From positions 1-64,000 of the forward strand of contig JAUXTT010000042.1 of the NCBI GenBank assembly GCA_030684395.1: a stretch of DNA of 64,000 bases, read 5' to 3'. A program made the position numbers and the translations under genes. The notes beneath the pieces were generated by a model. It was not told the DNA's origin and made no database searches. It saw only the letters and a program-made list of their open reading frames with translations. This DNA comes from Bacteroidota bacterium. GTDB lineage: Bacteria > Bacteroidota > Bacteroidia > B-17B0 > Aurantibacillaceae. This document shows, piece by piece, positions 1-64,000 of the stretch. The first letter of the stretch is position 1. Each line of letters starts with the position of its first letter.

Positions 1-142
1 CTGAATAGAAGAAAAAAAACTACTATGGATAGCCTCATAAATTATTTATGTTGCCTAAAAGTAAAAAAAAATTTCAAATAATAAATTCTATTGTTATAAT
101 TGTAGTAGAATCACCATTTAAAAACAACTAAAAAATCAAACT

Positions 143-757
143 ATGGCTTTAGGAAAAATTGAATCAATCGACCCGAATGATGCTCAGTATGGAACAATTA
201 TTGAGGCAGAAACAGATGACAGATACAACTACCACGACCCTCTGTTCAAAGAAAAAGGTTTGGTAGTTGGAGATCTTGTAACTTTTGTGATTGCATATGA
301 GGAAAAAAATCCGGTAGCTACAGAACTCGCAAAATATGTGCCTACAGAAAGAGTAATTAACGGTCCGGTTGAAGGGCCAATTAGCTCTGTACCGGGTGAA
401 ACAATCCGAATTGGAAGAGGTGGTGTGGTTAAAGGCAATGTATTAATAACTAATAACGCCTCTTTATTTGTTGAAGATGATGGTGCTATTGAAGGAGGCG
501 ATCTTAGTGTAGGAGAAGGAAGCAATGCTACTTTCCGCCGCGGGGGAACAATTAAAGGTAATGTAAATATCAATAATGGTTCTTTGTTAAGAGTTGTAAA
601 TAAAGGTGTAGTAAAAGGTAATGTGGTTTTCAGTAGTGGTAATAAACTAATTATTGGAAACAATAATGGCGGTGGATTTATTACGGGTTCCATTACAACG
701 GATAAAATCAAAAAACTAAGTATTACGGCTACCTCGGTAATAAATTGCGGAGGGTAA
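143..757 (+). CDS. OB-fold (cold-shock-like) plus bactofilin-like beta-helix protein
   Basis: A 204-residue cytoplasmic-looking protein with no signal peptide or membrane segment. Residues 4-65 read like a divergent cold-shock/OB domain: a GKIESI first strand, YGTI in the place of the GFGFI motif, YHDPLF near the VFVH position, then GLVVGDLVTFVI and VATEL, which match the last two strands of cold-shock domains. Residues 85-195 are short glycine- and asparagine-rich turns (VVKGNVLI, TIKGNVNI, VVKGNVVF), a right-handed beta-helix pattern as in bactofilins. The protein may therefore bind nucleic acid through its first half and polymerise through its second; this is inference. It ends on a strong bidirectional terminator and looks monocistronic. 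The domain reading is by eye. Confidence 0.8.
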   Translation: MALGKIESIDPNDAQYGTIIEAETDDRYNYHDPLFKEKGLVVGDLVTFVIAYEEKNPVATELAKYVPTERVINGPVEGPISSVPGETIRIGRGGVVKGNVLITNNASLFVEDDGAIEGGDLSVGEGSNATFRRGGTIKGNVNINNGSLLRVVNKGVVKGNVVFSSGNKLIIGNNNGGGFITGSITTDKIKKLSITATSVINCGG

Positions 758-762
758 TCTTA

Positions 763-797
763 AAAAAAAGAAGGGTTTTTAAAGCCCTTCTTTTTTT
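763..797. terminator. Bidirectional rho-independent terminator
   Basis: A 13-bp perfect stem (arms 763-775 and 785-797, core GAAGGG/CCCTTC) has an A-run on its left and a T-run on its right, so it can stop transcripts from both sides. It lies between the convergent OB/beta-helix gene and rpe and overlaps the last codons of rpe. Confidence 0.9.
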
Positions 798-1435
798 AAT
801 TCAATTATAGTTTGTTTTGGATCTTTACTTGAAAAAACTGTATTCCCTGCAACCAAAACATCAGCACCAGTATGAACCAGTTTGGCATAATTATTCAGGT
901 CTACTCCACCATCAATTTCAATTAATGCTTTAGAATGTGATTGAATAATCATTTCTTTTAGTGCAGAAATTTTTTTATAGGTGTGTTCGATAAATTTTTG
1001 CCCGCCGTATCCCGGGTTCACACTCATTACGCAAACCAGATCAATGTCCTCAATAATATCCTGTAACATATTTACGGAGGTATGCGGATTAATAGCAACT
1101 CCTGCCTTCATTCCCAGATTTTTAATATTCTGAATGCTTCTGTGCAGGTGGGTACACGCTTCCAAATGAACAGTTAGTACATCAGCTCCTGCATCTTTAA
1201 ATGCTTGTGCATACCTGTCAGGGTCCACAATCATTAAATGAACATCCAATGGTTTTTTAGCGTGTTGTTTCAATGCTTTTAAAACAGGGAAACCAAAGGA
1301 AATATTAGGAACAAATACACCATCCATAATATCCACATGAAACCAATCTGCAGCGCTTGAGTTGATCATTTCGATATCACGTTGAAGATTCCCGAAATCT
1401 GCAGAAAGTACTGATGGTGCAACTAAATGAGACAT
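779..1435 (-). CDS. rpe: Ribulose-phosphate 3-epimerase
   Basis: Interconverts D-ribulose 5-phosphate and D-xylulose 5-phosphate in the pentose phosphate pathway. The 218 residues match the usual family length and form a single TIM barrel. The metal and catalytic set is visible: SADF near residue 11, HVDIMDG with H33 and D35, H66 in VHLMI, the VNPGYGGQ phosphate loop region and IDGGVD carrying the second catalytic aspartate. The start is well placed because APSVLSADF is the standard N-terminal strand. A TAATTTTG promoter element lies 18 bases upstream. It is transcribed on its own toward the shared terminator. Confidence 0.97.
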   Translation of the reverse strand: MSHLVAPSVLSADFGNLQRDIEMINSSAADWFHVDIMDGVFVPNISFGFPVLKALKQHAKKPLDVHLMIVDPDRYAQAFKDAGADVLTVHLEACTHLHRSIQNIKNLGMKAGVAINPHTSVNMLQDIIEDIDLVCVMSVNPGYGGQKFIEHTYKKISALKEMIIQSHSKALIEIDGGVDLNNYAKLVHTGADVLVAGNTVFSSKDPKQTIIELKKEGL

Positions 1436-1453
1436 GGCTTAACTTGTTTTTTA

Positions 1454-1461
1454 CAAAATTA
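1454..1461 (-). promoter_or_regulatory. -7 promoter element of rpe
   Basis: Reads TAATTTTG on the minus strand, a full match to the Bacteroidota TAnnTTTG element, 18 bases before the rpe start codon. No convincing -33 TTTG at the usual spacing was found. Confidence 0.55.
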
Positions 1462-1489
1462 ATAAAATATTGAACCAACACAGAATATC

Positions 1490-3391
1490 TTACTCACAAA
1501 TAGTGTTGTTGGTGATCAATCTGTTATTGTAAGTTTGAATAAATGCTTTTTGGCGTTTTAATGCTTGCGTTCTGGAAGAATCAGGGCCTGCCTTTAATAT
1601 CTCATTCCAGTTATTGCCATTTATTGAAAACAGTCTTTCCTTATTTGTTTTCTCGTTAAATTCAATCAAATAGCTGTCGTAAAAGTATTGCCATAAACCG
1701 TTGTAGGAGTTCACTGCAAAATGAGGTTCCTGCTTATTAAAAGGATCATTCCCGAAAGCAAAATAAGGTTTGTCATAATGCAGGTAACTTAATATCCCCG
1801 GCATGATATCGGCTTGCTGAATAACAGTAGAATCCATTGCCTTCAGATGAGAGTTTTGCTGATAAAATAAAATCGGAATCTTATAGTTTCCGGCTTGATT
1901 CGCAAAAAACAGGTCAGCTGATGGTCCTGTATGATCTGCAACTAAAACAAATAGTGTATTTGAAAACCATTTATTTTTCTTCGCGCTTTCAAAAAAGAGT
2001 TTCAATGAATAATCAGTATAAGAAATACATTTGTTTATTGGATATTTTCCTTCTTTGAATTTACCTTTATATTTTTCAGGAACCTCAAAAGGATGATGGG
2101 AACTTAGCGAGAAAATGGCACTTAAAAAAGGTTCTTTCATTTTACTTAGTTCACTTTCATAGCGTTCAAAAAATGGTTCATCCCAAATTCCCCAACTTCC
2201 ATCATAATCTGCATCATTCGCATATTCGTTCCTTCCGAAATAAGTATCGAATCCGGCAAGGTTGCAATAAGTATCAAAACTCATAGTTCCATTATTGCCC
2301 CCATGAAAAAAAGAAGCGGAATATCCTTTTTGTTTTAAAATACTTGCCAGGCTCTGAATTTTATTTCCCCCATACAAAGTATTTAAATAAGGTTCATGTC
2401 CGGATGGTATGGAAGAAAGAATAGCCGGAATACCTTCAATAGAACGCTTTCCGTTTGAGTAGGCATTTACGAAAGTATGACTTTCTTTCATTAACGAATC
2501 TAAAAAGGGTGTAGATGACTCTTTGCCGGCTAAACCAGTATATTCTTTAGAGAAGCTCTCCAAAATAATTACCACCACATTCAGTTTTCTGAATGCAACA
2601 GTGTCATTTGAAGTTTTACAAGGATTGAAGAGTTTTTTGCATTCTATTTCACTTAAATACTTTTTCTCTTCCAGCCTTCCGAGTTCAGCGGATTTCATAA
2701 TGGAAAATGGAGTATTTAATACCAAAGCAATTCTATCAGCCGGCACATTGTCCGCAGCATTCATAATACCCAAAGGGATTAATTGAAATCCGCCCCGCAT
2801 ACCAATCACGGTAAAACCCGCCACCAAAATTAAACCAACAAATCGGTAAATTAATGGTTTTAATTGATTGGTTTCAGGTGGCTGATTGGAAACAAAGCGG
2901 ATAAATAATCTGTTGTAAAAAACATGCAGGACTAAAATAAAAAGGATAGCGATTATAAATACATACCAAAAATCTCTTAGAAATACGGGTAATAATTCTC
3001 CCATATCGGTTTGTGTTCCCATTAATGAGAATACATCAAATGTGGTACGCTTGTGAATAAAAGAAAAATAAGCAAAGTCAGAACAATTAGCAAAAATTGC
3101 AATCCCGTTCACTAAAAGAAACAATGTTTTTGTCAGAATCCTATAAAACTTATTTCTGAAAAAACTAAAAGGGAAACTTACCAATAAAATAAAAACTGCA
3201 TTAGTAAAAAGAACAGCTGAAATATCGAAACTCAAGCTGTACCAAAGTGTTTGCATGAAACTGCCAAACCCTATATCCTGAAAACTATTCTTATTAAAAA
3301 AATAAAAAAGAATGCTACAATCAATATAGCAGAGTAATACCAAGCTAAGCGATAAGAACAAGAATTTTAATCTGTTGAAGTACGCCTGCAT
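1490..3391 (-). CDS. LTA synthase-like membrane sulfatase/phosphotransferase
   Basis: A 633-residue inner-membrane enzyme of the alkaline phosphatase superfamily, LTA synthase (LtaS-like) subfamily. Five hydrophobic segments occupy roughly residues 10-30, 55-75, 87-105, 140-160 and 180-200; the catalytic domain follows, presumably in the periplasm. Metal-site elements are visible: E278 in VIILESFSKEY, the nucleophile position in NGKRSIEG (S317, where LtaS has threonine), W402 and D403 in GIWDEPF, HHPFEVP, and D486-H487 in VADHTG. Relatives move phosphoglycerol or phosphoethanolamine onto glycans or lipids. In a Gram-negative such as this the acceptor is unknown. It stands alone between rpe and purA. 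Confidence 0.85.
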   Translation of the reverse strand: MQAYFNRLKFLFLSLSLVLLCYIDCSILFYFFNKNSFQDIGFGSFMQTLWYSLSFDISAVLFTNAVFILLVSFPFSFFRNKFYRILTKTLFLLVNGIAIFANCSDFAYFSFIHKRTTFDVFSLMGTQTDMGELLPVFLRDFWYVFIIAILFILVLHVFYNRLFIRFVSNQPPETNQLKPLIYRFVGLILVAGFTVIGMRGGFQLIPLGIMNAADNVPADRIALVLNTPFSIMKSAELGRLEEKKYLSEIECKKLFNPCKTSNDTVAFRKLNVVVIILESFSKEYTGLAGKESSTPFLDSLMKESHTFVNAYSNGKRSIEGIPAILSSIPSGHEPYLNTLYGGNKIQSLASILKQKGYSASFFHGGNNGTMSFDTYCNLAGFDTYFGRNEYANDADYDGSWGIWDEPFFERYESELSKMKEPFLSAIFSLSSHHPFEVPEKYKGKFKEGKYPINKCISYTDYSLKLFFESAKKNKWFSNTLFVLVADHTGPSADLFFANQAGNYKIPILFYQQNSHLKAMDSTVIQQADIMPGILSYLHYDKPYFAFGNDPFNKQEPHFAVNSYNGLWQYFYDSYLIEFNEKTNKERLFSINGNNWNEILKAGPDSSRTQALKRQKAFIQTYNNRLITNNTICE

Positions 3392-3439
3392 TCAGGATTT
3401 TTGATGTGTGAATTATGATTTTAGATTTAACCTGTCCAG

Positions 3440-3495
3440 TCAAACACTAACCCTTTGAAGACTTAGTGCATACTTTGCGTGCTTTGTGGTTAAAT
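3440..3495. repeat. Partial AACCACAAAG-type intergenic element
   Basis: The stretch contains ACTTAGTG, ACTTTGCGTG and CTTTGTGGTTAAAT, the right-hand wording of the larger elements at 7398-7516 and 54905-55015. It appears to be a half copy lying upstream of the sulfatase gene and just past the purA stop. Confidence 0.5.
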
Positions 3496-4779
3496 TTACT
3501 TAACCAAAGCATGCTCCATAAAAATGGTCTGCTTTCTGTCAGGTCCAATAGATACAATACTTATAGGAACACCTGTTTGTTTTTCTATGTATGCAACGTA
3601 ATCTTTTAATTCAACGGGTAACTGATCTATATTGTCCATTTTTGTAAGGTCTTTTTTCCAACCCTTCATTTCGATATAAACCGGTTCAATAGCATTATCT
3701 ACAATATCGTATGGAAGATAGTCGATGGTTTCACCTTTGAATTTATAATGTGTACATATTTTGATAGTATCGAATTCGCTGAGGATATCCGCTTTCATCA
3801 TCATTAATTCTGTAGCGCCGTTGATCATAATAGCATAATTCAAAGCGGGAAGATCTAACCAACCACATCTTCTCGGGCGACCCGTTGTAGCACCAAACTC
3901 ACGGCCTACCTGACGGATCTTCTCTCCTGTTTCATCATTCAATTCAGTTGGGAAGGGCCCGCTACCAACTCGTGTGCAATATGCTTTGAAGATACCGATA
4001 ACGTTTCCAATTTTATTTGGAGCAACTCCTAAACCAGTACAAGCACCTGCAGTTACTGTATTTGACGAAGTAACAAAGGGATAAGTTCCGAAATCAATAT
4101 CCAATAAAGAGCCCTGAGCGCCTTCTGCCAATACCTTTTTACCTGCACGCATTGCTTTGTTGATGTACTGCTCGCTATCTATGTGTTGTAATTCTTTTAA
4201 CACTTCTATTCCTTCGAAAAATGCAGGTTCTAATTCTGCCAAATTGTATTCGTAATTATGAAAAGCCAATAATTGTTTATGTTTCGCAACCAATGTATCG
4301 TATTTTTGTTTGAAGGCAGGAGTCGTAATATCACCTACACGTAAACCGTTTCTTCCGGTTTTATCCATGTAAGTTGGCCCTATTCCTTTAAGTGTAGAAC
4401 CGATCTTATCTTTTCCTTTAGCTGCTTCAGAGGCAGCATCCAGCAAACGGTGAGTAGGTAAAATAAGATGAGCGCGTTTAGAGATCAGTAATTTCTTGCT
4501 TACATCAACACCCAGTTTTTTAAGTGCATCAATCTCTTTCTTGAAAATAACCGGGTCAATTACTACACCGTTACCAACAACGTTAATATTGCTATCATGA
4601 AAAATGCCGCTCGGAATGGTATGCAAAACGTGCTTTATTCCGTTGAACTCCAAAGTGTGCCCTGCATTTGGACCTCCCTGAAAACGGGCAATAATATCAT
4701 ATTTTGGGGTAAGAACATCAACGATCTTACCTTTACCTTCATCACCCCACTGCAATCCTAACAATACATCTGCGCTCAT
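3496..4779 (-). CDS. purA: Adenylosuccinate synthetase
   Basis: Catalyses the GTP-dependent condensation of IMP and aspartate to adenylosuccinate, the first committed step from IMP to AMP. The 427-residue length is standard. Clear signatures: WGDEGKGKIVD at residues 11-21 (GTP loop and catalytic Asp), GGPNAGHT in the first catalytic loop, IGSTLKGIGPTY, EGAQGSLLDIDFGTYPFVTSSNT (the family signature) and the TTGRPRRCGW loop that binds IMP and aspartate. It is transcribed alone; a TAATTTTA element about 30 bases upstream could be its -7 promoter box. Confidence 0.98.
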   Translation of the reverse strand: MSADVLLGLQWGDEGKGKIVDVLTPKYDIIARFQGGPNAGHTLEFNGIKHVLHTIPSGIFHDSNINVVGNGVVIDPVIFKKEIDALKKLGVDVSKKLLISKRAHLILPTHRLLDAASEAAKGKDKIGSTLKGIGPTYMDKTGRNGLRVGDITTPAFKQKYDTLVAKHKQLLAFHNYEYNLAELEPAFFEGIEVLKELQHIDSEQYINKAMRAGKKVLAEGAQGSLLDIDFGTYPFVTSSNTVTAGACTGLGVAPNKIGNVIGIFKAYCTRVGSGPFPTELNDETGEKIRQVGREFGATTGRPRRCGWLDLPALNYAIMINGATELMMMKADILSEFDTIKICTHYKFKGETIDYLPYDIVDNAIEPVYIEMKGWKKDLTKMDNIDQLPVELKDYVAYIEKQTGVPISIVSIGPDRKQTIFMEHALVK

Positions 4780-4881
4780 GATTCTGTTTTTATAAAGAAA
4801 GGGCTAAAATTACGCAGAAAAAGAGCGGGAATGAAGGAGTTTGATAAGTTGTTAAAAAGTAGATTGAGGTGCCTTTTAGCC

Positions 4882-4927
4882 GCGCTTGCCCAACTGAACG
4901 ATCAGTCGTTCGGGCGGGGATTCGCGC
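4882..4927. repeat. Imperfect intergenic palindrome, GAACGA/TCGTTC core
   Basis: Outer GCGC arms enclose a perfect TGAACGA-TCAG-TCGTT core followed by CGGGCGGGG. Related wording occurs at 52109-52136 (CCCCGCCTGAACGA) and 59880-59903, so this is one copy of a dispersed family rather than a one-off hairpin. It lacks a T-run, so a simple terminator is unlikely. Confidence 0.6.
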
Positions 4928-5023
4928 AGGTTAAACAAATTTTTTACCAATTTCTTTCGCTAACATCTATAATTCACACGAATTATAAAACCCGGCTGTG
5001 CAAACTTATGAGAATATTAAAAG

Positions 5024-5047
5024 GTAGTTGAGCGTAGCCGAAACTAC
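5024..5047. repeat. GTAGTT...AACTAC inverted repeat
   Basis: Six-base perfect arms (5024-5029, 5042-5047) flank GAGCGTAGCCGA. The right arm supplies the TAG stop of the minus-strand gene that ends at 5044. Confidence 0.5.
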
Positions 5048-6120
5048 AACAATCCTTTCCCGTAAACAAACCTCTCCACCAACAACTTCACTTCTTCCGG
5101 AGACTGGCTGATGATCTTAAATTTATTCAGTTCTTTAATATTTTTCCTTTCTCTTACAGAAAGTGAACCGTCAAGAGCAAATCCTAACAATATGATCTTC
5201 TCGTTCAAAAGTTTAAAATCACTTTCTGTAGCACTTAGTTCTTTGTAATATTCTTTGGAAATGATGTGGTTCTTTACCGTTGAAACTTCAAACTGTTCTA
5301 ATATAAGTTTAGATAACAAATAATGGTTTTTGTGATAATCCCTTTTGCTCATGGCAACATATTGCAGCGTATCATAGATTATTACTTTTTCGCGGTCGGT
5401 TAATTTCCTGTGGTTTTGTAATTCTTCTTTGAAATAGTCCAAATAGTTCTGGCCCATAATAACAATGCGGGCTTCACGCAATACTTGTCGGGTTCCCCAG
5501 GCATTCCAAAAAGCGAAAATGGGAATACCCAACATATCCATCACTTCACGAACCGCGTACCTTCCTAATACACGCTGAATTAAAATTTTCACTAGTAAAT
5601 TACTCAAGGTTGCTTTTAAAGTAAATAATGTATTCATAAGGAATACACTGCTTTTCTTTTGTCCGTAATAAGGATCGATGCCCAGATTTTTAATGTCCTT
5701 GTTTTTCTTTTCCTGCCCTATGCTAAGTAATAATGACTTCTTATCTTTTTCATGCTTGGTTTCCCTATTTATAAAACCAATAGAAAAAGCAATATGATGT
5801 GTGCAATAGATGTTTAAGAAGGTAAGAAGAACGATCTCCAAAAAAACAAGCACCATACCGTAAACAAAGGACACTACACCAAACTCAATAGGTTCATCTA
5901 CAAAAGGTACTTTAAAAGTGCTAACAGGGAACAAACCCGGCAACCAATACTGCGGAAGATACAATACTAAAACCATTATTGCCCCAATAAGAGCAGCTAA
6001 AAAGATAGTAATGTTCTCGCGCCTTTTTACATATCTGATCTCTTCATCATTCAATAAATAAACTGAATCATCAGCAACAGCTTTTTTAGCGGAGATTTTA
6101 TTATAAAACCATTGATACAT
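5044..6120 (-). CDS. Multi-pass membrane protein with TerB-like tail, unknown function
   Basis: A protein of 358 residues, function not recognised; it may belong to the family named LBF_2804 in databases, but that is from memory. Hydrophobic helices lie near residues 38-60 (ITIFLAALIGAIMVLVLYL) and 85-110 (VSFVYGMVLVFLEIVLLTFL), followed by a charged loop (ETKHEKDKKSLLL). A weakly hydrophobic stretch (LKATLSNLLVKILIQRVLG) and an alpha-helical C-terminal half of roughly 150 residues resemble TerB-like helical bundles. The ATG at 6118-6120 is preferred over the GTG at 6142-6144, which would add eight residues and crowd the divergent promoter region. The stop codon lies inside a small inverted repeat. 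Confidence 0.75.
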   Translation of the reverse strand: MYQWFYNKISAKKAVADDSVYLLNDEEIRYVKRRENITIFLAALIGAIMVLVLYLPQYWLPGLFPVSTFKVPFVDEPIEFGVVSFVYGMVLVFLEIVLLTFLNIYCTHHIAFSIGFINRETKHEKDKKSLLLSIGQEKKNKDIKNLGIDPYYGQKKSSVFLMNTLFTLKATLSNLLVKILIQRVLGRYAVREVMDMLGIPIFAFWNAWGTRQVLREARIVIMGQNYLDYFKEELQNHRKLTDREKVIIYDTLQYVAMSKRDYHKNHYLLSKLILEQFEVSTVKNHIISKEYYKELSATESDFKLLNEKIILLGFALDGSLSVRERKNIKELNKFKIISQSPEEVKLLVERFVYGKGLL

Positions 6121-6163
6121 AAATGTGCATTTGTTTGCAGACACAAATTTAATCGGAAAACCT

Positions 6164-6171
6164 TATCTTTG
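6164..6171 (+). promoter_or_regulatory. -7 promoter element of the saccharopine-dehydrogenase-like gene
   Basis: TATCTTTG matches the Bacteroidota TAnnTTTG consensus exactly and sits 16 bases before the chosen ATG, which supports that start over any codon further upstream. Confidence 0.65.
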
Positions 6172-6187
6172 GCGAAAGATTGATTTT

Positions 6188-7393
6188 ATGCAAAAAATAA
6201 AAATAGGCGTTCTGAGAGAAGAAAAAAGCCCGCCGGACAAACGTGTTCCTTTAACACCACTTATTTGTGCCGAATTATTAAAAAAATACCCTCAACTCGA
6301 AATAGCTGTTCAACCAAGTGATATTCGTTGCTATAGTAATGATGAATACCTTGCATTTGGTCTTACAATGAAGGAAGATTTAAGCGATTGTGATATTTTA
6401 ATGGGAGTTAAGGAAGTTCCAAAGGATAAATTAATTCCCGGAAAAAAGTATTTTTTCTTTTCTCATACTATCAAAAAACAGCCGCACAATGTGAAGCTGA
6501 TGAAAACTCTAATAGAGAAAAAAATTCAAATGATAGATTACGAAACATTAACTGATAAAAACCATAACCGTATCATTGGTTTTGGCCGTTACGCAGGTAT
6601 TGTTGGGGCTTATAATGGAATTTTAGGCTACGGAAGAAAATATGATTTGTTTAGAATAAAACCGGCAAACCTTTGCCGCGACCGCGCTGAAATGGAAGAA
6701 GAGTTGAAACGTGTTAAACTGCCAAACATAAAAATTGCTTTAACAGGTGGTGGACGTGTAGCTAATGGTGCTATAGAAACATTAAGTGCCCTGCGTTTGC
6801 GTAAAGTTACTCCTGAAGAATATTTAATGTCGTCTTTCAGAGAACCTGTATATTGTCAGTTAAATCCACGCGATTATGTAGAACGTGAAGGCGATCACAA
6901 CTTCGACCTGCACGATTTCTTTAAACACCCTGAGCACTTTGTTTCAAAATTCCCTGTTTATACTAAGGAAACAGACATCTTCATTTCAGCACATTTCTGG
7001 GATCCCCGTTCTCCAAAAATGTTTACGCATGAAGATATGCAGGCAAAAGATTTTCATATTAGTGTGATAGCTGATATAACTTGTGATATTGATGGATCTG
7101 TGCCCACAACAATACGTGCAAGTACCATTGACCAACCTTTTTACGGTTATAATGCACATACCGGAAAAGAAGATGTTCCTTTCAGCAAAGACACTATCTG
7201 TATTATGGCAGTGGATAATTTACCATGTGAATTGCCCCGTGATGCAAGTGATGATTTCGGTAAAGACCTTGTTGAACGTGTACTTCCAAACGTTATTGGT
7301 GAAGATGTAGATGGTGTTATTGAAAGAGCTTCTATTTGTAAAGATGGTAAACTAACGCCAGCATTCGAATACCTAAATGATTACGCTTATTAA
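6188..7393 (+). CDS. Saccharopine dehydrogenase (lysine-forming)/alanine dehydrogenase-like oxidoreductase
   Basis: A 401-residue NAD(P)-dependent oxidoreductase with the AlaDH/PNT-type two-domain fold. The N-terminus GVLREEKSPPDKRVPLTP carries the Arg/Lys pattern of eukaryotic Lys1-type saccharopine dehydrogenase, and FFSHTIKKQPHN, MIDYETL and GFGRYAGIVGAYNGILGYG follow in the same order as in Lys1. A nucleotide-binding glycine motif (ALTGGGRVANGAIETL) appears near residues 182-197. Lys1 cleaves saccharopine to lysine and 2-oxoglutarate; whether this one does is uncertain, since no other lysine-catabolism gene is nearby. The ATG at 6188 is chosen because the family begins at this point and the promoter lies directly upstream. 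Confidence 0.85.
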   Translation: MQKIKIGVLREEKSPPDKRVPLTPLICAELLKKYPQLEIAVQPSDIRCYSNDEYLAFGLTMKEDLSDCDILMGVKEVPKDKLIPGKKYFFFSHTIKKQPHNVKLMKTLIEKKIQMIDYETLTDKNHNRIIGFGRYAGIVGAYNGILGYGRKYDLFRIKPANLCRDRAEMEEELKRVKLPNIKIALTGGGRVANGAIETLSALRLRKVTPEEYLMSSFREPVYCQLNPRDYVEREGDHNFDLHDFFKHPEHFVSKFPVYTKETDIFISAHFWDPRSPKMFTHEDMQAKDFHISVIADITCDIDGSVPTTIRASTIDQPFYGYNAHTGKEDVPFSKDTICIMAVDNLPCELPRDASDDFGKDLVERVLPNVIGEDVDGVIERASICKDGKLTPAFEYLNDYAY

Positions 7394-7397
7394 GTAA

Positions 7398-7516
7398 ATT
7401 AACCACAAAGAGGGCACGAAGCGGACGCAAAGTTTATAAAGAAAATTATTAAAATCTTTGCGTACTTTGTGGTTCCGATAGCTATCGGGACTTAGTGAAC
7501 TCTTTGTGGTTAAACA
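7398..7516. repeat. Composite intergenic element, AACCACAAAG inverted repeat with nested CCGATAGCTATCGG
   Basis: AACCACAAAG and CGCAAAG on the left are mirrored by CTTTGCG and CTTTGTGGTT on the right. The palindrome CCGATAGCTATCGG (7475-7488) follows at once, then ACTTAGTG and a second CTTTGTGGTTAA. The same composite order recurs at 54905-55015. It fills the gap before the helicase gene. Confidence 0.75.
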
Positions 7517-7528
7517 ATACTATTCTTA

Positions 7529-9814
7529 ATGGAACCTACTACGTCTTTATCAGAAGCTGCTTTACTTGCATCAAGGTTTATTAATCAAACCAACAGGAAT
7601 ATTTTTCTTACAGGTAAAGCGGGTACCGGTAAAACTACTTTCCTTCGACACATCATACAAAACACTCATAAAAAAGCTGTTATAGCTGCACCTACAGGTA
7701 TTGCAGCTATTAATGCAGGAGGTGTTACTCTTCACTCACTTTTTCAATTGCCATTTGGAAGTTTTATTCCCAAACATCAATCAGAACTCACTCATATTGA
7801 TAGTGGTTTATTCAACAACATTACTACCATTGCTTCCAACAATAAAATGCATGCAACTAAAAGACAATTGTTGCGCGAAATAGAATTACTTATTATTGAT
7901 GAAGTGAGTATGTTACGTGCAGATATTTTAGACGCCATTGATACAGTACTAAGAGTTGTAAGAAGAAAAAATAATACACCTTTTGGGGGAGTTCAGGTAT
8001 TGTTTATTGGTGATCTCCTTCAGCTTCCACCTGTAATAAAGGATAATGAATGGTATGTTCTCAGAAATTATTACAAAAGTGTTTTCTTTTTTGATGCCGT
8101 TGCTCTTACGTATAACAAACCTGTTTATATTGAGTTAGATAAAATTTACAGACAAAGCGATAGTGAATTTATTGATCTTTTAAATAATCTTAGGAACAAC
8201 ACAGTTACCGAAAAAGATGTTGAATTATTAAACAAACACTACAAGCCCGGATACCTGATAGATTCAAACGATAGCACTATAACACTTACTACACACAATA
8301 ATAAAGCGGACGCCATTAATAAAGCACATCTGGAAAAACTGAGCACTCCCCTCTTCTCTTATGATGCAAGTGTAGAAGATGATTTTAGTGAATTCTCTTA
8401 TCCTGTGGAGAAAACACTGCACTTAAAAGTTGGAGCTCAGGTAATGTTTATTAAAAATGACTATAGTGGAAATCAGCGTTACTTTAATGGAAAAATCGCG
8501 ACGGTAAGTAATCTTAGCAAAACAGGAATTGAAGTTAAGTTTGAGGATGGCAAAATAATGGAGGTAGAAAAATATGAATGGGAAAATAAAAAGTACGCCT
8601 TGAACAGCGTCACTAACGAAATTGATGAAGACACAATTGGAAAGTTTATCCACTACCCCATTAAACTTGCCTGGGCAATCACCGTTCATAAAAGCCAGGG
8701 GCTAACTTTTGACAAAGCAATTATTGATGTAGGACAAGCATTTGCTCCCGGACAAGTATATGTAGCGTTATCGCGTTTAAGAACCTTAGGCGGGCTTACT
8801 TTAACTACCCGTGTAAACTACAGCAGTATTTCTGCTGATATTTCAGTTTCAGAATTTTCTACCAACGCAAGTAAGCAGGAAAACCCTGATCGACAGTTGG
8901 AAGAAGAAACAATGGCTTTCTTAAAGCACTACCTGCTTAACAATTTTGATTTCGCTTGGTTAGCTAATGCCTGCAACGAGCATGTATTTGACTATAAAGA
9001 GGGTGATAAAAAAAGTATCAAATCAAAATATTACAAATGGGCCAAGGAGTTAAAGGAAAACACAAACGAGCTAAAGAACCATGCCGACAAGTTCCTTAAT
9101 CAAATAAACCGGATTCTTACAGAGAAGCAACCTGATTACCTGCAAACCATTTTTAAAAGAGTAAATGATGCCACTAATTATTTTGAACCATTATTAAAAA
9201 AATCTGCAACAGGTATTTTTAATTTACTCGATAAGCTAAAAGATGAAAAGAAGATCAAACAATATGCAAAAGAACTTCAACAACTGGAAGTATTGTATTT
9301 TGAACAGATCAAACGCATCAAAAAAGCTGTCGGTCTTTGTAATGCTATCATTCAGGGACAGGAATTCTCAAAAAAAGAAAGTGAAGCTATCACTAATATT
9401 GAACGACGAATAGAAGAAGCAAAAGTGGTAAGCGACACCGTAAAGGAAAAGAAAGCCTCAGATAAAAAAATAAAAACACTTTCCGGGAAGTCAAAAACAA
9501 AGAGCAGTACAGAAGAAAAGCCTAAAAAAATTGATACAAAAGAAATAAGTTTCAACTTATTCAAGCAAGGAAAAACAATTGAGGAAATAGCAGCTGCTCA
9601 GGGATTTACTACCGGAACTATCGAATATCATTTGCTTCATTACCTCAAGTTAGGTAAATTAAAGGTCGAACAATTAGTGAGTTCAGAGAAAGTAAACAGA
9701 ATTCTTAAAATTCAAAAGGAATTAGACACTACACTTGCTACTCCTATCAAACAATTGGTTGGTGATGATATTTCTTACGGAGAAATAAAGTTCGCACTCT
9801 CACAAGTAAAGTAG
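7529..9814 (+). CDS. Pif1/RecD-like helicase with C-terminal helix-turn-helix
   Basis: A 761-residue superfamily 1 ATP-dependent helicase. Walker A is GKAGTGKTT (29-37), AAPTGIAA follows as motif Ia, Walker B is LLIIDEVSM (120-128), the GDLLQLPPV loop is motif III, and IKLAWAITVHKSQGLTFDKAI with VYVALSRLRTLGGL forms the UvrD_C_2-like motifs V/VI. A lysine-rich linker (about 645-670) leads to a C-terminal helix-turn-helix of the HTH_40 kind (FKQGKTIEEIAAAQGFTTGT), otherwise seen in RecQ/WRN-type helicases. Expected role: unwinding 5' to 3' at forks, G-quadruplexes or R-loops. It converges with the next gene with a single base between stops. Confidence 0.9.
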   Translation: MEPTTSLSEAALLASRFINQTNRNIFLTGKAGTGKTTFLRHIIQNTHKKAVIAAPTGIAAINAGGVTLHSLFQLPFGSFIPKHQSELTHIDSGLFNNITTIASNNKMHATKRQLLREIELLIIDEVSMLRADILDAIDTVLRVVRRKNNTPFGGVQVLFIGDLLQLPPVIKDNEWYVLRNYYKSVFFFDAVALTYNKPVYIELDKIYRQSDSEFIDLLNNLRNNTVTEKDVELLNKHYKPGYLIDSNDSTITLTTHNNKADAINKAHLEKLSTPLFSYDASVEDDFSEFSYPVEKTLHLKVGAQVMFIKNDYSGNQRYFNGKIATVSNLSKTGIEVKFEDGKIMEVEKYEWENKKYALNSVTNEIDEDTIGKFIHYPIKLAWAITVHKSQGLTFDKAIIDVGQAFAPGQVYVALSRLRTLGGLTLTTRVNYSSISADISVSEFSTNASKQENPDRQLEEETMAFLKHYLLNNFDFAWLANACNEHVFDYKEGDKKSIKSKYYKWAKELKENTNELKNHADKFLNQINRILTEKQPDYLQTIFKRVNDATNYFEPLLKKSATGIFNLLDKLKDEKKIKQYAKELQQLEVLYFEQIKRIKKAVGLCNAIIQGQEFSKKESEAITNIERRIEEAKVVSDTVKEKKASDKKIKTLSGKSKTKSSTEEKPKKIDTKEISFNLFKQGKTIEEIAAAQGFTTGTIEYHLLHYLKLGKLKVEQLVSSEKVNRILKIQKELDTTLATPIKQLVGDDISYGEIKFALSQVK

Positions 9815-9815
9815 C

Positions 9816-10868
9816 TTATTTATCCTTACAGCCCTTAATAAAATCAGCCACCAGATAAGCAATCAGTTTTCCCGTCTTGTTATCCGCTTTAATGTGAGCT
9901 AATACGGGCGCACCTTCTGCAATATGTAAATAACACACATTTAAGCCCTTTGCCGCTTTATACACATATTGCCTTGCCTGAACCGGAGAAAGCCCGCTGG
10001 AGGTTTTTGCGCTGGACGGAACATTGGTAATTGAATCAAGATCCAGTTCTATTCCTGAATAATTATCCTGACAAAAATTAATGCAATTGTCTAATCCTTG
10101 TTGGAAGCTCATGGATTCACGAATAAATATATCTTCAAACGTATTAAAATACAAATACTCTTTATCGCCTTCAAATTTTCTTATTACTGATTCTGTATTG
10201 TACGATTCGTGAATCCCAAAAACAGAGTATTTTCTCAAGATACCTTCTTCATAAGCATAACTAAAACCGTTACCACTGTGCCTTCCTTCCAATGGTCTGA
10301 AATCAGTATGTGGATCACAGTTAACAACATTAATCCCTTTTTGCCTAATCTTATCCGTTTGTTTTAATGCGTCGCTGCTTGCTTTTATATTGGGATAAGC
10401 ATTGTTATGACCGCCACCAATAATAATTGGAGTTTTTCCGGCTATTATAATATGTTTGATAATTTCATAAACACGTGCATCTATAAACTCAACTAACTTT
10501 CTTAAATATTCGGTGTTGTTTTTTTCTTTTGGATTCAGATGTTCAGCTTTTTTCATTACATCTTCGAAATCGATATGGCCCAACACAATTAGATCTTCTC
10601 CTGTTAAAAAAGAATTGCTTTGTAAGTTCAGGATGTTTTCCAAAGCAGGTTTCCAGGCCGTTTGCGTACCTCCCCTGCCAAAGTTTGCCCTCACTCCAAC
10701 ATCTTCAGGCAATCCGATTAAAACATATTTTGCAGAACAAGTTGTTAGGTCATCAGGGAAATTTGCAATCACCTTAACCTTTTCTCCAAGTTTGGTTTCC
10801 TGAGATCTTTTTCTGGTGATGCCTTTAATAGTTGTGGAATCGTAAAGTTTTAAATAGGGAAATAACAT
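9816..10868 (-). CDS. Arginase/formimidoylglutamase family hydrolase
   Basis: A 350-residue ureohydrolase-fold enzyme. All six manganese ligands of the family are present: H154 in GGGHNNAYP, D185, H187 and D189 in NCDPHTDFRP, and D276 and D278 in IELDLDSI. The RHSGNGFSYA segment is the substrate-side loop. The wording (GGGHNNAYP, RPLEGRHSGNGFSYA) is that of Bacteroidota proteins usually labelled formimidoylglutamase; without hut neighbours the substrate (formimidoylglutamate, arginine or agmatine) is open. A TACCTTTG promoter box lies only 7 bases before the ATG, implying a very short leader. Confidence 0.88.
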   Translation of the reverse strand: MLFPYLKLYDSTTIKGITRKRSQETKLGEKVKVIANFPDDLTTCSAKYVLIGLPEDVGVRANFGRGGTQTAWKPALENILNLQSNSFLTGEDLIVLGHIDFEDVMKKAEHLNPKEKNNTEYLRKLVEFIDARVYEIIKHIIIAGKTPIIIGGGHNNAYPNIKASSDALKQTDKIRQKGINVVNCDPHTDFRPLEGRHSGNGFSYAYEEGILRKYSVFGIHESYNTESVIRKFEGDKEYLYFNTFEDIFIRESMSFQQGLDNCINFCQDNYSGIELDLDSITNVPSSAKTSSGLSPVQARQYVYKAAKGLNVCYLHIAEGAPVLAHIKADNKTGKLIAYLVADFIKGCKDK

Positions 10869-10875
10869 AGTGACA

Positions 10876-10883
10876 CAAAGGTA
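10876..10883 (-). promoter_or_regulatory. -7 promoter element of the arginase-family gene
   Basis: Reads TACCTTTG on the minus strand, an exact TAnnTTTG match, ending 7 bases before the start codon. If used, the mRNA would have almost no 5' leader. Confidence 0.6.
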
Positions 10884-10910
10884 GATTTTGTACTTGTGAA
10901 AACAAAAATA

Positions 10911-10940
10911 AAACGTCCCGTAGTTTCTTACGGGACGTTT
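10911..10940 (-). terminator. Terminator after the DUF6089 gene
   Basis: A perfect 12-bp stem (AAACGTCCCGTA, 10911-10922, with 10929-10940) and six-base loop, followed on the minus strand by a T-rich run. Confidence 0.9.
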
Positions 10941-10945
10941 GTACT

Positions 10946-11890
10946 TTAGAATTTTGCTCTGATTTTTCTCATTTTTCCCCTTTTCTTTTTACTAAAGAAA
11001 GAACCGTAACGAGAACGGTAGAAACTACTTTTACCTCTTAGTATATAACTGTAAGAGAAATTCATTGTCATATAAGAATCATTACGGGTAGCATCACCAC
11101 GTTTGTTTGTTGGGTTAAGTACCGGGTCGTAACCGAAATTATTTAAAAAACCCGGTGAATCAACAAAAAGATCCGGATCTAATTCAGGAGTTCTATTTGA
11201 AAGTGCTGCTCCTATAGTAGTCATTTCTGCAGGATCTCCCCAACCCTGAGACACATCATCCAAATAATCAGTAAATGTTGTTCTCCAATTCAATTCCCAT
11301 CCAAAACGATGCTTTTTACGGTAAGTGAAGTGAAATCCAATCGTTGCGGGAAGATTAAGCCCTATAGCTTTATAGGCAACTCCTTCTGTTTCCAAAGGGC
11401 GTAACTTTACATTTTGACCATCTAATTTTGCTTTGGGATTACTATAAAAACCTCCAACACCAAATCCTACATATGCCCTAAACGCTAAACGAAAACGATA
11501 ATCAGAGCCTAAATCAGTAATTTCACTAAACACAAACTGACCTTGAGCAGTTAAATCAAACATATCGTTTGTAAAGCTCAAATTACGGGCATTTCTACCG
11601 GGATTGGTAGATAATTTATCGTCACCTGCAATACGTAAATACATTAATTCACCTTTTGCATATAGTCTTCTGCCAAATTTATAACGGATAAAACCTGAAG
11701 CCGCCTGACGTGTTTTCGCTAATTTCATATCAGCAACAAAATCGCGTCTTGTTTTTTCTTTTCCTCCAATATCCCCCAAATAGTTAGCAAGGCCAACACT
11801 TCCACCGTATTCAAACACATACTGTGAATACCCTTCAAAACTAAAGGTAGTGATAACAAGAATAAGAATCAGCCGTATTTTACGTATCAT
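10946..11890 (-). CDS. DUF6089 family outer-membrane beta-barrel protein
   Basis: A 314-residue secreted protein. The signal peptide is MIRKIRLILILVITTFSFEGYSQ, so the ATG at 11888-11890 is preferred over one ten codons upstream. The mature part opens with YVFEYGGSVGLANYLGDIGG, typical of the Bacteroidota DUF6089/porin-like family, and alternates polar and aromatic residues as expected for an outer-membrane barrel (RLAFRAYVGFGVGGFYSNP, IGFHFTYRKKHRFGWELNWR). The C-terminus is unusually basic (KKKRGKMRKIRAKF) and follows a final barrel-like strand NDSYMTMNFSYSYI. The function of the family is not established. It has its own terminator. Confidence 0.85.
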   Translation of the reverse strand: MIRKIRLILILVITTFSFEGYSQYVFEYGGSVGLANYLGDIGGKEKTRRDFVADMKLAKTRQAASGFIRYKFGRRLYAKGELMYLRIAGDDKLSTNPGRNARNLSFTNDMFDLTAQGQFVFSEITDLGSDYRFRLAFRAYVGFGVGGFYSNPKAKLDGQNVKLRPLETEGVAYKAIGLNLPATIGFHFTYRKKHRFGWELNWRTTFTDYLDDVSQGWGDPAEMTTIGAALSNRTPELDPDLFVDSPGFLNNFGYDPVLNPTNKRGDATRNDSYMTMNFSYSYILRGKSSFYRSRYGSFFSKKKRGKMRKIRAKF

Positions 11891-11983
11891 AAGTATATAT
11901 TTTCTTTCGTAAGCAATCACAAATATAAATAATTTATACTTTCGTGCAAATCAATTTATTAATCGACTTTTTAACACTTTTAT

Positions 11984-12931
11984 ATGAATAACCCGATTTG
12001 CCAGCTTTTTAACATTCGATATCCTTTAATACAAGCCGGTATGATCTGGTGTAGTGGTTGGGAATTGGCCTCTGCAGTGAGTAACGCAGGTGGTTTAGGC
12101 CTTATAGGATCAGGATCTATGTATCCCGAAATTTTGAGAGAGCACATTCAAAAATGTAAAAAGGCCACCAATAAACCTTTTGGGGTAAATGTTCCTCTAC
12201 TTTACCCGGATATTGATAAACATATTCAAATTATTATTGAAGAAGGTGTAAAAATTGTATTTACGTCAGCCGGAAATCCTAAAATATGGACACCACATCT
12301 CCAAAAACATGGGATAAAGGTGGTTCACGTGGTTTCTAACACCAAATTTGCCCTAAAATGTCAGGAAGCAGGAGTTGATGCAATTGTAGCAGAAGGATTT
12401 GAAGCCGGCGGGCACAATGGAAGAGAGGAAACAACCACTTTGGTGCTTATTCCTCAAATTAGAAGTGCTGTATCCATTCCCTTAATCGCCGCAGGTGGAA
12501 TTGGCTCCGGTGAAGCTATGGCTGCCTGTTTGGCTTTAGGAGCTGATGCCGTTCAAATTGGAAGCAGGTTTGTTGCCACTCCCGAATCATCAGCACACCA
12601 AAATTTTAAGGAAAAAGTAATTAATACAGAAGAGGGAGAAACTGTTTTAACAATGAAACAACTTACACCCGTTCGATTAATTAAAAATGAATTTTGTGAA
12701 AAGATTCAGGCTGCCGAATCTAATGGTGCAAGCAAAGAAGAATTGGCAGAAATTTTAGGAAGAGCGCGTGCAAAAAAAGGAATGTTCGAAGGAAATTTAA
12801 CTGAGGGAGAATTGGAAATAGGTCAGGTTTCGGGAGCTATAAAAGAAATAAAACCTGCCACTGAAATTGTAGAAGAAATCATCAGCGATTGCAGGAAAAC
12901 ACTTCAAAGATTGTCAAGCATTAATTTATAA
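11984..12931 (+). CDS. Nitronate monooxygenase / FabK-like flavoprotein
   Basis: A 315-residue FMN-dependent TIM barrel of the 2-nitropropane dioxygenase family. Visible: PLIQAGMIWCSG at residues 14-25, NAGGLGLIG at 34-42, the catalytic histidine H144 in EGFEAGGHNGREE, the phosphate-binding loops AAGGIGSGE and LGADAVQIGSRF. Members oxidise nitronates to carbonyl compounds and nitrite or, as FabK, reduce enoyl-ACP. The sequence cannot separate these by eye; FabK usually sits among fatty-acid genes, which are absent here. TATACTTTCG about 40 bases upstream is a probable -7 box. A shared terminator follows. Confidence 0.85.
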   Translation: MNNPICQLFNIRYPLIQAGMIWCSGWELASAVSNAGGLGLIGSGSMYPEILREHIQKCKKATNKPFGVNVPLLYPDIDKHIQIIIEEGVKIVFTSAGNPKIWTPHLQKHGIKVVHVVSNTKFALKCQEAGVDAIVAEGFEAGGHNGREETTTLVLIPQIRSAVSIPLIAAGGIGSGEAMAACLALGADAVQIGSRFVATPESSAHQNFKEKVINTEEGETVLTMKQLTPVRLIKNEFCEKIQAAESNGASKEELAEILGRARAKKGMFEGNLTEGELEIGQVSGAIKEIKPATEIVEEIISDCRKTLQRLSSINL

Positions 12932-12935
12932 ATAC

Positions 12936-12968
12936 AAAAAACGCCACTCAAATTTGAATGGCGTTTTT
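12936..12968. terminator. Bidirectional terminator between convergent genes
   Basis: Arms AAAAACGCCA and TGGCGTTTTT enclose CTCAAATTTGAA. A- and T-runs on both flanks serve the nitronate monooxygenase gene and the minus-strand TPR gene. Confidence 0.9.
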
Positions 12969-12987
12969 GTTAATCAGGTAAACCAAT

Positions 12988-14259
12988 TTATTTTTTCATT
13001 CTATCAGTCATTTCTTTTGCTTTTACTGTATCCCCTGTAATCAGGTATAACTTACGTAATGCCTGCATAGTAGTTTTATCCGTATCTTTTAATGAAAGAG
13101 CTTTTTCCAAAGCAGGTATGGCCATTTTAAAATAATTGAGGGCTTTATCACTTAAGGCTTTTTGTTCAGCATCCATTTTTGTTCTTGCATCTGCTTTACC
13201 TTGATAATATCCACCCCAGTTATTATACAAAGCTCCAGTGTTATAAGATATATCAAAATTTTTTGGATCTAACTCTCCTGCTTTTGAATAATCAGCTGCT
13301 GCCTTTCCCATTAAATCATCATAATCTTTAGGTTTATCTTTGTCCTTATTATTACTGTCTTTTGGATTAGCAAGGTTATCATAAATGTTACCTCTAACTA
13401 AATAAAAAATATAATTCTTTGGATCTTTCTCAATCGATTTGTTTAGGTTAGCTAAAGCCTGATCTTGCTTTCCTTGTTTTAAGTAATATTCCGTTTCCTT
13501 GTTCATTAAATCCATATCATTAGGAAATGCTTCTCTGCCTTTTGTTAAGGTTTCAAAAGCACCAACAGTATCCTTTAAATTCATTTTTGTGTCGTACAAA
13601 GTATTGTATGTATATGGATTTGCAACTTTTTCACGAATCATCATTTCCGTATATTTTTTTACATCTTCATCCTTTTTTGCTTTTTGAGAACTTAATACGG
13701 CATTAAACAAAGAGTTAGTATCTTTCTTTCCCATCATTTTTGTAGTAAGGAAAGAACTATAAAACATATCAGCAGCCTCTTCGTACTTTTTTACTTTAAA
13801 GCGCCCATAAGCTAAGTTGTTTACATCGTTCATCATCATGATTCCTAACATGGAAATATCCGTTTGATAAGCTTTGTCCTTGTCAAGTTCGGCAGCCTTT
13901 TGCATTGCTTTTCCTGCTTCTTCATATTCAGCTAAAGACACGTTTCCGTAAGCAAGTGTTTTCTTTTCATCTTTATCGGTAATTTCGGTAAGTTTTGCTT
14001 CTTCCTTTTTAAAATTATCCAAATAGGTATAATACTCCACTTTTGCCTTATAAACCCAGGTTTTTGCTTTGCCTTTTGTATCATCATGAACAATAGCGGC
14101 ATTAATTGCTTCTCTTGCCTTTGTTAAAGATGCGGCATCTTTGCTACTTTCGTAATCGCTGATGTTTCTCCATGCTGTTTGTACCTTGCTATTTTGAGCA
14201 TTTATCAAAAAAGGAGCGCTTACTAATAGCGCTCCGATTAATGTGTTTTTAATATTCAT
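12988..14259 (-). CDS. Secreted tetratricopeptide-repeat protein
   Basis: A 423-residue exported protein: signal peptide MNIKNTLIGALLVSAPFLINAQ, then helical TPR units, for example around AYGRFKVKKYEEAADMFYSSF, YYLKQGKQDQALANLNKSIEKDPKN, AAADYSKAGELDPKNFDISYNTGALYNN (quoted in parts) and ALPALEKALSLKD-like final helices. Lysine- and aspartate-rich loops separate them. TPR proteins of this type are common in the Bacteroidota periplasm, where they scaffold envelope complexes; the partner here is unknown. It lies downstream of gyrA on the same strand with a 106-base gap carrying a degenerate palindrome, so it is probably a separate unit. Confidence 0.85.
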   Translation of the reverse strand: MNIKNTLIGALLVSAPFLINAQNSKVQTAWRNISDYESSKDAASLTKAREAINAAIVHDDTKGKAKTWVYKAKVEYYTYLDNFKKEEAKLTEITDKDEKKTLAYGNVSLAEYEEAGKAMQKAAELDKDKAYQTDISMLGIMMMNDVNNLAYGRFKVKKYEEAADMFYSSFLTTKMMGKKDTNSLFNAVLSSQKAKKDEDVKKYTEMMIREKVANPYTYNTLYDTKMNLKDTVGAFETLTKGREAFPNDMDLMNKETEYYLKQGKQDQALANLNKSIEKDPKNYIFYLVRGNIYDNLANPKDSNNKDKDKPKDYDDLMGKAAADYSKAGELDPKNFDISYNTGALYNNWGGYYQGKADARTKMDAEQKALSDKALNYFKMAIPALEKALSLKDTDKTTMQALRKLYLITGDTVKAKEMTDRMKK

Positions 14260-14280
14260 GTTTTTCCTATTTTACTTTTT

Positions 14281-14326
14281 TACCCTGAGCTTGAGTTTAC
14301 ACTGAAGTACTCGAAGTGAAGGGTCG
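14281..14326. repeat. Degenerate CCCTGAGCTTG/CGAAGTGAAGGG palindrome
   Basis: ACCCTGAGCTTGA on the left and TCGAAGTGAAGGGT on the right are imperfect complements around TACACTGAAGTAC-like spacer sequence. It resembles a decayed copy of the CCCTGAGCTTGTCGAAGGG-type dispersed repeats. Confidence 0.4.
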
Positions 14327-14365
14327 TTTTTATTTTACACTGTTAAGCAATAGTCTTGCCAAAAA

Positions 14366-16924
14366 TTATTCCGTTGGTCCTTCTTCTTTGTCTTTGCTCG
14401 TTTCAGTATCAGACGCATCAGGGTTTTCGTTTCCATAATTTTCAGTAGAATTATTTTCTGTTCCTTCTTCTTCCTCTTCTACGTGATCAACTTTGGTTAC
14501 CGCTGCAATCTCATCTGCTTCGCTGATGTTGATCAAACGAACACCTTGTGTTGCACGTCCCATTACACGAAGGGCAGACACATTTAAACGAATAGTAATA
14601 CCTTCTTTGGTAATGATCATTAAATCATTTTGATCGGTTACCGATTTGATAGCTACTAAATGTCCTGTTTTATCAGTAATATTAATAGTTTTCACACCTT
14701 TACCACCACGGTTGGTGATACGGTATTCATCAATTTCAGAACGCTTACCATATCCTTTTTCAGACACTACCAACACGTTAGATTGAAGGTCGTCAATACA
14801 GATCATACCAATTACTTCATTCTTATCGCCTTCATCATCGTTAAGATCAATAGCGATTACACCTGAAGCATTTCTTCCCATTGGACGAACTTTTTCTTCG
14901 TTGAAACGACAAACTTTACCGAATTTGGTAGCAATCATGATCTCATTCTTACCATTAGTAAATGCAGCTTCTAACAACTGATCTCCCTCTCGGATAGTAA
15001 TTGCGTTGATACCGTTTGCTCTTGGACGTGAATAAGCTTCCAAAGATGTTTTCTTAATAATACCTTCTTTAGTACACAGAATAATGAAGTTATTATTAAT
15101 GTACTCTTCTTCCGACAATGATCTAACATTAATAAATGCTTTTACCTTATCATCAGCCGGAATATTCAATAGATTTTGAATTGCACGTCCTTTGCTTGTT
15201 TTGTTTCCTTCAGGAACTTCGTAAGCACGTAACCAGAATACCTGCCCTTTTTCGGTAAATAATAACAAGTATGCATGTGTAGATGCAATGAACATATGTT
15301 CAATAAAATCTTCGTCGCGGGTTGCAGATCCTTTAGAACCTTTTCCGCCACGGTTTTGAGCTTTGTATTCATCTAAACTTGTACGTTTGATATAACCCAT
15401 ATGAGAGATAGTGATTACTACATTCTCATCTGCAATAATATCTTCCATGCGAATATCGTCACCTGCGTAAACTATATCTGTTTTTCTTCCATCACCGTAT
15501 TTATCTTTTATTTCAAGAAGTTCATCTTTAATAATCTTCATTCGTAACGGTTCATCATTAAGAATGTTTTTCAAGAAATCGATATGTTTCATTAATTCTG
15601 CATACTCATCTTTTAATTTATCACGCTCAAGACCTGTTAACGTTCTTAAACGCATATCAAGAATAGCACGTGACTGGACATCTGATAAACTAAACTTCGT
15701 CATCAATTCTTCTCTTGCAATATCAGGAGAAGCTGATTCACGAATGATACGGATAACAGCATCCAGGTTATCGATAGCTATCAATAAACCTACTAAAATA
15801 TGTGCACGTTTTTCTGCTTGTGCTAATTCATATTTTGTTCTTCTGATAACAACTTCATGACGGTGATCTACAAAATGATGGATTTGATCTTTCAAATTCA
15901 ACATGATCGGGCGACCATGCACTAAAGCAATGTTGTTTACTGAAAATGAAGTCTGTAGAGAAGTGTATTTAAATAGATTATTTAATACTACTCCTGAAAC
16001 AGCGTCCCGTCTTAGTTCATAAACGATACGCATACCGTCACGGTCACTCTCATCACGAATTTCAGTTATTCCTTCAATTTTTTTATCATTACAAAGGTCC
16101 CATTGTTTTTTGATCATCTCAGCTTTGTTCAACTGATATGGAATTTCGTTTACAATGATTCTCTCTCTGTCTTTATAAGTTTCGATACTTGCTTTTGCAC
16201 GAAGAATAATTCTTCCTCTTCCAGTGTGAAAAGCTTCTTTAACACCTGAGAAACCATAGATAGTTCCTCCGGTAGGAAAATCAGGAGCTTTTACATATTG
16301 CATCAAACCATCAATATCAATTTCTTTATTATCGATGTAAGCAATACAAGCATTACAGATCTCAGTAAGATTATGTGGTGCCATGTTAGTAGCCATACCT
16401 ACAGCGATACCAGACGCACCATTAATCAAAAGATTAGGGATCTTAGTTGGAAGAACTGTTGGTTCAGTTAAAGAATCGTCAAAGTTTGGACGGAAATCTA
16501 CCGTGTCTTTGTCTATATCATTCAACATCTCTTCAGCTATTTTGCGCAAACGAGCTTCTGTATAACGCATAGCAGCAGGTGGATCACCATCCATACTACC
16601 GTAGTTTCCTTGTCCGTCAACCAAAGGATAACGTAAACTCCAATCCTGAGCCATACGAACCATAGTGTCGTAAACCGAAGAATCACCGTGCGGGTGATAC
16701 TTACCTAAAACCTCCCCAACGATACGTGCAGATTTTTTATACGCGCGGTTATGTAAAACCCCCAACTCCAACATACCGTATAAAACCCTTCTGTGAACCG
16801 GTTTTAAACCATCTCTCACATCAGGTAAAGCACGTGATACAATAACCGACATCGAATAATCGATGTATGCCGTTTTCATTTCGTCCTCAATGTTAATCGG
16901 AATAATTTTTTCTCCTCCTGCCAT
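14366..16924 (-). CDS. gyrA: DNA gyrase subunit A
   Basis: The 852-residue breakage-reunion subunit of DNA gyrase, which introduces negative supercoils together with GyrB. The catalytic tyrosine is Y121 in [10 protein letters not shown]. The quinolone-determining region reads [10 protein letters not shown] with S82 and D86, the wild-type susceptible residues. The GyrA box is present as QNRGGKG (E. coli has QRRGGKG), which marks it as gyrase rather than topoisomerase IV. Six beta-pinwheel blades follow, and the C-terminal tail of about 45 residues is very acidic ([11 protein letters not shown] onward), as in other regulated GyrA tails. It diverges from clpC across a 306-base region. Confidence 0.98.
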
Positions 16925-17090
16925 ATTTGTCTTGTTATCTAAATTTTCTTACTAATTTGTCTCTGTTTTGTTTTTTACAGCAATTTTGTCATGCCTGTAT
17001 TTTCGCTGATTTCACCTCGATTTTCGAATGAAATTTTCTCTAACAAAGAAGGTCGAAGATATAGAAAAATCAATAATTACAGACCCCTAC

Positions 17091-17115
17091 TTATCAACAT
17101 TTTTTTTGTTGATAA
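17091..17115. promoter_or_regulatory. Inverted pair of DnaA-box-like 9-mers
   Basis: TTATCAACA (17091-17099), seven T residues, then TGTTGATAA (17107-17115): a perfect 9-bp inverted repeat. Each half differs by one base from the consensus DnaA box TTATCCACA. It lies upstream of the clpC promoter and about 170 bases upstream of gyrA. It could be a DnaA site or the operator of another dimeric regulator. Confidence 0.5.
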
Positions 17116-17153
17116 ATACAGTTAAAAAGCTTATCTTACCACTTGCAAAATAG

Positions 17154-17161
17154 TACTTTTG
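17154..17161 (+). promoter_or_regulatory. -7 promoter element of clpC
   Basis: TACTTTTG matches TAnnTTTG; the -33 region (TTAT at 17131) is weak. Use of it would give a leader of about 65 bases. Confidence 0.45.
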
Positions 17162-17230
17162 AATTTGGCATTAATTGTGTAAATTAGTGTATATATTAAA
17201 ATTAAGTAATAACCAAAGAAAGCATATTTT

Positions 17231-19780
17231 ATGGAAGCAAAATTTTCACCCCGTGTAAAAGATGTAATCACATACAGCCGCGAGGAAGCGTTACGTTTGG
17301 GGCATGATTATATAGGGTTAGAGCATTTGATGTTGGGAATCATCAGGGATGGGGATGGATTAGGCATTAAATTGCTTAAAAAGAACGGTATCAACCTTCA
17401 GGAACTTCGTAAGCAAATTGAGCTTGCCATAGGTGTTTCCGCAAAAAAGGTAAACAATCTTTCAAATATTCCACTTTTAAAACAAGCTGAAAAAGCACTA
17501 AAGCTTACTTATTTAGAGGCTAAACTGTTTAAAGCAATGGAAATTGGTACTGAGCATTTGTTGCTTTGTATTTTAAAAGACAATGATAATATCGCATCTA
17601 AAGTATTGGCTCGTTTCGATATAACTTATGATACACTTAGAGCATCTTTAGATGAATACATTAAGGATCCTTCAGATGATATTCGTATGGAAGGCCCAAC
17701 TTCTGACGATGATGATGCCGATGATGCAAATTTTGGTGGCAGCGGAACCGGTGCGCAATCTAAAAAACCGGGCGAATCAAAGTCAAAAACTCCTGTTTTA
17801 GATAATTTCGGAAGAGATTTAACTAAAATGGCAGAAGACGGAAAATTAGACCCTATTGTAGGTCGTGAAAAAGAAATTGAACGTGTTTCTCAGATTTTAT
17901 CACGTCGTAAGAAAAATAACCCAATCCTTATTGGTGAGCCGGGCGTGGGTAAATCAGCAATTGCAGAAGGTTTAGCTTTGAGAATTATTCAAAGAAAAGT
18001 TTCCCGTGTGTTATTCGGAAAGCGCGTTGTTACATTGGATTTAGCTTCATTGGTTGCAGGTACTAAATACCGTGGTCAGTTTGAAGAACGTATGAAAGCT
18101 GTAATGACTGAGTTGGAAAAATCTCCGGATGTGATCCTTTTCATTGATGAGATCCATACAATTATTGGAGCAGGTGGAGCAAGCGGTTCATTGGATGCAA
18201 GCAACATGTTCAAACCTGCATTAGCTCGTGGAGAAATTCAATGTATCGGTGCCACAACTTTAGATGAATACCGTCAGTACATTGAAAAAGACGGTGCTTT
18301 AGAGCGTCGTTTCCAAAAAGTATTGATTGAACCTGCAACTCAGGAAGAATCTATTCAGATATTAAATAACATTAAGTCAAAATACGAAGATCACCACAAT
18401 GTAACATACACTGACGAAGCGATTAAAGCTTGTGTTACTTTGACAGCGCGTTATGTAACCGACAGACATTTACCTGACAAAGCTATTGATGCTTTAGATG
18501 AAGCAGGATCCCGTGTTCATATTACAAATATTCATGTTCCTCAAAACATTCTTGATATCGAACAAAAAATAGAAGATATTAAAGAAGAGAAGAACAGAGT
18601 AGTTAGAAGCCAAAAATATGAAGAGGCTGCTAAATTGCGTGATGTAGAAAAAAATCTGCAAAATCAATTAGAGGTTGCCAAAAAAGCCTGGGAAGAAGAG
18701 ACAAAAAACAACCGTGTAACAGTTACCGAAGAGAATGTGGCAGACGTAGTTTCAATGATGACAGGAATACCGGTTCAACGTGTTAACCAAAATGAAACCA
18801 ATAAACTTCTTTTGATGGCAGAAGAGATGAAAGGTAAAGTTATTGGTCAGGATAATGCTGTTGCGAAAGTTGTGAAGGCAATTCAACGTACACGTGCAGG
18901 TTTAAAAGATCCTAACAAGCCAATTGGATCATTTATTTTCCTTGGTCCTACCGGTGTTGGTAAAACTCAGTTGGCTAAAATATTATCGAAGTATTTATTT
19001 GACAACGACGATGCTCTTATCCGTATTGATATGAGTGAGTACATGGAGAAATTTGCGGTTACCCGTTTAATTGGTGCGCCTCCGGGGTATGTTGGATATG
19101 AAGAGGGAGGGCAGTTAACAGAAAAGGTACGCCGTCGCCCGTATTCAGTAGTGTTATTAGATGAGATTGAAAAAGCGCATCCGGATGTATTTAATATGTT
19201 ATTGCAGGTGTTGGATGATGGTCAGTTAACTGATAGTTTAGGCAGAAAAATTGACTTCAAAAACACAATCATCATTATGACATCCAATATTGGAGCACGT
19301 CAGCTAAAAGATTTTGGACAAGGTGTTGGTTTTGGAACCGCGGCAAAAACTGAACATAAGGATGAAAATGCTAAAGGTGTAGTTGAGAACGCGCTTAAAA
19401 AAGCATTCGCGCCTGAGTTCTTAAACCGTATCGATGACGTGATCATGTTCAACTCTCTTGGTAAAGAAGAGATCCACAAAATTATCGATATTGAACTTAA
19501 TAACTTATACGGACGTTTAACTTCTTTAGGATATTCAGTTCAACTTACTGAAGACGCTAAGAATTTTATTGAAGAAAAAGGATATGATGTTCAGTATGGT
19601 GCCCGTCCTTTAAAAAGAGCTATTCAAAAATATGTTGAAGATCCGTTAGCAGAAGAGATTATTAAGTCAAATCCTGCGGAAGGAGATATATTGGAAGTTG
19701 GTTTCAGTAAGGAAAAGCAAGAGATTGTTGTTACTTTGATCAAACCAAAACCTGAGAAGAAGAAGAAAAAGGAAGATTAA
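17231..19780 (+). CDS. clpC: ATP-dependent Clp protease ATP-binding subunit ClpC
   Basis: An 849-residue AAA+ unfoldase that feeds substrates to ClpP. Order: Clp_N repeats (about 1-145), an acidic low-complexity linker with DDDDADDAN (150-185), first AAA+ domain with Walker A GEPGVGKS (235-242) and FIDEIH (304-309), a UVR-type coiled segment (about 445-490), and second AAA+ domain with GPTGVGKT (572-579). The VGF tripeptide at 700-702 is the ClpP-docking loop. The short middle domain with a UVR motif separates ClpC from ClpB. The C-terminus is lysine-rich ([10 protein letters not shown]). Monocistronic, with its own terminator. No mcsA/mcsB/ctsR neighbours. Confidence 0.96.
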
Positions 19781-19816
19781 TTTTCTTTTCACATACTATT
19801 TACAATGTTTAATACT

Positions 19817-19848
19817 AATCGGGAAAGTGCGCTTTCCCGATTTTTTTT
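19817..19848 (+). terminator. clpC terminator
   Basis: A perfect 11-bp stem AATCGGGAAAG/CTTTCCCGATT with a four-base loop, followed by a run of T. It separates clpC from the glycan operon. Confidence 0.95.
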
Positions 19849-19907
19849 AACCGAATTTTAGCCTTTTTGCTTAAATTTACGATATTTTCCAAAAGGACCA
19901 AGATATT

Positions 19908-21182
19908 GTGAAAAGTATTTCCGCATCAAAAATTGAAGATCTTCTAATTTCCTTAAGTATATTCATTAGTAGTATTGTTTACTTTAAAAGCCCTTTTGAA
20001 GGATATTTCCATTATATTATTTTCATAATCTATTTACCGATTTTTATCTCCAGATACGGGTTACCAACCTCTACTTTAAAATTACTGGTAATTCCTACAA
20101 TCATTAGCATTTTCTACGTTGTTTCAGGGGATAACTCCTTTTTTAATTTCTTTAAAATTTTCATGGGCCTACTGCTCTCCTGTTCTTTTTATTACTATGT
20201 ATTTGTGCATTATAACTATAACACAATCAAATTATTCAAATTATATATAAATGGGGCATTAATATGTTGTTACATAGGATTAATTCAAACAGTATCTTTT
20301 CTTATTAAATTTGGGCCTGGCTATAACTTCCTTTGGATTTTTAATAAATGGAATATATTGGAAGGTGGTTTAGTAGGTATTCGTGTAAATTCAATTTTTT
20401 CTGAGCCTTCGCAGTTTGCAATCGTAGTATCACCACTAATATTTCTTAGTTTGTACAATCTTCTAACCAGGAAATTTTTTCTCTTATCTAAGGTAAATTG
20501 CTTTGTTGTTTTATTATCATTAGTTCTTTCTACATCTTCAACCGGTTATTTAGGTTTTTTGATTTCCGGGATTTTGATTGCTATCAATTATAAAAAGATA
20601 CTTGATGTATTTGTGATTTTAGGGCTTCTCTCCTTTGGGGTAGTTTTTCTTTATAACAATGTAGATGACTTTCGGTCGAGGGCAGATGCATACCTAAATA
20701 TTATTAATAAAGACAAGCTTACCCTGGACGACATTAACTCTTCAAGTTTTGTTCAGTATAATAATTTTCACGTTGCAACAACCAGCTTTTTAAATCACCC
20801 TATTGGAGGCACAGGCATGGGATCGTATTCTTTTGCTTATGAAAAATATTCTCTTACAAAAGATTCTGACTTTATCATTAAAACGGGTTTTGATTTTAAT
20901 TCTCAGGACGCAAATTCTTTATTTTTAAGAGTGCTCACCGAAATGGGAATTATTGGCGTACTATTTTTACTCATTTTGGTTTTTAAGTGCTTTGTAATTA
21001 AAGAAAATGTGGGAAGTGACAACATCAGCTGGCTTTTGTCGAGTTCAATACTTGTAATTATTCTGTTGTACTTTTTTCGGCAAGGCAACTATTTTCTTAA
21101 TGGATTTCCGTTTTTTGTATGGTTGTATTATTACAACTGGGTAAATTTTAAAGAATACAAAGAAAAATTACAAAATGATTGA
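19908..21182 (+). CDS. O-antigen polymerase/ligase family membrane protein
   Basis: A 424-residue protein with about ten hydrophobic helices and the Wzy_C/WaaL-type pattern: STSSTGYLGF in a central helix followed by a large loop (about 240-330) with HPIGGTGMGSYSFAYEKYS, the region that holds catalytic residues in O-antigen polymerases and ligases. It presumably polymerises or ligates a lipid-linked glycan at the outer face of the inner membrane. The start codon is GTG (19908-19910), supported by AAAAGGA eight bases upstream. First gene of a tight operon; it overlaps the next gene by 8 bases. Confidence 0.8.
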   Translation: MKSISASKIEDLLISLSIFISSIVYFKSPFEGYFHYIIFIIYLPIFISRYGLPTSTLKLLVIPTIISIFYVVSGDNSFFNFFKIFMGLLLSCSFYYYVFVHYNYNTIKLFKLYINGALICCYIGLIQTVSFLIKFGPGYNFLWIFNKWNILEGGLVGIRVNSIFSEPSQFAIVVSPLIFLSLYNLLTRKFFLLSKVNCFVVLLSLVLSTSSTGYLGFLISGILIAINYKKILDVFVILGLLSFGVVFLYNNVDDFRSRADAYLNIINKDKLTLDDINSSSFVQYNNFHVATTSFLNHPIGGTGMGSYSFAYEKYSLTKDSDFIIKTGFDFNSQDANSLFLRVLTEMGIIGVLFLLILVFKCFVIKENVGSDNISWLLSSSILVIILLYFFRQGNYFLNGFPFFVWLYYYNWVNFKEYKEKLQND

Positions 21183-22314
21183 TAATAAAAATATCGCTTT
21201 TTTTCCCGGACTAAATGCCTTGCGTTTTTTTGCTGCCCTAAGTGTAATTATAGGCCATATTGAATTGATAAAATTTATAATGGGGGTCGATAATATTTCC
21301 CATTTCTATGAAAGGCTAAATTTTGGTGGTCATGGAGTTTACTTTTTCTTTGTTTTAAGTGGTTTTCTTATTACCTATTTACTGCTGAAAGAAAAGAATC
21401 ATACAAAAAGTATTTCTCTCAAAAAATTCTATCTAAGAAGGATCTTTAGAATCTGGCCCTTATATTATTTAATATTGATTCTGGGCTTCTTTGTTTTAAC
21501 TCATATTCATATTATTGATTTTCCATACTTTAAAAGGCATTTAGAATCTAATTTTTACAACAATCTATGGCTTTATTTACTAATCCTTCCAAACGTTGCT
21601 TTTTCTATTTACCCGGCCGTACCACACATTGGGCAAAGCTGGTCGATTGGCGTTGAAGAACAATTTTATTTATTCTGGCCTGTTTTGGTAAAAAAATCCA
21701 AACAAATTTTACGTCTAATAACATGGAGTTTTACACTTCTTTGTATTTTTAAAGTGATAATTTTTTTGGTTTCTATAAAATATCCGCACACACACTGGAT
21801 TTTATATATAAAAAAGTACGTTGCTATGAGCAAGTTTGAAAGTATGATGATTGGTGCATGGGGAGCATACATATTTTACGAAAACAAAAAAAAACTCCTT
21901 TCAATCATTTATAATCAATGGATATTTTATTTTTCCATTCTGCTCTTTCTCCCATTAAATTACTATTTATTTAATACAAGCCTTCAAAATGGGATACATA
22001 TTGTTATTTCCTTCATGTTCCTGGTAATAATCCTTAATGTTTCAACCAACAAGTCATGCAGGGTTAATCTAAGCAATAAAGTCCTGGATTATTTGGGGCA
22101 AATCTCATACGGACTATACATGTATCATTTAATGATAATACCTTTTGTTGTTTTTGTATTTAAAACATATTTTAGTTACAATGGCTCAGGTATAATTAAT
22201 AACATCCTGGTGTATTCTTTTAGCATTTTGTTTTCGGTTGTTATTTCAAGTTTTTCCTATCACTTTATTGAAAAATATTTCCTTGGAATTAAACGTAAAT
22301 TTGAAGTTCACTAA
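21175..22314 (+). CDS. Acyltransferase 3 (OafA/YrhL) family protein
   Basis: A 379-residue integral membrane acyltransferase with about ten helices. The N-terminal FFPGLNALRFFAALSVIIGHIE carries the conserved family histidine and arginine; YLRRIFRIWPLYYL and SWSIGVEEQFYLFWP are the two other family signatures. It moves acetyl or another acyl group from the cytoplasm to a sugar on the glycan being exported. It overlaps the polymerase gene by 8 bases and the next gene by one base (TAATG), which suggests translational coupling. Confidence 0.9.
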   Translation: MIDNKNIAFFPGLNALRFFAALSVIIGHIELIKFIMGVDNISHFYERLNFGGHGVYFFFVLSGFLITYLLLKEKNHTKSISLKKFYLRRIFRIWPLYYLILILGFFVLTHIHIIDFPYFKRHLESNFYNNLWLYLLILPNVAFSIYPAVPHIGQSWSIGVEEQFYLFWPVLVKKSKQILRLITWSFTLLCIFKVIIFLVSIKYPHTHWILYIKKYVAMSKFESMMIGAWGAYIFYENKKKLLSIIYNQWIFYFSILLFLPLNYYLFNTSLQNGIHIVISFMFLVIILNVSTNKSCRVNLSNKVLDYLGQISYGLYMYHLMIIPFVVFVFKTYFSYNGSGIINNILVYSFSILFSVVISSFSYHFIEKYFLGIKRKFEVH

Positions 22315-23363
22315 TGATTATTCTTTTTTTATATACGGAAATTGCCACCTACTTCACTGCATGCTGTGATGAACTTCAAAAATCAGCCAAAGTTCATGTG
22401 GTGCGTTATCCTGTTAACAAAGAGGCTCCATTTACTTTTGAAAACTCCACAAACTCTGTAAAATATTACGAAAGAAAAGAGCTCGATTTAGAAGGGCTGA
22501 AAAAATTAGTTTCAACTATTAAACCTGATGCCATTTTTTGCAGCGGATGGATAGATAAAGATTATTTAAAAATTTGTTCCCTTTATAAAAATAAAATTCC
22601 AACGGTATTATGTATGGATACCAAATGGAAAGGAACAATAAAACAGCGTATAGCAACTTTTGTTTCTCCATTTGTTTTAAAGTCTAATTTTTCACACGCC
22701 TGGGTTCCAGGAGAGCAACAAAAAAATTATGCGAAAAAATTGGGATTTAAAGACCATGAAATATCCTTGGGATACTATTGTGCTGATACCACTTTCTTCT
22801 CAAATCTTTTTGCTCTATATAAAGAAAAAAAATCCTCCAATTTTCCAAAACGCTTTTTATATGTAGGTAGATACTACGATTTTAAAGGCATCACCGATAT
22901 TTGGACCGCTTTTATAGCATTGCAGAGCGAGCTGCCAAATGATTGGGAATTATGGTGTTTGGGTACGGGGGATATTGAACCTATAAATCACCCGAAAATC
23001 AAACATTTTGGTTTTGTTCAACCTACCGATTTGGGTAAGTATATTGCAGAAACCGGAGTTTTTATTTTACCCAGCCGGTTTGAACCATGGGCAGTTGTTG
23101 TGCATGAATATGCGGCGGCAGGCTTTCCAATGATATTAAGTTCAGAAGTTGGTGCAGCTGACGTTTTTCTAAAAGAAAATGAGAATGGCTTCCTTTTTAA
23201 AGCTGCTAACATTACTGATTTAAAAGAAAAATTAAAAAGCATCATTACTTTATCAGATGAAAGCTTAAATTTGATGAGCAAAAAAAGTGTAGAACTGGCT
23301 GGAGCTTTAACAACTGAAAAATGGGCACACACAGCTTTAACCATTATAAATAATGCAAACTAA
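22314..23363 (+). CDS. Glycosyltransferase family 1/4 (GT-B)
   Basis: A 349-residue cytoplasmic glycosyltransferase. The C-terminal nucleotide-sugar domain shows FLYVGRYYDFKGITDIW (about 178-194) and the EX7E-type segment SRFEPWAVVVHEYAAAGFPMI (about 247-267). The N-terminal domain starts directly with a beta strand MIILFLYTEIAT. Donor and acceptor sugars cannot be told. It starts in the stop of the acyltransferase gene and overlaps the epimerase gene by 11 bases. Confidence 0.88.
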   Translation: MIILFLYTEIATYFTACCDELQKSAKVHVVRYPVNKEAPFTFENSTNSVKYYERKELDLEGLKKLVSTIKPDAIFCSGWIDKDYLKICSLYKNKIPTVLCMDTKWKGTIKQRIATFVSPFVLKSNFSHAWVPGEQQKNYAKKLGFKDHEISLGYYCADTTFFSNLFALYKEKKSSNFPKRFLYVGRYYDFKGITDIWTAFIALQSELPNDWELWCLGTGDIEPINHPKIKHFGFVQPTDLGKYIAETGVFILPSRFEPWAVVVHEYAAAGFPMILSSEVGAADVFLKENENGFLFKAANITDLKEKLKSIITLSDESLNLMSKKSVELAGALTTEKWAHTALTIINNAN

Positions 23364-24303
23364 AATTCTCGTAACAGGTGGAGCCGGAAATGTGGGCAGC
23401 GCGTTAATTGAAAAATTAATCGAAAATCCCTATAATCACGTAACCATTGTTGATGATCTTTCAACCGGATATCTTTCAAAACTACCTCAAAAACATCATG
23501 ACCGTTGGCACTTTATTAAATGTAACGTAAATGATCTTCAGGATATTGGCCAGGTAATGATAGCTCATAAATTCGATTATGTCTTTCATTTTGCAGCTGT
23601 TGTTGGAGTACAAAGAACACAGGATAATCCGGTAAGCGTTTTAAAGGATATTGAAGGAATAAAAAATATTTTGAATCTCTCCAAAAATTCCGCTGTGAAA
23701 CGGGTGTTTTTTTCTTCCTCTTCTGAAGTATATGGAGAACCTGTTGTTCTTCCTCAGCACGAGCACACAACACCTCTCAACTCACGTGTTCCATATGCAG
23801 TAGTAAAAAATGTAGGTGAGAGTTTTTGTAAAAGTTATCATCAGGAGTATAACCTTGATTATACCATTTTCCGATTTTTTAATACTTATGGCCCAAACCA
23901 AAGTACTGATTTTGTGGTTGCACGATTTTTGGCAGTAGCACTTAAAGGTGAAAATATCACTATTTACGGAGACGGTTCTCAAACACGTACATTTACTTAT
24001 GTGGACGATACTGTTACTACATGTTTGAACTGCTTTTACGAAAATAAAATCGTAAATGATGTGATAAATATTGGAAACGATAAACTCTTTACCATTTTGG
24101 AGCTTGCAAAGTTAGTTGTTAGTGTTACTAATTCTAAATCGAAAATCGTGCATTTACCTCCTTTAAAAGATGGTGATATGACTCGAAGACAGCCTGATAA
24201 TGAAAAAATGAGAGAAATACTTGGCAGAGAATTGATAACGCTGGACGCAGGTATAAAAATGATGATAAATGACGACCGGTTTAAAAAAGCGATTGGATTG
24301 TAA
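23353..24303 (+). CDS. NAD-dependent sugar epimerase/dehydratase (extended SDR)
   Basis: A 316-residue Rossmann enzyme. The dinucleotide loop is TGGAGNVGS (8-16), the catalytic serine region FFSSSSEVYGEP and the YxxxK pair YAVVK (about 151-155) are intact, and RFFNTYGPNQ and DGSQTRTFTYVDD are the nucleotide-sugar-binding signatures of UDP-glucose epimerase and UDP-glucuronate decarboxylase relatives. It supplies a modified NDP-sugar to the glycosyltransferases on both sides. Exact activity is undetermined. Overlaps by 11 bases upstream and one base downstream (TAATG). Confidence 0.88.
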   Translation: MQTKILVTGGAGNVGSALIEKLIENPYNHVTIVDDLSTGYLSKLPQKHHDRWHFIKCNVNDLQDIGQVMIAHKFDYVFHFAAVVGVQRTQDNPVSVLKDIEGIKNILNLSKNSAVKRVFFSSSSEVYGEPVVLPQHEHTTPLNSRVPYAVVKNVGESFCKSYHQEYNLDYTIFRFFNTYGPNQSTDFVVARFLAVALKGENITIYGDGSQTRTFTYVDDTVTTCLNCFYENKIVNDVINIGNDKLFTILELAKLVVSVTNSKSKIVHLPPLKDGDMTRRQPDNEKMREILGRELITLDAGIKMMINDDRFKKAIGL

Positions 24304-26192
24304 TGTGTGGAATTAACGGAATACTCAGTTCAAAACTAACTGAAAAGGAAGGTAAAGAAAAACTTCAAAAAATGAATACTGCTTTGGCCCACAGGGGACC
24401 AAATGCTGAAGGAAGCTGGAATTCACAACAGGTGTTTTTAGGGCATCGACGTCTATCTATTATTGATCTTTCAGAATCTTCCAACCAGCCAATGCTTTCT
24501 AATGACGGAAGATATGTGATAGTATACAATGGAGAACTTTATAATTACAAAGATCTTAAATTTGAATTACAACGCTCTATGCAAGGTAGTTTACCTTATG
24601 TTTTCCGAACGGGTTCAGATACAGAAGTGATTCTTGCTGCTTATATCCGTTGGGGAAAGGAATGCATTGAACGCTTTAACGGGATGTTTGCATTGGCTAT
24701 TCATGATACACAAACAAAGGAAACTTTTATTGCCCGTGACAGATTAGGAATTAAACCTCTTTATTACACATCCAACGACCACCAGTTTATATTTTCTTCT
24801 GAGATCCGCCCTATCATCCAATCAGGTTTTGTAGATAAAAAAATTGATGAGAATGCGTTAGTCGAATACATTCAATACCAAACGGTTCATGCTCCTTTAA
24901 CCATTGTAAAGGATGTGTATATGCTGATGCCGGGGCATTATTGTATTTGGAAAAACAATTCACAGGAAACATTTTGTTACTGGGATATTAAAAAGAAAGC
25001 GGAAAATGGTGAAGGAAAAACTCCTTACAATGAAGTTTGCAAAAATGTAAACGATCTTTTGCATAAAGCAGTTGAAAGAAGATTGGTTGCCGATGTTCCT
25101 TTTGGTGCATTTCTTTCAGGTGGAATTGATTCAAGTGCTATCGTTGGTATTATGAGTGGTATTTCAACTGAAAAAGTAAATACATTCTCAGTCACTTTTA
25201 ATGAACAGGACTTTTCTGAAGAACAGTTTTCAGACATCGTAGCAAAAAAATTTAATACCGAGCATCACAACATACGTTTATCGGTAAATGATTTTTTGAG
25301 TGAACTTCCGGAAGCATTGGAAGCAATGGACCACCCAGGTGGAGATGGACCAAACTCATATGTTGTTTCAAAAGCAACCAAGAATGCAGGGATCACTATG
25401 GCGCTTTCCGGTTTGGGTGGTGATGAATTATTTTGCGGATACGATGTGTTTACCCGTGCATTACAAATAAAAAGTAAATCGTGGATGAATTTAGTCCCTC
25501 GGATGTTCCGCATTGGAGGTGCAAGCTTCGTGAACAAAAAATCGATAGCAGGAGAAAAAAAAGCTGCGTTTTTGTCAAAACCCATTTTAAACTTCGACTA
25601 CTTCTACCCTCTTTCAAGGATGGTATATAATGATACTCAGGTGCAAATGTTGTCAGGACAAAATGAGTTGCCGTTTAATGCAGTTTACAAAACCGTTCGT
25701 AAACTTCCTACTGATGAAAAAAATCATTTATTAAGTAAATGCTCACAGGCAGAAATGAGTACCTACATGCAAAATGTGTTATTACGTGATGCTGATCAAA
25801 TGAGTATGGCTGTAGCATTAGAAGTGCGTGTTCCTTTTCTGGATTATAAACTGGTTGAATACGTTTTAGGATTAACCGACAAATACAAGCAGCCTGTTAC
25901 TCCAAAAAAATTATTAACTGATTCACTGGTAGATTTGTTACCTCCGGAAATTGTGAACCGCAAAAAAATGGGTTTCACTTTTCCATGGAAACACTGGATG
26001 AAAAACGAGTTAAAACAATTTTGTGAAGACAACCTCACTCACCTGCAAAATAAGAGTTCGATCAACAAAACATATTTACAAGGCTTGTGGAATCGTTTTT
26101 TAAATGACGATCCACTCATTACATGGTCGAGGATCTGGCATTTAGTAGTGCTGGGACATTGGTTAAACAAAATGGAATTCGAAAAGAACTAA
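24303..26192 (+). CDS. asnB: Asparagine synthase (glutamine-hydrolysing) family protein
   Basis: A 629-residue two-domain amidotransferase. The class II glutaminase half begins with the catalytic C2 in MCGINGIL and has ALAHRGPNAEG, GHRRLSIIDL, YNGELYNY and RTGSDTEVIL. The synthetase half has the PP-loop FLSGGIDSSA and GLGGDELFCGYD. The family makes asparagine from aspartate, but copies inside polysaccharide clusters, as here, are often thought to amidate uronic acids of the glycan. It starts in the stop codon of the epimerase gene. The symbol is given for the family; the acceptor is inferred, not shown. Confidence 0.9.
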   Translation: MCGINGILSSKLTEKEGKEKLQKMNTALAHRGPNAEGSWNSQQVFLGHRRLSIIDLSESSNQPMLSNDGRYVIVYNGELYNYKDLKFELQRSMQGSLPYVFRTGSDTEVILAAYIRWGKECIERFNGMFALAIHDTQTKETFIARDRLGIKPLYYTSNDHQFIFSSEIRPIIQSGFVDKKIDENALVEYIQYQTVHAPLTIVKDVYMLMPGHYCIWKNNSQETFCYWDIKKKAENGEGKTPYNEVCKNVNDLLHKAVERRLVADVPFGAFLSGGIDSSAIVGIMSGISTEKVNTFSVTFNEQDFSEEQFSDIVAKKFNTEHHNIRLSVNDFLSELPEALEAMDHPGGDGPNSYVVSKATKNAGITMALSGLGGDELFCGYDVFTRALQIKSKSWMNLVPRMFRIGGASFVNKKSIAGEKKAAFLSKPILNFDYFYPLSRMVYNDTQVQMLSGQNELPFNAVYKTVRKLPTDEKNHLLSKCSQAEMSTYMQNVLLRDADQMSMAVALEVRVPFLDYKLVEYVLGLTDKYKQPVTPKKLLTDSLVDLLPPEIVNRKKMGFTFPWKHWMKNELKQFCEDNLTHLQNKSSINKTYLQGLWNRFLNDDPLITWSRIWHLVVLGHWLNKMEFEKN

Positions 26193-26196
26193 ATCA

Positions 26197-27348
26197 TTGG
26201 CGACAAAGAAAAAAATACTGGTACTGATTGATTGGTTCCTGCCCGGCATAAAAGCAGGCGGCCCGGTAAAGTCAGTTGCAGCCATGGTGAATAAACTAAG
26301 CGATTCTTTTGAGTTTTATATCCTGACTACAGATACAGATTTTGGTGAAGATGCTCCCTACAAAAATATTACTTCCAATAAATGGATCGATTATTCAGAG
26401 AACACTAAGGTTTGTTATCTTTCCTTAAGCAGCTTAGGAGCAGAAGCACTTTTGAAAAGCATCAATGAAATTCAACCTGAAATTATTTACATCAACAGTT
26501 TTTTTTCAAAACACTTTTCCATTTTACCACTTCAGTTGATCAGGAAAAACAAGATAAATACAAAGGTTATTCTTGCTCCACGTGGTATGTTATCTGAAGG
26601 GGCACTTCGTATAAAGCCATTCAAAAAAAAATTATTTATTCGCTATTCAAAAATAACAGGTCTGCACAAAAATCTGACCTGGCATTCTACAAAAACAGAT
26701 GAAACCAATGATATTAAAAAGGTTTTTGGAAACAATGTGGTTATTTGCGAAGCGCAAAATGTTTCCGATATACATCCAAACAAACCAATACATCCGATTG
26801 AAAAAAAATCCGGTGAGTTGAAGCTTGTTTATTTAGGTAGAATTGCAGAAAACAAGAATTTGATTCTTATTTTGAAAGCCCTTAAGAACCTTGATAAAGG
26901 GAATGTGTCTTTAGATGTTTATGGAAGCATGGAAGACCTGAGTTATTGGAACGAGTGTGAAAAACTGATTCATGTGCTTCCTACAACTATTAAAGTTAGT
27001 TATAAAGGTATGATCGCTCCTGAAAAGATCCGTGATACATTTTCACACTATCATTTTTTAATACAACTAAGTTACAGTGAAAACTTTGGACATTCAATTG
27101 TAGAAGCCTTGTCTTCTTCCCTTCCCGTAATTATAAGTAACACTACACCCTGGAAAAATCTTGATGTTAATAATGCAGGTTGGGATGTTACAATCGCAAA
27201 TGAAAAACCAACTGTGGAAGCTCTTATAAAAGCTTTGGCTTTAAACAATGAAGAGTACTCTATACTCTCTGAAGGTGCTTACAATTACGCAGTAACGAAT
27301 TGCCAAAATATAGAAGTAATAAACAAACTGAAAGGATTGTTTAGCTAA
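26197..27348 (+). CDS. Glycosyltransferase family 4-like, TTG start
   Basis: A 383-residue GT-B glycosyltransferase. N-terminal ILVLIDWFLPGIKAGGPVKSV is the family's glycine-rich acceptor-side loop; LVYLGRIAENKNLILIL (about 208-224) and SYSENFGHSIVEALSSSLPVI with the EX7E region (about 286-306) form the donor site. No ATG gives the full first strand: the only start that keeps it is TTG at 26197-26199, four bases after the asnB stop. Last gene of the glycan operon. Confidence 0.85.
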   Translation: MATKKKILVLIDWFLPGIKAGGPVKSVAAMVNKLSDSFEFYILTTDTDFGEDAPYKNITSNKWIDYSENTKVCYLSLSSLGAEALLKSINEIQPEIIYINSFFSKHFSILPLQLIRKNKINTKVILAPRGMLSEGALRIKPFKKKLFIRYSKITGLHKNLTWHSTKTDETNDIKKVFGNNVVICEAQNVSDIHPNKPIHPIEKKSGELKLVYLGRIAENKNLILILKALKNLDKGNVSLDVYGSMEDLSYWNECEKLIHVLPTTIKVSYKGMIAPEKIRDTFSHYHFLIQLSYSENFGHSIVEALSSSLPVIISNTTPWKNLDVNNAGWDVTIANEKPTVEALIKALALNNEEYSILSEGAYNYAVTNCQNIEVINKLKGLFS

Positions 27349-27364
27349 AAAAGGCTCGGATCTT

Positions 27365-27397
27365 CTAAAAAACAAAACCCCGATGTTTCCACCGGGG
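27365..27397 (-). terminator. Terminator of the sigma-factor gene
   Basis: On the minus strand CCCCG...CGGGG arms (27393-27397 and 27378-27382), with an inner TG/CA pair, are followed by TTTTGTTTTTT. It may also weakly end the glycan operon from the other side. Confidence 0.75.
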
Positions 27398-27436
27398 CAT
27401 GCTTCAAAAAACAAAAACCAAAGCAAAGAATGTTAA

Positions 27437-28039
27437 CTAAACAGGTATTTCAACGTTTTTGTCTTCCAGCATCTTTTTTAAATTAATCAAAGCATAACGC
27501 ATACGGCCTAAAGAGGTGTTGATACTTACCTTGGTAAAATCCGCTATCTCCTTAAAACTCATATCGTAATACATTCGCATTATAAGTACTTCTTTTTGTT
27601 CAGGAGGTAATTCATCTACCAACTGACGCATTGTTTTTTTAAATTCACTTTTTTCAATAGTGTAACTATCGTTTTTCTGAATATTCAAAATTGAAAATAT
27701 ATCAACTTCTTCCCCTTCATCGTTTACCACATTTGGAATTGTCGGCATTTTTTTGATTCTTCTAAAATGGTCAATCACCAAATTACGTGCAATTCGAATA
27801 ACCCAGGGTAAAAATTTACCATCTTCGTAGTAATTCCCGGCTTTCAAAGAGTTTATCACTTTAAAGAACGTATCCTGAAAAATATCCTCTGTTAACTCCT
27901 TATTCCGAACAATCAAATAAATAGAAGAATATACTCTCCTTTTATGACGGGTAACCAATTCAGCTAAAGCCGATTCATCACCATTTACGTACATAAACAC
28001 CAGCTGATTGTCATCAATTAATCGCTTACTCATAGGCAC
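27437..28039 (-). CDS. ECF-type RNA polymerase sigma factor
   Basis: A 200-residue sigma-70 family factor. Region 2 spans about residues 20-90 with RNKELTEDIFQDTFFKVI (core-binding and -10 recognition) and WVIRIARNLVIDHFRR; region 4 (about 135-190) has LPPEQKEVLIMRMYYDMSFKEIADF followed by TSLGRMRYALINLKK, the helix-turn-helix for the -35. There is no anti-sigma gene next to it and no FecR-like neighbour, so it is not of the SusC-linked type. It matches the stand-alone sigma factors conserved in Bacteroidota. Confidence 0.92.
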   Translation of the reverse strand: MPMSKRLIDDNQLVFMYVNGDESALAELVTRHKRRVYSSIYLIVRNKELTEDIFQDTFFKVINSLKAGNYYEDGKFLPWVIRIARNLVIDHFRRIKKMPTIPNVVNDEGEEVDIFSILNIQKNDSYTIEKSEFKKTMRQLVDELPPEQKEVLIMRMYYDMSFKEIADFTKVSINTSLGRMRYALINLKKMLEDKNVEIPV

Positions 28040-28216
28040 ATTTTTTACTTAATTAGTTGAAATCTTAAAATGTAAAAAGTAGATGTTTGCCTATGGTTCC
28101 TCCTTGGATTAAATTAAATGATTAGAACAATTTTAGTGATTTTTTTCTAATGCCACAAGAAATCAATGTTAATTAACATCGAAAAAGGGATAATCCATTG
28201 AAAAACAGAGGTAAAA

Positions 28217-28870
28217 CTACTTACGTTTCAGTTTACCTTCTTTCCAGGATTTGATAAATTTTGCCCAGGCAACAGGATTCAATAAGTTATTTGGAGGGTA
28301 CTGGCCTGCGTAATACAACTTAGTGTATTGCCGTTGCATGGCGTAACTATAATTACCCTGTGCATCCATCGAAATTCCCTTTGCCAGTTCACGCATTTCA
28401 GCCTCTTCCAGGTTTTTTTGCGCACGATCATAATCGTTGTGGGCTACATCAAGTTTTAAAAATGCTTTTTTAAACTCATCCCTGCTGGGCCAGGCATAAA
28501 TTGTAGCCGTAGGGAGTTCAACGGTATCTTTTCTTAAAACCTGAATAATAGAATAATGTGCGGAACTGAGTGTATCAGGAATTTTATAAATACCGTCTTT
28601 ATACGCAACAGAGAAAAATTCTATCTCATCACCCGGAGAAGCAACCAAAGTGAAAAAGCCGTAAAAATCGCTTATAGTACCATGAGTTGTTCCTTTTACT
28701 ATAATAGAGGTAAATGGCAGCGGACGTAGACTATCACTTTCTACAACAACACCTGAAAATTGAACCAGTTTTTTCAGGTCTTTTTTATTGGAAGTGGCTG
28801 TTTGTGAGTTAAGCGTACAGAAAACTAACACAAAAAGCAAGGTAGCTATTGATTTTACAGATAATTTCAT
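28217..28870 (-). CDS. Secreted carboxypeptidase-regulatory-like domain protein
   Basis: A 217-residue exported protein. Signal peptide MKLSVKSIATLLFVLVFCTLNSQ, which fixes the start at 28868-28870 (an ATG eleven codons upstream would spoil it); a strong GGGAGG lies just before. Residues about 35-110 form a CarboxypepD_reg-like beta sandwich (FSGVVVESDSLRPLPFTSIIVKG, then GTISDFYGFFTLVASPGD). The C-terminal half is charged and helical (NDYDRAQKNLEEAEMRELAKG). No TonB plug or barrel follows. Function unknown; small proteins of this architecture are common in Bacteroidota. Confidence 0.8.
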   Translation of the reverse strand: MKLSVKSIATLLFVLVFCTLNSQTATSNKKDLKKLVQFSGVVVESDSLRPLPFTSIIVKGTTHGTISDFYGFFTLVASPGDEIEFFSVAYKDGIYKIPDTLSSAHYSIIQVLRKDTVELPTATIYAWPSRDEFKKAFLKLDVAHNDYDRAQKNLEEAEMRELAKGISMDAQGNYSYAMQRQYTKLYYAGQYPPNNLLNPVAWAKFIKSWKEGKLKRK

Positions 28871-29032
28871 CCTCCCAAAAATACATATTTCGTTTAAATA
28901 CACATCGCTAATTATAGTTAAAAAGCATTTAATTAGAAACAGATAGTTTGTAAATCAAAACTAATACGGGTTATGAAAATACTCTATTGAATACATCTTA
29001 ATTCCAAGTGAGATTTCAAAATAAATACAATA

Positions 29033-31111
29033 TTAATCATTCATTACTAATATTTTAGCATTTCCATTTTTTGTTTCTATAAAGTATATCCCGTTTTTAA
29101 GACTTGAAACATCAATATACTCATCGTAATTCGCTTTACCTTCAATTACTATATTTCCTACAGAATTAAACATCTTAAACGAAACGGATTTTTCGTGAAG
29201 GTTTTGAGATTTTATCTTAAATTTTTGTTTCACCGGATTCGGATAAACAACAAGATCTATCTTATTGATGTTTGAACTAATTTCCTGTATACTTACTCCA
29301 GGAGCTTGTGGTTCGGGACCGAACCTGACAATAGAATGGTTGGCCCCACATAAAAAAACTGTTGATGTATCATATACAAATGCTCCTAATGCCTCAAAAG
29401 GGTAATAGTTTTTTTCCCATGTTAAACCACCATCTCTTGTACGGTAAGTATCTTCCTTATAGTTAGGAGCTGTTCCATACATGATCCCATTGGTTTTGTC
29501 TGAAAAATGGAAAAGTGGTAAGCCCAGACCTGGCGATAATACTTGCGAATAGGTTGCTCCTCCATCAATAGTTTTATATAAAGTAGAATATCCTATAACA
29601 ACACCGGTGTCTTTATTCATGAAGTGGATTGCCCTTACATCATGCAGTGAGATCGGGGAGTTATTAATGGCAACCCAATTATTGCCTGCATCAATTGTTT
29701 TATAGATAACAAGGCCCGTAGATCCCATAAAACCTAATGTGTCATTCACGAAGCACATCGACTGAAGACCGGTGCTTGCAGAAAAGGATCTATTAGACCA
29801 GGTAGCTCCTCCATTTGTTGTTTTATATACGGTGCCATAATCTCCATAAATGAAACCAAGATTTTGATTATAGAAATATATCTTATTAAATGTTGCTCCT
29901 GTTATGGTTACAGGTGTCCAACTATTGCCTCCATTTGTTGTTTTATAATATTTATTTGGGCCATTTCCAACAGTTAAAAATCCAACATTTTGGTTTACAA
30001 AATGTACATCTCTTAATGTTGAACTTGTTACAAAGTTGTAAGACCAGGTATTTCCGCCATCATTTGTTTTGAAAAAATTATAATCATTTCCATCAATCCC
30101 ATATCCAAAATTATAATCATAAAATTTAATAACTGAATTATCGCCGATATGATTGTGTGGCGCATAATCTTTCCACTCATGTAACAACGAGTCGTATTTG
30201 GTTATTTCACCTCTTGTTCCGGTAATAAGCCCATAACCCCCATTAGAAAAGCAGATGGAAGTTGTTGTGAAAAAATTTGGAGTAGCTTCATTTATCCAAC
30301 TTGTTCCATAATTGGTTGATGTATAAACATCTCCCTGGCCTGACAGGGCAAATATTTTTGTGTTTTTTCTACATGCTAACGCCACAGCTGAATTTCCCCA
30401 ATAAACCTGAGTCCAGGAATTCCCTAAATCACTGGTTTTAAAAATTTTACCATCACCGCTGTAAAAGAAACCTAAGGTGTCATTAAGAAAAAGAACATCA
30501 ATTGCCTGATATGTAGGTCCTACATTTTTACTGAGATTATAATTGATCCCCCCATCTATGGTTTTGTATAAAGTACCATTTGAAAATGCTATAAAACCTG
30601 TATCCCTGTTCAAAAAATTCACCTTCATGGGAGCCCATCCAGAAACAGGGTGTTTGTACCTAAACAAGGTTCCATTTAAATCTTTATACAACGTGTCTGA
30701 TGAGCAATAAAAGTTTGTAGAATCATCTAATTTTTGAATTACGGTAAGATTGAATGAATTTCCGGAATAGATAGTATCAAAGGTCAAGGTACCATTTTGT
30801 GTGTTTAAAATATACTCTTTACCATAGCTCCTCGACAACACAATACCATTTAAGCTATCACAAAAAGAAGCGTCCAAAAACAGGCAGTCATCATTATACA
30901 CTTTTTGAGTCCATGTTCCACCTGTGTCGTTGCTTACAAGGAGTGTAGAGTTACGCGAGGCAATCAAAAATTTACTATCACTAAGGGCAATAACTTTATT
31001 TTGATAGATGCCCGTAGGTAAAGGATACAGGTATTTATAAGGCAATTGAATTCCGGGAGTTTGGGCAATTGCATATTGAATAATCGTGAAAAATAAGGCA
31101 AAGTACTTCAT
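29033..31111 (-). CDS. T9SS type A cargo with YCF48/BNR-like beta-propeller
   Basis: A 692-residue exported protein with signal peptide MKYFALFFTIIQYAIAQ. About ten beta-propeller blades of the YCF48/photosystem II stability factor type repeat the pattern LYKTIDGGxxY or VYKTTNGGATW followed by F.D...G (for example near residues 184, 342, 390, 430, 512). The C-terminal 75 residues carry the type A sorting signal: VYPNPVKQKFKI, SLKNGIYFIETKNG and a final KILVMND. It should therefore cross the outer membrane by T9SS and stay on the surface or be released. Ligand or substrate unknown; no operon partner on the same strand. Confidence 0.88.
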   Translation of the reverse strand: MKYFALFFTIIQYAIAQTPGIQLPYKYLYPLPTGIYQNKVIALSDSKFLIASRNSTLLVSNDTGGTWTQKVYNDDCLFLDASFCDSLNGIVLSRSYGKEYILNTQNGTLTFDTIYSGNSFNLTVIQKLDDSTNFYCSSDTLYKDLNGTLFRYKHPVSGWAPMKVNFLNRDTGFIAFSNGTLYKTIDGGINYNLSKNVGPTYQAIDVLFLNDTLGFFYSGDGKIFKTSDLGNSWTQVYWGNSAVALACRKNTKIFALSGQGDVYTSTNYGTSWINEATPNFFTTTSICFSNGGYGLITGTRGEITKYDSLLHEWKDYAPHNHIGDNSVIKFYDYNFGYGIDGNDYNFFKTNDGGNTWSYNFVTSSTLRDVHFVNQNVGFLTVGNGPNKYYKTTNGGNSWTPVTITGATFNKIYFYNQNLGFIYGDYGTVYKTTNGGATWSNRSFSASTGLQSMCFVNDTLGFMGSTGLVIYKTIDAGNNWVAINNSPISLHDVRAIHFMNKDTGVVIGYSTLYKTIDGGATYSQVLSPGLGLPLFHFSDKTNGIMYGTAPNYKEDTYRTRDGGLTWEKNYYPFEALGAFVYDTSTVFLCGANHSIVRFGPEPQAPGVSIQEISSNINKIDLVVYPNPVKQKFKIKSQNLHEKSVSFKMFNSVGNIVIEGKANYDEYIDVSSLKNGIYFIETKNGNAKILVMND

Positions 31112-31401
31112 ACAAAAAAGGTTAAGGGTTAGTGTTTAATATCAATATGGTTTAGTGTATCATTTGCTAAACTAACTAAAAAAAATGATTTTATAAAAAT
31201 CACCTTTTTAAGAGGAATAGCTGGTTGGTAAATTTCTTTTTATATACTTTTAAAAGGAAATGCAAGGGAAATCCCAATTAACCAATGTTAACTTATTGTT
31301 ACGATAAAATACTCTTATCTACACTTATTTAACCAATAGGTAACACTGCCTTAAAAATTACCTGATGTAAATGGTCGAATTTTGTGGAAAATAATTTAAC
31401 A

Positions 31402-34278
31402 ATGAAAAGCATTTTTTTATCATTTGTATTTCTTCTTACTTCTGCTTCTACGCTGCTTGCTCAATCAGGCAAAATTACCGGAAAAGTAATAGATGCCAAA
31501 TCGGGTGAAACTTTGCCCGGGGCAAGCGTATTGATAGAAGGGACCACAAAAGGTGCGGCAACTGATTTTGATGGTAATTATAGTATTACTCTGGAGCCCG
31601 GAATATATAATGTTATTTGCAAATATGTTTCTTATTCTAATAAAGTAATTAAAGATATTGAAGTAAAAGCAGGGGATGTTATCAACGTTAATTTCTCCAT
31701 GGAAGAGCCCAAAGGAGATACATTAGGTGAAGTAACCATTACAGCTACCATGAGCAAGGAAAACACCAATGCTGTATTAATTATGCAAAAAAACAATGCC
31801 AGTGTAAGTGATGGAATCTCAGCAGAAAATATTAAAAAAACACCGGACAGAAACACAAGTGATGTATTAAAGCGTGTAAGTGGTGCCAGTATTCAGGATA
31901 ATAAATTTGCAATCATTAGAGGGATGAATGATCGTTACAACGCTGCATTTATTAATGGTGCCCCATTGCCAAGTACGGAGAGCGATCGCAAAGCTTTTTC
32001 ATTTGACATTTTTCCGGCAAATATGCTGGATAACCTGATCATTGTAAAAACCGCTACTCCTGATATGCCCGGGGATTTTGCAGGTGGGGTGATTATGATC
32101 AATACTAAGGACATCCCGGATAAAAACCAGCAAACCATTTCCATTGGTGGTGGATACAACGGTTTAACTACTGGTAAAGACTTTTATGTTCGTGATGCAA
32201 AAAACAAATACGCCTGGTTAGGGTTGGATGATGGGAAAAGAGCTTTACCTGAAGATATGCCTTCTTATGAAGATTATAAAAAAGTAACCGATAATTTAAA
32301 GAAAACGGAGTACGCGAAAAAAATGATGTATGATTGGGGCATTAAAACAAAAAAGGCAATGCCAAATATGAATTTGCAATACACTCTTGCACAAAATTTT
32401 AAACTGTTCAAAAAACAAACAGGCCTTTTATTTGCACTCACCTATCAAAACAATTTGCAAACAAATTATCAGCAAAGAAGCGAATATGATATAACTCCTA
32501 CAGGATCGGTAAAAACACTCGAATTCAATGATACTGTTTCTAACAGAAATACCCTCTCCTCTGCCCTGCTAAACTTTGCCTATAAGTTTAACGAAAACAA
32601 TCAGATCAGCATAAAAAACATGGCCAGCATTAATAGCGACGATCGTGTTACAGTTCGTTGGGGATTACGTAATGCCAACGATCCGGACCCGTATCATGAA
32701 AAATCATCGGTAAGATGGTTCACACAAAATATATTCTACACTTCTCAATTAACAGGTGATCATATCTTCGGAAAATCAAAGATCAAACTAAAATGGACTG
32801 GTGGTTATAGTGGTGTTAAACGTACCGTTCCTGCCATGAACAGAAATGTTTATCAGATCAACAGTACAGGAAAATACATTGCACAGGTAATTGATAACAG
32901 TGATCCACAGGGTGGAGGTAATATGTTTTTTTCCAATACCAATGAAGAAATCCTGAGCTTACGTTATGATTTTACTATCCCTGCAAATATTAAAAAAATA
33001 AATAACGAAATAAAAATTGGTGCGTACCATCAAATAAGAAGCAGGGAATTCAGTGCCCGTAATTTCAAATTTGCTCCGTACAAAAAAGGAATTAGTGTTA
33101 AGCCTAACGACTCTATATTGTATTTACCGGATGCTGAGATTTTTGCCGTAGAGAACATGGGCATTATTAATGCGCCAAAACCATACAACGGCGGATTTAA
33201 ATTGAACGAAATCACAAAAGCATCTGATAGTTATAATGCAGGTTCTGTGTTGCATGCAGCTTATGCAATGTTCGACACCAGGTTTTTCAACTACCATCGA
33301 ATTGTTTGGGGCGCACGTATTGAATCATACAACCAACATTTTGATTATGTTCAGGAAGCTACTAACGAGTCAACTTCGGTTGATACAAATGTAGTAGATG
33401 TTTTACCTTCTGTTAATTATATCTATTCTATTTCTAAAACAATGAACCTTCGTGCAAGTTATTACAGAACGGTTTCCCGCCCGGAGTTCAGAGAATTAGC
33501 CCCGTTTGCATTTTATAATTTCATTCAATTAAATATCTGGTCGGGTGATCCACATTTAAAAAGAGCTTTAATTGATAATTACGATCTTCGTTATGAAATT
33601 TATCCGGGAGCAGGGCAGGTTTTATCAGTTACCGGTTTCTATAAAAATTTAAATTCACCAATCGAAGCTGTTCAAAGAACAGGTGTATCAGGTGATCCTG
33701 AGTTGTATTACACAAATGTACCGGGTGTAACTAATATTGGAGGTGAATTGGAATACAGAATTAAATTAAGTGCATTTACCAAAAAAGATTCGTCTGTGTT
33801 TTTAAACAACACTACCGTATTCACTAATTTCTCCTACATTAAATCTGAAGTAAATAATTCCAATGTTATTGGTCAAACAAAAAGACCATTGCAAGGACAA
33901 TCTCCTTACCTGATTAATGCAGGGATTCAGTTCTTACATCCTGACAAAGACTGGTCGGTAAGTTTATCTTACAATGTAGTTGGGCAAAGAATTTTTGTGG
34001 TAGGTAATGTTCAGGAATTCAACATTTGGGAAAAACAACGTAATGTAGTAGATTTCCAAATGACCAAAATCTTTAAGAAAAAACTGGAACTAAAATTCAA
34101 TGTTCGTGATATGGTTGGTCAGGACCAGATTTTCTATCAAAACACGGATGAGAACGACTCTACGTTAAGCGACAAACAAAAACGTAAAAACAGCAAATAC
34201 CAGGAAGGTAAAGATGATGTTGTTTGGAAAATAAAATACGCCCCTACTTTTAGTTTTGGAATTAGTTACAAGTTTTAA
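31402..34278 (+). CDS. TonB-dependent receptor with carboxypeptidase-regulatory domain
   Basis: A 958-residue outer-membrane receptor. Signal peptide MKSIFLSFVFLLTSASTLLAQ; CarboxypepD_reg-like domain at about 22-105 (GKITGKVIDAKSGETLPGASVLIEG in part); plug domain at about 110-230 (RNTSDVLKRVSGASIQ, GMNDRYNAAFINGAPLPS, DMPGDFAGGVI); then a 22-strand barrel ending in the aromatic FSFGISYKF. The ATG at 31402 is chosen; a GTG six codons upstream adds only MENNLT. No SusD follows, so it is not a Sus-type glycan pair; instead a surface beta-helix protein comes next. The transported substrate is unknown. Confidence 0.93.
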   Translation: MKSIFLSFVFLLTSASTLLAQSGKITGKVIDAKSGETLPGASVLIEGTTKGAATDFDGNYSITLEPGIYNVICKYVSYSNKVIKDIEVKAGDVINVNFSMEEPKGDTLGEVTITATMSKENTNAVLIMQKNNASVSDGISAENIKKTPDRNTSDVLKRVSGASIQDNKFAIIRGMNDRYNAAFINGAPLPSTESDRKAFSFDIFPANMLDNLIIVKTATPDMPGDFAGGVIMINTKDIPDKNQQTISIGGGYNGLTTGKDFYVRDAKNKYAWLGLDDGKRALPEDMPSYEDYKKVTDNLKKTEYAKKMMYDWGIKTKKAMPNMNLQYTLAQNFKLFKKQTGLLFALTYQNNLQTNYQQRSEYDITPTGSVKTLEFNDTVSNRNTLSSALLNFAYKFNENNQISIKNMASINSDDRVTVRWGLRNANDPDPYHEKSSVRWFTQNIFYTSQLTGDHIFGKSKIKLKWTGGYSGVKRTVPAMNRNVYQINSTGKYIAQVIDNSDPQGGGNMFFSNTNEEILSLRYDFTIPANIKKINNEIKIGAYHQIRSREFSARNFKFAPYKKGISVKPNDSILYLPDAEIFAVENMGIINAPKPYNGGFKLNEITKASDSYNAGSVLHAAYAMFDTRFFNYHRIVWGARIESYNQHFDYVQEATNESTSVDTNVVDVLPSVNYIYSISKTMNLRASYYRTVSRPEFRELAPFAFYNFIQLNIWSGDPHLKRALIDNYDLRYEIYPGAGQVLSVTGFYKNLNSPIEAVQRTGVSGDPELYYTNVPGVTNIGGELEYRIKLSAFTKKDSSVFLNNTTVFTNFSYIKSEVNNSNVIGQTKRPLQGQSPYLINAGIQFLHPDKDWSVSLSYNVVGQRIFVVGNVQEFNIWEKQRNVVDFQMTKIFKKKLELKFNVRDMVGQDQIFYQNTDENDSTLSDKQKRKNSKYQEGKDDVVWKIKYAPTFSFGISYKF

Positions 34279-34296
34279 AAGAAAACACCAACAATC

Positions 34297-34325
34297 AAGC
34301 CTCGCTCAAAGCGGGGCTTTTTTAT
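34297..34325 (+). terminator. Terminator of the TonB receptor gene
   Basis: AAGCCTCGCT and AGCGGGGCTT (one G-T pair) form a 10-bp stem with a three-base loop, followed by six or more T. Confidence 0.85.
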
Positions 34326-34394
34326 TAACATTGCCATAATACACTAGTAAGCAAATCGTAACCTTTAGCTTAAGTTAATAAAATGTAATAGCAA

Positions 34395-34402
34395 TAGCTT
34401 TG
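34395..34402 (+). promoter_or_regulatory. -7 promoter element of the beta-helix gene
   Basis: TAGCTTTG matches TAnnTTTG exactly, 29 bases before the ATG. Together with the terminator just upstream it shows this gene has its own promoter. Confidence 0.6.
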
Positions 34403-34431
34403 TGGCATAATTAAAAATCAAAAAACACAAA

Positions 34432-36099
34432 ATGAAAAAAATTTACTTTTCTGCTTTAGCACTTATGGTTGCAGGTGCTGTTAATGCGCAAGGTTGGTGG
34501 ACAGGAACCTCTTACAGAGGAGCTTTTCCTCAAACAGATGGTTTAACCGGAATAGCTTCAAACGACTGGACTGCGGGTTGGACAAACTTTTCTCCTGAAG
34601 ATGCTGCTTATGGTGCTCCAACTGTAACAGTAAGTTCTGACATTACAGCTAATACAACCTGGACAACAGGAAGCATAGTTTTATTACAAAATAAAATATA
34701 TGTAAAGAATGGTGCTACACTTACTATTCAGCCAGGTGTTATTGTACGTGGTGAAAAAGCTTCACAGGGTACATTAATAATTACACGTGGTTCAAAAATT
34801 AATGCTCAGGGAACTGCTCAGGCTCCTATTGTTTTCACATCAGCTGAGGCCGATGTTGATCGTGCTCCCGGAGATTGGGGAGGAGTTTTGATTTTAGGAA
34901 ACGGAATCTTAAACCAACCGGGTGGTGTTGCAAATGTGGAAGGTTTAACTGCTACTTCAGATACTCAATATGGTGGAAATGATAATTCTGATTCATCAGG
35001 AGTATTTTCTTATTGCCGTATCGAGTTTTCAGGAATTGCTTTGCAGCCTAACAAAGAAACCAATGGTTTAACGTTAGCTGCTGTTGGTAACAGAACTAAA
35101 TTAGATCACATTCAAATTTCATTTTCGGGTGATGATGGAATCGAGTGGTTTGGCGGGCACACCAATACTAAATACGTTATTTCTTTCCGTTCACTGGATG
35201 ATGATTTTGATACAGACTTTGGAGCAAAAGGAAATGTTCAGTTTGGCTTAGCTGTAAGAGATGCAGACTTATCGGATGCAGCAGGTGATTCAAATGGATT
35301 TGAATCTGACAATGAGGGAACTTCTCCTTATCTGGCTCAACCAAAAACAAGTCTTGTGTTTTCTAACATAACAATGGTTGGACCACTGCGTAATGGAACA
35401 GTTACACTACCCGGAACTGAAAAGTTTGAGCGTGCAGTTTACACAAGAAGAAACACAAACATTGGTATTTACAATTCCATTTTTACTTCATGGGAAAAAG
35501 GATGGCATGTAAAAGATGCTGTTACTAATGATAACTTTGCTGCAGATTCAACCCGTTTTGCAAATAATATTATCTCTTCTGATATTGCAACCACATTTGT
35601 TATTGACGGAGCATCTAACTCTACAACTACTTTCTATAACACATACGCAGCTTTAATGTCTATTGATACTGCAAGTACAAATGCTCAGATCAATTTCGTT
35701 AACGGTTTTGCAGCTAACTTAAGTTCAGTACCTGATTACAGATTAGATCCTACTTCTGTTGCAATTTCAGGTGCTTCATTTAACCATCCGGCTTTTGCAA
35801 ACAATGTTATTGGAGTTAAAGAAAATAAGAACGAAACTGTTTCTTCAGTAAAAGTTTATCCTAACCCTGCTGCAAATAATGTATCGGTTAAATTAAACAT
35901 GGTGCAAACTGAAACTGTTTCTGTAAACATTTACGACATTACAGGAAAAAATGTAGCAACTGTTTATGCAAATGAATTGTTGAATGAAGGGACTCACACA
36001 CTTTCTGTTAATACTTCAACTTTTGATAACGGAATGTATTTTGTAAGCATTACAACTAATTCTACAAAGCAAACAGTAAAACTTATCATCAATAAGTAA
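34432..36099 (+). CDS. T9SS type A surface beta-helix protein
   Basis: A 555-residue cargo protein. Signal peptide MKKIYFSALALMVAGAVNAQ; from about residue 50 a parallel beta-helix of the kind often found beside Bacteroidota TonB receptors (TWTTGSIVLLQNKIYVKNGATLTI, VIVRGEKASQGTLIITRGSKI, DWGGVLILGNG, GDDGIEWFGGHTNTKYVISF, LDDDFDTDFGAKGNVQF, quoted in parts). The acidic loop LDDDFDTDFG could bind metal. C-terminal sorting domain: VYPNPAANNVSV and FDNGMYFVSITTN ending KLIINK. It probably works with the receptor upstream at the surface, but no substrate is known. Confidence 0.88.
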   Translation: MKKIYFSALALMVAGAVNAQGWWTGTSYRGAFPQTDGLTGIASNDWTAGWTNFSPEDAAYGAPTVTVSSDITANTTWTTGSIVLLQNKIYVKNGATLTIQPGVIVRGEKASQGTLIITRGSKINAQGTAQAPIVFTSAEADVDRAPGDWGGVLILGNGILNQPGGVANVEGLTATSDTQYGGNDNSDSSGVFSYCRIEFSGIALQPNKETNGLTLAAVGNRTKLDHIQISFSGDDGIEWFGGHTNTKYVISFRSLDDDFDTDFGAKGNVQFGLAVRDADLSDAAGDSNGFESDNEGTSPYLAQPKTSLVFSNITMVGPLRNGTVTLPGTEKFERAVYTRRNTNIGIYNSIFTSWEKGWHVKDAVTNDNFAADSTRFANNIISSDIATTFVIDGASNSTTTFYNTYAALMSIDTASTNAQINFVNGFAANLSSVPDYRLDPTSVAISGASFNHPAFANNVIGVKENKNETVSSVKVYPNPAANNVSVKLNMVQTETVSVNIYDITGKNVATVYANELLNEGTHTLSVNTSTFDNGMYFVSITTNSTKQTVKLIINK

Positions 36100-36107
36100 T
36101 CTATTTT

Positions 36108-36150
36108 AAAGCCCCTGACCCTAAACGAAATTGAAGGCAGGGGCTTTTCT
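36108..36150 (+). terminator. Terminator of the beta-helix gene
   Basis: AAAGCCCCTG (36108-36117) pairs with CAGGGGCTTT (36138-36147), followed by a short T-rich tract; loop of 20 bases. Confidence 0.8.
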
Positions 36151-36199
36151 TTAAATTACCAAGTAAAGTAAAAATCAATTAATTGTTCTACTAACATTA

Positions 36200-36874
36200 A
36201 TGGCAAGCTCCTCTTCTATATTAATTTGTGACCGCGATGTTTACACTCTTATTGCCCTTAAGGAACAATTGGTTGAATTAGGCTTTGATGTTATCACTTG
36301 TGTTTCAAAAAAAGAATTATACGATTTTCTAAACCGGTATAAGGTTGATGTATTGTTAATGGATCTTACTCTCGACGATTCTGACGCAATTGTTTTGTGT
36401 CAGGAAATCAGGACAAAAAAAGAGATTCAACAACCTTATATTATTATTTACAGCGAAAAAACAGAAGATTTTATTCAAATAACCTCTTTTAATTCGGGAG
36501 CGGATGACTTCATAATTAAACCGTTAAAACCTGTTATTGTAGCTGCCCGGATTAAAGCAATGCTTCGCAGAGGGCAACAGGCAATAGCTGCAAAGGCAAT
36601 GCCCCGAAAAGGAGTTATAATAGACAAAGAAAGTTACCGGATTATAAAAGATAATGTATCTCTTTCATTGCCCCGCAAGGAATTTGAAATGCTAAATTTA
36701 TTATTCTCTAACCCTAATAAGGTTTTCAGCAGAAAAGAAATAGCTGAGGAAATCTGGAACGATGAAAATGTTTCCAAACAACGCACCATTGATATTCATA
36801 TCCGTAATATTCGCAAAACACTTGGTTATGAAATCGTGAAAACGATTAAAGGTGTTGGGTACTGTATCCAATAA
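36200..36874 (+). CDS. OmpR/PhoB-type response regulator (orphan)
   Basis: A 224-residue two-domain regulator. Receiver domain (1-120): acidic pair D11 and D13, phospho-acceptor D55 in VLLMDLTLDD, conserved K in DFIIKPLKP. DNA-binding winged helix (about 130-224): LPRKEFEMLNLLFSNPNKVFSRKEIAEEIW and the recognition helix region QRTIDIHIRNIRKTLG, ending IKGVGYCI. No histidine kinase gene lies within the window, so its input is unknown. Position between two T9SS cargo genes and after the TonB receptor suggests, without proof, that it controls them. Confidence 0.95.
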   Translation: MASSSSILICDRDVYTLIALKEQLVELGFDVITCVSKKELYDFLNRYKVDVLLMDLTLDDSDAIVLCQEIRTKKEIQQPYIIIYSEKTEDFIQITSFNSGADDFIIKPLKPVIVAARIKAMLRRGQQAIAAKAMPRKGVIIDKESYRIIKDNVSLSLPRKEFEMLNLLFSNPNKVFSRKEIAEEIWNDENVSKQRTIDIHIRNIRKTLGYEIVKTIKGVGYCIQ

Positions 36875-36985
36875 CAGTATACTTAACAACACTTAAGTCC
36901 GGAATTGTTTTTTTCAAATTACTTTATCAACAAAATAAAGGGTTATCGTCATTAAAAGCCTACCTTCGCCACTTATCTATTTTAA

Positions 36986-39856
36986 ATGAAACAACTTTTA
37001 CTTACGTGCTTTGCCGCATTTACAACAGGCTACGGATTATTTGCTCAGATCAGCACATTCCCACATACTACTAACTTTGAAACTGAAGCACTCTGTGGAA
37101 CTTCCTGTACGGGAGCTTGTGACCTAACAGGTGACTGGAAAAACGGGGATCAATATGGTTTTCCTCAGGCAGGTACTGACTGGCTCGCCGAAGACGGATC
37201 AACTCCTTCTACCACAACAGGTCCGGATATTGACCATACCATTGGTAACGCAACAGGTAAATACGCTTATGTAGAAACTTCAGGATGCAATAATGTAACA
37301 GCACACCTTGTAAGTGCGGTTTATGATTTTACTGCCGTAAGTTCTCCAAAAATTAAATTCTGGTATCATATGTTTGGAGCAACCATGGGAACCATGCATG
37401 TTGATGTAGATACATCTGGCCTTGGAAACTGGGTATTGGATATAACACCTTCATGGACTGACAATGTTGATTTATGGCAATTAAAAACTGTTTCATTATC
37501 TAACTTCGCAGGAAAACCAAACGTTCGTATACGCATTCGTTCTACGACAGGAACAAGTTTTACTTCTGATATGGCAGTAGATGATATTGAAGTGTTTCAA
37601 CCATTAGCAGAAGACCTTAATGCTCACAATGTTTCAGCAGGTGGTGGTTGTGGAAACAGCATTAATACTCCTGTAATTTTAACTATGATCAACGCTGGCT
37701 CTAATCCAATACCAGCAGGAACTCCAATCCCGCTTGCTTTTATGATTAATACTACCACTGTGTTAGATACATTTGTTACAACAGGGATCATTGCAGCATC
37801 AGATACTTTTAATTATACTTTCCAAACAGGTTTTGCAGATCTTTCAGGTCCGGGGCAAGTTACTATTAAAGCATGGACATCATGGACACCGGATGTTTCT
37901 TTCGGGAATGATACAACAACTAATGCCACTTTCGGAATTCCGATTATTACTTCTTATCCTTATTTCCAGGATTTTGAAACCGGGCAAAACGGGTGGTTAA
38001 TAAATAGTGGAACTTTAGGAACATGGGCATTTGGTACTCCGGCAAAAACAACGATTATCGGTGCTGCTTCCGGGCTTAACGCTTTTGTTACAGGCGGACT
38101 TGGAACAGGATTTTATAATGATCTTGAAAATTCTTATGTTCAGGGTCCTTGTTTTGATTTCACTACTATATGCGATCCGGTTATCTCATTAAACGTATGG
38201 TATAATTCAGAATTCTCATGGGACGGTATGAATATCATGACTTCAACTGATGGAGGAACAACCTGGAATCTGGTTGGAGATTTCGGCGATCCATTGAATT
38301 GGTACACAGACAATACTATTGTTGGTGCACCGGGTGGCTCTCAGACCGGTTGGTCAGGAAGAGCTTCTACCACAAACGGATCAGGAGGCTGGATTAATGC
38401 CCGTCACCGTCTTGTTGGTTTAGGTGGTATGTCAAATGTAAAAATCAAAATTTCTTTTGGAACAGATGGTTCAGTTACTGATGATGGTGTTGCTTTTGAT
38501 GATATTCATATCTTCAACGGAACTGATTTTGGAATGGACAAAACCATTTGTGATCCTGCAACCATGACGCTTAATGCTTATCATGGTAATCCATCAGCAA
38601 CTTATTTATGGAATGACGGAACAACTTTAGATAATCTTACGGTTGACACTACAGGTTGGTACACAGTTGCAATAACTGCAGATATTACCTGTACTACAAC
38701 AGACAGCATTTATGTAGTTGTAGTTGATACATTAACTGCTCCTACTCTAGGACTTGATTCAACTACCTGTGCAAACGGAGTAATGTTGAATGCAGGTTAT
38801 TTCCCACAATCAACTTATTTATGGTCAACAGGTGATACAACACAAATGATCAATGCAACTATGTCTGCATCTTACATCGCTTATGTAATAACGCCTTGTG
38901 ATACGATCACTGATACAGTTATGATCACTATAAATCCAAAACCGGTTGTAGCTTTAGGAAATGATTCTTCTTTCTGTGATAGTGCAACAATAATTGCAGG
39001 TGTAGGAACAGACACTTATATGTGGAATACAGGCGCAACAACACCGTCAATAACTACAGCTATGTCAGGGCCATATTCGGTTGATGTAACCAATTCTTTC
39101 GGTTGTATAAACAGCGATACTATAACTGTTGTTGTAAACAGCTTACCTGTTGTAAACCTTGGAACTGACTCAACACAGTGTGGTGGATCAATTGTATTAG
39201 ATGCAGGAACGTTCAGTTCTTATACATGGAGTAATAGTGATGTAACCCAAACAACTTCAGTTTCAACTTCTGGAGCATACAATGTTGTTGTTACCGACAT
39301 GAATGGTTGTGAGAACAGTGATACTGTTACTATTACTATCAACACTCCTCCAACTGCAGGGTTATCTCTTGCTTTCACTACGGCTTGTGTTAATAATGCG
39401 CCTTTAGGTCTTTCCGGTGGAACTCCGACAGGTGGAAATTATAGTGGAACAGGTGTAACAGGAACAGATTTCGATCCTGCTGCTGCGGGTTCAGGAACTC
39501 ATATTATTTCATACATCTACGCAGATGCAAACGGATGTAGCGATACAGCAACTCAATCAGTTACTGTTGATCCTTGTATTGGTTTAAAAGAAACATTTGC
39601 AGGAATGGAACTATCTGTTTTCCCAAATCCTTCTAACGGAATTTTCTCAATTGAACTAAACGGTGTGCATGCTGATCTTGTAAATTATACAGTAACAGAT
39701 GCAAGAGGAAGAATTGTGAAAACATCAAGCGTTGATACACGTAAAAATGCGATCGCTACTTCACTTGATCTTTCCGATTTTGACAATGGAGTTTACTTCT
39801 TATTATTAAACTCGGGGAATTCAAACAAAACCATTAAGCTTGTTTTAAACAAATAG
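36986..39856 (+). CDS. T9SS type A cargo with MAM-like and Ig-like domains
   Basis: A 956-residue exported protein with signal peptide MKQLLLTCFAAFTTGYGLFAQ. Residues about 45-210 form a MAM-like jelly roll (HLVSAVYDFTAVSSPKIKFWYHM and VRIRIRSTTGTSFTSDMAVDDIEVF in part); a second such domain spans about 325-510 (NVKIKISFGTDGSVTDDGVAFDDIHIF in part). Three or four Ig-like/PKD-like units follow (LDAGTFSSYTWSNSD type). The end is a type A sorting domain (VFPNPSNGIFSIEL, FDNGVYFLLLNSG, KLVLNK). Adhesin- or hydrolase-anchor-like; no catalytic residues recognised. A strong terminator follows. Confidence 0.87.
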   Translation: MKQLLLTCFAAFTTGYGLFAQISTFPHTTNFETEALCGTSCTGACDLTGDWKNGDQYGFPQAGTDWLAEDGSTPSTTTGPDIDHTIGNATGKYAYVETSGCNNVTAHLVSAVYDFTAVSSPKIKFWYHMFGATMGTMHVDVDTSGLGNWVLDITPSWTDNVDLWQLKTVSLSNFAGKPNVRIRIRSTTGTSFTSDMAVDDIEVFQPLAEDLNAHNVSAGGGCGNSINTPVILTMINAGSNPIPAGTPIPLAFMINTTTVLDTFVTTGIIAASDTFNYTFQTGFADLSGPGQVTIKAWTSWTPDVSFGNDTTTNATFGIPIITSYPYFQDFETGQNGWLINSGTLGTWAFGTPAKTTIIGAASGLNAFVTGGLGTGFYNDLENSYVQGPCFDFTTICDPVISLNVWYNSEFSWDGMNIMTSTDGGTTWNLVGDFGDPLNWYTDNTIVGAPGGSQTGWSGRASTTNGSGGWINARHRLVGLGGMSNVKIKISFGTDGSVTDDGVAFDDIHIFNGTDFGMDKTICDPATMTLNAYHGNPSATYLWNDGTTLDNLTVDTTGWYTVAITADITCTTTDSIYVVVVDTLTAPTLGLDSTTCANGVMLNAGYFPQSTYLWSTGDTTQMINATMSASYIAYVITPCDTITDTVMITINPKPVVALGNDSSFCDSATIIAGVGTDTYMWNTGATTPSITTAMSGPYSVDVTNSFGCINSDTITVVVNSLPVVNLGTDSTQCGGSIVLDAGTFSSYTWSNSDVTQTTSVSTSGAYNVVVTDMNGCENSDTVTITINTPPTAGLSLAFTTACVNNAPLGLSGGTPTGGNYSGTGVTGTDFDPAAAGSGTHIISYIYADANGCSDTATQSVTVDPCIGLKETFAGMELSVFPNPSNGIFSIELNGVHADLVNYTVTDARGRIVKTSSVDTRKNAIATSLDLSDFDNGVYFLLLNSGNSNKTIKLVLNK

Positions 39857-39871
39857 GCCATACATACTTTC

Positions 39872-39909
39872 AAACCTCCGTTGGTAATACTACTAACGGA
39901 GGTTTTTTT
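39872..39909. terminator. Strong terminator, 15-bp stem
   Basis: Arms 39872-39886 and 39891-39905 (core AACCTCCGTT/AACGGAGGTT, one G-T pair), loop ATAC, then TTTTTT. It can serve the T9SS gene and, with its leading A-run, weakly the convergent acetyltransferase gene. Confidence 0.92.
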
Positions 39910-39944
39910 ATTAACAATCAATTTGATTTTAATAAAATTAGCGA

Positions 39945-40415
39945 TTACAATTCCATGTCATATCTGTCAAGCTCTTCGCTGTATCCTTTCGGAATAATTT
40001 TAACCACTTTCATTCCCATCTTCTCATAAAACGGAAACGTATGCTGACTTGTTCCTAATGTTATTTTATGATTGGGCCATCCTTCTTTCATTTTCATGAT
40101 CCTGAATTTACTTAGCTCAGTTCCCAATCCATGTTTATGTATGTCTGAATGAATCATTCCCCAAGCAAAACGAATTTCATTTATATCCTTTGCCACATAA
40201 AAACCACCACATCCAACAATTCCTTTCTCTGGCAATTCAACAACATAGTAGTGATCTTCTATTGATCCGCTGTGCCCGGGTTCACCTAAATCCTGTTTTT
40301 CTAGCCACGCAATAAAAAGTGGCAATTCAGCATGATCAAAATACTGAGGTAAATTGCTTTTAAAAACTTCTATGCAAAAGTATTTATCCGCGGCTGTGTA
40401 ATTACGAATAACCAT
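39945..40415 (-). CDS. GNAT family N-acetyltransferase
   Basis: A 156-residue single-domain acetyltransferase. VVELPEKGIVGCGGFYV is the central strand pair, EIRFAWGMIHSDIHKHGLGTELSKF contains the acetyl-CoA pyrophosphate loop (HKHGLG, Q/RxxGxG/A type), and PFYEKMGMKVV is the C-terminal motif B. The substrate cannot be inferred. Its ATG directly follows the stop codon of the LOG-family gene, so the two are co-transcribed and probably translationally coupled. Confidence 0.85.
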   Translation of the reverse strand: MVIRNYTAADKYFCIEVFKSNLPQYFDHAELPLFIAWLEKQDLGEPGHSGSIEDHYYVVELPEKGIVGCGGFYVAKDINEIRFAWGMIHSDIHKHGLGTELSKFRIMKMKEGWPNHKITLGTSQHTFPFYEKMGMKVVKIIPKGYSEELDRYDMEL

Positions 40416-40997
40416 TTAAGTTGTTTCTTTAGTGATCCATTTTGGAACTGCGGGCGCTACATAAGTATCCATTTTGTGAAGAAGATCTTCAATAGTCTCA
40501 CTTACCAATATCATATGCAAATTAATAGCCTTCAAAAAACCTTTGGCAACCATTGACTTAATAAACACTATCATTTCATCGTAAAAACCGTTCACATTCA
40601 AAATTCCAATTGGTTTTTGATGAAGCCCTAATTGCGCCCAGGTAAGTACCTCAAAAAATTCTTCCAAAGTTCCAATTCCACCGGGTAATACAATAAAACC
40701 ATCTGACAAATCGCTCATTTTTGTTTTACGAATATGCATAGTATCTACTACTATTAACTCAGTAAGTTTATTATGAGCAATTTCTTTTATACCTAAAAAA
40801 GCAGGAATAACACCTATTACCTCTCCTCCCTCGCTCAAAGCACCATTGGCTACTGCACCCATTAATCCAATGCTCGCACCTCCGTACACTACTCCTATTT
40901 TTGATTGAGCCAATGTTTGGCCAAGCAAATAAGCTTGTTTTTCAAACACATCATCTGTTCCCGAACTGGAACCACAAAATACTGCTATTCTTTTCAT
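40416..40997 (-). CDS. LOG family protein (TIGR00730), nucleotide 5'-monophosphate phosphoribohydrolase
   Basis: A 193-residue Rossmann-like protein of the lysine decarboxylase-like LOG family. IAVFCGSSSGTDDVF opens the fold, GVVYGGASIGLMG follows, and the signature PGGIGTLEEFFEVLTWAQLG (with MHIRK upstream) holds the catalytic Arg and Glu. Members release the base from cytokinin-type or plain nucleoside monophosphates. The start at 40995-40997 gives the normal length; an ATG ten codons upstream adds a non-family extension. A TAGATTTG promoter box lies 27 bases upstream. Confidence 0.9.
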   Translation of the reverse strand: MKRIAVFCGSSSGTDDVFEKQAYLLGQTLAQSKIGVVYGGASIGLMGAVANGALSEGGEVIGVIPAFLGIKEIAHNKLTELIVVDTMHIRKTKMSDLSDGFIVLPGGIGTLEEFFEVLTWAQLGLHQKPIGILNVNGFYDEMIVFIKSMVAKGFLKAINLHMILVSETIEDLLHKMDTYVAPAVPKWITKETT

Positions 40998-41024
40998 ATT
41001 AAAAGACGTTTTTAGATACCTGAT

Positions 41025-41032
41025 CAAATCTA
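41025..41032 (-). promoter_or_regulatory. -7 promoter element of the LOG/GNAT operon
   Basis: Reads TAGATTTG on the minus strand, an exact TAnnTTTG match, 27 bases before the chosen LOG-family start; this supports the shorter start, since the longer one begins inside the spacer. Confidence 0.55.
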
Positions 41033-41231
41033 AGAATTTTATTAGAAGCGATAAAATGCTATATTAAATAAATATCAAATTAGACAAATAACTGAAACCT
41101 TTCCTTCTTGATGCATCCAGGGCTGACCAATCAAGGAATTAATCAATTCTTAAGTAATCACTCATGATAAACCCGAAAATCATTTCACATTAATATAATA
41201 CTCATCTGTACGAAAGAAAATATTCACTAAC

Positions 41232-41239
41232 TAATTTTG
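41232..41239 (+). promoter_or_regulatory. -7 promoter element of the SpoIIE-phosphatase gene
   Basis: TAATTTTG matches TAnnTTTG; use of it would give a leader of about 70 bases to the ATG at 41314. Confidence 0.45.
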
Positions 41240-41313
41240 TCCTGACAATTTGATTGAACATCTTATGGGTCAAAAATCCCAAACCACTTTCCAAATTAAA
41301 TAAAAATCTATTT

Positions 41314-42138
41314 ATGAGTGAAACAGCAAGCCAAACAAACCTTCAATTTGAATACGATAAACTCTATAAAACAAACAAAGAACTGATAGACAGTATTTAT
41401 TATGCTGAATCTGTTCAACAAGGTGTATTGCCCAATGCACGCCACTTTAAAAGGATCTTTGACCAGCATTTGATTTTATACAAACCACAGGGAATTGTTG
41501 GCGGTGATCTTTATTGGATCGGTCAAAAAGGGAAAGTCAAGTACTTTGCCGTAGGTGACTGCACCGGCCATGGAATAAGTGGAGCTATGCTTTCGGTTTT
41601 GGCACTTAGCTTTTTAAATTACATTGTGTTGGGTAAAGATTTTGAAAGCGTTGGGCAAATATTACAGGAACTGGATAAAAAATGGATAGAAACATTTCAT
41701 CAAGGGTCGGAACATGGTTATAATAACGATTGGCTGGAAATAGGTATCTGCTCTATAAATGAAGAAACAAACGAACTTCAGTATGCGGGCGCTTTTAATA
41801 AACTTGTGTGCATTAATAAGGATGGAGAGTTAACAGAAATTGCGGGAAACAAGTATCCGATAGGTGGCTGGCAATTAGAAAAAAACAGGGTATACACAAC
41901 TCATGTACTACCAATTGAAAAAGGAACTATGCTTTATTTAAACTCGGATGGGTTCAAAGATCAATTTGGCTTTTTATCAAAAAAGAGATTCTCCAATAAA
42001 CGATTCAAAGACCTACTTCTTCAAAGCTTTCACTTATCTATAGAAGAGCAAAAAGAAAAAATTGAATATGAATTCAATTGCTGGAAAGGAATTGAAGAAC
42101 AAACAGATGACATGTGTGTATTAGGGATCAGGATTTAA
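41314..42138 (+). CDS. SpoIIE/RsbU-type PP2C serine phosphatase
   Basis: A 274-residue protein phosphatase. A short N-terminal coiled helix (QFEYDKLYKTNKELIDSIYYAES) leads into the PP2C domain: QGVLPNARHFKRIF, the metal site GGDLYWIG, GDCTGHGISGAMLS, and the closing DDMCVLGIRI with two acidic metal ligands. The family removes phosphate from STAS-type anti-sigma antagonists. No PAS, GAF, HAMP or transmembrane sensor is attached, and no anti-sigma partner is adjacent. ATG at 41314 is preferred to a TTG 20 codons upstream. Confidence 0.9.
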   Translation: MSETASQTNLQFEYDKLYKTNKELIDSIYYAESVQQGVLPNARHFKRIFDQHLILYKPQGIVGGDLYWIGQKGKVKYFAVGDCTGHGISGAMLSVLALSFLNYIVLGKDFESVGQILQELDKKWIETFHQGSEHGYNNDWLEIGICSINEETNELQYAGAFNKLVCINKDGELTEIAGNKYPIGGWQLEKNRVYTTHVLPIEKGTMLYLNSDGFKDQFGFLSKKRFSNKRFKDLLLQSFHLSIEEQKEKIEYEFNCWKGIEEQTDDMCVLGIRI

Positions 42139-42163
42139 GGCTTAGTAGCCGTTAAAAACAGAA

Positions 42164-42190
42164 AATCCTGAGTTACACAAACTCAGGATT
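42164..42190 (-). terminator. Terminator of the small basic protein gene
   Basis: Perfect 11-bp arms AATCCTGAGTT and AACTCAGGATT with a five-base loop; the minus strand continues TTTTCTGTTTTT, so it acts on the 42209-42406 transcript. Confidence 0.85.
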
Positions 42191-42208
42191 AAAGAATCTT
42201 TAAGAGAA

Positions 42209-42406
42209 TTATTTAGCTGCGATTTTCTTTACCGGCTTGCGAAGCTTTGCTTTTGGTGCCGATTTTGCAGGTTTCGCTACAGCCTTTTTTCCATGAGACT
42301 TTGTAGATACTACTTGTTTAACGGGTAGTTCTATCTTTAATGCCTTCATTATTAGTTCCTGATTACTAAGAATTGTTCTTAGCATTTCTTTACCACCTTT
42401 TTTCAT
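42209..42406 (-). CDS. Small lysine/alanine-rich basic protein
   Basis: A 65-residue protein of unknown function. The first 30 residues form an amphipathic helix (GGKEMLRTILSNQELIMKAL); the rest is rich in Lys, Ala and Pro (KAVAKPAKSAPKAKLRKP, ending KKIAAK), like the tails of bacterial histone H1-like or HU-like proteins. That composition suggests binding to DNA or RNA, but no family is recognised. A dedicated terminator just beyond the stop and isolation from neighbours support a real gene. Confidence 0.6.
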   Translation of the reverse strand: MKKGGKEMLRTILSNQELIMKALKIELPVKQVVSTKSHGKKAVAKPAKSAPKAKLRKPVKKIAAK

Positions 42407-42671
42407 ATAAGAGTTTTATTTTGATAAAGGTACAAAGTACAAACTGAAAGAAAACATAAAACTGCATTTTATAATACAATTAATTTACATAGAGTGTTTT
42501 GTTTAGCTACAAAATTACATTTCGCCTTTTTTCTAAAACCTTACTCTGCTAATCAATAAAACTCAATTTACATTATCACAACATTAGGCACTTCTATTTA
42601 ATCTAATGGTAATGTATATGTATTGGCAAAGCCATACAACTATGCTAACCTTGCACAAAAAAGAATTAAAC

Positions 42672-45600
42672 ATGAAGAAATTTCTATTTTCCTTATTTGC
42701 AGGCTCAATCTATTCGCTTGCTATTTCACAAACAACCATTACACATTGGGATTTTAACTCAAATCCAAATGATGCGACTACAGGAACAGGAACATTATTA
42801 CCAGAAACAGGGGCGGGAACTATTACGACTCTGGGAGGAATTACTACTACGTTCGCTGCAGGTAATCCGTCTGATGTCAATACGACTGATAACTCAGGAT
42901 ATAATACCTCCACCTACCCCGCACAATCAACCAATCAAAAAACAGCCGGAATTCAAATTGATGTAAATACAACAGGTTTACAAAATATAGGAATCGAATT
43001 TCAGCAACGTTTGAGTAATACCGCAGCCAATACGTGGGTGCTTCAATATACCAGCGATGTTACTGCCGGCTCTCCTGTTTGGGTGGATGCTCAAACATTT
43101 ACGTTTATTCCGGCGGCAACCGGAACAGGCGATACATGGCATTTCAGAACTTTTAATCTCACTTCAGTAACTGCTTTAAACAATAACCCAAATGTAGCTT
43201 TTAGAATTGTTTCTGATTTCGACCAAATTGCAGGGCAATACCTTGCAGCACGTTCTACAAGTACTTATTCAACAGCAGGAACAAGCAGGTTTGATTTGGT
43301 AAAAATTCAAAGCCTGCCAACTGTTCTTCCATATACATTAGCCTTTCTTAAATCCGATAAAACCGTAAGTGAAGACGCGGGAACAGCTAAAGTATGGTTA
43401 AAGGTAACAACAGCTGGAAACACAACTGGTTCAGTTGATTTGAGTTTATCAAATTACAGCAATGCTGATGCTACAGATCTTACGATTGCATCAACCACAA
43501 TTCCGGTTTCAGATACATTGGTAGTAAACGACACCATTGCATTTAGTATTACCATTAATGATGATGCGGTAAATGAATCTGATGAATACCTTATCTGTAA
43601 ACTTTCCAATGGTGTAAATGTGAATTTTGCTGCAACTGCTCAACATACTTTATATATAAAAGACAATGACCGAATGGCACCAGTGGCGACCAATCAATTA
43701 AATTTTAATTTATTAGGAAGCTTTAATAACGGTGCTCCTGCTTCCAATTCAGCTGAGATCTCAGCATACGACGTAATGAGTAAACGTATTTTTATTGCGA
43801 ACAGTATTGGTTCTAAATTAGATATTGTTAATTTTTCGAACCCGGCAAGTCCGGTATTGATAAACTCCATTGATGTTACTCCTTATGGTGCTATTAACAG
43901 TGTAGCTGTAAAAAACGGATTAGTTGCCCTTGCTATTGAAAACAGTATTAACAGACAGGATTCAGGAAAAGTAGTATTCCTGGATACAAATGGAATATTG
44001 ATAAGCCAGGTAGTAGTTGGCATTTTGCCTGATATGATAACATTTAATCATAATGGAACAAAGGTTTATACAGCAAATGAAGCTGAACCGAGTGATGATT
44101 ATACCAACGATCCTGATGGATCGGTAAGTATTATAGATATCTCAGGAGGTGCTGCAAGTATCACTTCATCCAATGTTTCACACATCACTTTTACTTCTTT
44201 TAACGGGCAAGAAACTACCTTACGTTCACAAGGCATTCGCATTTATGGCATTTCAGGTATGGCTTCTAAAGATTTTGAACCTGAATACATTACTATTTCT
44301 GATGACGATTCTAAAGCATGGGTTACACTTCAGGAAAATAATGCTTTGGCAGAACTTGATCTTATCAATAATACCGTGGTTCGTTTAATCCCATTGGGAA
44401 CAAAAGATCATAATCTTGTTGCAAATGCTTTGGATGCATCTAACTCAACCTCCGATGTCAACCTTTCTAATTTTCCGGTAAAAGGAATGTATTTGCCGGA
44501 TGCAATTGCTCATTACACGAATGGATCAAACTTATATTTATTAACTGCCAACGAAGGTGATTCCAGAGCCTGGACCGGAATGAACGAAGAAACAACAATA
44601 GGATCAGGTTCATATATTCTGGACCCTACTTTATTTCCAAATGCAACAGACTTAAAAAACAATTCAGTATTGGGAAAACTTAAAACAACAAATAAACTTG
44701 GTGATATTGATAACGACGGGGATTTTGATGAGATCTATGTTTATGGATCCCGTTCATTCTCAATATGGGATGCAAATGCTGCAACACTTATATACGACAG
44801 TGGTGACGATTTTGAAAGAATTACTTCAACTCACCTCACCTACTCTTCTATGTTTAACGCAAGTAATGGATCGGGTATTACAAAAAAGGATAGAAGTGAT
44901 GATAAAGGCCCAGAGCCGGAAGGAGTTGCAACAGGAAGTATTAACGGACACGAATATGCATTCATCGCTTTGGAAAGAATTGGCGGAGTTATGATCTATG
45001 ATATTACAAATCCTTTACTGCCGGCTTATGTTGGATACGCCAACAATAGAGGCCCTGACAGAGGTGCTGAAGGCATTATCTTCATACCTTCTTCTGAAAG
45101 TCCGAATGGAAAAAACCTGGTGATCTTATCAAATGAAACATCCAGTACATTAACCATATTTGAAGTGAACCCATGTTTAGCTTCGGGGCTTGCAAATGTT
45201 GCAAACAATAGCAGTTTAAATTTTTGTGCAGGCGATTCGGTTAAATTATACAATTCAAACAGCATCTCAACAAATGTTTATCAATGGATGATGAACGGAA
45301 CTGCTATAAACAATGCAACTGATTCAATCTACTATGCAGTACAAGCAGGCAACTATTCTTTGTTTGCTTATAATGCAAGCGGTTGTGAAAACACTTCTTC
45401 AATTGTAAACACACAAACCGCAAGCCTTCCTTTCTTTGCCCTAATAGCAAATGGTTCCACAACTTTTTGTGATACTGACTCGCTGTTGTTGAGTGATGTA
45501 AACAACAATTCTTATACCTACCAATGGATTGATGCGAACGGAAATATTACAAACGCCACTGATACTAGTTTAATGATATTTAATTCCGGAATGTACGCTT

Positions 45601-46157
45601 TAATTGCAACTAACAATGGAATTTGTAGCGACACATCTTCCTATACAACAGTTACTGTTAATGGATCTCCTGCTGCACCTTCAATTAGCCAAACAGGGTT
45701 CGACTTTAATTGTACAAGTACCGGAGTTCAGTATCAGTGGTACTTTAACGGAACTATTATTAGCGGTGCAACTTCGCAAAATTATACCGCAACACAAAAT
45801 GGAATTTATGCAGTAGAAATTACAGACGGCAACACTTGCACCTCAATGTCATCTGACATTATCATTAATACTATCGGTTTAAGTAAAAATATATCTATAA
45901 ATTCTATTAGTGTTTATCCAAATCCAAACGAAGGTAAACTCGACATTTTAATAAACACCGAAAAGAAGGAAACTGTGAATATTTCATTATATGATTTAAT
46001 GGGTAAAAAAATAGCTGTAATTGCAAATAATCTTTTAGTTAACTCAAGAGAATCTATTCATTATTCTATCCCTACCGTATTAACTAACGGTGTTTATTTT
46101 ATAAAAGTAGTTAGTCCTACTTTTGAAAAAACAGAAAGAATTATTCTGCAACGCTAG
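42672..46157 (+). CDS. T9SS type A cargo: Calx-beta and choice-of-anchor I beta-propeller
   Basis: A 1161-residue exported protein. Signal peptide MKKFLFSLFAGSIYSLAISQ, which places the start at 42672 rather than 22 codons upstream. Then a jelly-roll domain (about 25-220), a Calx-beta domain (about 230-335, SEDAGTAKVWLKV to YIKDND), a long seven-bladed propeller of the choice-of-anchor I family (about 345-850; TANEAEPSDDYTNDPDGS, LTANEGDSRAWTGM, DDKGPEPEGVATG), Ig-like units, and the sorting domain (VYPNPNEGKLDIL, NGVYFIKVVS). Relatives are sometimes labelled alkaline-phosphatase- or esterase-like, but no catalytic residue is identifiable. The acidic loops are likely calcium sites. Confidence 0.87.
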   Translation: MKKFLFSLFAGSIYSLAISQTTITHWDFNSNPNDATTGTGTLLPETGAGTITTLGGITTTFAAGNPSDVNTTDNSGYNTSTYPAQSTNQKTAGIQIDVNTTGLQNIGIEFQQRLSNTAANTWVLQYTSDVTAGSPVWVDAQTFTFIPAATGTGDTWHFRTFNLTSVTALNNNPNVAFRIVSDFDQIAGQYLAARSTSTYSTAGTSRFDLVKIQSLPTVLPYTLAFLKSDKTVSEDAGTAKVWLKVTTAGNTTGSVDLSLSNYSNADATDLTIASTTIPVSDTLVVNDTIAFSITINDDAVNESDEYLICKLSNGVNVNFAATAQHTLYIKDNDRMAPVATNQLNFNLLGSFNNGAPASNSAEISAYDVMSKRIFIANSIGSKLDIVNFSNPASPVLINSIDVTPYGAINSVAVKNGLVALAIENSINRQDSGKVVFLDTNGILISQVVVGILPDMITFNHNGTKVYTANEAEPSDDYTNDPDGSVSIIDISGGAASITSSNVSHITFTSFNGQETTLRSQGIRIYGISGMASKDFEPEYITISDDDSKAWVTLQENNALAELDLINNTVVRLIPLGTKDHNLVANALDASNSTSDVNLSNFPVKGMYLPDAIAHYTNGSNLYLLTANEGDSRAWTGMNEETTIGSGSYILDPTLFPNATDLKNNSVLGKLKTTNKLGDIDNDGDFDEIYVYGSRSFSIWDANAATLIYDSGDDFERITSTHLTYSSMFNASNGSGITKKDRSDDKGPEPEGVATGSINGHEYAFIALERIGGVMIYDITNPLLPAYVGYANNRGPDRGAEGIIFIPSSESPNGKNLVILSNETSSTLTIFEVNPCLASGLANVANNSSLNFCAGDSVKLYNSNSISTNVYQWMMNGTAINNATDSIYYAVQAGNYSLFAYNASGCENTSSIVNTQTASLPFFALIANGSTTFCDTDSLLLSDVNNNSYTYQWIDANGNITNATDTSLMIFNSGMYALIATNNGICSDTSSYTTVTVNGSPAAPSISQTGFDFNCTSTGVQYQWYFNGTIISGATSQNYTATQNGIYAVEITDGNTCTSMSSDIIINTIGLSKNISINSISVYPNPNEGKLDILINTEKKETVNISLYDLMGKKIAVIANNLLVNSRESIHYSIPTVLTNGVYFIKVVSPTFEKTERIILQR

Positions 46158-46180
46158 AATGGATTTTTTTTGAATTGTGA

Positions 46181-46212
46181 AATCCCCGCCAGCCAGCGGG
46201 GATTTTTTTGTT
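46181..46212 (+). terminator. Terminator after the choice-of-anchor I gene
   Basis: AAATCCCCGC and GCGGGGATTT form a perfect 10-bp stem around CAGCCA, followed by a T-run. Confidence 0.92.
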
Positions 46213-46290
46213 TCTTAATGCATTTAGATTTAAAAGTTCCCGGAATCCATCAAATAACAATTAATTTACCCAAACATAAAGCCTTGGGAA

Positions 46291-46321
46291 CTTGCATTTT
46301 CCGTGAATTATTATATATTTG
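46291..46321 (+). promoter_or_regulatory. Bacteroidota-type promoter of the repeat giant
   Basis: CTTG (46291-46294), 19 bases, then TATATTTG (46314-46321): a good -33/-7 pair. It implies a leader of about 85 bases before the ATG at 46411. Confidence 0.65.
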
Positions 46322-46410
46322 CTAAGTCAAATTTGAGGTGAATACCCTAAAGGTTGTTATCTACATTCCTTAACCACTTCATAAGTTCAATCTAAATAAG
46401 ATTAAATATT

Positions 46411-49400
46411 ATGAAGAAGTTTTGCATAGTAGTTTTTTTGTTCTTATTTTTTATTCAGTCACGCACTTATTCGCAAACGCTGATAATGAATGAAGTATCG
46501 AATGGAGTATCTGGCTCTCAGGAATACGTTGAATTTGTTGTTGTAAGCAATGCAGTCACATATGATTGTAATTCACCTATTCCTCCTTGCATTGATATTC
46601 GCGGCTGGATTTTTGACGACAATAGTGGTTTGCATGGAACAAGTGGTATTGCGGCTGGAGCCATACGTTTTTCTTTCGACCCAATGTGGTCATGCGTTCC
46701 ATTAGGAACAATAATAGTTATTTACAACGATGCAGATCCAAATACTTCTTTACCTACAAACGACCTTTTACTCTCTGATGGCAATTGTCAGATTATTGCC
46801 CCAATTAGCAACACTAGTTTATTTGAAGTAAACGCTACAACACCGGCAGCTTCTTCTTGCTCTTATCCCGCCACCGGATGGACCGCAGGTGGCAACTGGA
46901 CAAACACAGCTTTAGCTAACACTTCCGATTGCGCCCGTATTGTAAATTTAGCAGGATGTGAAGTGTTTTCGGTTTGTTATGGTTCTACTGATAATCAAAA
47001 TACAATTATTTATTTTTCTGGTTCCGGATCCGGAACAACCTATTATTTTAATAACGGTGATCCCTTTACTCAATCAAATTGGGCATCCGGAAGCGCAGCC
47101 AGTTCTCAAACTCCAGGGCTTGCTAACAATGCCGCCAATGCCGCTTATATAGCCCAGTTTAATAATGGTTGCACACCAATAACTCCTATATTGGTAACGG
47201 CATCGTCAACTAATGCAGGTTGCACATGTAATGGTACAGCCACGGCAACAGCTTCTGGATCAGTAGCCGGGTATACCTACTCATGGTACGATGCAGGTTA
47301 TAATGCTATCGGGCAAAATACTGCGGCCGCAACAGGGCTGTGTGCAGGGGTTTATAACGTGATTGCAACATCGTTTATAGGTTGCCCGGATACAGCGCAG
47401 GTTACTATAACCTCTTTAGGAACAACCACTGTATCTGTTAATTCTGTTACTATCTGCAATGGTTCCTCCGCAACTTTAACTGCCACTCCGTCTACCGGTG
47501 GTGGCACCTACTCTTGGTCTCCCGGAGGAGCAACAACAAATACCATCAGTGTGAATCCCGCATCTACTGCTAATTATACAGTTACCTATACATTGGGTGG
47601 TTGTTCTACAAGCGCTATCTCAATTGTAACGGTAAATAATCTTCCGGTTGTTACGGTAAACTCTCCTGCAATTTGCACAGGAGCAAGTGCTACATTAACT
47701 GCAGCGGGTGCTTCAACTTACAGTTGGAATACGGGTTCTACAAGCAACCCATTGACTGTTACCCCTGCTTCAACTACTTCCTATACAGTTACCGGAACGG
47801 ATGCAAACGGATGCGCAAATACTGCTACTTCAACAATTACGGTGAATCCCTTACCCGTTGTTACTGTTAATTCGGCAACAATATGCGTCGGTGTGAGCAC
47901 AACTTTAACCGCAACGGGTGCAACAAGTTATTCATGGAATACAGGGTCAACAAGTAATCCTTTAATAGATAACCCGGTTGCTTCAACAAATTATACAGTT
48001 GCCGGAACCGATGCAAATGGTTGTGTAAATACTGCTACTTCTACTATAACGGTTAATCCACTGCCGGTTGTTACTGTTAATTCAGCAACAATATGCGCCG
48101 GGGCTAATGCAACTTTAACCGCTGCGGGCGCAACAAGTTATTCATGGAATACAGGGTCAACAAGTAATTCTTTAATAGATAACCCGGTTGCTTCAACAAA
48201 TTATACAGTTACCGGAACTGATGCAAATGGATGTGTGAATACTGCTATCTCAACCGTAACTGTAAATAATCTTCCTGTTGTTACTGTTAATTCGGCAACA
48301 ATATGCGTTGGTGCGAATGCAACTTTAACCGCAGCAGGAGCAACAAGTTATTCATGGAATACCGGATCAACAAGTAATCCTTTAACTGAAACTCCTGTTT
48401 CTACAACAAACTATACTGTAACAGGAACGGATGTAAATGGTTGTGTGAACACTGCAACTTCTATTATTACTGTTAATTCGTTACCGAATGTAACTGTTAA
48501 CTCTCCTACTATTTGCACAAGTACAAGTGGAACACTTGTTGCAACGGGCGCTACCAACTATTTATGGAGTACAGGATCTACCAGCAACCCTTTAACTGTT
48601 AGTCCTGTCTCTACAACAAATTACACTGTTACAGGAACTGATGCAAATGGTTGTGTGAACACTGCAACTTCTACTGTTACCGTCAGCTCATCTTTAGCAA
48701 TAGTAATAAATTCTCCTTCAGTTTGTATAGGTCAAATCGCAACGCTCAATGCAAGCGGTGCTTCCGCTTACACCTGGAGTGACGGAAGTACAGGTGCTAC
48801 AATTTTCATAAACCCTGCTACAACAACTTCTTACACTGTAACGGGAACTGATGGAGCGTGTAATGGAACTGGCACTGCAACTGTTACGGTTAATCCGTTG
48901 CCGGTTGTTACGGTCAACTCTCCTGCAATATGTGAAGGCACAAGCGCAACACTAACTGCAGCGGGGGCTATAAGTTACTCCTGGAATACCGGATCTATAA
49001 GCAATCCTTTGACTGATGCTCCGGTTTCTACAACAAATTATACTGTGACCGGAACGGATGCAAACGGATGTGTAAATACGGCAACTTCAATTATTACTGT
49101 AAATGCCTTACCGGTTATTGCGGTTAATTCAGAAACCATATGTTTAGGAACGAGTGCTACTTTAACAGCAACAGGCGCAACAAGTTATTTATGGAATGGC
49201 GGATCAACAAGCAATCTTTTGACCGATGCTCCGGCTTCTACAACAAATTATACCGTTACTGGAACTGACGCAAACGGGTGCGTAAATATTGTCACTTCAA
49301 CTATTACTGTAAATGATTTACCGAACATCACTGTTAATTCTGAAACCGTGTGTAGCGGAGTAAGTGTAACATTAACGGCCAACGGTGCTCCCGACTATTT

Positions 49401-51588
49401 ATGGCATACAGGTGCTACAGGAAATACACTTACAGATGCACCTGCAAGTACAACAACATATACAGTTGCCGGAACCGATGCTAATGGCTGCGTAAATACA
49501 GCTACCGCAACCATTACTGTAAATGCGCTTCCGGTTATATCGGTTAGTTCCCAAACAATATGTAGTGGTCAAACAGTATCATTAACTGCATCCGGTGGAT
49601 TGGGATACATTTGGGATACAGGTGAAACCAATAATTTAATTAATGTCTCTCCGGGCGTAACAACTATTTATACGGTTACAGGTGTTAATGCGAACTGCTC
49701 ATCGTCAGCAACAGCAACGGTAACAGTAATTCCTGCTCCGACAGTAATAGTAAATTCAACAGCTATTTGTTTAGGACAACAGGCAACGCTTACTGCAAAT
49801 GGTGCTACCGGTTATTTATGGAGTACCTCTGAAACCACTACTTCAATTTCGGTTTCCCCATCTTCAACTACAAGTTATACCGTAGTAGGTACCGACGCTG
49901 GTTGCTCGACATCATCTGTAGGTACAATAACAGTAAATCCATTGCCTGCTATCAATATAGTACCGCAAACAATTTGTGAAGGACAGCCTGCTACTTTAAA
50001 CGCAAACGGAGCAGCTACTTATATTTGGGATGATGGGAGCACAACACCATCAATAAATGTTACCCCTTTAGCAACTACCTCTTACACGGTAACAGGTACA
50101 GATGCCAACGGGTGCATAAATACAACCACTACCAGTGTTACGGTAAATCCACTACCTGTTATTAGCATTAATGCTAATCCTTCAATAATATGTGAGGGCG
50201 AAACTACTTCTCTTTCTGCGACCGGGGCAACAAGTTACATTTGGAATACAACAGAAAGTATTCCTGGAATTATTGTTAGCCCTGCTACAACTACTTCTTA
50301 TTCGGTTGTAGGAACAAGTAACGGATGTTCTTCATCTGCAACTATAACGATTACCGTAACTCCGCTTCCGGCAGTGATAGTAAACTCTCCGGTTATTTGC
50401 ACGGGTCAATCTGCTACATTAACTGCAAGCGGAGCAACAAGTTATGTATGGGATTCCGGTTCAAGCAGCACTTTCATAACCGAAAGCCCAATATCAACAA
50501 CAAGTTATACTGTAACCGGAACAACCAATGGGTGCTCCCAATCCGCTATAAGTATTGTTACTGTTAATAGTTTACCTGTTATAACAGTTGCCTCTGATAC
50601 AATCTGTAGCGGGCAGTCTGCAACCATTATTGCCAGTGGAGCTGATAGCTATTTATGGAACACTGGCTCCATTTCTCCCTCAATAACCATAAATCCAACA
50701 AGCAATACAACATATACTGTAACAGGAACATTAAATGGTTGCGTTAATATTGCCCTTTGCCCTGTGGTTGTAAATCCGGTTCCCAATGTAACATTCAACT
50801 CGGATATTAAACAGGGGTGTGCTCCTGTGTGTGTTAAATTTACTGATATTACCAGCATACCAAGTGGTACTGTGGTGGGTTGGAACTGGAATTTTGGAAA
50901 TCATGCACCCGGAGCAACCATTCACAATCCTTCCAATTGTTTTAATGATCCCGGAATTTATGATGTTAGCCTTACCGTTACATCTGATAAGGGTTGCGTT
51001 AAAACATATAATTACGATAATATGATTACTGTATTTTCTCTTCCTGAAGCTGATTTTTTAACGGAAGCTACAGATGGAGAAATGCTTGTGCCAAACGTCC
51101 AGTTCATAAACCAATCTTTGAATGCCACAACTTATACCTGGAACTTTGGAGATAGTACTTCACTGCCTGCAAATAATGCATCAACATTATTAAACCCGAA
51201 TCATGTATATGATCTGGCCGGTACTTATACTATTACCCTTATTGCCAAAAACAATAATGGTTGTATAGATATAATAGAAAAACCTTTGGTGGTGAATGAC
51301 ATCTATACATTTTATGCCCCAAATGCTTTTAGTCCAAATAGTGATAATACAAATGAAACATTTTTACCACTTGGAACAGGTTGGAATAAAAAAACCTTTA
51401 AAATGAACATTTTTGATAGATGGGGAAACATGATATTTACCACAGATGACCCGGATAAAGGTTGGGATGGAAAAGCCAATAACGGCAACGATATTGCCCA
51501 AATAGATACTTATGTTTGGAAAGTAAATTTATCAGATATTTTTGGGCAAAAGCATTCATACTACGGACGCATTTCTATTATTAAATAA
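46411..51588 (+). CDS. T9SS type B giant surface protein with sixteen Ig-like repeats
   Basis: A 1725-residue protein. Signal peptide MKKFCIVVFLFLFFIQSRTYSQ; a lamin-tail-like domain (about 25-255, LIMNEVSNGVSGSQEYVEFVVV in part, with paired cysteines); a transition Ig unit; sixteen repeats of about 70 residues (338-1459), each of the form V-NS--IC-G--ATL-A-GA--Y-W-TGS followed by TTNYTVTGTDANGC; two PKD domains (about 1460-1630, WNWNFGNH and YTWNFGDS); and a gliding-motility-associated type B sorting domain (FYAPNAFSPNSDNTNE, FDRWGNMIFTT, DTYVWKV, ending GRISIIK). Likely a long adhesive stalk displayed by T9SS, as SprB is. Own promoter. Confidence 0.9.
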   Translation: MKKFCIVVFLFLFFIQSRTYSQTLIMNEVSNGVSGSQEYVEFVVVSNAVTYDCNSPIPPCIDIRGWIFDDNSGLHGTSGIAAGAIRFSFDPMWSCVPLGTIIVIYNDADPNTSLPTNDLLLSDGNCQIIAPISNTSLFEVNATTPAASSCSYPATGWTAGGNWTNTALANTSDCARIVNLAGCEVFSVCYGSTDNQNTIIYFSGSGSGTTYYFNNGDPFTQSNWASGSAASSQTPGLANNAANAAYIAQFNNGCTPITPILVTASSTNAGCTCNGTATATASGSVAGYTYSWYDAGYNAIGQNTAAATGLCAGVYNVIATSFIGCPDTAQVTITSLGTTTVSVNSVTICNGSSATLTATPSTGGGTYSWSPGGATTNTISVNPASTANYTVTYTLGGCSTSAISIVTVNNLPVVTVNSPAICTGASATLTAAGASTYSWNTGSTSNPLTVTPASTTSYTVTGTDANGCANTATSTITVNPLPVVTVNSATICVGVSTTLTATGATSYSWNTGSTSNPLIDNPVASTNYTVAGTDANGCVNTATSTITVNPLPVVTVNSATICAGANATLTAAGATSYSWNTGSTSNSLIDNPVASTNYTVTGTDANGCVNTAISTVTVNNLPVVTVNSATICVGANATLTAAGATSYSWNTGSTSNPLTETPVSTTNYTVTGTDVNGCVNTATSIITVNSLPNVTVNSPTICTSTSGTLVATGATNYLWSTGSTSNPLTVSPVSTTNYTVTGTDANGCVNTATSTVTVSSSLAIVINSPSVCIGQIATLNASGASAYTWSDGSTGATIFINPATTTSYTVTGTDGACNGTGTATVTVNPLPVVTVNSPAICEGTSATLTAAGAISYSWNTGSISNPLTDAPVSTTNYTVTGTDANGCVNTATSIITVNALPVIAVNSETICLGTSATLTATGATSYLWNGGSTSNLLTDAPASTTNYTVTGTDANGCVNIVTSTITVNDLPNITVNSETVCSGVSVTLTANGAPDYLWHTGATGNTLTDAPASTTTYTVAGTDANGCVNTATATITVNALPVISVSSQTICSGQTVSLTASGGLGYIWDTGETNNLINVSPGVTTIYTVTGVNANCSSSATATVTVIPAPTVIVNSTAICLGQQATLTANGATGYLWSTSETTTSISVSPSSTTSYTVVGTDAGCSTSSVGTITVNPLPAINIVPQTICEGQPATLNANGAATYIWDDGSTTPSINVTPLATTSYTVTGTDANGCINTTTTSVTVNPLPVISINANPSIICEGETTSLSATGATSYIWNTTESIPGIIVSPATTTSYSVVGTSNGCSSSATITITVTPLPAVIVNSPVICTGQSATLTASGATSYVWDSGSSSTFITESPISTTSYTVTGTTNGCSQSAISIVTVNSLPVITVASDTICSGQSATIIASGADSYLWNTGSISPSITINPTSNTTYTVTGTLNGCVNIALCPVVVNPVPNVTFNSDIKQGCAPVCVKFTDITSIPSGTVVGWNWNFGNHAPGATIHNPSNCFNDPGIYDVSLTVTSDKGCVKTYNYDNMITVFSLPEADFLTEATDGEMLVPNVQFINQSLNATTYTWNFGDSTSLPANNASTLLNPNHVYDLAGTYTITLIAKNNNGCIDIIEKPLVVNDIYTFYAPNAFSPNSDNTNETFLPLGTGWNKKTFKMNIFDRWGNMIFTTDDPDKGWDGKANNGNDIAQIDTYVWKVNLSDIFGQKHSYYGRISIIK
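47424..50787 (+). repeat. Sixteen tandem 210-bp coding repeats
   Basis: Units of about 210 bases encode the 70-residue Ig-like repeats. The most alike are units 3 to 5: the 80 bases at 47921-48000 and 48131-48210 differ at a single position, and a third related block starts at 48341, exactly 210 bases further on. Later units are more diverged. Confidence 0.92.
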
Positions 51589-51641
51589 TTACTATTTCTT
51601 TAAAGCCATTCTTTATTTGAAATCTATATAAAACAACCTTT

Positions 51642-52055
51642 ATGATACAAGGGGAAATAACCTGGTTTGAAATCCCTGTAAGCGATTTAGACAGAGCCAT
51701 GAAATTTTATTCGAATGTTCTATCCATTAAAATGGAAAAGACCATATTTATTGACAAAGAATATGCGATTTTCAACAAGGACAAAGGCTCGCTGAAAGGA
51801 GTTTTAGCATTAAAGGAAAATCATCAACCATGTCACGGAATTGTATTGTTTTTTTATACTGTAGACCTAAGTGAAAGTATGAAGGCAGTGGAAGTTTCTG
51901 GTGGAAAAATTATTATAAGCAAAACATTATTAAAGAAAAAAGCTTCAGGTGGAGCCATGACCATCAGCAACAATCTGATAGATGGAAATATTGGGTACTA
52001 CGCAGAAATTATTGATAGCGAAGGAAATCAAATATGTCTTTATTCAAATAGTTAA
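51642..52055 (+). CDS. VOC (glyoxalase/bleomycin-resistance) family protein
   Basis: A 137-residue vicinal-oxygen-chelate protein made of two beta-alpha-beta-beta-beta modules. ITWFEIPVSDLDRAMKFYSNVLSIKM is the first module start with its N-terminal metal position, and GYYAEIIDSEGNQICLYSN is the end of the second, carrying the Glu ligand. The substrate is not predictable. It lies alone; the next gene downstream runs the other way. Confidence 0.87.
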   Translation: MIQGEITWFEIPVSDLDRAMKFYSNVLSIKMEKTIFIDKEYAIFNKDKGSLKGVLALKENHQPCHGIVLFFYTVDLSESMKAVEVSGGKIIISKTLLKKKASGGAMTISNNLIDGNIGYYAEIIDSEGNQICLYSNS

Positions 52056-52108
52056 TATAGATAATTGCTCCGAAGAATGGCCATTAATCAATTTGTTTCA
52101 GGGTAAAT

Positions 52109-52136
52109 CCCCGCCTGAACGAATTCATTCGGGCAG
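52109..52136. repeat. CCCCGCCTGAACG-type palindrome
   Basis: CCTGAACGAA and TTCATTCGGG are near-complementary halves around a GAATTC centre. Same family as 4882-4927 and 59880-59903; it lies between the stops of the VOC gene and ftsX. Confidence 0.6.
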
Positions 52137-52160
52137 TTGTGTTCTATCTGATGAGGACCT

Positions 52161-53030
52161 TTAGAAGTAAAGATCTTCTGCTTTTAATCGTAAATACTTT
52201 CTTACTGAAAGTGCCGAACTTAATCCCGAAATAATAATACCGGTAAGAATAATGATCCCAAACAATATCAATAACCAATTCTCATCCTGCACAACCAACA
52301 ATTCGGGTATATAACGCGTAACCACATAAATAAAAGCTGCTAACATTCCCATTGCCAACACAGCAGAAATAACACCGTTACGAATTCCTTTTAATATAAA
52401 TGGTTTACGAATAAATCCTTGTGTTGCTCCCACCAAATACATAGTATGAATCAAAAAACGCTTAGAGTAAATAGATAAACGAATGGTATTATTGATTAAA
52501 CCCACCGAAACAACCACAAGCAATCCTGAGAAGAACAAAACGATCAAGCCAATTTTTTTTGCATTATCATTTACATTATCTATCAATACTTTCTGATAAA
52601 CAACTTCCCGAACAATTCTGTTAGTTGTAATTTCTTTTTCAATCCACGCCACGCTGTCGGGGTTTGCATACTCCGATTTCAAATTTACATTTATAGAAAC
52701 CGGAAGTGGATTGTAACCTAAAAAAGCAACGAAGTCATCACCTGTCTCTTTTTTCATTTCTTCTGCCGCTTCTTCTTTCGATTTGTAAACAGCACTCTTA
52801 ACGTAAATAGCTGCATCCATATCTTTACGCAACTTCTCAATATCCGATTCGTTTGCGGTTTCCTTTAAGTAGATCTGAAAACCAATATTCTCTTTTAAGT
52901 AACCGGTAAGTTTTTTTGTGTTGATCAAGAACCATCCACCCAAAGCCAGCATAAACAATACCAAAGATAAACTTACAATTACTGTTGCAGAAGAAGTTTT
53001 TAATTTACTGATGGTGCTTTTGTTTGCCAC
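52161..53030 (-). CDS. ftsX: Cell division permease-like protein FtsX
   Basis: A 289-residue membrane partner of FtsE, which together activates peptidoglycan hydrolases at the division septum. Topology fits FtsX: an N-terminal helix (about 15-37), a periplasmic extracellular loop (about 40-165) with NIGFQIYLKETANESDIEKL and FLGYNPLPVSINVNL, then three more helices (about 165-190, 215-240, 260-280) with the FtsX signature region NTIRLSIYSKRFLIHTMYLVGATQGFIRKPF in part. ftsE is not in the window, as is usual in Bacteroidota. Identity is strong. Confidence 0.93.
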   Translation of the reverse strand: MANKSTISKLKTSSATVIVSLSLVLFMLALGGWFLINTKKLTGYLKENIGFQIYLKETANESDIEKLRKDMDAAIYVKSAVYKSKEEAAEEMKKETGDDFVAFLGYNPLPVSINVNLKSEYANPDSVAWIEKEITTNRIVREVVYQKVLIDNVNDNAKKIGLIVLFFSGLLVVVSVGLINNTIRLSIYSKRFLIHTMYLVGATQGFIRKPFILKGIRNGVISAVLAMGMLAAFIYVVTRYIPELLVVQDENWLLILFGIIILTGIIISGLSSALSVRKYLRLKAEDLYF

Positions 53031-53157
53031 GTTTACTGGTTTTACAATTTAGCACTAAAGTAAAGAAAGCTCATGTCTCTATTTTAGGTTAAAGGAGAAT
53101 GTAATTAACATCTACTTGTTAAGAGCAATTTTTATTTATACAAATAAGTATAGCGAA

Positions 53158-53769
53158 CTAAATTGTGCTAAATTTTTTTGAATATTTTTGAAGCGTACCC
53201 GAGGTGATATTCGTTTCCTGATCAACATAAGCAACAAATTTAAACAGGTAATAATTTAAAATCACCCTTTCAGAGGCTTGGTTACGCTCCCCATTAAAAA
53301 CAATACCTGCAATAGGAATGTTCCGGTACTTTAAAGCATCAATGGAAAGTAAAGTATGATTAATACTTCCCAAATAATGTTTCACCACCAAAATAACTTC
53401 CGCATTAAATTCGCTTATAAGATCAATCACATGATTAACAGAATTCAATGGAACCATTAAACCTCCTGCTCCTTCTATCACCAAAATGTTTTGAGTTGAA
53501 GGTATTTTCATTGAATTGATACTAATTTCAATACCTTCTAAAGCTGATGCTGCATGAGGAGAAATTGGCTCTTTCAGCAAATAAACTTCCGGATGAAAAA
53601 CGGATTCTTTAGATGTAACCATGTGCTTTACAAAGGAAGTATCCGTGTTATCTAAACTTCCACATTGAACAGGCTTCCAATAATCAGCTTTAAGACACTC
53701 CACAAAAATGGCTGACACAAAGGTTTTTCCAACGTCGGTTCCAATACCTGTTATAAAGAGTTTTCTCAT
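53158..53769 (-). CDS. bioD: Dethiobiotin synthetase
   Basis: Closes the ureido ring of dethiobiotin from 7,8-diaminopelargonate, CO2 and ATP in biotin synthesis. 203 residues, ATPase fold: P-loop FITGIGTDVGKTF (residues 5-17), YWKPVQCG with the catalytic lysine, EPISPHAAS, and VIEGAGGLMVPL. The rest of the bio operon is absent from the window. A TACCTTTG promoter box lies only 5 bases before the ATG, implying a leaderless or near-leaderless mRNA. Confidence 0.95.
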   Translation of the reverse strand: MRKLFITGIGTDVGKTFVSAIFVECLKADYWKPVQCGSLDNTDTSFVKHMVTSKESVFHPEVYLLKEPISPHAASALEGIEISINSMKIPSTQNILVIEGAGGLMVPLNSVNHVIDLISEFNAEVILVVKHYLGSINHTLLSIDALKYRNIPIAGIVFNGERNQASERVILNYYLFKFVAYVDQETNITSGTLQKYSKKFSTI

Positions 53770-53774
53770 TATAG

Positions 53775-53782
53775 CAAAGGTA
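53775..53782 (-). promoter_or_regulatory. -7 promoter element of bioD
   Basis: Reads TACCTTTG on the minus strand, an exact consensus match, with a TTG about 22 bases further upstream. Its end is only five bases from the start codon. Confidence 0.6.
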
Positions 53783-53811
53783 AGTATAATACCTTTTCAG
53801 TTTTCAATTAT

Positions 53812-53871
53812 CACTTTTCAATGCTCAATTCCGACCTGCTCTATTGAAAAGTGTCCCGATAGCTATCGGGG
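53812..53871. repeat. CACTTTTCAAT inverted repeat plus CCCGATAGCTATCGGG palindrome
   Basis: CACTTTTCAAT (53812-53822) and ATTGAAAAGTG (53843-53853) are perfect 11-bp arms; directly next to the right arm is the perfect 16-base palindrome CCCGATAGCTATCGGG (53855-53870). It lies between bioD and the dioxygenase gene. Confidence 0.8.
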
Positions 53872-53897
53872 CGAACAGATAACATTGAAAATGTTTG

Positions 53898-54782
53898 TTA
53901 GCCTATCTTTACAGAGGTCATCGTAAGAGAGCCCATCAAAGCCTTGTCATTAAATAAACTTACGGCTTCATCTTTTTCTTGTAACGCAAGTGTATAAATC
54001 AATGGAAGATAATGCTCCGGTGTTGGAATTGAAAGATCAAAAGCTTTTCCTTGTTTTTTGAAATTTATTAATTCCAGATGGTTGTTGTCTAAAATAAATT
54101 TATTCATTTTAGCCCTTGCTTCTAATGCCCAATCGTAACCATAATCAGGCTCATTTATTTTATCCCATGCTACCATACCTAAATTGTGTACCATATTACC
54201 GCTACCAATTATGAGTACGCCTTTGCTTCTAAGGGATCTCAACTCTTTGGCAAGATCATAGTGATATCGTGCATCTTTTGTATAATCAATACTTAATTGT
54301 AAAACCGGAACATCGGCGGCAGGATATAAATGTTTTAAGATACTCCATGCACCATGATCGAGTCCCCATTTTTCATCTAATCCAACAGTAGTAGAAGTAA
54401 CAGTGTTTTTTGTTGTTTTTGCAAAGGCAGGGCTTCCGGGAGCAGGATACTGAACATCGAACAAAGCTTGAGGAAATCCACCAAAATCGTGAATAGTTTG
54501 CGGTTTGTCCATTGCTGTTACAAAAGTTCCTTTGGTTTCCCAGTGAGCGGAGATACAAAGAATAGCTTTGGGCTTAATTAACTCTTTACCCAATTTTTGC
54601 CAGGTTTTGGAGAACTCATTCAGTTCAATAGCATTCATCGGGCTACCATGTCCCATAAAAAGAACGGGCATTTTTTCGGAGATAGTTTCCAATTCGGAAA
54701 GCTTATCTAGTTCGGGTAAGTTCATAATTGCACCTGCAAATGGGAAGAGCGCCGCTGCTTTTAAAAATTCCTTGCGATTCAT
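53898..54782 (-). CDS. DODA-type class III extradiol dioxygenase (YgiD-like)
   Basis: A 294-residue non-haem dioxygenase related to 4,5-DOPA dioxygenase. Metal ligands are visible: VLFMGHGSPMNAIE (first His), CISAHWETKG (second His) and LDHGAWSILKHLYP. The family ends with EHYLPL, present here as PTPEHYLPLIYTL. The first 22 residues (MNRKEFLKAAALFPFAGAIM) look like a signal peptide or lipoprotein-free export signal, unusual for YgiD, which is cytoplasmic. True substrate unknown. A TAAATTTG promoter box sits 27 bases upstream. Confidence 0.88.
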   Translation of the reverse strand: MNRKEFLKAAALFPFAGAIMNLPELDKLSELETISEKMPVLFMGHGSPMNAIELNEFSKTWQKLGKELIKPKAILCISAHWETKGTFVTAMDKPQTIHDFGGFPQALFDVQYPAPGSPAFAKTTKNTVTSTTVGLDEKWGLDHGAWSILKHLYPAADVPVLQLSIDYTKDARYHYDLAKELRSLRSKGVLIIGSGNMVHNLGMVAWDKINEPDYGYDWALEARAKMNKFILDNNHLELINFKKQGKAFDLSIPTPEHYLPLIYTLALQEKDEAVSLFNDKALMGSLTMTSVKIG

Positions 54783-54809
54783 TTATAAATTGCTCTTGGG
54801 TTATAAGAA

Positions 54810-54817
54810 CAAATTTA
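54810..54817 (-). promoter_or_regulatory. -7 promoter element of the dioxygenase gene
   Basis: Reads TAAATTTG on the minus strand, an exact TAnnTTTG match, 27 bases before the ATG. Confidence 0.55.
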
Positions 54818-54904
54818 AGCAATAGCAATGCAGCAAGAAAGGAGATTATGAAATAATAACTTTACAAGTGTAACAGATACAAAAGGAAATACTCACGAAT
54901 GCAT

Positions 54905-55015
54905 TAACCACAAAGAACACTAAGTATGCACTAAGTTCGCAAAGAAATACAATCAAACTCTGTGTTCTTTGTGATCCCGATAGCTATCAGGACTTTGCGG
55001 CCTTTGTGGTTAAAT
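54905..55015. repeat. Second composite AACCACAAAG element with nested CCCGATAGCTATC
   Basis: TTAACCACAAAG and AAGTTCGCAAAG on the left, CTCTGTGTTCTTTGTG in the middle, then CCCGATAGCTATCAGG (54976-54991) and GACTTTGCGG, CTTTGTGGTTAAAT on the right: the same order of parts as 7398-7516. It ends at the stop codon of the reductase gene. Confidence 0.75.
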
Positions 55016-55016
55016 A

Positions 55017-56027
55017 CTAAAACTCATGCACCCCCTGAACAGTAGTGTATTTCATAGTATATTTAACTCCCGGGTTCATATATTTATAAGCACTGTGACT
55101 CATTAAAGCTGCTTCGTGAAAACCACAAAGGATTAGCTTTAATTTATTTGTGTAAGTGTTTATATCACCAATTGCATAAACACCCGGAATATTGGTACTA
55201 TAATCATCCGTGTTTACAACAATAGCACTCTTTTCTATATCAAATCCCCAATCTTCTAATGGGCCAAGTTTAGGGCTTAACCCAAACAAGGGAATCAGGT
55301 TATCTACTTCAAACGTGTTTTCTTCATTTGTTTTTGCATTCTTAACTGTAGCTGTTTCCAAATGCCCGTTACCATTAATATTCAAAATATTGGTGTTCAA
55401 TAAAAGGTTGATCTTCCCTTCTTCTGCTAACTTCATAACTTTACTAACAGAATCCGGTGCACCTCTGAACGACTCACTTCGGTGAACCAAAGTTAGTTTC
55501 TCTGCTATATCCGATAAATGAATGGCCCAGTCTAAGGCAGAATCACCTCCACCGGCAAGAATCAATTTCTTTCCACGGTATTTTTCAGGATCCAATACCA
55601 TGTAACTCACTCCCTTACCATTCTCAAATTGCTCCAATCCTTCAACTTCCGGTTTTCTTGGTTCAAAACATCCCAGTCCACCTGCTATACAAACTGCTTT
55701 TGCATGAATTTGAGTTCCCATGTTGGTGGTAAGCATAAAATCCCCTTCTCCACGTTTGTCAAGGGTTTCAACACGCTCTCCAAAAGTAAAGCTTGGGTGA
55801 AAAGGTTTTGCCTGTTCCAGTAAATTAGTAACCAAATCCTGTGCTAACACACTAGGAAACCCGGGAATATCGTAAATAGGTTTTTTAGGGTAGATCTCTG
55901 TTAATTGTCCGCCTGCTTGAGGTAGAAAATCAATCAAATGACAACGCATTTTTAATAATCCCGCTTCAAAAATGGCAAATAAACCAACCGGACCTGCACC
56001 AATAATAGCTATATCTGTAGTAATCAT
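55017..56027 (-). CDS. Ferredoxin-NADP+ reductase, thioredoxin-reductase-like type
   Basis: A 336-residue FAD and NAD(P) flavoprotein. FAD site: IAIIGAGPVGLFAIFEAG (residues 6-23) and the GGQLTEIYP loop; NADPH site: LILAGGGDSALDWAIHL with HRSESFRGAP for the 2'-phosphate; second FAD motif GVYAIGDINTY. The redox-active CxxC of thioredoxin reductase is absent, which marks it as FNR2-type. It is divergent from paaA over a 158-base gap, so the two may be regulated together; PaaE, the usual reductase of the epoxidase, is missing. That it replaces PaaE is only inference. Confidence 0.9.
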   Translation of the reverse strand: MITTDIAIIGAGPVGLFAIFEAGLLKMRCHLIDFLPQAGGQLTEIYPKKPIYDIPGFPSVLAQDLVTNLLEQAKPFHPSFTFGERVETLDKRGEGDFMLTTNMGTQIHAKAVCIAGGLGCFEPRKPEVEGLEQFENGKGVSYMVLDPEKYRGKKLILAGGGDSALDWAIHLSDIAEKLTLVHRSESFRGAPDSVSKVMKLAEEGKINLLLNTNILNINGNGHLETATVKNAKTNEENTFEVDNLIPLFGLSPKLGPLEDWGFDIEKSAIVVNTDDYSTNIPGVYAIGDINTYTNKLKLILCGFHEAALMSHSAYKYMNPGVKYTMKYTTVQGVHEF

Positions 56028-56050
56028 ATTTCCTTAGAATAAATCGGCTA

Positions 56051-56058
56051 CAAAGGTA
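56051..56058 (-). promoter_or_regulatory. -7 promoter element of the ferredoxin-NADP reductase gene
   Basis: Reads TACCTTTG on the minus strand, an exact match, 23 bases before the ATG at 56027. Confidence 0.6.
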
Positions 56059-56137
56059 TCAAATTAAGCCCCTTATTCTTATGATTTTTGTTATTTTATG
56101 AAATGATTTCTTAACCAAATCGGGGTGATAAATCTGC

Positions 56138-56169
56138 TTTGATGTTTTGCTCATAAAACCCTATATTTG
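56138..56169 (+). promoter_or_regulatory. paaA promoter
   Basis: TTTG (56138-56141), 20 bases, then TATATTTG (56162-56169): a full Bacteroidota -33/-7 pair. The ATG at 56186 is 16 bases downstream. Confidence 0.8.
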
Positions 56170-56185
56170 CAGCAATTCACTATCC

Positions 56186-57139
56186 ATGGAAAACGTAAAT
56201 TCAAATACAAATATGGAAGAATGGTTTGATGCCAAACTTCAAAAAAATGAGATGATTGAACCTAAGGACTGGATGCCGGAAAATTACCGCAAACACCTTA
56301 TTCGTCAGATCTCTCAGCATGCACATTCTGAAATTATAGGAATGTTGCCTGAAGGAAACTGGATCACCCGCGCCCCAAGCCTTAGAGCTAAAATCGTTTT
56401 AATGGCAAAGGTGCAAGATGAAGGCGGACACGGTTTGTATTTGTATACAGCAGCTGAAACACTCGGTTCTTCACGTGATGAATTATTGGACGCATTACAC
56501 ACTGGAAAGGCTAAATATTCTTCTATATTTAACTACCCTACCCTAACCTGGGCTGATATTGGAGCTGTGGGTTGGTTAGTGGACGGAGCTGCCATTATGA
56601 ATCAAGTAATGTTGCAACGTACTTCATATGGTCCATACGCGCGGGCAATGGTGAGAATTTGTAAGGAAGAAAGTTTCCACCAAAGACAAGGTTATGAAAG
56701 TATGTGTCACCTTGCATTTGGAACAACCGAGCAAAAACAAATGGCTCAGGATGCATTAAACAGATGGTGGTGGCCAACATTAATGATGTTCGGACCTACG
56801 GATGATAAATCTCCAAATACTGCAAACGCTATTAAATGGAAGATCAAACGTGAAAGTAACGATCAGTTACGTCAACGTTTTATCAATCAAACCATACCGC
56901 AGGTTGAATATCTTGGACTAACAGTTCCTGATCCGGATTTAAAATGGAATGAAGAGAAAAAAGGCTACGACTTTGGATCCCCAAACTGGGACGAATTTAT
57001 GTCTGTGATTGCCGGAAACGGGCCTTGTAACAGAGAGCGTTTAAAAGCACGTGTTGATGCTCATAAAAACGGAGAATGGGTTAGAGCTGCTGCAAAAGCA
57101 CATGCCGACAAAACAAAAGAAATGGAATTTGCTGCGTAA
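56186..57139 (+). CDS. paaA: 1,2-phenylacetyl-CoA epoxidase subunit PaaA
   Basis: Catalytic di-iron subunit of the ring-epoxidising complex of aerobic phenylacetate breakdown. 317 residues, ferritin-like: iron-site segments [19 protein letters not shown] and [14 protein letters not shown] each hold Glu and His ligands in an E-x2-H arrangement. [41 protein letters not shown] (in part) is the family N-terminal signature. Start at 56186 is set by the promoter and family length; a TTG start 13 codons earlier would overlap the promoter. First of paaABC. Confidence 0.97.
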
Positions 57140-57189
57140 TACGGAAATTAAAAATTTAGAATTATATAATTTAAAATTAAGATTAGGAT

Positions 57190-57477
57190 ATGTCTGATTC
57201 ACAAGGACCAATTTGGGAAGTATTTATACAAAAAAAACCGGGACAACCATTCGTTCATTGCGGAAGTCTTCATGCATTTGATAAGGAAATGGCTTTACAA
57301 AACGCGAGAGATCTTTATACACGCAGAGGTGAAGGAACAGCTTTGTGGGTAGTGCCTTCCAGTGCAATAGTATCAAGTTCACCTGAAGACTTAGGCCCAT
57401 TCTTTGAACCTGCAAACGATAAGGTTTACAGACACCCTACCTTCTACCAAATTCCTGAAGGAGTTAAGCATATTTAG
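57190..57477 (+). CDS. paaB: 1,2-phenylacetyl-CoA epoxidase subunit PaaB
   Basis: A 95-residue small structural subunit that bridges PaaA-PaaC dimers in the epoxidase. The family wording is clear: GPIWEVFIQKKPGQPFVHCGSLHAFDKEMALQNARDLYTRR (in part) and LWVVPSSAIVSSSPED, ending YRHPTFYQIPEGVKHI. It starts 51 bases after paaA. A 23-bp inverted repeat follows at once, before paaC. Confidence 0.97.
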   Translation: MSDSQGPIWEVFIQKKPGQPFVHCGSLHAFDKEMALQNARDLYTRRGEGTALWVVPSSAIVSSSPEDLGPFFEPANDKVYRHPTFYQIPEGVKHI

Positions 57478-57497
57478 GAAAAATAAAACAACGAAAT

Positions 57498-57567
57498 GTC
57501 AGGTCGAGCGAAGTCGAGACCATTTCGGAGGAAAGTACAAGTCAGTCTCGACTTCGCTCGACCTGAC
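57498..57567. repeat. Perfect 23-bp inverted repeat within the paa operon
   Basis: Arms 57498-57520 and 57545-57567 are perfect complements (beginning GTCAGGTCGAGCGAAGTC) around a 24-base loop CATTTCGGAGGAAAGTACAA... There is no T-run, so it is not a simple terminator. It resembles the dispersed GTCGAGCGAAGTCGAGAC-type elements of Bacteroidota genomes. Confidence 0.92.
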
Positions 57568-57607
57568 AACAAAATACTCATTACCTCTGTGGTGAAATTT
57601 TAAAACA

Positions 57608-58366
57608 ATGAACAAACAAGAAGCTCTTTTTAAATACACACTGCGTTTAGCAGATAATAGTTTGATACTTTCTCAACGTCTTTCAGAATGGACCGGTCAC
57701 GGACCTTTTTTGGAAGAGGATTTGGCTCTTACCAATATTTCTTTAGACCTTTTAGGGCAATCCAGGTCCTTTTTGGAATATGCCGCAAAAGTTGAAGATA
57801 AAGGAAGAACAGAAGATGATCTTGCTTTTTTACGTGGCGAAAGAGAATTCTACAATACATTATTGGTTGAACAAACAAACGGCGATTATTCAAAAACAAT
57901 TGCACGTCAGTTTTTTATAGATGCTTTTGATTATTATTTCTACTCGGAACTTACAAAAAGTAAGGATGAAACATTAGCCGGTATTGCTGCTAAATCAGTA
58001 AAAGAAATCACTTACCATTTACGCCACACAGCAAGCTGGATGGTACGTTTTGGTGATGGCACGGAAGAAAGTCACGAACGCTTGCAAAATGCGATCAATG
58101 ATCTTTGGAGATTCACCGGAGAATTATTTGAAATGACTGCGGTTGACGAACTCTTAATTAAAGAGGGAATTGCTGTTGACCTGAACGCTGTTAAAAGCAA
58201 ATGGGAAAAACACGTTAGTGAAGTTCTTGCTACATCAAAAGTATCTGTACCGGAAAATGCATACATGCAACGTGGGAGCCGCGACGGTAAACACACCGAG
58301 AACTTAGGATATATTTTAGCAGAAATGCAATATCTTCCAAGAGCAATTCCGGGAGCTAAGTGGTAA
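57608..58366 (+). CDS. paaC: 1,2-phenylacetyl-CoA epoxidase subunit PaaC
   Basis: Structural ferritin-like subunit of the epoxidase, 252 residues. Family signatures: LSEWTGHGPFLEEDLALTNISLDLLGQSR (in part), ARQFFIDAFDYYFYSEL, KEITYHLRHTASWMVRFGDGTEESHERLQNA (in part) and a final RDGKHTENLGYILAEMQYLPRAIPGAKW (in part). It is separated from paaB by 130 bases filled by an inverted repeat, unlike compact paa operons. paaD and paaE do not follow: the next gene (pabB) runs the other way after 104 bases. Confidence 0.97.
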   Translation: MNKQEALFKYTLRLADNSLILSQRLSEWTGHGPFLEEDLALTNISLDLLGQSRSFLEYAAKVEDKGRTEDDLAFLRGEREFYNTLLVEQTNGDYSKTIARQFFIDAFDYYFYSELTKSKDETLAGIAAKSVKEITYHLRHTASWMVRFGDGTEESHERLQNAINDLWRFTGELFEMTAVDELLIKEGIAVDLNAVKSKWEKHVSEVLATSKVSVPENAYMQRGSRDGKHTENLGYILAEMQYLPRAIPGAKW

Positions 58367-58470
58367 GAAAAGTTCCCGCAGATCACACAGATTTTCGCTG
58401 ATGAGAATTATTAATACTTACTATTGCTCTTCAATTAAGAATACAAATTGGGAAGAGATAATTTAGCTTT

Positions 58471-59718
58471 TTATCCTTCTAAAACCTGCTTCATGGCTTC
58501 AGCCTTTAGTAAACATTCTTCGTATTCCTTTTCGGGGTCACATTTATCAGTTATGGCGCTTCCTACCGCGTAAGAAACTTTATGGGTTGTTTCGTTATAT
58601 AGTATACTTCGAATAATTACATTAAAATCAAAATCGTTTTCTGGAGAAATAGATCCAAGTACACCTGAGTACATTCCTCTTTTAAAGTTTTCTGTTTCTT
58701 CAATAATTTGCATGGCTCTAATCTTAGGAGCTCCGGTCATGGAAGCAGGCGGAAAAGTTGCGTGCATTATGTCTTGCAAATCTGTTGTAGCTTCTATTTC
58801 ACAGCTCACAGAAGAAATCATTTGATGTACTTGTTTAAATGAATAAACACCAAATAGTTCATTCACTTCTACAGTCCCTTTTTTTGCAATCCGGGAAAGA
58901 TCATTTCTGGATACATCTACAATCATTACATTTTCATTTCTTTCTTTTGGATCTGAATGCAATTGTTCTTTTAATTTAAAATCTGCAACAATGTCTGCGT
59001 TTCTTGGAGCGGTCCCTTTTATGGGTTGAGTAATTAACCTGTTTCCTTGTTTTTTAATAAAACGTTCCGGGCTTGATCCCATCATAAATATGCTGCCAAA
59101 CCTGCAAAAGGAAGAGAACGGAGCTTCTGAGATAGTATTTAATTTTAAATAAAGTTCTTCCGGCTTCAAATGAATACCTTCTGCAAAATACTCCATGCAA
59201 AAATTCATTTCATAAATATCACCTTGCTTTATTCTTCCTTTTATATGAAGAATCTTTGAGATGTATTCCTCTTTGCTTAAAGAAGGTGTAAGTTTTATGG
59301 GGAAAGAATTTCCCTTTTTACTCAAAATTCCTTGTTTTAATTGGTCAAAAATAATTTTATCTGATTCACCATTATTTGATTTTATCTCAAGCACATTTCC
59401 TTTCAGGGATATTATTATACGTGGAACAAAAAACTCAATATCTGCGGAGTCAATTCTATCATGGTTTGCAGAGTACAAATCTTCGAATTTGTTCTTAAGG
59501 TCATATCCAAAGTAACCAAATTTCCATAAATTAGGGTAAGAGTTAAAATGGTTAAATTCACCTATATTTTCTTTTCTGCCAAAACCTGCAAGTATATCGT
59601 ATTCTTCAGAGGTACCGTTCGAATTCAGGATCACAAAATATTCATGAGTTTTAGAATACTCGAGCAAACTTTCTAAGAAAGAAGACTTAAACGAATCCGG
59701 ATGAATTTCAAACTTCAT
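58471..59718 (-). CDS. pabB: Aminodeoxychorismate synthase component I
   Basis: Chorismate-binding enzyme that makes 4-amino-4-deoxychorismate for folate synthesis. 415 residues. The PIKGT motif, with K234 in PIKGTAPR (232-239), is the PabB type; anthranilate synthase TrpE has PIAGT. Other signatures: VMIVDVSRNDLSRIA, the HATFPPASMTGAPKIRAM metal-site region, and GMYSGVLGSI. pabA and pabC are not adjacent. The N-terminal part (1-135) is shorter than in E. coli PabB. Confidence 0.93.
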   Translation of the reverse strand: MKFEIHPDSFKSSFLESLLEYSKTHEYFVILNSNGTSEEYDILAGFGRKENIGEFNHFNSYPNLWKFGYFGYDLKNKFEDLYSANHDRIDSADIEFFVPRIIISLKGNVLEIKSNNGESDKIIFDQLKQGILSKKGNSFPIKLTPSLSKEEYISKILHIKGRIKQGDIYEMNFCMEYFAEGIHLKPEELYLKLNTISEAPFSSFCRFGSIFMMGSSPERFIKKQGNRLITQPIKGTAPRNADIVADFKLKEQLHSDPKERNENVMIVDVSRNDLSRIAKKGTVEVNELFGVYSFKQVHQMISSVSCEIEATTDLQDIMHATFPPASMTGAPKIRAMQIIEETENFKRGMYSGVLGSISPENDFDFNVIIRSILYNETTHKVSYAVGSAITDKCDPEKEYEECLLKAEAMKQVLEG

Positions 59719-59735
59719 TGGAAAAACTCTTTTTT

Positions 59736-59936
59736 AACACAGAGAACTCAGAGTTTAAAGAGGTGCACAAAGAAAATATTTTTTCTAAAAGCTCTCTCTG
59801 AATACATTTAACGGTACTAAAGGCTATATACTTTAATTTTGTGTATGTTGAATTTTCCATGCTTGTTTTACTAAAAACTCCCCGCCTGAACGGGCGGGCA
59901 GGTGTGTAACGCTGTTCCTTCAGTGCACTCTGTGTT
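59736..59936. repeat. AACACAGAG element with nested CCCGCC/GGCGGG palindrome
   Basis: AACACAGAG (59736-59744) and CTCTGTGTT (59928-59936) are perfect 9-bp outer arms, with GTGCAC inside each end. Inside lies CCCGCCTGAACGGGCGGG (59881-59898). No open reading frame of note in this 229-base gap between pabB and the DUF4421 gene. Confidence 0.6.
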
Positions 59937-59947
59937 GAAACCTTCTC

Positions 59948-61039
59948 TTAGATCATGTTGTAAAGTTTGGTTGCCTGAATTTTTTTATACCAGGCAGGTG
60001 GCTTGGCTTTAAAGCGGTAACCAAATGTAAAATTACCGGAGAAAAATTTAGAAGTGATTAAAAGCTTGCCGCTGTTATATAAATTAACATCGTTTAAAGA
60101 ACCCACCGTAATAAAGAAGTTTTTATTGTTGTATCCAAAAGCAACGCGTCCGTCAAATGACATAGTTGTATAGCTTACAAGATTTTTTGGTCGATCGATC
60201 CAGGAGTTTTTTCTCCACTGCGCTTCTATATTCCCTATTCCCGTTATGTTTAAAAATAATTTTTTCCACAAAATTATATTTACAGAAAAGCCACCACCGC
60301 CAGATATTCCAAGCATTCTCATTCCATTCAGGTAAGCGTACGAATCATAATACTGTCTGATCAGTTTCGGGGCAAAACTTGAATCAGTTCTTATACTATT
60401 GTAATACACATTTCCGGTAAGCACCCAGGATGCAGATGATTTCATTTGCCTATAAACACAACTGTAAGCAGATTTGTAAGCGAATTTTTTATTATTGGTG
60501 AAGTAAAAAAACTTAGCCTTCACACTTTCATTCACCATTGAAGGGTTTTGATAAAAAGGCTTCCCTGCCTGATAACTTGTATCATAATTGGAAGTGTTTT
60601 GATCATAAAAACCTTTGAATTTGCGGTAAGAAGTTTCCAGTAGCCACTTATTTCCTCCAAACGAAAACCCAAAATTGGAATAACTTGTTTTTCCTTTCTG
60701 TGTTACATTTTCAGGCGGGGTAGATTTAAACCCAACAGATAAAGATACCTTATCAAAATCAACTTCAACACCAGTTACTTTATTGGCATCAGCCGTATAA
60801 TTTGATTTTACATTTAGAGTATCCAATGGATTTTGCGGATCCATTTCAATGTTATACCTGCGTTCGGATTGATAAACGGCAATGATAAAACGTTCCGAAT
60901 ATTTTCTGTAGTAATTAGTGTCCCACTTTAAAGGCTTTGTAGAACTCACACCTGCATTAGCTTCACTCACAACTTGTGTCATTCCAATAAAAGGGAGAGC
61001 ACAGAGTAAAATAAAAACATATGATCTGAAAGAAAACAT
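59948..61039 (-). CDS. DUF4421 family outer-membrane protein
   Basis: A 363-residue exported protein. Signal peptide MFSFRSYVFILLCALPFIGMTQ sets the start at 61037-61039; an upstream ATG 31 codons earlier would run into pepT. Mature part is a beta-rich barrel-like sequence: VDFDKVSLSVGFKSTPPE, GFSFGGNKWLLETSYRKFKGFY, GGGGFSVNIILWKKLFLNITG and a final SGNFTFGYRFKAKPPAWYKKI. The family occurs in Bacteroidota with no assigned function. It lies 22 bases past the pepT stop on the same strand and may be co-transcribed with it. Confidence 0.85.
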   Translation of the reverse strand: MFSFRSYVFILLCALPFIGMTQVVSEANAGVSSTKPLKWDTNYYRKYSERFIIAVYQSERRYNIEMDPQNPLDTLNVKSNYTADANKVTGVEVDFDKVSLSVGFKSTPPENVTQKGKTSYSNFGFSFGGNKWLLETSYRKFKGFYDQNTSNYDTSYQAGKPFYQNPSMVNESVKAKFFYFTNNKKFAYKSAYSCVYRQMKSSASWVLTGNVYYNSIRTDSSFAPKLIRQYYDSYAYLNGMRMLGISGGGGFSVNIILWKKLFLNITGIGNIEAQWRKNSWIDRPKNLVSYTTMSFDGRVAFGYNNKNFFITVGSLNDVNLYNSGKLLITSKFFSGNFTFGYRFKAKPPAWYKKIQATKLYNMI

Positions 61040-61061
61040 AACAGATTTTAAAGCGATAAAC

Positions 61062-62309
61062 TTACGAATTTTCTTCCCAAATTTGACAAAGATGCACAAT
61101 TGTATCAACAGCTTTTTGCATATCCTGTACACTCACCCATTCCTGTTTACTATGGAAAGCATGTTCTCCTGCAAAAATATTTGGGCAAGGCAAACCCATA
61201 TATGAGAGCCGGGAACCATCGGTGCCACCACGAATGCTCGACAAAACCGGATCCACTCCTGCTCTTCTCACTGCTTCTAATGCGTTATTAATAATCTCAG
61301 GTTGTTTATCCAATACTTCCTTCATGTTGCGATATTGCTCTTTTACTTCAAAATCAAAAGAACATTTACTGTATTTTCCAACTTCTCTTGCAGTAATATA
61401 TCTTAAGTCTTCTTCCAGTTTAAGTAGTCCTGCAGTATCAAAAGCGCGAATGATAAACTGGATCTTTGCTGTTTCCAATCCACCGTTGATGGAAGTTGGG
61501 TGAATAAATGGCTCTTTCTTTTCAGTAGTTTCAGGGCTTTTATCTTTTGGTAATTGTTCAATTATGGATGCAGCAATTTTAATAGCATGCTGCATTTTAT
61601 CTTTTGCAAACCCCGGATGTGTTGGAAAACCATGTATGGTAATCGTTACACCATCAGCAGAAAAAGTTTCGTTCTCTACATGCCCCAGTGTTTCCCCATC
61701 CATGGTGTAACCGATCTCAGCCCCCAGCTTTTTCATATCTACTTTCTCAACACCTCTTCCTATTTCTTCGTCAGGAGTAAATAAAAGTCTTATTCTTCCA
61801 TGTTTTACTTCCGGATGTTTCATGAAATAATAAGCGGCATCCATTATTTCAGCCAAACCTGCCTTATTATCTGCACCAAGCAAAGTTGTTCCATCTGTCG
61901 TAATAATATCATTTCCGATCTGATCTTTCAACGCAACATGTTCATCAAAAAGGATTACCTGACTTGTATCATTAGGTAAAATAAGGTCTCCCCCACTGTA
62001 TTTATCATGAAAAATGGGGTGTACATCTTTTCCACTGCAATCCGGAGAAGTATCCATATGCGAGCAAAAACAAAGCACCGGTACTTTTTTATTGGTAGTT
62101 GCCGAAATGGTTGCGTATACATAACCATGTTGATCCAGTTCCGCATCTTCAATCCCCATATCATGTAGCTCCTGAACCAAAAGCCTTCCAAGGTTCTTTT
62201 GTTTTTCTGTTGAAGGAGTTGTTGGAGATGTTGGATCAGACTGAGTGTCAATCTTTACGTAACGTAAAAAACGATCGGTAACGGTGTAAGTGTATTTTTC
62301 TAAACTCAT
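61062..62309 (-). CDS. pepT: Peptidase T (tripeptide aminopeptidase)
   Basis: M20-family di-zinc aminopeptidase that removes N-terminal residues from tripeptides in the cytoplasm. 415 residues. Metal ligands: H in CFCSHMDTSPD, D in LLGADNKAGLAE, the catalytic Glu pair in TPDEEIGRG, and the final His in FAGEHAFHSKQEWV. MDGETLGHVENETFSAD and IHGFPTHPGFAKDKM belong to the dimerisation lid. Complete. Confidence 0.96.
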   Translation of the reverse strand: MSLEKYTYTVTDRFLRYVKIDTQSDPTSPTTPSTEKQKNLGRLLVQELHDMGIEDAELDQHGYVYATISATTNKKVPVLCFCSHMDTSPDCSGKDVHPIFHDKYSGGDLILPNDTSQVILFDEHVALKDQIGNDIITTDGTTLLGADNKAGLAEIMDAAYYFMKHPEVKHGRIRLLFTPDEEIGRGVEKVDMKKLGAEIGYTMDGETLGHVENETFSADGVTITIHGFPTHPGFAKDKMQHAIKIAASIIEQLPKDKSPETTEKKEPFIHPTSINGGLETAKIQFIIRAFDTAGLLKLEEDLRYITAREVGKYSKCSFDFEVKEQYRNMKEVLDKQPEIINNALEAVRRAGVDPVLSSIRGGTDGSRLSYMGLPCPNIFAGEHAFHSKQEWVSVQDMQKAVDTIVHLCQIWEENS

Positions 62310-62337
62310 AAATTGATTAAGATCTAATTTACTTTTT

Positions 62338-62407
62338 TTGCCGCGGAATAAGAAGATTCAAAATTCATATTTTCTCATTTAATCTAAATCCACAAAATCC
62401 GCGGCAA
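62338..62407. repeat. 70-base element with TTGCCGCGGA inverted ends
   Basis: TTGCCGCGGA (62338-62347) and TCCGCGGCAA (62398-62407) are perfect 10-bp inverted ends of a 70-base A+T-rich element lying between pepT and the clpX stop. Confidence 0.7.
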
Positions 62408-62440
62408 CCTTCAGCTTTCATCCTGATAGACTAATAGAAT

Positions 62441-63673
62441 CTAGGCAGCTTTTAAACTAAGTATTTTCGAATGCTCTAATTTCTCTTTTGCAAATTTTAA
62501 AGTAACAGTAAATTCCTTTGCTTTGTTTTCGTCGGATGGAATATCAAACATGGCATCTACCATAATTGCTTCACAAATTGCACGTAAACCTCTTGCTCCC
62601 AGTTTAAACTCAATTGCTTTTTTTACAATGTAATCAAGTACTTTGGGTTCTATCTCCAATTTTACTCCATCCAGTTCAAATAAATATTCGTATTGCTTGA
62701 TCAAAGCATTTTTCGGTTGAGTTAATATCAAACGCAATGTTGCTTCGTTCAATGGATTCAAATAAGTTAGCACCGGCAAACGCCCGATCAACTCAGGAAT
62801 TAAACCAAATGATTTCATATCCTGAGGAGAAACATATTGCAATAAATTTTCTTTATCAATAGAATCATCAGAAGAACTTGCATAGCCAATTGCCTGAGTA
62901 TTCATTCTTCTGGCAATAAACTTATTAATTCCATCAAAAGCTCCTCCACAAATAAATAAAATGTTTTTGGTATTCACCTGAACCATTTTTGCATCAGGAT
63001 GCTTTCTTCCTCCCTGTGGTGGAACATTTGCAATTGAATCTTCTAACAATTTTAATAAAGCCTGTTGAGTTCCTTCTTTTATATCACGGGTTAATGATGG
63101 ATTATCTCCTTTTCTGGAAATTTTATCGATCTCATCAATAAACACAATTCCGCGTTCAGCTGATTCCACATCATAATTAGCAGCCTGCAATAAACGGGTA
63201 ATAATACTTTCTACATCTTCACCTACATAACCTGCTTCCGTAAAGACAGTTGCATCGGCAATACAAAACGGAACATTTAACAATTTAGCTATAGTACGAG
63301 CTAATAGTGTTTTACCTGTTCCTGTTTCTCCAACCAATAATATATTTGATTTTTCGATCTCAATGTCGTCCTTGGTCTTTCCTGCAGAAACACGTTTAAA
63401 GTGATTGTAAACTGCCACACTGATCACCTTTTTAGCTTCGTCCTGACCAATAATATATTCGTCAAGGTAAGCCTTAATTGCATGAGGTTTAAGTAGTTTC
63501 AGTGATTGCTTGGAAGCTTCCTTACGGTTCGAATCAGCATCTGCAGAAACTATTTTGTATGCTTCAGAGACACAGGTTTCACAAATATGTCCCTGCTGTC
63601 CTGCAATAAGCATTTTAGCTTCGCGTTTATCTCTCCCACAAAACGAACAACGTATTAAATTATCTTTTGCCAT
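62441..63673 (-). CDS. clpX: ATP-dependent Clp protease ATP-binding subunit ClpX
   Basis: A 410-residue AAA+ unfoldase that delivers substrates to ClpP. N-terminal zinc domain with C9, C12, C31 and C34 (CSFCGRDK, CETC). Walker A GETGTGKT (115-122), Walker B GIVFIDEIDKI (175-185), sensor and arginine-finger regions ELIGRLPVL and LGARGLRAI. The ClpP-docking loop reads IGY (262-264) where E. coli ClpX has IGF. clpP is not in the window, so it is uncoupled from clpX here or lies beyond the edge. A TAAATTTG promoter box lies 20 bases upstream. Confidence 0.97.
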   Translation of the reverse strand: MAKDNLIRCSFCGRDKREAKMLIAGQQGHICETCVSEAYKIVSADADSNRKEASKQSLKLLKPHAIKAYLDEYIIGQDEAKKVISVAVYNHFKRVSAGKTKDDIEIEKSNILLVGETGTGKTLLARTIAKLLNVPFCIADATVFTEAGYVGEDVESIITRLLQAANYDVESAERGIVFIDEIDKISRKGDNPSLTRDIKEGTQQALLKLLEDSIANVPPQGGRKHPDAKMVQVNTKNILFICGGAFDGINKFIARRMNTQAIGYASSSDDSIDKENLLQYVSPQDMKSFGLIPELIGRLPVLTYLNPLNEATLRLILTQPKNALIKQYEYLFELDGVKLEIEPKVLDYIVKKAIEFKLGARGLRAICEAIMVDAMFDIPSDENKAKEFTVTLKFAKEKLEHSKILSLKAA

Positions 63674-63692
63674 TTAAGTCTTAAATATAGCG

Positions 63693-63700
63693 CAAATTTA
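63693..63700 (-). promoter_or_regulatory. -7 promoter element of clpX
   Basis: Reads TAAATTTG on the minus strand, an exact TAnnTTTG match, 19 bases before the start codon. Confidence 0.6.
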
Positions 63701-63778
63701 AGAAATATGGCTCAAATAACGAGGATTTTGAATCTTAAATGCTAACACAGTTTTATTTGTCATGAAACACAATTCTCT

Positions 63779-63866
63779 GCCACAGATTTACGCATATTCA
63801 ATGGATTTTTAAATGCCACTTACAATGTATCACCTAGTATCTGTGTAATCTGCGTGAATCTGCGGC
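63779..63866. repeat. CAGATT-type inverted element
   Basis: GCCACAGATTTACGCA (63779-63794) and TGCGTGAATCTGCGGC (63851-63866) pair over 14 of 16 positions around a 56-base spacer. A short fragment with similar wording (CCCGCAGATCACACAGATTTTCGCTGATG, partly) follows paaC near 58375. Confidence 0.7.
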
Positions 63867-64000
63867 TGATATTTAAAGAAACAGATCATCATAAAACTTT
63901 GTTTTCGGTAACTTTAACAGGCAATTTTATGGATTAAGCATAAAACGGGTAAAAACAATTGTATATATTTGTTCCTCGTAAAAAAATAGAACAGAAAGCG

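Follow-up and report, generated by a model that had tools for sequence, protein, structure and literature searches.

A 72-bp pair of TGTC-tagged palindromes between paaB and paaC: a probable mobile repeat associated with small GIY-YIG nuclease genes

The element between paaB and paaC

What is a perfect inverted repeat doing between two neighbouring genes of a catabolic operon? The question is raised by a 64,000-nucleotide stretch of Bacteroidota DNA (the window), in which paaA (56186..57139, + strand; NCBIfam TIGR02156), paaB (57190..57477, + strand; TIGR02157) and paaC (57608..58366, + strand; TIGR02158) follow one another, all three products matching their NCBIfam families above the cut-off. 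A repeat search places the inverted repeat at 57497-57520 and 57545-57568, with arms of 24 nt each that are 100% complementary and lie 24 nt apart. The whole element is 72 bp long; 19 bases separate it from the paaB stop and 39 from the paaC start. An earlier note on this DNA had described a perfect 23-bp inverted repeat at 57498-57567. The repeat is real, perfect and situated between paaB and paaC, but its arms are 24 bp long, extending one base further on each side.

The left arm (57497..57520, + strand) consists of a TGTC tag, an A and an imperfect palindrome with the core TCGAGCGnAGTCGAGA, and is defined by its perfect pairing with the right arm, by copies elsewhere and by covariation within the arm. 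The right arm (57545..57568, - strand), assigned from pairing and copies, is the same palindrome with its tag outward, the two forming a head-to-head pair. By eye, the 24-bp spacer between them (57521..57544) is similar to that of certain copies elsewhere in the genome, among them L046, L058 and L060. The 18-base arm core occurs with up to three mismatches at three places in the 64-kb window, namely the two arms and one degenerate copy, compared with a mean of 0 in 100 shuffles; the degenerate copy is a single core on the minus strand at 5027-5044 with three mismatches.

The predicted RNA fold of 57490-57580 has a free energy of -48.9 kcal/mol, compared with -18.9 +/- 3.1 kcal/mol in shuffles (n = 200; z -9.7), and no shuffle was as good. 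Within a transcript of the paa genes a strong hairpin would be expected here. So stable a structure could shield the paaAB portion of the message against 3' exonucleases or serve as a target of RNase III, and a putative stabilization of the paaAB mRNA or lowering of paaC expression is possible, as is a mild effect on the paaAB/paaC ratio. The predicted stability is one point in favour of reading the element as a conserved paa regulatory hairpin (an mRNA stabilizer, RNase site or attenuator) maintained by selection. An intrinsic terminator, for which a G+C-rich stem with a trailing T-run is the criterion, was rejected: the terminator scan gave no terminator-like site at the element, and no T-run follows the hairpin. 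A search of Rfam returned a single sub-threshold match over the element, to a microRNA family (20.3 bits; gathering score 200), which we take as chance.

The PaaC loci of 29 relatives were inspected, and both paaB and paaC were found in 28 of these (no paaB was found in L099). In none of the 28 relatives with both genes side by side does an arm (up to three mismatches) lie between paaB and paaC, where the gaps range from 0 to 474 bp. The nearest relative, G047, whose PaaB is 98% identical, has no strict arm (as defined below) in its entire genome. Since the gap is free of arms in all 28 relatives, the element is most likely, as judged from sequence comparison, a lineage-specific insertion between paaB and paaC, and the same result argues against a hairpin conserved for regulation of the operon. 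The relatives' gaps have, by eye, no clear sequence in common with this one that would fix the exact insertion boundaries. One arm does occur in a paa operon elsewhere: in G106, from another family of the class, a single strict arm lies between paaA and paaB (L108:1028-1050). We read it as an independent insertion in a similar operon. It is nevertheless a point in favour of a regulatory hairpin, and it indicates that paa operons may attract or tolerate the arm more than assumed.

Dispersed copies and the single arm as the unit

A BLAST search with the element gave 37 matches in its own genome, and the arm core with up to two mismatches gave 51 matches genome-wide compared with 0 for a reversed control. 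The core matches were grouped into 33 sites, including that in the window, at which 61 arms could be read (up to three mismatches). By reading, head-to-head pairs with the tags outward are present at 19 of the 33 sites and tail-to-tail pairs at three. A simple ORF finder places 16 of the sites between unidirectional genes, eight between convergent and none between divergent genes, with six inside ORFs and three at contig edges. A position just 3' of an upstream gene is common in the repeat family; the location of the element directly after paaB is consistent with a regulatory role in so far as REPs often sit after genes, but the occurrence of the same element beside many other genes argues against a function specific to paa. 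In the order, the strict arm TGTCANNTCGAGCGNAGTCGAGA is present in 49 of 87 genomes, all of one family, with 0-132 copies per genome and no match for the reversed control, and strict head-to-head places number 100 in 26 of the 87 genomes. G004 has 132 strict arms, G075 has 40 and G074 has 37. The earlier note had offered three readings of the repeat: stabilization of the paaAB message, reduced paaC expression and a recently inserted mobile palindrome. The last is the best of these, given the dispersed copies, the arm-free gaps of the 28 relatives and the lack of any strict arm in G047.

Several further features of the copies were noted. G004 contains tandem arrays of arms (L208-L212) with periods often of 21-27 bp and up to about 17 copies. 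Some arms lie within ORFs and are translated in frame (e.g. as VTSSEVEK), as at L055:1961-2043 in a linker-rich protein; in G019 (L215, L216, L207) in-frame arms occur in related proteins with differing arm numbers. Two copies of the pair (L048 and L068; C13:15113 and C37:107610) lie inside inverted ends of the type GAGGCTGTCTCAAAAGTC, which resemble insertion-sequence ends and which we take to be IS1182-like. Several copies (L043, L045, L052, L054, L059 and L074) adjoin a longer composite repeat that contains TTGGTGTTATCACCAAC palindromes in its interior and coincides with contig ends (the starts of C1, C22 and C24).

The arm has the layout TGTCA-N1-N2-TCGAGCGnAGTCGAGA-N2'-N1'. Its outer pairs vary (GT, CT, GG, CG, TG, TT, CA and TA), its inner stem contains mismatches and its base n varies freely. 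Covariation was examined in 69 strict pairs (138 arms) from the 100 head-to-head places of the order, with six left out and the remaining 25 held out. The N1-N1' bases are Watson-Crick pairs in 124 and the N2-N2' bases in 132 of the 138 arms, compared with means of 48 (maximum 66) and 61 (maximum 79), respectively, when the 3' letters are redealt. In the 25 held-out pairs the corresponding values are 46 and 49 of 50 arms. Every pair from outside the family of the window among the matches listed was also used (n = 27, other families of the class), and both positions are Watson-Crick paired in 54 of 54 arms. The conserved unit is the single arm, a TGTC-tagged imperfect palindrome, and not the long hairpin, because the outer pairs covary within the arm and not across the hairpin. 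The same observation counts against selection for a paa regulatory hairpin, which in our view is improbable. A GNA loop with tandem G-A mismatches could stabilize the arm as DNA. In a standard model single arms give only weak DNA folds (z 0.15, 0.01 and -1.13), so the symmetry could instead reflect a protein site.

The two arms of a pair are seldom alike in this order. Equal outer stems occur in four of the 69 pairs, compared with 14.3 expected (P 0.0005), and in one of the 25 held-out pairs, compared with 5.5 expected (P 0.02). In the other families of the class they occur in 17 of the 27 pairs among the matches listed, close to the 18.0 expected, with 15 of the 17 from one genus. A universal rule of arm difference was thus rejected, as avoidance is seen in this order and is absent from the listed pairs of other families. 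Perfectly matched arms were found in three of 94 pairs in the order (2/69 and 1/25), which makes the pair in the window exceptional there, while in other families of the class perfect pairs are common (17 of the 27 listed, 15 from one genus). The suggestion in the earlier note that perfect arms point to recent arrival is therefore weak: whether a pair is perfect depends on arm subtype as much as on age, and a perfect match alone does not date the insertion.

Small GIY-YIG nuclease genes beside the palindromes

The paired, head-to-head layout is that of a REPIN mobilized by a RAYT, and the genome contains four Y1_Tnp genes, two of which carry the motif YIHQNP or YIHNNP. In the available portion of the published account this motif is assigned to a subclass in Bacteroidetes that has atypical structures in its flanks, and a related subclass 1.2 is described as being without typical REPs (PMC6006769); subclass assignment was made here by motif alone, and for the genome of the window only. 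Y1_Tnp is present in 57 of the 87 genomes of the order. However, an arm flanks the gene at only one of the 73 Y1_Tnp loci examined, as a single arm about 370 bp away, no Y1_Tnp match was found in G004, G075 or G074 despite their 132, 40 and 37 strict arms, respectively, and the arms have no GTAG foot. The association with RAYTs was rejected on these grounds, and a RAYT-mobilized REPIN is a very improbable description of the element. Nine of 23 Y1_Tnp loci (L118, L122-L127, L131 and L134) share words of their own across both flanks, of which about six are palindromic by eye.

A different gene accompanies the arms. In three genomes arms were found about 390 bp apart; in two of these they frame a small GIY-YIG gene, and in the third they lie inside an ORF. 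The best-scoring 90 PF01541 loci of the order were collected, taken in order as the first 30 and the next 60 rather than as a random sample. With no motif named, words of at least 13 bases common to both flanks were found at 65 of 85 of these loci (five with too little flank were left out) compared with nine of 49 controls; in a slightly different run the controls with shared words were nine of 50, all of them Y1_Tnp loci and none a PaaC locus. Five palindrome types account for much of the sharing, and type A is that of the paa element. Any palindrome type lies within 450 bp at 56 of the best 90 loci compared with two of 84 controls, and the same type lies on both sides at 45 of the best 90 compared with none of the 84; the controls were scanned with 450 bp on each side, and for 34 weaker Y1_Tnp controls positions 1000-1500 of each locus were treated as the gene. 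The two-sided loci comprise 19 in the first 30 and 26 in the other 60, four of the latter being of type A. The four types besides A were recognized in the first 30 loci, but their patterns were set down only once the shared words and flanks of all 90 had been seen, so the later 60 loci do not form a clean hold-out.

A clean hold-out is provided by 80 nuclease relatives from a named genome collection, chosen after the patterns were fixed and taken with flanks of 330 and 400 bp. They are nearly all from Bacteroidota (Flavobacterium, Chryseobacterium, Pedobacter, Dyadobacter, Aquimarina and others), and at least three of them (L387, L395 and L405) come, judging by identical lengths, from contigs already present in the order set. 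The same type is found on both sides at 53 of the 80 loci and any of the five types in the flanks at 73, and a shared word of at least 13 bases at 64. A generic scan for tagged hairpins, although weaker, points in the same direction, with hairpins on both sides at 28 of the 80 named loci compared with one of 50 controls, and on either side at 61 of 80 compared with 14 of 50. Type A itself lies beside nine of the best 90 loci, on both sides in seven; these are nine sites with mutually unrelated outer flanks. Strict type-A arms number 34, some of them in arrays, in 77.5 kb of GIY-YIG flank compared with 867 in 311.7 Mb of the order, a density about 158-fold higher. By association, the small GIY-YIG gene is shown to be the gene that accompanies the palindrome family.

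The arms nearest to the nuclease gene tend to have their tags outward. At two-sided loci this holds for nine of 12 in type A, 28 of 38 in B1 and ten of 18 in B2, compared with 25% expected, B1 and B2 each including at least one locus counted twice. The gene-bearing layout is that of the bare pair with the nuclease gene replacing the spacer, and on the type-A figure (9/12) the bare pair has the same ends as the gene-bearing element, as is required of a MITE. In a tree of 90 nucleases, built from 108 columns and with many weak forks, the seven labels need 19 changes compared with a shuffled mean of 60, and none of 200 shuffles is as low. Types C and D each form one clade, and type A is placed next to D and requires three changes; the labels tRNA (eight changes in 18 rows), B1 (six in 14) and B2 (four in 12) are scattered. 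Palindrome type follows nuclease clade. The commonest loop base beside the nuclease is also the commonest among dispersed pairs in eight of the nine genomes with both, G074 being the exception, although the counts are small.

PF01541 was matched in five of five of the GIY-YIG proteins searched in Pfam, and four searched in NCBIfam matched no family there. In 22 aligned nucleases Tyr10, Tyr20, Gly22, Arg30, His34 and Glu68 (the tyrosine positions being Y10 and Y20) are invariant, and we take these to be residues of catalytic type. Searched against solved structures, the nuclease profile matches UPF0213 proteins (1zg2, E 2.3e-22; 1ywl, E 9.2e-19) and, more weakly, SLX1 (E 0.002).

Two further observations concern where these genes lie. 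Homologous places hold a GIY-YIG gene in some genomes (L276, L282 and L296, the last placed only through its likeness to the other two) and a Y1_Tnp gene in others (L122, L124 and L143), so that the two kinds of gene share a hot spot for insertion. Small GIY-YIG genes of a second group adjoin tRNA genes: ARAGORN found a tRNA in 18 of 26 loci scanned, which were chosen from the best 90, and the group includes L231, L245, L254, L281, L285, L292, L303, L307, L309 and L314. In several of these a tRNA-like 3' sequence is common to both sides of the gene, as if insertion took place at tRNA ends with a replacement end.

Origin of the element and comparison with known systems

The most likely description of the paa element is a non-autonomous relative of the GIY-YIG cassettes. 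The explanation that we prefer, with a probability of roughly 0.55, is that a mobile TGTC-tagged pair has inserted in the paa operon and has a GIY-YIG endonuclease as its cognate partner. The element would be a 72-bp non-autonomous mobile repeat of head-to-head TGTC palindromes that entered the paaB-paaC gap in this lineage. Its partner elsewhere would be the small GIY-YIG endonuclease encoded between two tag-outward arms, in the place of the spacer. The nuclease may recognize the palindromes and cut there, and repair of the break would then spread both the nuclease cassette and the spacer-only pairs, the latter being MITE-like derivatives of which this genome keeps copies. We infer a putative mobilization in trans by the nuclease from the association alone, which fits a mover and a homing nuclease equally and does not separate the two roles.

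It is possible, although in our judgement unlikely, that the palindromes are spread by some other enzyme and that the GIY-YIG genes are homing parasites which target them, in the manner of the REP-targeting insertion sequences documented in the accessible part of one report (PMC1525189). The genes beside tRNAs (18 of the 26 scanned loci), with tRNA-like 3' sequence on the far side, have the appearance of such target-directed insertion. Homing parasitism, however, leaves the spread of the palindromes without explanation. The only empty site compared across genera also contains no palindrome: the flanks of a type-A cassette in G020 match a locus on C1 of the present genome, where the stop and start of the neighbouring genes share a base, whereas in G020 about 0.9 kb, consisting of arms, a nuclease gene and further arms, separates the two genes. 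As G020 and this genome belong to different genera, the order of events at this junction is not proven, and the palindrome could have come first in the other lineage.

The nuclease genes of the genome itself also bear on its present state. There are six PF01541 matches, two of which are in long frames, while C31 and C35 are small and different-looking by eye and C6 contains stops. The gene on C2 encodes a small nuclease that groups with B2 loci and is flanked on one side by B2-like palindromes, and it was the only strong match in a search of the genome with the nuclease alignment. These matches, the alignment search and the tree revealed no type-A-clade nuclease in the genome, which is rated 98.9% complete. 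The best interpretation of the paa element is therefore a non-autonomous copy whose own nuclease has been lost from this genome or was never present in it, and present-day mobilization would need another or a lost enzyme.

More generally, we suggest tentatively, and at somewhat less than even odds, that small GIY-YIG endonucleases mobilize TGTC/CGTC-tagged REPs in Bacteroidota as a second, RAYT-independent REP system with clade-specific palindromes, in which the cassettes are autonomous and spacer-only pairs such as that in paa are not. If this is true, GIY-YIG nucleases would be agents of genome-wide repeat spread and not of site-specific homing alone. A bolder extension starts from two observations: a TCGA or TTCGA core is present in several palindrome types, and other GIY-YIG clades adjoin tRNA genes where tRNA-like 3' sequence is duplicated. 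On this view the palindromes may be free-standing imitations of a target in the T-arm of tRNA. The consequence for paa would be modest, a catabolic operon having received a mobile insertion.

A link between GIY-YIG proteins and REP-like palindromes was not reported in the titles and abstract starts of the papers listed in searches of open-access PubMed Central, and the available text of PMC12306157 makes no mention of GIY. No open-access paper containing the letters of the arm was found. The palindrome-associated nucleases are similar in profile to UPF0213-type small GIY-YIG proteins and to SLX1, which is titled a structure-specific endonuclease; in the open-access papers listed no role in repeat mobility was seen for either.

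REPINs, which are built from RAYT-associated GTAG REPs, are paired inverted palindromes that are dispersed and non-autonomous and have a gene-bearing counterpart. The element shares each of these features, but its foot is TGTC and not GTAG, and it is associated with a GIY-YIG nuclease instead of a Y1 transposase.

The closest comparison is with the CGTC-tagged REPs of five phyla, including Bacteroidetes, which according to the available part of the account are apparently without a dedicated transposase (Di Nocera, De Gregorio and Rocco 2013, PMC3733652). Judged against the same part, the two are alike in several respects. The published repeats have a CGTC tag, or TGTC in many, and the arms here begin TGTCA; head-to-head dimers with spacers predominate in both (19 of 33 sites in this genome); both are short palindromes that are mostly intergenic and near gene 3' ends, with some in ORFs; and homodimers and heterodimers are both known. 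They differ in that the published stems are of 8-9 bp with A-T first and second pairs and loops of 4-5, whereas here the outer pairs vary and the inner stem is mismatched, and in that a CCA-like tail is published whereas the bases after the stem vary here, by eye. No transposase association is described for the published repeats; here Y1_Tnp genes show none, but GIY-YIG genes are associated. The available part of that account names no partner gene, and a clade-matched nuclease between the same palindromes provides a named and testable candidate for REPs that apparently have no transposase.
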